DNA from: Deltaproteobacteria bacterium
GTDB lineage: Bacteria > Myxococcota_A > UBA9160 > SZUA-336
Direction: 5' to 3'
DNA length: 5,173 nucleotides
NCBI GenBank assembly: GCA_030665705.1
Contig: DAOUZG010000159.1
Location: 1 to 5,173 of the forward strand
How positions within the stretch are numbered: position 1 is the first letter of the stretch; every line of letters starts with the position of its first letter. The notes below the pieces were generated by a model. That model was given only the letters and a program-made list of their open reading frames with translations. It was not told where the DNA came from and searched no databases. The translations under genes and the position numbers were made by a program. Positions 1 through 5,173 of this stretch are shown one piece after another.

Positions 1-1
1 C

Positions 2-463
2 GGCGTGAAGCTGGATCGGACCTATCAGCTCAACACGGGAGGGAACACCGATTTCTTGAACATGCTGGAGCAGTCCCGCCTGCGCTCGAAGCGGACCTCG
101 AAGACGGAGTCGGTTCAGTCTCAGCTCGACGTACCCCTGCCAGCCGACTGTATCCACATCGGACCGTCGGACTACGTGGCCTGGCAGAAAGACACCAAGG
201 TGTGCTTCGTCCGGATGGACTGGAGAGGGTTCGGCGAGCGACCGATGAACCTGGAGCTGAGGCTCAGCGTCGAGGATTCGCCCAACAGCGCAGGCGTCGC
301 AATCGACGCGATCCGCTGTGCCAAGCTCGCCCTCGAGCGCCGAGTCGGCGGACCACTAAAGGCAGTCTCGGCGTTCACAATGAAGCATCCGCCCGAGCAG
401 ATGCGCGACACCGACGCTCTGCAGGCTCTCGAGGCGTTTATTTCAGCGTCCGCAGCTGGGTAA
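2..463 (+). CDS. ino1: myo-inositol-1-phosphate synthase, C-terminal part (5' end outside window)
   Basis: This enzyme converts glucose 6-phosphate to 1L-myo-inositol 1-phosphate using NAD, the first step of inositol synthesis, in the cytoplasm. The visible 153 residues are roughly the last third of a protein that is usually 360-440 residues or more. The frame is open to the left edge, so the GTG at position 5 is an internal valine and not a start. Recognisable blocks, counted from the first complete codon, are LDRTYQLNTGGNTDFLNM near residues 4-21, IHIGPSDYV near 51-59, and NLELRLSVEDSPNSAG near 83-98. The four lysines I recall as catalytic in the yeast enzyme (K369, K373, K412, K489) have matching positions here: K30 and K34 (spacing RSK-x2-SK), K66 (KDTKV) and K128 (TMKHP). 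The visible part therefore looks intact and active. It ends in TAA, 9 bases from the stop of the convergent selenoprotein gene. Family assignment is very secure; the N-terminal Rossmann part is not visible. Confidence 0.95.
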   Translation, partial: GVKLDRTYQLNTGGNTDFLNMLEQSRLRSKRTSKTESVQSQLDVPLPADCIHIGPSDYVAWQKDTKVCFVRMDWRGFGERPMNLELRLSVEDSPNSAGVAIDAIRCAKLALERRVGGPLKAVSAFTMKHPPEQMRDTDALQALEAFISASAAG

Positions 464-472
464 CTGATAAGA

Positions 473-688
473 CTAACGGAGCTGGTCGAGGACTTCTTTG
501 TGCGTGGGGAAGCGGCCCGTCTTGTCCTTCGAGTAGATCAGCTTGCCGTCCGCCTCGACGTCGAAAATGCCGTTGGCTCCCCTGACGAGCTTCGCATCGA
601 CGCCGAACTCCTCCTTGATCTTGGCCGCCAGACTGGAGGCCTGCGGGAGGTAGTCTCAGGGGACGCAGTAGGTGATCGAGATGCGCAT
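473..688 (-). CDS. SelW/Rdx-family selenoprotein (CxxU), UGA read as selenocysteine
   Basis: This is a small thioredoxin-like-fold redox protein of the SelT/SelW/SelH (Rdx) family, probably cytoplasmic. Family members are thought to do thiol-based redox chemistry with partners such as thioredoxin or glutathione; the exact substrate is unknown. It is read from ATG at 688-686 to TAG at 475-473, giving 71 residues including one selenocysteine. The N-terminus begins MRISITYCVP, then TGA at 656-658, then DYLPQAS. C8 and Sec11 thus form the CxxU motif right after the first beta strand, exactly where SelW proteins have it. Further family signatures follow: an amphipathic helix (AAKIKEEFG), the strand segment GIFDVEADGKLIYSK, and the ending TGRFPTHKEVLDQL. 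Length is normal for bacterial Rdx proteins (about 70-100 residues). An AGGAGGT ribosome site lies 6 bases before the ATG, and a SECIS-like hairpin follows the TGA. It is the last gene of a minus-strand run, 60 bases after the GH116 stop. Standard translation would end after 10 residues. A pseudogene is unlikely, because the only stop falls at the redox position and the rest is conserved. Confidence 0.92.
623..641 (-). promoter_or_regulatory. bacterial SECIS-like stem-loop downstream of the UGA
   Basis: On the minus strand, GGCC at 641-638 pairs with GGCC at 626-623. A U/C mismatch follows, then CC pairs with GG, enclosing the loop AGUCU at 634-630 (an A-U pair could shrink it to GUC). The loop begins 21 bases after the UGA, inside the range known for bacterial SECIS elements. 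It exposes a G and a U at downstream positions 23 and 24. The apical CAGUCUG resembles CAGGUCUG as I recall it from the E. coli fdhF element, where loop G and U are needed for SelB binding. The element lies wholly within coding sequence, as bacterial SECIS elements do. No folding energy was calculated. Confidence 0.7.
656..658 (-). other. in-frame UGA recoded as selenocysteine
   Basis: The TGA codon falls at residue 11 of the Rdx protein, as the second redox residue of a C-V-P-U motif. Non-selenium homologues carry Cys at this position. The frame stays open and family-like on both sides, which supports recoding over termination. Confidence 0.9.
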
Positions 689-694
689 CGTGGG

Positions 695-701
695 ACCTCC
701 T
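695..701 (-). promoter_or_regulatory. strong ribosome binding site of the selenoprotein gene
   Basis: AGGAGGT on the minus strand lies 6 bases upstream of the ATG at 688. It is a near-perfect Shine-Dalgarno sequence, which fixes the start and argues that this TGA-interrupted gene is translated. Confidence 0.85.
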
Positions 702-710
702 CTAGACCCG

Positions 711-716
711 ATTGTA
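711..716 (-). promoter_or_regulatory. possible -10 element upstream of the selenoprotein gene
   Basis: TACAAT on the minus strand matches the sigma-70 -10 consensus at five of six positions. It lies in the 60-base gap between the GH116 stop and the Rdx start. Transcription from it would begin just before the ribosome site, giving a very short leader. No convincing -35 box lies 16-18 bases upstream, so an internal promoter is only a possibility; read-through from the upstream genes is equally likely. Confidence 0.22.
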
Positions 717-748
717 GCGGTCACGGGTAGCTCCGCATACACGGGCCG

Positions 749-3415
749 CTAGCTGCGGGAACGTTTCCGGCGAGAGAGGTGCGTCGACGGTTCAACGGTC
801 AAGCTGAAGGACCGGCCTTCGCCGAGTGTCACCTGGGCCGGGAACTGGATCTCGAGGGATCGACCTCGACGTTGAAGGCCGACTCCCTCGGGGCCGTGTC
901 GTACCTCGAGACGGGCAGAGCCCCGAGGCCCGGGCCACTCGAGGCCGATGCATTGCAGGTCGAGGCACCCGCCGAGCACCCGTAACGTCACCGCTAGACG
1001 CTGCCCCCTTCGGGTCTGCTCGAACGTGCCCCACGCGGTGCCGGCGGTGAACAGACCGCGGAACCGGGTCGGCTGAACCCGGGGCGCAAACGCCAGCCGT
1101 TTCTCGACCCCGTCCCACGAGAAGCCGGACAGCGCATGGAGGATCGACCACGACGACATGGCCCGGGCGTAGTGGTGACCGCACTCGACCTCGTCCCAGG
1201 GATTGCGCTTGCGTCCGTCGTATCGGTTCCGAGCCGCCCGCACGATCTCGAGCCCCTCGCGCACGTCTCCCTCCCACATGAGATGAGCTGCCACGTGGTA
1301 CTCGATTCCCGTCCACACCTCGTCCGAATAGGGGAAGGGCAGGGTCGGCCGTCCCCCGTGCGGCCAACTGCACAGGACGAGGCCCGACTCATCACCCGTT
1401 GCGTAGATCCTCTGTGCGTTCGGGTGCTCGTGGAAGCCTCGTCGGAAGTTATGCCGGAAGATCGAGCGCAACGCGCGCATCACTCGCCGTCGCGGCAGCA
1501 CCCGTTCGAGGCCTGCGCAGCGGGCCATCCACTCCCCGAGGAGCTGATCGGAGAGACACCCCTCGCCGATCTGGTACCGGGGCGGCTCGCCGGGCGCGAT
1601 CCCATCGAGGGATCCCCCGAGTGATCCGGTTCGATGGGAATCCGTGCGGATCTCGTCGGAAGAGGGAATCCGTTGCACGTAGTACGCGCCGTTCCAACAC
1701 AGTTCGTCCAGCCGCCGGGCTCCTTGGTCCGCAAGCGCGGTGTAGCGGCGCGCCGACTCGACATCTCCGACCCCCGCGGCCATCCCGGCGCCCGCGCGAA
1801 GTGCGGCGAGGTAGATCGTGCCCGAGAGCGGGTTCGGGCCGTAGAACTCGATGTCGTAGGTGACGTGTTGCTCGCCGTCCATCACGCCATCCCGGTCCGT
1901 GTCCCACTGGACAAAGGCGTACTCGAGCGCACGCTTGGCGTCGGGCCAGAGCTTTTCCATCCATGGGGTGTTCCCGCTGATGCGCCATTCTCGATAGAGC
2001 TTAATGATCTCGCCCATCTGCCCGTCGGCGGAGGGCTTTCGGTCGAAGCGCGCTCCCTCCCGTAGCGGAAGGAGACTCCGGAAGGCCTGACGCCCGTCTT
2101 CGAAGAGGTTCGCCTGGAGACCCGTAACACGAAGCGTTCGCTCGAGACTCGGCCAGAGGTGGGGAAGGGCCTGCGCGTAGTTCCAGACGTGCGTGCAGTC
2201 CATCGGGCAGCAACCCACGTGGTCGAAGCAGCCCTCGAACGCGTGGAAGCTCCCGGTGTCGAGGCGCAGACAGGTCGGGGTGCGGAGCGTTGAAATCTGG
2301 CTCGAAGCGGCGTCGAGTGCCTCCGTGGGCAGGGTCTGTCCGAAGAAGGCGGCATGGAAGTGCCGCGTGGCCTGCTCGAGGTGGGGCAGGTGCTCCGAGG
2401 CGTGATTCGCCACCGCGAGGGCGCTGTCGAACCGGGTCGCGTACCAGGCACGGAGCGGCTTTCGCGCGACGCGGGGCTCCTCGAGGTTCCAGCTATTTTC
2501 GAAATCGGGGAAGTACCACGCGAGCAGAAAGACCACGTCTCGTGAAGCACCAGCGGGCAGGGGCACGGTGTCGCCGATCGACCCCGGGTCCGACCGGGCC
2601 GGCGGGGAGGGCGTCTCGTCGATCTCTCCCGAGAGCCGGCCGGTTGCAACCAGGCCGTCCCAGAAAAGCTGCAGGTCGTCGAACCACGACGTGCGCGGCC
2701 ACCGCGTCTGCACGGTCGGGTTGGTTGCATCGACGACGCCGAGGAAGATCGAGCCGTCCGGCGTGGAGGGGACCTCGGTCGACCCTCGAGTCAGGTGGAG
2801 TCCCACGAGCTTCCCGGGACCACGGACATACTCGTTCCGGTTTCCGCCCAGCGAGCCGTGCGCACGCCTGAAGGGCACCGCTTGCCCGTCGAGCCCCACG
2901 GCGTTGAAGAGCGATCCCACGACGCTCACGTCGAGGCGACGCGATGTTCGGTTCCGGAGCCGGTAGCGCAGAATTGCGAGAGGGAGCCCCGACTCGTCAG
3001 CGTCAAGGGGGATCAGCGGGTTCCAGGCCTCGAGTTCGACGGACACCGGAAAGCGCGGGTCCGAGAGCCGCACGGTTGCGAAGGGATACTCTCCGCGGAA
3101 GACCGCACGCTGAAAGTGGGGGAGTCCCTGCCCCTGCTCCCTGGGCAGGCCGAAGCCACCTGCGTCGTACGGGGGCCTCATGGGAGCTGCGAGGACGCGC
3201 GCCCGCGCCGGTCCGCGCCCACCCGACGGACGCGCGGCGACGGCGAAGAACGTGCAAGGGAGCACGTAGCCCTTTCCAGGACGGTTCCACCACTCGAAGT
3301 CGATCAACGCCCCCCGACCCGAAAGCGAGACACACCCGGCTCCGATCCCCCCGATCGGAAAGGCGATCCGCGCGAGCGCGTCTCCGGAGAATGACCGCAT
3401 TCGCGTCGTTCTCAC
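749..3415 (-). CDS. GH116 family beta-glucosidase (GBA2-like, DUF608)
   Basis: This is a retaining glycoside hydrolase of family GH116, which includes GBA2 (glucosylceramidase) and archaeal beta-glucosidases/xylosidases. It should hydrolyse beta-glucosides or related beta-glycosides. No signal peptide or membrane segment is seen, so it is probably cytoplasmic. The N-terminal beta-sandwich domain starts with FPIGGIGAG (residues 19-27) and NRPGKG (44-49). The C-terminal (alpha/alpha)6 catalytic domain starts near 345. E394 in the motif FEGCF fits the nucleophile and D521 in TYDIEFYG fits the acid/base. Their spacing of 127 equals that I recall for Sulfolobus SSO1353 (E335/D462). A D-x-D-x-DG loop at 505-510 precedes the acid/base, as in GBA2. 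EVWTGIEYH (about 699-707) and GHHYAR (746-751) are further conserved blocks. The GTG start at 3415 is chosen because AGGGAGA lies 7 bases upstream; the ATG at 3400 (883 residues) is the alternative. It lies 76 bases after the racemase gene. The natural substrate cannot be told from sequence. Confidence 0.93.
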   Translation of the reverse strand: MRTTRMRSFSGDALARIAFPIGGIGAGCVSLSGRGALIDFEWWNRPGKGYVLPCTFFAVAARPSGGRGPARARVLAAPMRPPYDAGGFGLPREQGQGLPHFQRAVFRGEYPFATVRLSDPRFPVSVELEAWNPLIPLDADESGLPLAILRYRLRNRTSRRLDVSVVGSLFNAVGLDGQAVPFRRAHGSLGGNRNEYVRGPGKLVGLHLTRGSTEVPSTPDGSIFLGVVDATNPTVQTRWPRTSWFDDLQLFWDGLVATGRLSGEIDETPSPPARSDPGSIGDTVPLPAGASRDVVFLLAWYFPDFENSWNLEEPRVARKPLRAWYATRFDSALAVANHASEHLPHLEQATRHFHAAFFGQTLPTEALDAASSQISTLRTPTCLRLDTGSFHAFEGCFDHVGCCPMDCTHVWNYAQALPHLWPSLERTLRVTGLQANLFEDGRQAFRSLLPLREGARFDRKPSADGQMGEIIKLYREWRISGNTPWMEKLWPDAKRALEYAFVQWDTDRDGVMDGEQHVTYDIEFYGPNPLSGTIYLAALRAGAGMAAGVGDVESARRYTALADQGARRLDELCWNGAYYVQRIPSSDEIRTDSHRTGSLGGSLDGIAPGEPPRYQIGEGCLSDQLLGEWMARCAGLERVLPRRRVMRALRSIFRHNFRRGFHEHPNAQRIYATGDESGLVLCSWPHGGRPTLPFPYSDEVWTGIEYHVAAHLMWEGDVREGLEIVRAARNRYDGRKRNPWDEVECGHHYARAMSSWSILHALSGFSWDGVEKRLAFAPRVQPTRFRGLFTAGTAWGTFEQTRRGQRLAVTLRVLGGCLDLQCIGLEWPGPRGSARLEVRHGPEGVGLQRRGRSLEIQFPAQVTLGEGRSFSLTVEPSTHLSRRKRSRS

Positions 3416-3422
3416 TCTTCTG

Positions 3423-3429
3423 TCTCCCT
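3423..3429 (-). promoter_or_regulatory. ribosome binding site supporting the GTG start of the GH116 gene
   Basis: AGGGAGA on the minus strand lies 7 bases before the GTG at 3415. The ATG at 3400 has only a weak GAG at 10 bases, so this site favours the GTG as start. Confidence 0.5.
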
Positions 3430-3439
3430 GCAGAGCCTC

Positions 3440-3453
3440 CCGGTGAAGACCGG
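3440..3453 (-). other. short perfect hairpin in the GH116 leader
   Basis: CCGGT and ACCGG (minus strand) form a perfect five-pair stem with a four-base CUUC loop, just upstream of the GH116 ribosome site and after the racemase stop. No run of T follows, so it is not a typical intrinsic terminator. It could protect or separate the transcripts, or be chance in GC-rich DNA. Confidence 0.3.
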
Positions 3454-3491
3454 CTCGAGTCGGTGCGCCGTAACCGCTGGACCGCCTCCGT

Positions 3492-4631
3492 CTAGGCGAT
3501 GGCCCCGATCTTCCGAAGCCTTGAAATCTCCTCGGACGGAAAACCCCAGTCTGCGAGTGTCTCGTCGGTGTGCTCGCCGGGCCAGGCCGGGGGACGCCGG
3601 ATCTGGCACGCCGTACGGCTGAAGCGCGGGGCGGGACCGGGTTGAAGGGTTCCGGCAACCTCGACGAACGTCTTCCTCGCGCGGTTGTGCGGGTGCTCGT
3701 ACGCCTCGGGAATCGAGAGCACCGGGGCAAAGCAGACATCAGTCCCTTCGAGGATCTCGCACCACTCCTCCCGTGTACGGGCTTTGAAGATTTCTTCGAA
3801 CCGCTCCTTGAGCTCGGGCCAACGAGCTCGATCGGTGTGCGGAAGGTCTTCACCCTCGAGCTCCAGGCGCTGGAGCAGCTCCGCGTAGAACTGGGGTTCG
3901 ATCGCGCCGATCGAAATGTACTTGCCGTCCGCGGTCTCGTAGACGTCGTAGAAGTGCGCGCCGGTATCGAGCAGATTCTCACCTCGCTGATCGGTCCAGA
4001 TCCCCATGTGTCGGAGTCCGTGGATCAGCGTCATGAGCGCCGCGGCGCCGTCGACCATCGCCGCGTCGACGACCTGCCCTCTGCCCGATCGCTCTCGCTC
4101 GTACAGGGCGCAGACGATCCCGAAAGCGAGTAACATCCCGCCGCCGCCGAAATCGCCGACCAGGTTCAGGGGGGGCACCGGACGCTCTCCCGCTCGCCCA
4201 ATGCCGTGCAGCGCTCCAGCCAACGCGATGTAGTTGATGTCGTGACCGGACGCCTTTGCCAACGGTCCTTCCTGCCCCCAGCCGGTCATCCGTCCGTAGA
4301 CCAAGCGCGGGTTCCGCTCGAGGCAGACGTCGGGACCGATCCCGATGCGTTCGGCCACGCCAGCACGAAAACCTTCGAGCAGCACGTCGGCCCGATCCGC
4401 GAGCCGCAGCGCAACCTCGACCCCTTCGGGGTTCTTGAGGTTCACGGCGACCGAGCGGCGACCCCGACCCATGACGTCCAGGTTGGGTCCGTCGTGAGTC
4501 GGCATCTCGGCTCGGTCGACCCGGTCGACGCGCACGAGCTCCGCTCCCATGTCTGCGAGCATCATCGCGCAGAACGGACCCGGTCCGATTCCCGCGATCT
4601 CCACGACCTTTACACCCTCGAGCGGCCCCAC
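3492..4631 (-). CDS. amacr: alpha-methylacyl-CoA racemase (CaiB/BaiF CoA-transferase family III)
   Basis: This enzyme interconverts the (2R) and (2S) forms of 2-methylacyl-CoA esters, allowing branched chains such as sterol side chains or isoprenoid fatty acids to enter beta-oxidation; it is cytoplasmic. The 379-residue protein closely resembles the Mycobacterium tuberculosis racemase MCR as I recall it (about 360 residues). Shared blocks include EIAGIGPGPF (11-20), RMTGWGQ (114-120), PVPPLNLVGDFGGG (151-164), GQVVDAAMVDG (185-195) and GAIEPQFYA (242-250). The MCR catalytic residues H126, D156 and E241 correspond to H130, D160 and E245 here, with one constant offset of four. That supports a racemase over a true CoA transferase, in which a catalytic Asp attacks the CoA ester. 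The start is GTG at 4631, with GGAGAGG just upstream; no ATG fits. It lies 65 bases after the GH3 stop and 76 bases before GH116 on the same strand, so co-transcription is plausible. Racemase identity is strong; the actual acyl-CoA substrate is unknown. Confidence 0.93.
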   Translation of the reverse strand: MGPLEGVKVVEIAGIGPGPFCAMMLADMGAELVRVDRVDRAEMPTHDGPNLDVMGRGRRSVAVNLKNPEGVEVALRLADRADVLLEGFRAGVAERIGIGPDVCLERNPRLVYGRMTGWGQEGPLAKASGHDINYIALAGALHGIGRAGERPVPPLNLVGDFGGGGMLLAFGIVCALYERERSGRGQVVDAAMVDGAAALMTLIHGLRHMGIWTDQRGENLLDTGAHFYDVYETADGKYISIGAIEPQFYAELLQRLELEGEDLPHTDRARWPELKERFEEIFKARTREEWCEILEGTDVCFAPVLSIPEAYEHPHNRARKTFVEVAGTLQPGPAPRFSRTACQIRRPPAWPGEHTDETLADWGFPSEEISRLRKIGAIA

Positions 4632-4635
4632 GTCG

Positions 4636-4642
4636 CCTCTCC
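4636..4642 (-). promoter_or_regulatory. ribosome binding site of the racemase gene (GTG start)
   Basis: GGAGAGG on the minus strand lies 4 bases before the GTG at 4631 (7 bases counted from the GGAG core). It supports this GTG as the start, which also matches the usual N-terminus of the family (GPLEGVKVVEIAG). Confidence 0.65.
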
Positions 4643-4696
4643 GTCTGATCCCTTCTGCGGGCGCACGATCATAGCCGATCCCGGACCGCCCGGACT

Positions 4697-5173
4697 CTAC
4701 CGCTCGATGCGGACCTTCGTCTCGTAGCGCCGCACCCCCCGGATCTCACGGATGCTCCCCGCGACCCGGAAAGTTCCGCGCAGCCGAATGTCCTCCGAGG
4801 AGCTCCCGATTTGTACCTCGAACTCCCCGGGCTCGACGACGAGCCGCTGCTTCGGGTCGTAGAACGCGAGCAGGTCTGCAGGGAGGCCGAAACGGAGGGT
4901 CGCTCGCTCGTGGGGGTCGAGCCGGACCCGGCAAAAGCCCTTGAGCTCCTGAATCGGTCGGGTGCAGCTCGCAACCTGATCGCGCACGTAGAGCTGTACG
5001 ACCTCTTCGCCCGGCCGCTCGCCCCCGTTTCGAATTTCGCAGCGCACCTCGAGGGTGCCGTCCGACGGGATCGACTCTGGCTCCACGGCGAGGCCCCCGT
5101 ACTCGAAGTCGGTGTACGAAAGGCCGTGACCGAAGGGAAAAAGCGGCGCGATCGGGGAGGTCACGTAATCCTT
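4697..5173 (-). CDS. GH3 family beta-glucosidase, C-terminal fibronectin III-like domain (5' end outside window)
   Basis: These 158 residues are the C-terminal end of a family 3 glycoside hydrolase, typically 700-850 residues, that removes terminal beta-linked sugars. The frame is open to the right edge and begins KDYVTSP, so the GTG at 5164 is internal and not a start. The hallmark linker PLFPFGHGLSYTDF comes first, followed by the fibronectin III-like domain with GEEVVQLYVRD, RPIQELKGF and PGEFEVQIGSSSEDIRL. The GH3 catalytic Asp and acid/base lie upstream, outside the window, so activity, substrate and localisation cannot be judged. It is the first visible gene of the minus-strand run, 65 bases before the racemase gene. 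GH3 identity is secure. The family includes glucosidases, xylosidases and other activities, so beta-glucosidase is the likeliest but not the only label. Confidence 0.93.
   Translation of the reverse strand, partial: KDYVTSPIAPLFPFGHGLSYTDFEYGGLAVEPESIPSDGTLEVRCEIRNGGERPGEEVVQLYVRDQVASCTRPIQELKGFCRVRLDPHERATLRFGLPADLLAFYDPKQRLVVEPGEFEVQIGSSSEDIRLRGTFRVAGSIREIRGVRRYETKVRIER

Follow-up and report, generated by a model that had tools for sequence, protein, structure and literature searches.

The locus and its genes

The window, that is, the whole 5,173-nucleotide stretch of DNA analyzed here, carries a small rdx/selW-like gene on its minus strand. The gene and its features are listed below, with the kind of evidence for each.

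473 to 688, minus strand: rdx/selW-like gene of 71 codons plus a TAG stop (473-475), with its ATG at 686-688 (translation, family profiles, copies elsewhere)
656 to 658, minus strand: in-frame TGA at codon 11, likely selenocysteine (Sec), the U of a CxxU motif (the TGA recurs in relatives)
665 to 667, minus strand: codon of Cys8, the Cys of CxxU and the putative resolving residue (invariant in the 18 rows of alignment A1)
695 to 701, minus strand: Shine-Dalgarno sequence AGGAGGT, with the ATG 6 nt downstream (sequence)
623 to 641, minus strand: predicted bacterial SECIS hairpin, GGCC-U-CCAGUCUGG-C-GGCC, with a U.C mismatch in the stem (folding, covariation)
630 to 634, minus strand: apical loop AGUCU, which starts 21 nt past the TGA and contains the conserved G; its A and last U can pair
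632 to 634, minus strand: Ser19 codon AGT, possibly fixed by the loop (AGT in all 96 aligned Ser19 codons)

Other genes in the window are the following.

2 to 463, plus strand: C-terminal part of myo-inositol-1-phosphate synthase, convergent with rdx
749 to 3390, minus strand (start unsettled): glycoside hydrolase family 116 gene with N-terminal and catalytic domains, upstream of rdx and on the same strand
3492 to 4631, minus strand: CoA-transferase family III gene
4697 to 5173, minus strand: Fn3-like end of another gene, cut by the contig end

Translation of the minus strand from 688 to 473 yields MRISITYCVP-TGA-DYLPQASSLAAKIKEEFGVDAKLVRGANGIFDVEADGKLIYSKDKTGRFPTHKEVLDQLR-TAG, a product of 71 residues. 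A preliminary description of this DNA had given the same coordinates and reading, which re-translation reproduced exactly, along with the AGGAGGT ribosome site that it had placed ahead of the gene. The SelW/Rdx family that it had proposed is borne out by profile searches of the protein, with scores above cut-off for both Pfam Rdx PF10262 (67.3 bits versus 22.6) and TIGR02174 (53.7 bits versus 34.2). The score for the NF041051 SelTWH_Campy equivalog, 85 bits, falls slightly below its cut-off of 88, and the protein is therefore filed under the wider Rdx/SelW-like family rather than under this equivalog. As expected for a selenoprotein of that family, a CxxU motif lies near the N-terminus and its TGA is kept in relatives, which supports the proposal, likewise made earlier, that Sec occupies the last position of the motif. 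A search of the window's own genome with alignment A1 recovered no second Rdx copy.

Recurrence of the TGA codon

The genome to which the window belongs is a draft metagenome-assembled genome (MAG) of 1.99 Mb in 338 contigs, estimated to be 75.9% complete. It was searched together with 10 genomes of the same family and 48 of the same class, for a total of 59. The protein was matched in 50 of these, and a copy with exactly one internal TGA occurred in 44. Such copies are 43–64% identical to the window protein (99% for the copy in its own genome), and each of the 44 has its TGA at the same codon, that of U in CxxU. A second, partial TGA match in one genome (G051; 30 residues, at a contig end) was left uncounted.

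A scan of species genomes broadened the sample. It returned 487 stretches encoding a relative, of which 80 were kept as named loci, and codon 11 is TGA in every one of the 80. The scan gave TGA no advantage over Cys codons, because the query carried X at codon 11 and both search patterns lay 3′ of it. Taken from record titles as deposited, the named loci are assigned to Planctomycetota, Acidobacteriota, Deltaproteobacteria/Myxococcales, Beta- and Gammaproteobacteria, Nitrospirae, and Zixibacteria. In the compared stretch, ten of these loci have the same sequence as another row, mostly a class copy, which means that some genes enter both totals, 44 and 80; these ten were omitted from the alignment described below (A3). 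A scan of viral contigs found nine stretches that fit a pattern, none of which encodes a relative.

Stop-free matches also occur among the 59 genomes, 14 in number, and these are distant (29–43% identity). Five of them were read, and all five have Cys at the codon-11 position. The preliminary description had suggested aligning Sec- and Cys-containing homologues at this residue. The Sec copies do align there, but no close Cys relative was found, TGA being the codon in every one of the 44 close copies and 80 kept named loci.

These counts bear on the possibility that the TGA is a sequencing or assembly error and that the true codon is TGC or TGT, encoding a plain Cys form of Rdx. While the window is indeed a contig of a draft MAG in 338 pieces, the same codon recurs in 44 of 44 copies and 80 of 80 kept named loci drawn from many assemblies, and such an error is therefore practically excluded.

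The predicted SECIS hairpin: structure and conservation

Bacterial SECIS elements are described by a set of rules (PMC13188914): a distance of 16–37 nt from the UGA to the apical loop, an upper stem of 4–16 bp, a G within the first two positions of the loop, and a minimum free energy of at most −7.5 kcal/mol. In the window, a hairpin of this kind is predicted 3′ of the TGA, a feature that formed no part of the preliminary description. Its loop, AGUCU, begins at a distance of 21 nt and has its G within the first two positions. The stem comprises seven pairs (six with the A-U pair assigned to the loop), interrupted by the one U.C mismatch, and the free energy is −12.1 kcal/mol for 42 folded nucleotides, a small extra stem included. 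By stability alone the hairpin is unremarkable, with a z-score of −0.64 and 47 of 200 shuffled sequences at least as stable, and for this reason the SECIS assignment rests on conservation. No SECIS family of Rfam gave a match at E-values up to 5 in positions 400–800 of the window. The Rfam family sX15 gave a hit in the same interval with 15.2 bits versus a cut-off of 55, and was rejected as weak.

Conservation was assessed in alignment A3, which holds 113 sequences (111 distinct) from 43 class copies and 70 named genomes. The 44th class copy (L091), which was read separately, keeps the TGA and has the loop AGGCU and Arg19. In all 111 distinct sequences the loop contains AGU, GGU, or AGG, the full tally being AGUUU in 48, AGUCU in 46, GGUCU in 15, and AGGCU in 2. 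Of the 888 cells of the eight stem pairs, 88.7% show standard pairing. Shuffling the 3′ letters lowers this share to 83.2% (sd 0.4), and sliding the partner by one to three columns leaves only 23.1–49.2%. The covariation score is 0.193 versus 0.093 in shuffles, with 0 of 500 shuffles reaching the observed value, and pairs changed on both sides number 4 versus 2.8, a count that 24 of 500 shuffles attain. Kinship between sequences can by itself lift such values above those of shuffles in the absence of structure, a caveat that the slid controls partly answer. All 111 sequences have standard pairs at 20-34, 21-33, 23-31, 24-30, and 25-29, and two of these five change on both sides, with 21-33 represented by five pair types. 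The exceptions are pair 22-32, unpaired in 60 of 111 sequences including the window (its U.C), and the stem-base pairs 18-36 and 19-35, unpaired in 23 and 17 of 111, respectively. As judged from the aligned sequences, then, the base pairs of the stem covary and the hairpin is conserved across copies.

Codon choice at residue 19, which lies in the loop, follows the same pattern. In A3, Ser19 is encoded by AGT in 96 of 96 cases, while AGT makes up 5 of 163 Ser codons within codons 41–68 of the same genes and 3 of 85 in four other genes of the window. Among the 43 class copies, which were found by protein search and hence not chosen by codon, residue 19 is Ser encoded by AGT (36/36), Gly encoded by GGT (6/6), or, once, Arg encoded by AGG. 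A miscalled Cys codon would have to be reconciled with this conserved hairpin 3′ of the TGA, and also with the five Cys relatives read (of 14), which are distant and in no case have AGT at the place of Ser19.

Neighboring genes

Flanks of 0.4–3 kb around the 113 copies, some ended by contig edges, contained 409 open reading frames (ORFs), which were clustered. The largest cluster of neighbors occurs at 6 of 113 loci, and thus no conserved operon is seen. SelB was not recognized among the clusters found at four or more loci. In one genome (G007; L015/L064, G007:C87:26743-28935, minus strand), selB and a TGA-bearing rdx share a strand, with rdx starting ~108 nt past the end of the selB frame, an arrangement that is possibly an operon.

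Selenocysteine machinery of the host

SelB decodes Sec UGA codons in bacterial selenoproteins. The preliminary description had held that the host must carry SelA, SelB, SelD, and the SelC tRNA. For the three proteins this was confirmed in the window's own genome, where all score above cut-off: selA (G000:C45) with 518.9 bits versus 267.9, selB (G000:C97) with 272.8 versus 242.25, and selD (G000:C242) with 339.8 versus 125. Among 14 control genomes, the same cut-offs were exceeded in one, two, and two genomes, respectively. The selB product has a SelB-wing_3 domain. The selD gene (G000:C242:6233-7156, minus strand) has an in-frame TGA of its own, in the context LVPAGG-U-ARKL, so that SelD is likely a selenoprotein too.

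The tRNA, on the other hand, was not found in this assembly (75.9% complete) with RF01852 and ARAGORN. The two best hits to RF01852 were set aside as tRNA-Ser according to ARAGORN, one on C60 with 52.1 bits (gathering score 47) and a CGA anticodon, and one on C296 with 44.2 bits and a TGA anticodon. Matches above the gathering score occur in 5 of the 14 control genomes as well. A tRNA-Sec-like hit, 94–96 nt long and scoring at least 58 bits, is present in 45 of the 59 genomes and in 7 of the 10 same-family relatives, and the anticodon is TCA in each of the three such hits checked.

The missing tRNA is what speaks for a pseudogene, in which the TGA would be a true stop and the gene broken. The frame past the TGA is nevertheless intact, the Rdx motifs are kept, the gene is conserved with its TGA in 44 of 59 genomes, and selA, selB, and selD are present in the own genome; a broken gene is accordingly a very improbable account of the locus. 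Alternatively, a code altered across the whole genome could assign the TGA to Trp or Cys, or the codon could be passed by plain readthrough. In keeping with such a change of code, the five genes read in the window all end in codons other than TGA. However, TGA terminates two genes of the same genome, selA and selD, and is therefore a working stop that has not been reassigned throughout the genome. Moreover, in the Cys relatives read, codon 11 lines up with a Cys of CxxC, and the genome has SelB as well as a SECIS-like hairpin. Decoding as anything other than Sec is thus extremely unlikely. Taken with the family profiles, this evidence makes it very likely that the product of the window gene is an Rdx (SelW-like) protein of 71 residues and that its codon-11 TGA is decoded as Sec by way of the predicted SECIS hairpin downstream.

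Across the 59 draft genomes, the TGA gene and the machinery occur together to a limited degree. Of the 44 genomes with the gene, 28 have all four sel parts, 10 have three, and 6 have two. Among the 15 genomes that lack the gene, all four parts are present in 6. Four genomes (G003, G009, G032, and G050) have none of selA, selB, selD, and tRNA-Sec, and all four lack the TGA gene, although two of them are only 73–74% complete. The association of the gene with each single part is weak, with Fisher p-values of 0.013 for selA, 0.16 for selB, 0.013 for selD, and 0.031 for tRNA-Sec.

Predicted structure, function and mechanism

An AlphaFold model of the protein, with Cys replacing Sec, has a pLDDT of 94.1 and a pTM of 0.80. 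Its 19 best matches in the PDB have TM-scores to the query of 0.92–0.95, and the top entry is titled putative selenoprotein W-related. Rdx proteins are the best PDB matches by structure and by sequence alike. The product is predicted to adopt a thioredoxin-like fold in which Cys8 and Sec11 sit where the first strand ends, and this placement of CxxU in the model suggests selenol/thiol redox chemistry.

Expression would proceed as follows. Ribosomes would start at the ATG downstream of AGGAGGT. SelB, carrying GTP and Sec-tRNA(Sec), would use its winged-helix end to bind the hairpin loop and would deliver Sec at the UGA, while in the absence of selenium a stub of 10 residues would be released. 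The full-length product is a putative selenol/thiol-disulfide oxidoreductase that may act in the reduction of peroxides or protein disulfides.

Representation in protein databases

The preliminary description had also predicted that automated gene calling would miss this gene. Between the TGA and the stop codon, the minus strand has no ORF of at least 20 amino acids that starts with ATG, GTG, or TTG. In a set of 5.8 billion predicted proteins, searched through shared exact words at E-values up to 0.001 and 0.55–1.75 times the query length, just four relatives were returned. All are pieces of 54–62 amino acids that begin past the TGA, and two of the four are named selenoprotein W-related. The prediction is upheld to the extent that it can be judged from ORFs and predicted proteins, and gene-finding programs probably miss the gene. 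In the available text of earlier work, some SelW genes of Epsilonproteobacteria are likewise described as wholly overlooked in annotation.

Comparison with known SelW-like proteins

SelW-like selenoproteins with CxxU and PF10262 are well documented in bacteria, according to the available portions of several papers (PMC1794560, PMC2398784, PMC9312934, PMC13188914), with records, in the portions available, from Geobacter (G. sulfurreducens is listed in PMC1794560), Desulfotalea, and others. A 2006 paper (PMC1794560), in its available text, describes Cys forms of SelW-like proteins as rare or absent in organisms that contain Sec. The available part of a 2008 ocean survey (PMC2398784) counts 427 Sec versus 56 Cys forms of SelW-like proteins, and ranks these proteins and SelD as the most widespread selenoproteins. 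The window gene resembles the known bacterial members in family, in CxxU, and in having a SECIS past the UGA. Its protein has Asp right after Sec, where 107 of the 113 aligned sequences have Asn, and CVPU in place of the commoner CVRU. It comes from a new species, without a difference in kind, and since SelW-like selenoproteins have long been known in bacteria, it adds a member to a known family.

A close parallel is SelW of Campylobacter jejuni, encoded on CJnc60, for which the available text of PMC11955535 reports full-length translation backed by Ribo-seq and proteomics. As described there, this gene, like that of the window, was unannotated and small and uses UGA for Sec. It differs, on the same account, in encoding 80 amino acids and in belonging to another phylum, the window protein scoring just under the NF041051 cut-off.

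Among solved structures, the Rdx proteins 2fa8, 2ojl, 3dex, 2oka, 2obk, and 2p0g share the fold of the window model (TM 0.85–0.95). They are only 23–33% identical to the window protein and longer (103–108 amino acids), and we take all six to be Cys forms. Mouse SelW (2npb), also of the Rdx family, is more remote, with a sequence E-value of 0.00036 and a TM-score of 0.68 to the window protein. In eukaryotes the SECIS lies in the 3′ UTR, a general rule according to the available part of PMC2398784, whereas the window hairpin lies within the coding sequence.

The hairpin and the protein sequence

A hairpin inside a coding sequence may leave its mark on the protein. In A3, columns 22 and 32 form a stem pair that falls in the codons of residues 18 and 21. 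Where column 22 is G (43 distinct sequences), residue 18 is Ala or Val and residue 21 is Ala in every case; none of these sequences has Val21 or Glu21. Those two residues replace Ala21 in 10 of the 68 distinct sequences with Ser18 or Thr18 (Fisher p 0.006, kinship ignored). The combinations are Thr18-Val21 with an A-U pair (5), Ser18-Glu21 with U-A (3), and Ser18-Val21 with U.U (2), such that the change at residue 21 restores the base pair in 8 of 10. Against a coupling, 58 of the 68 Ser18/Thr18 sequences retain Ala21 and leave the pair broken. From these aligned sequences, the RNA hairpin may couple residues 18 and 21. A narrow literature search found nothing on point for such a coupling.

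A broader proposal, offered tentatively and with rather more doubt than conviction, is that the recoding hairpin, and not protein function, sets part of the protein: the codons AGT, GGT, or AGG at residue 19, and Val21 or Glu21 only opposite Thr18 or Ser18, mostly with restoration of the RNA pair.

Significance

The window gene is a well-supported further member of the SelW family, from a draft genome with selA, selB, and a TGA-bearing selD. It also points to a blind spot in annotation, given four truncated relatives from the search of 5.8 billion proteins versus 487 encoding stretches from a single species-genome scan. Tools that detect such genes could benefit from the 113-sequence SECIS alignment. 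Finally, if the hairpin does set part of the protein, this SelW lineage would be bound to selenocysteine in several phyla and would for the most part escape protein databases.
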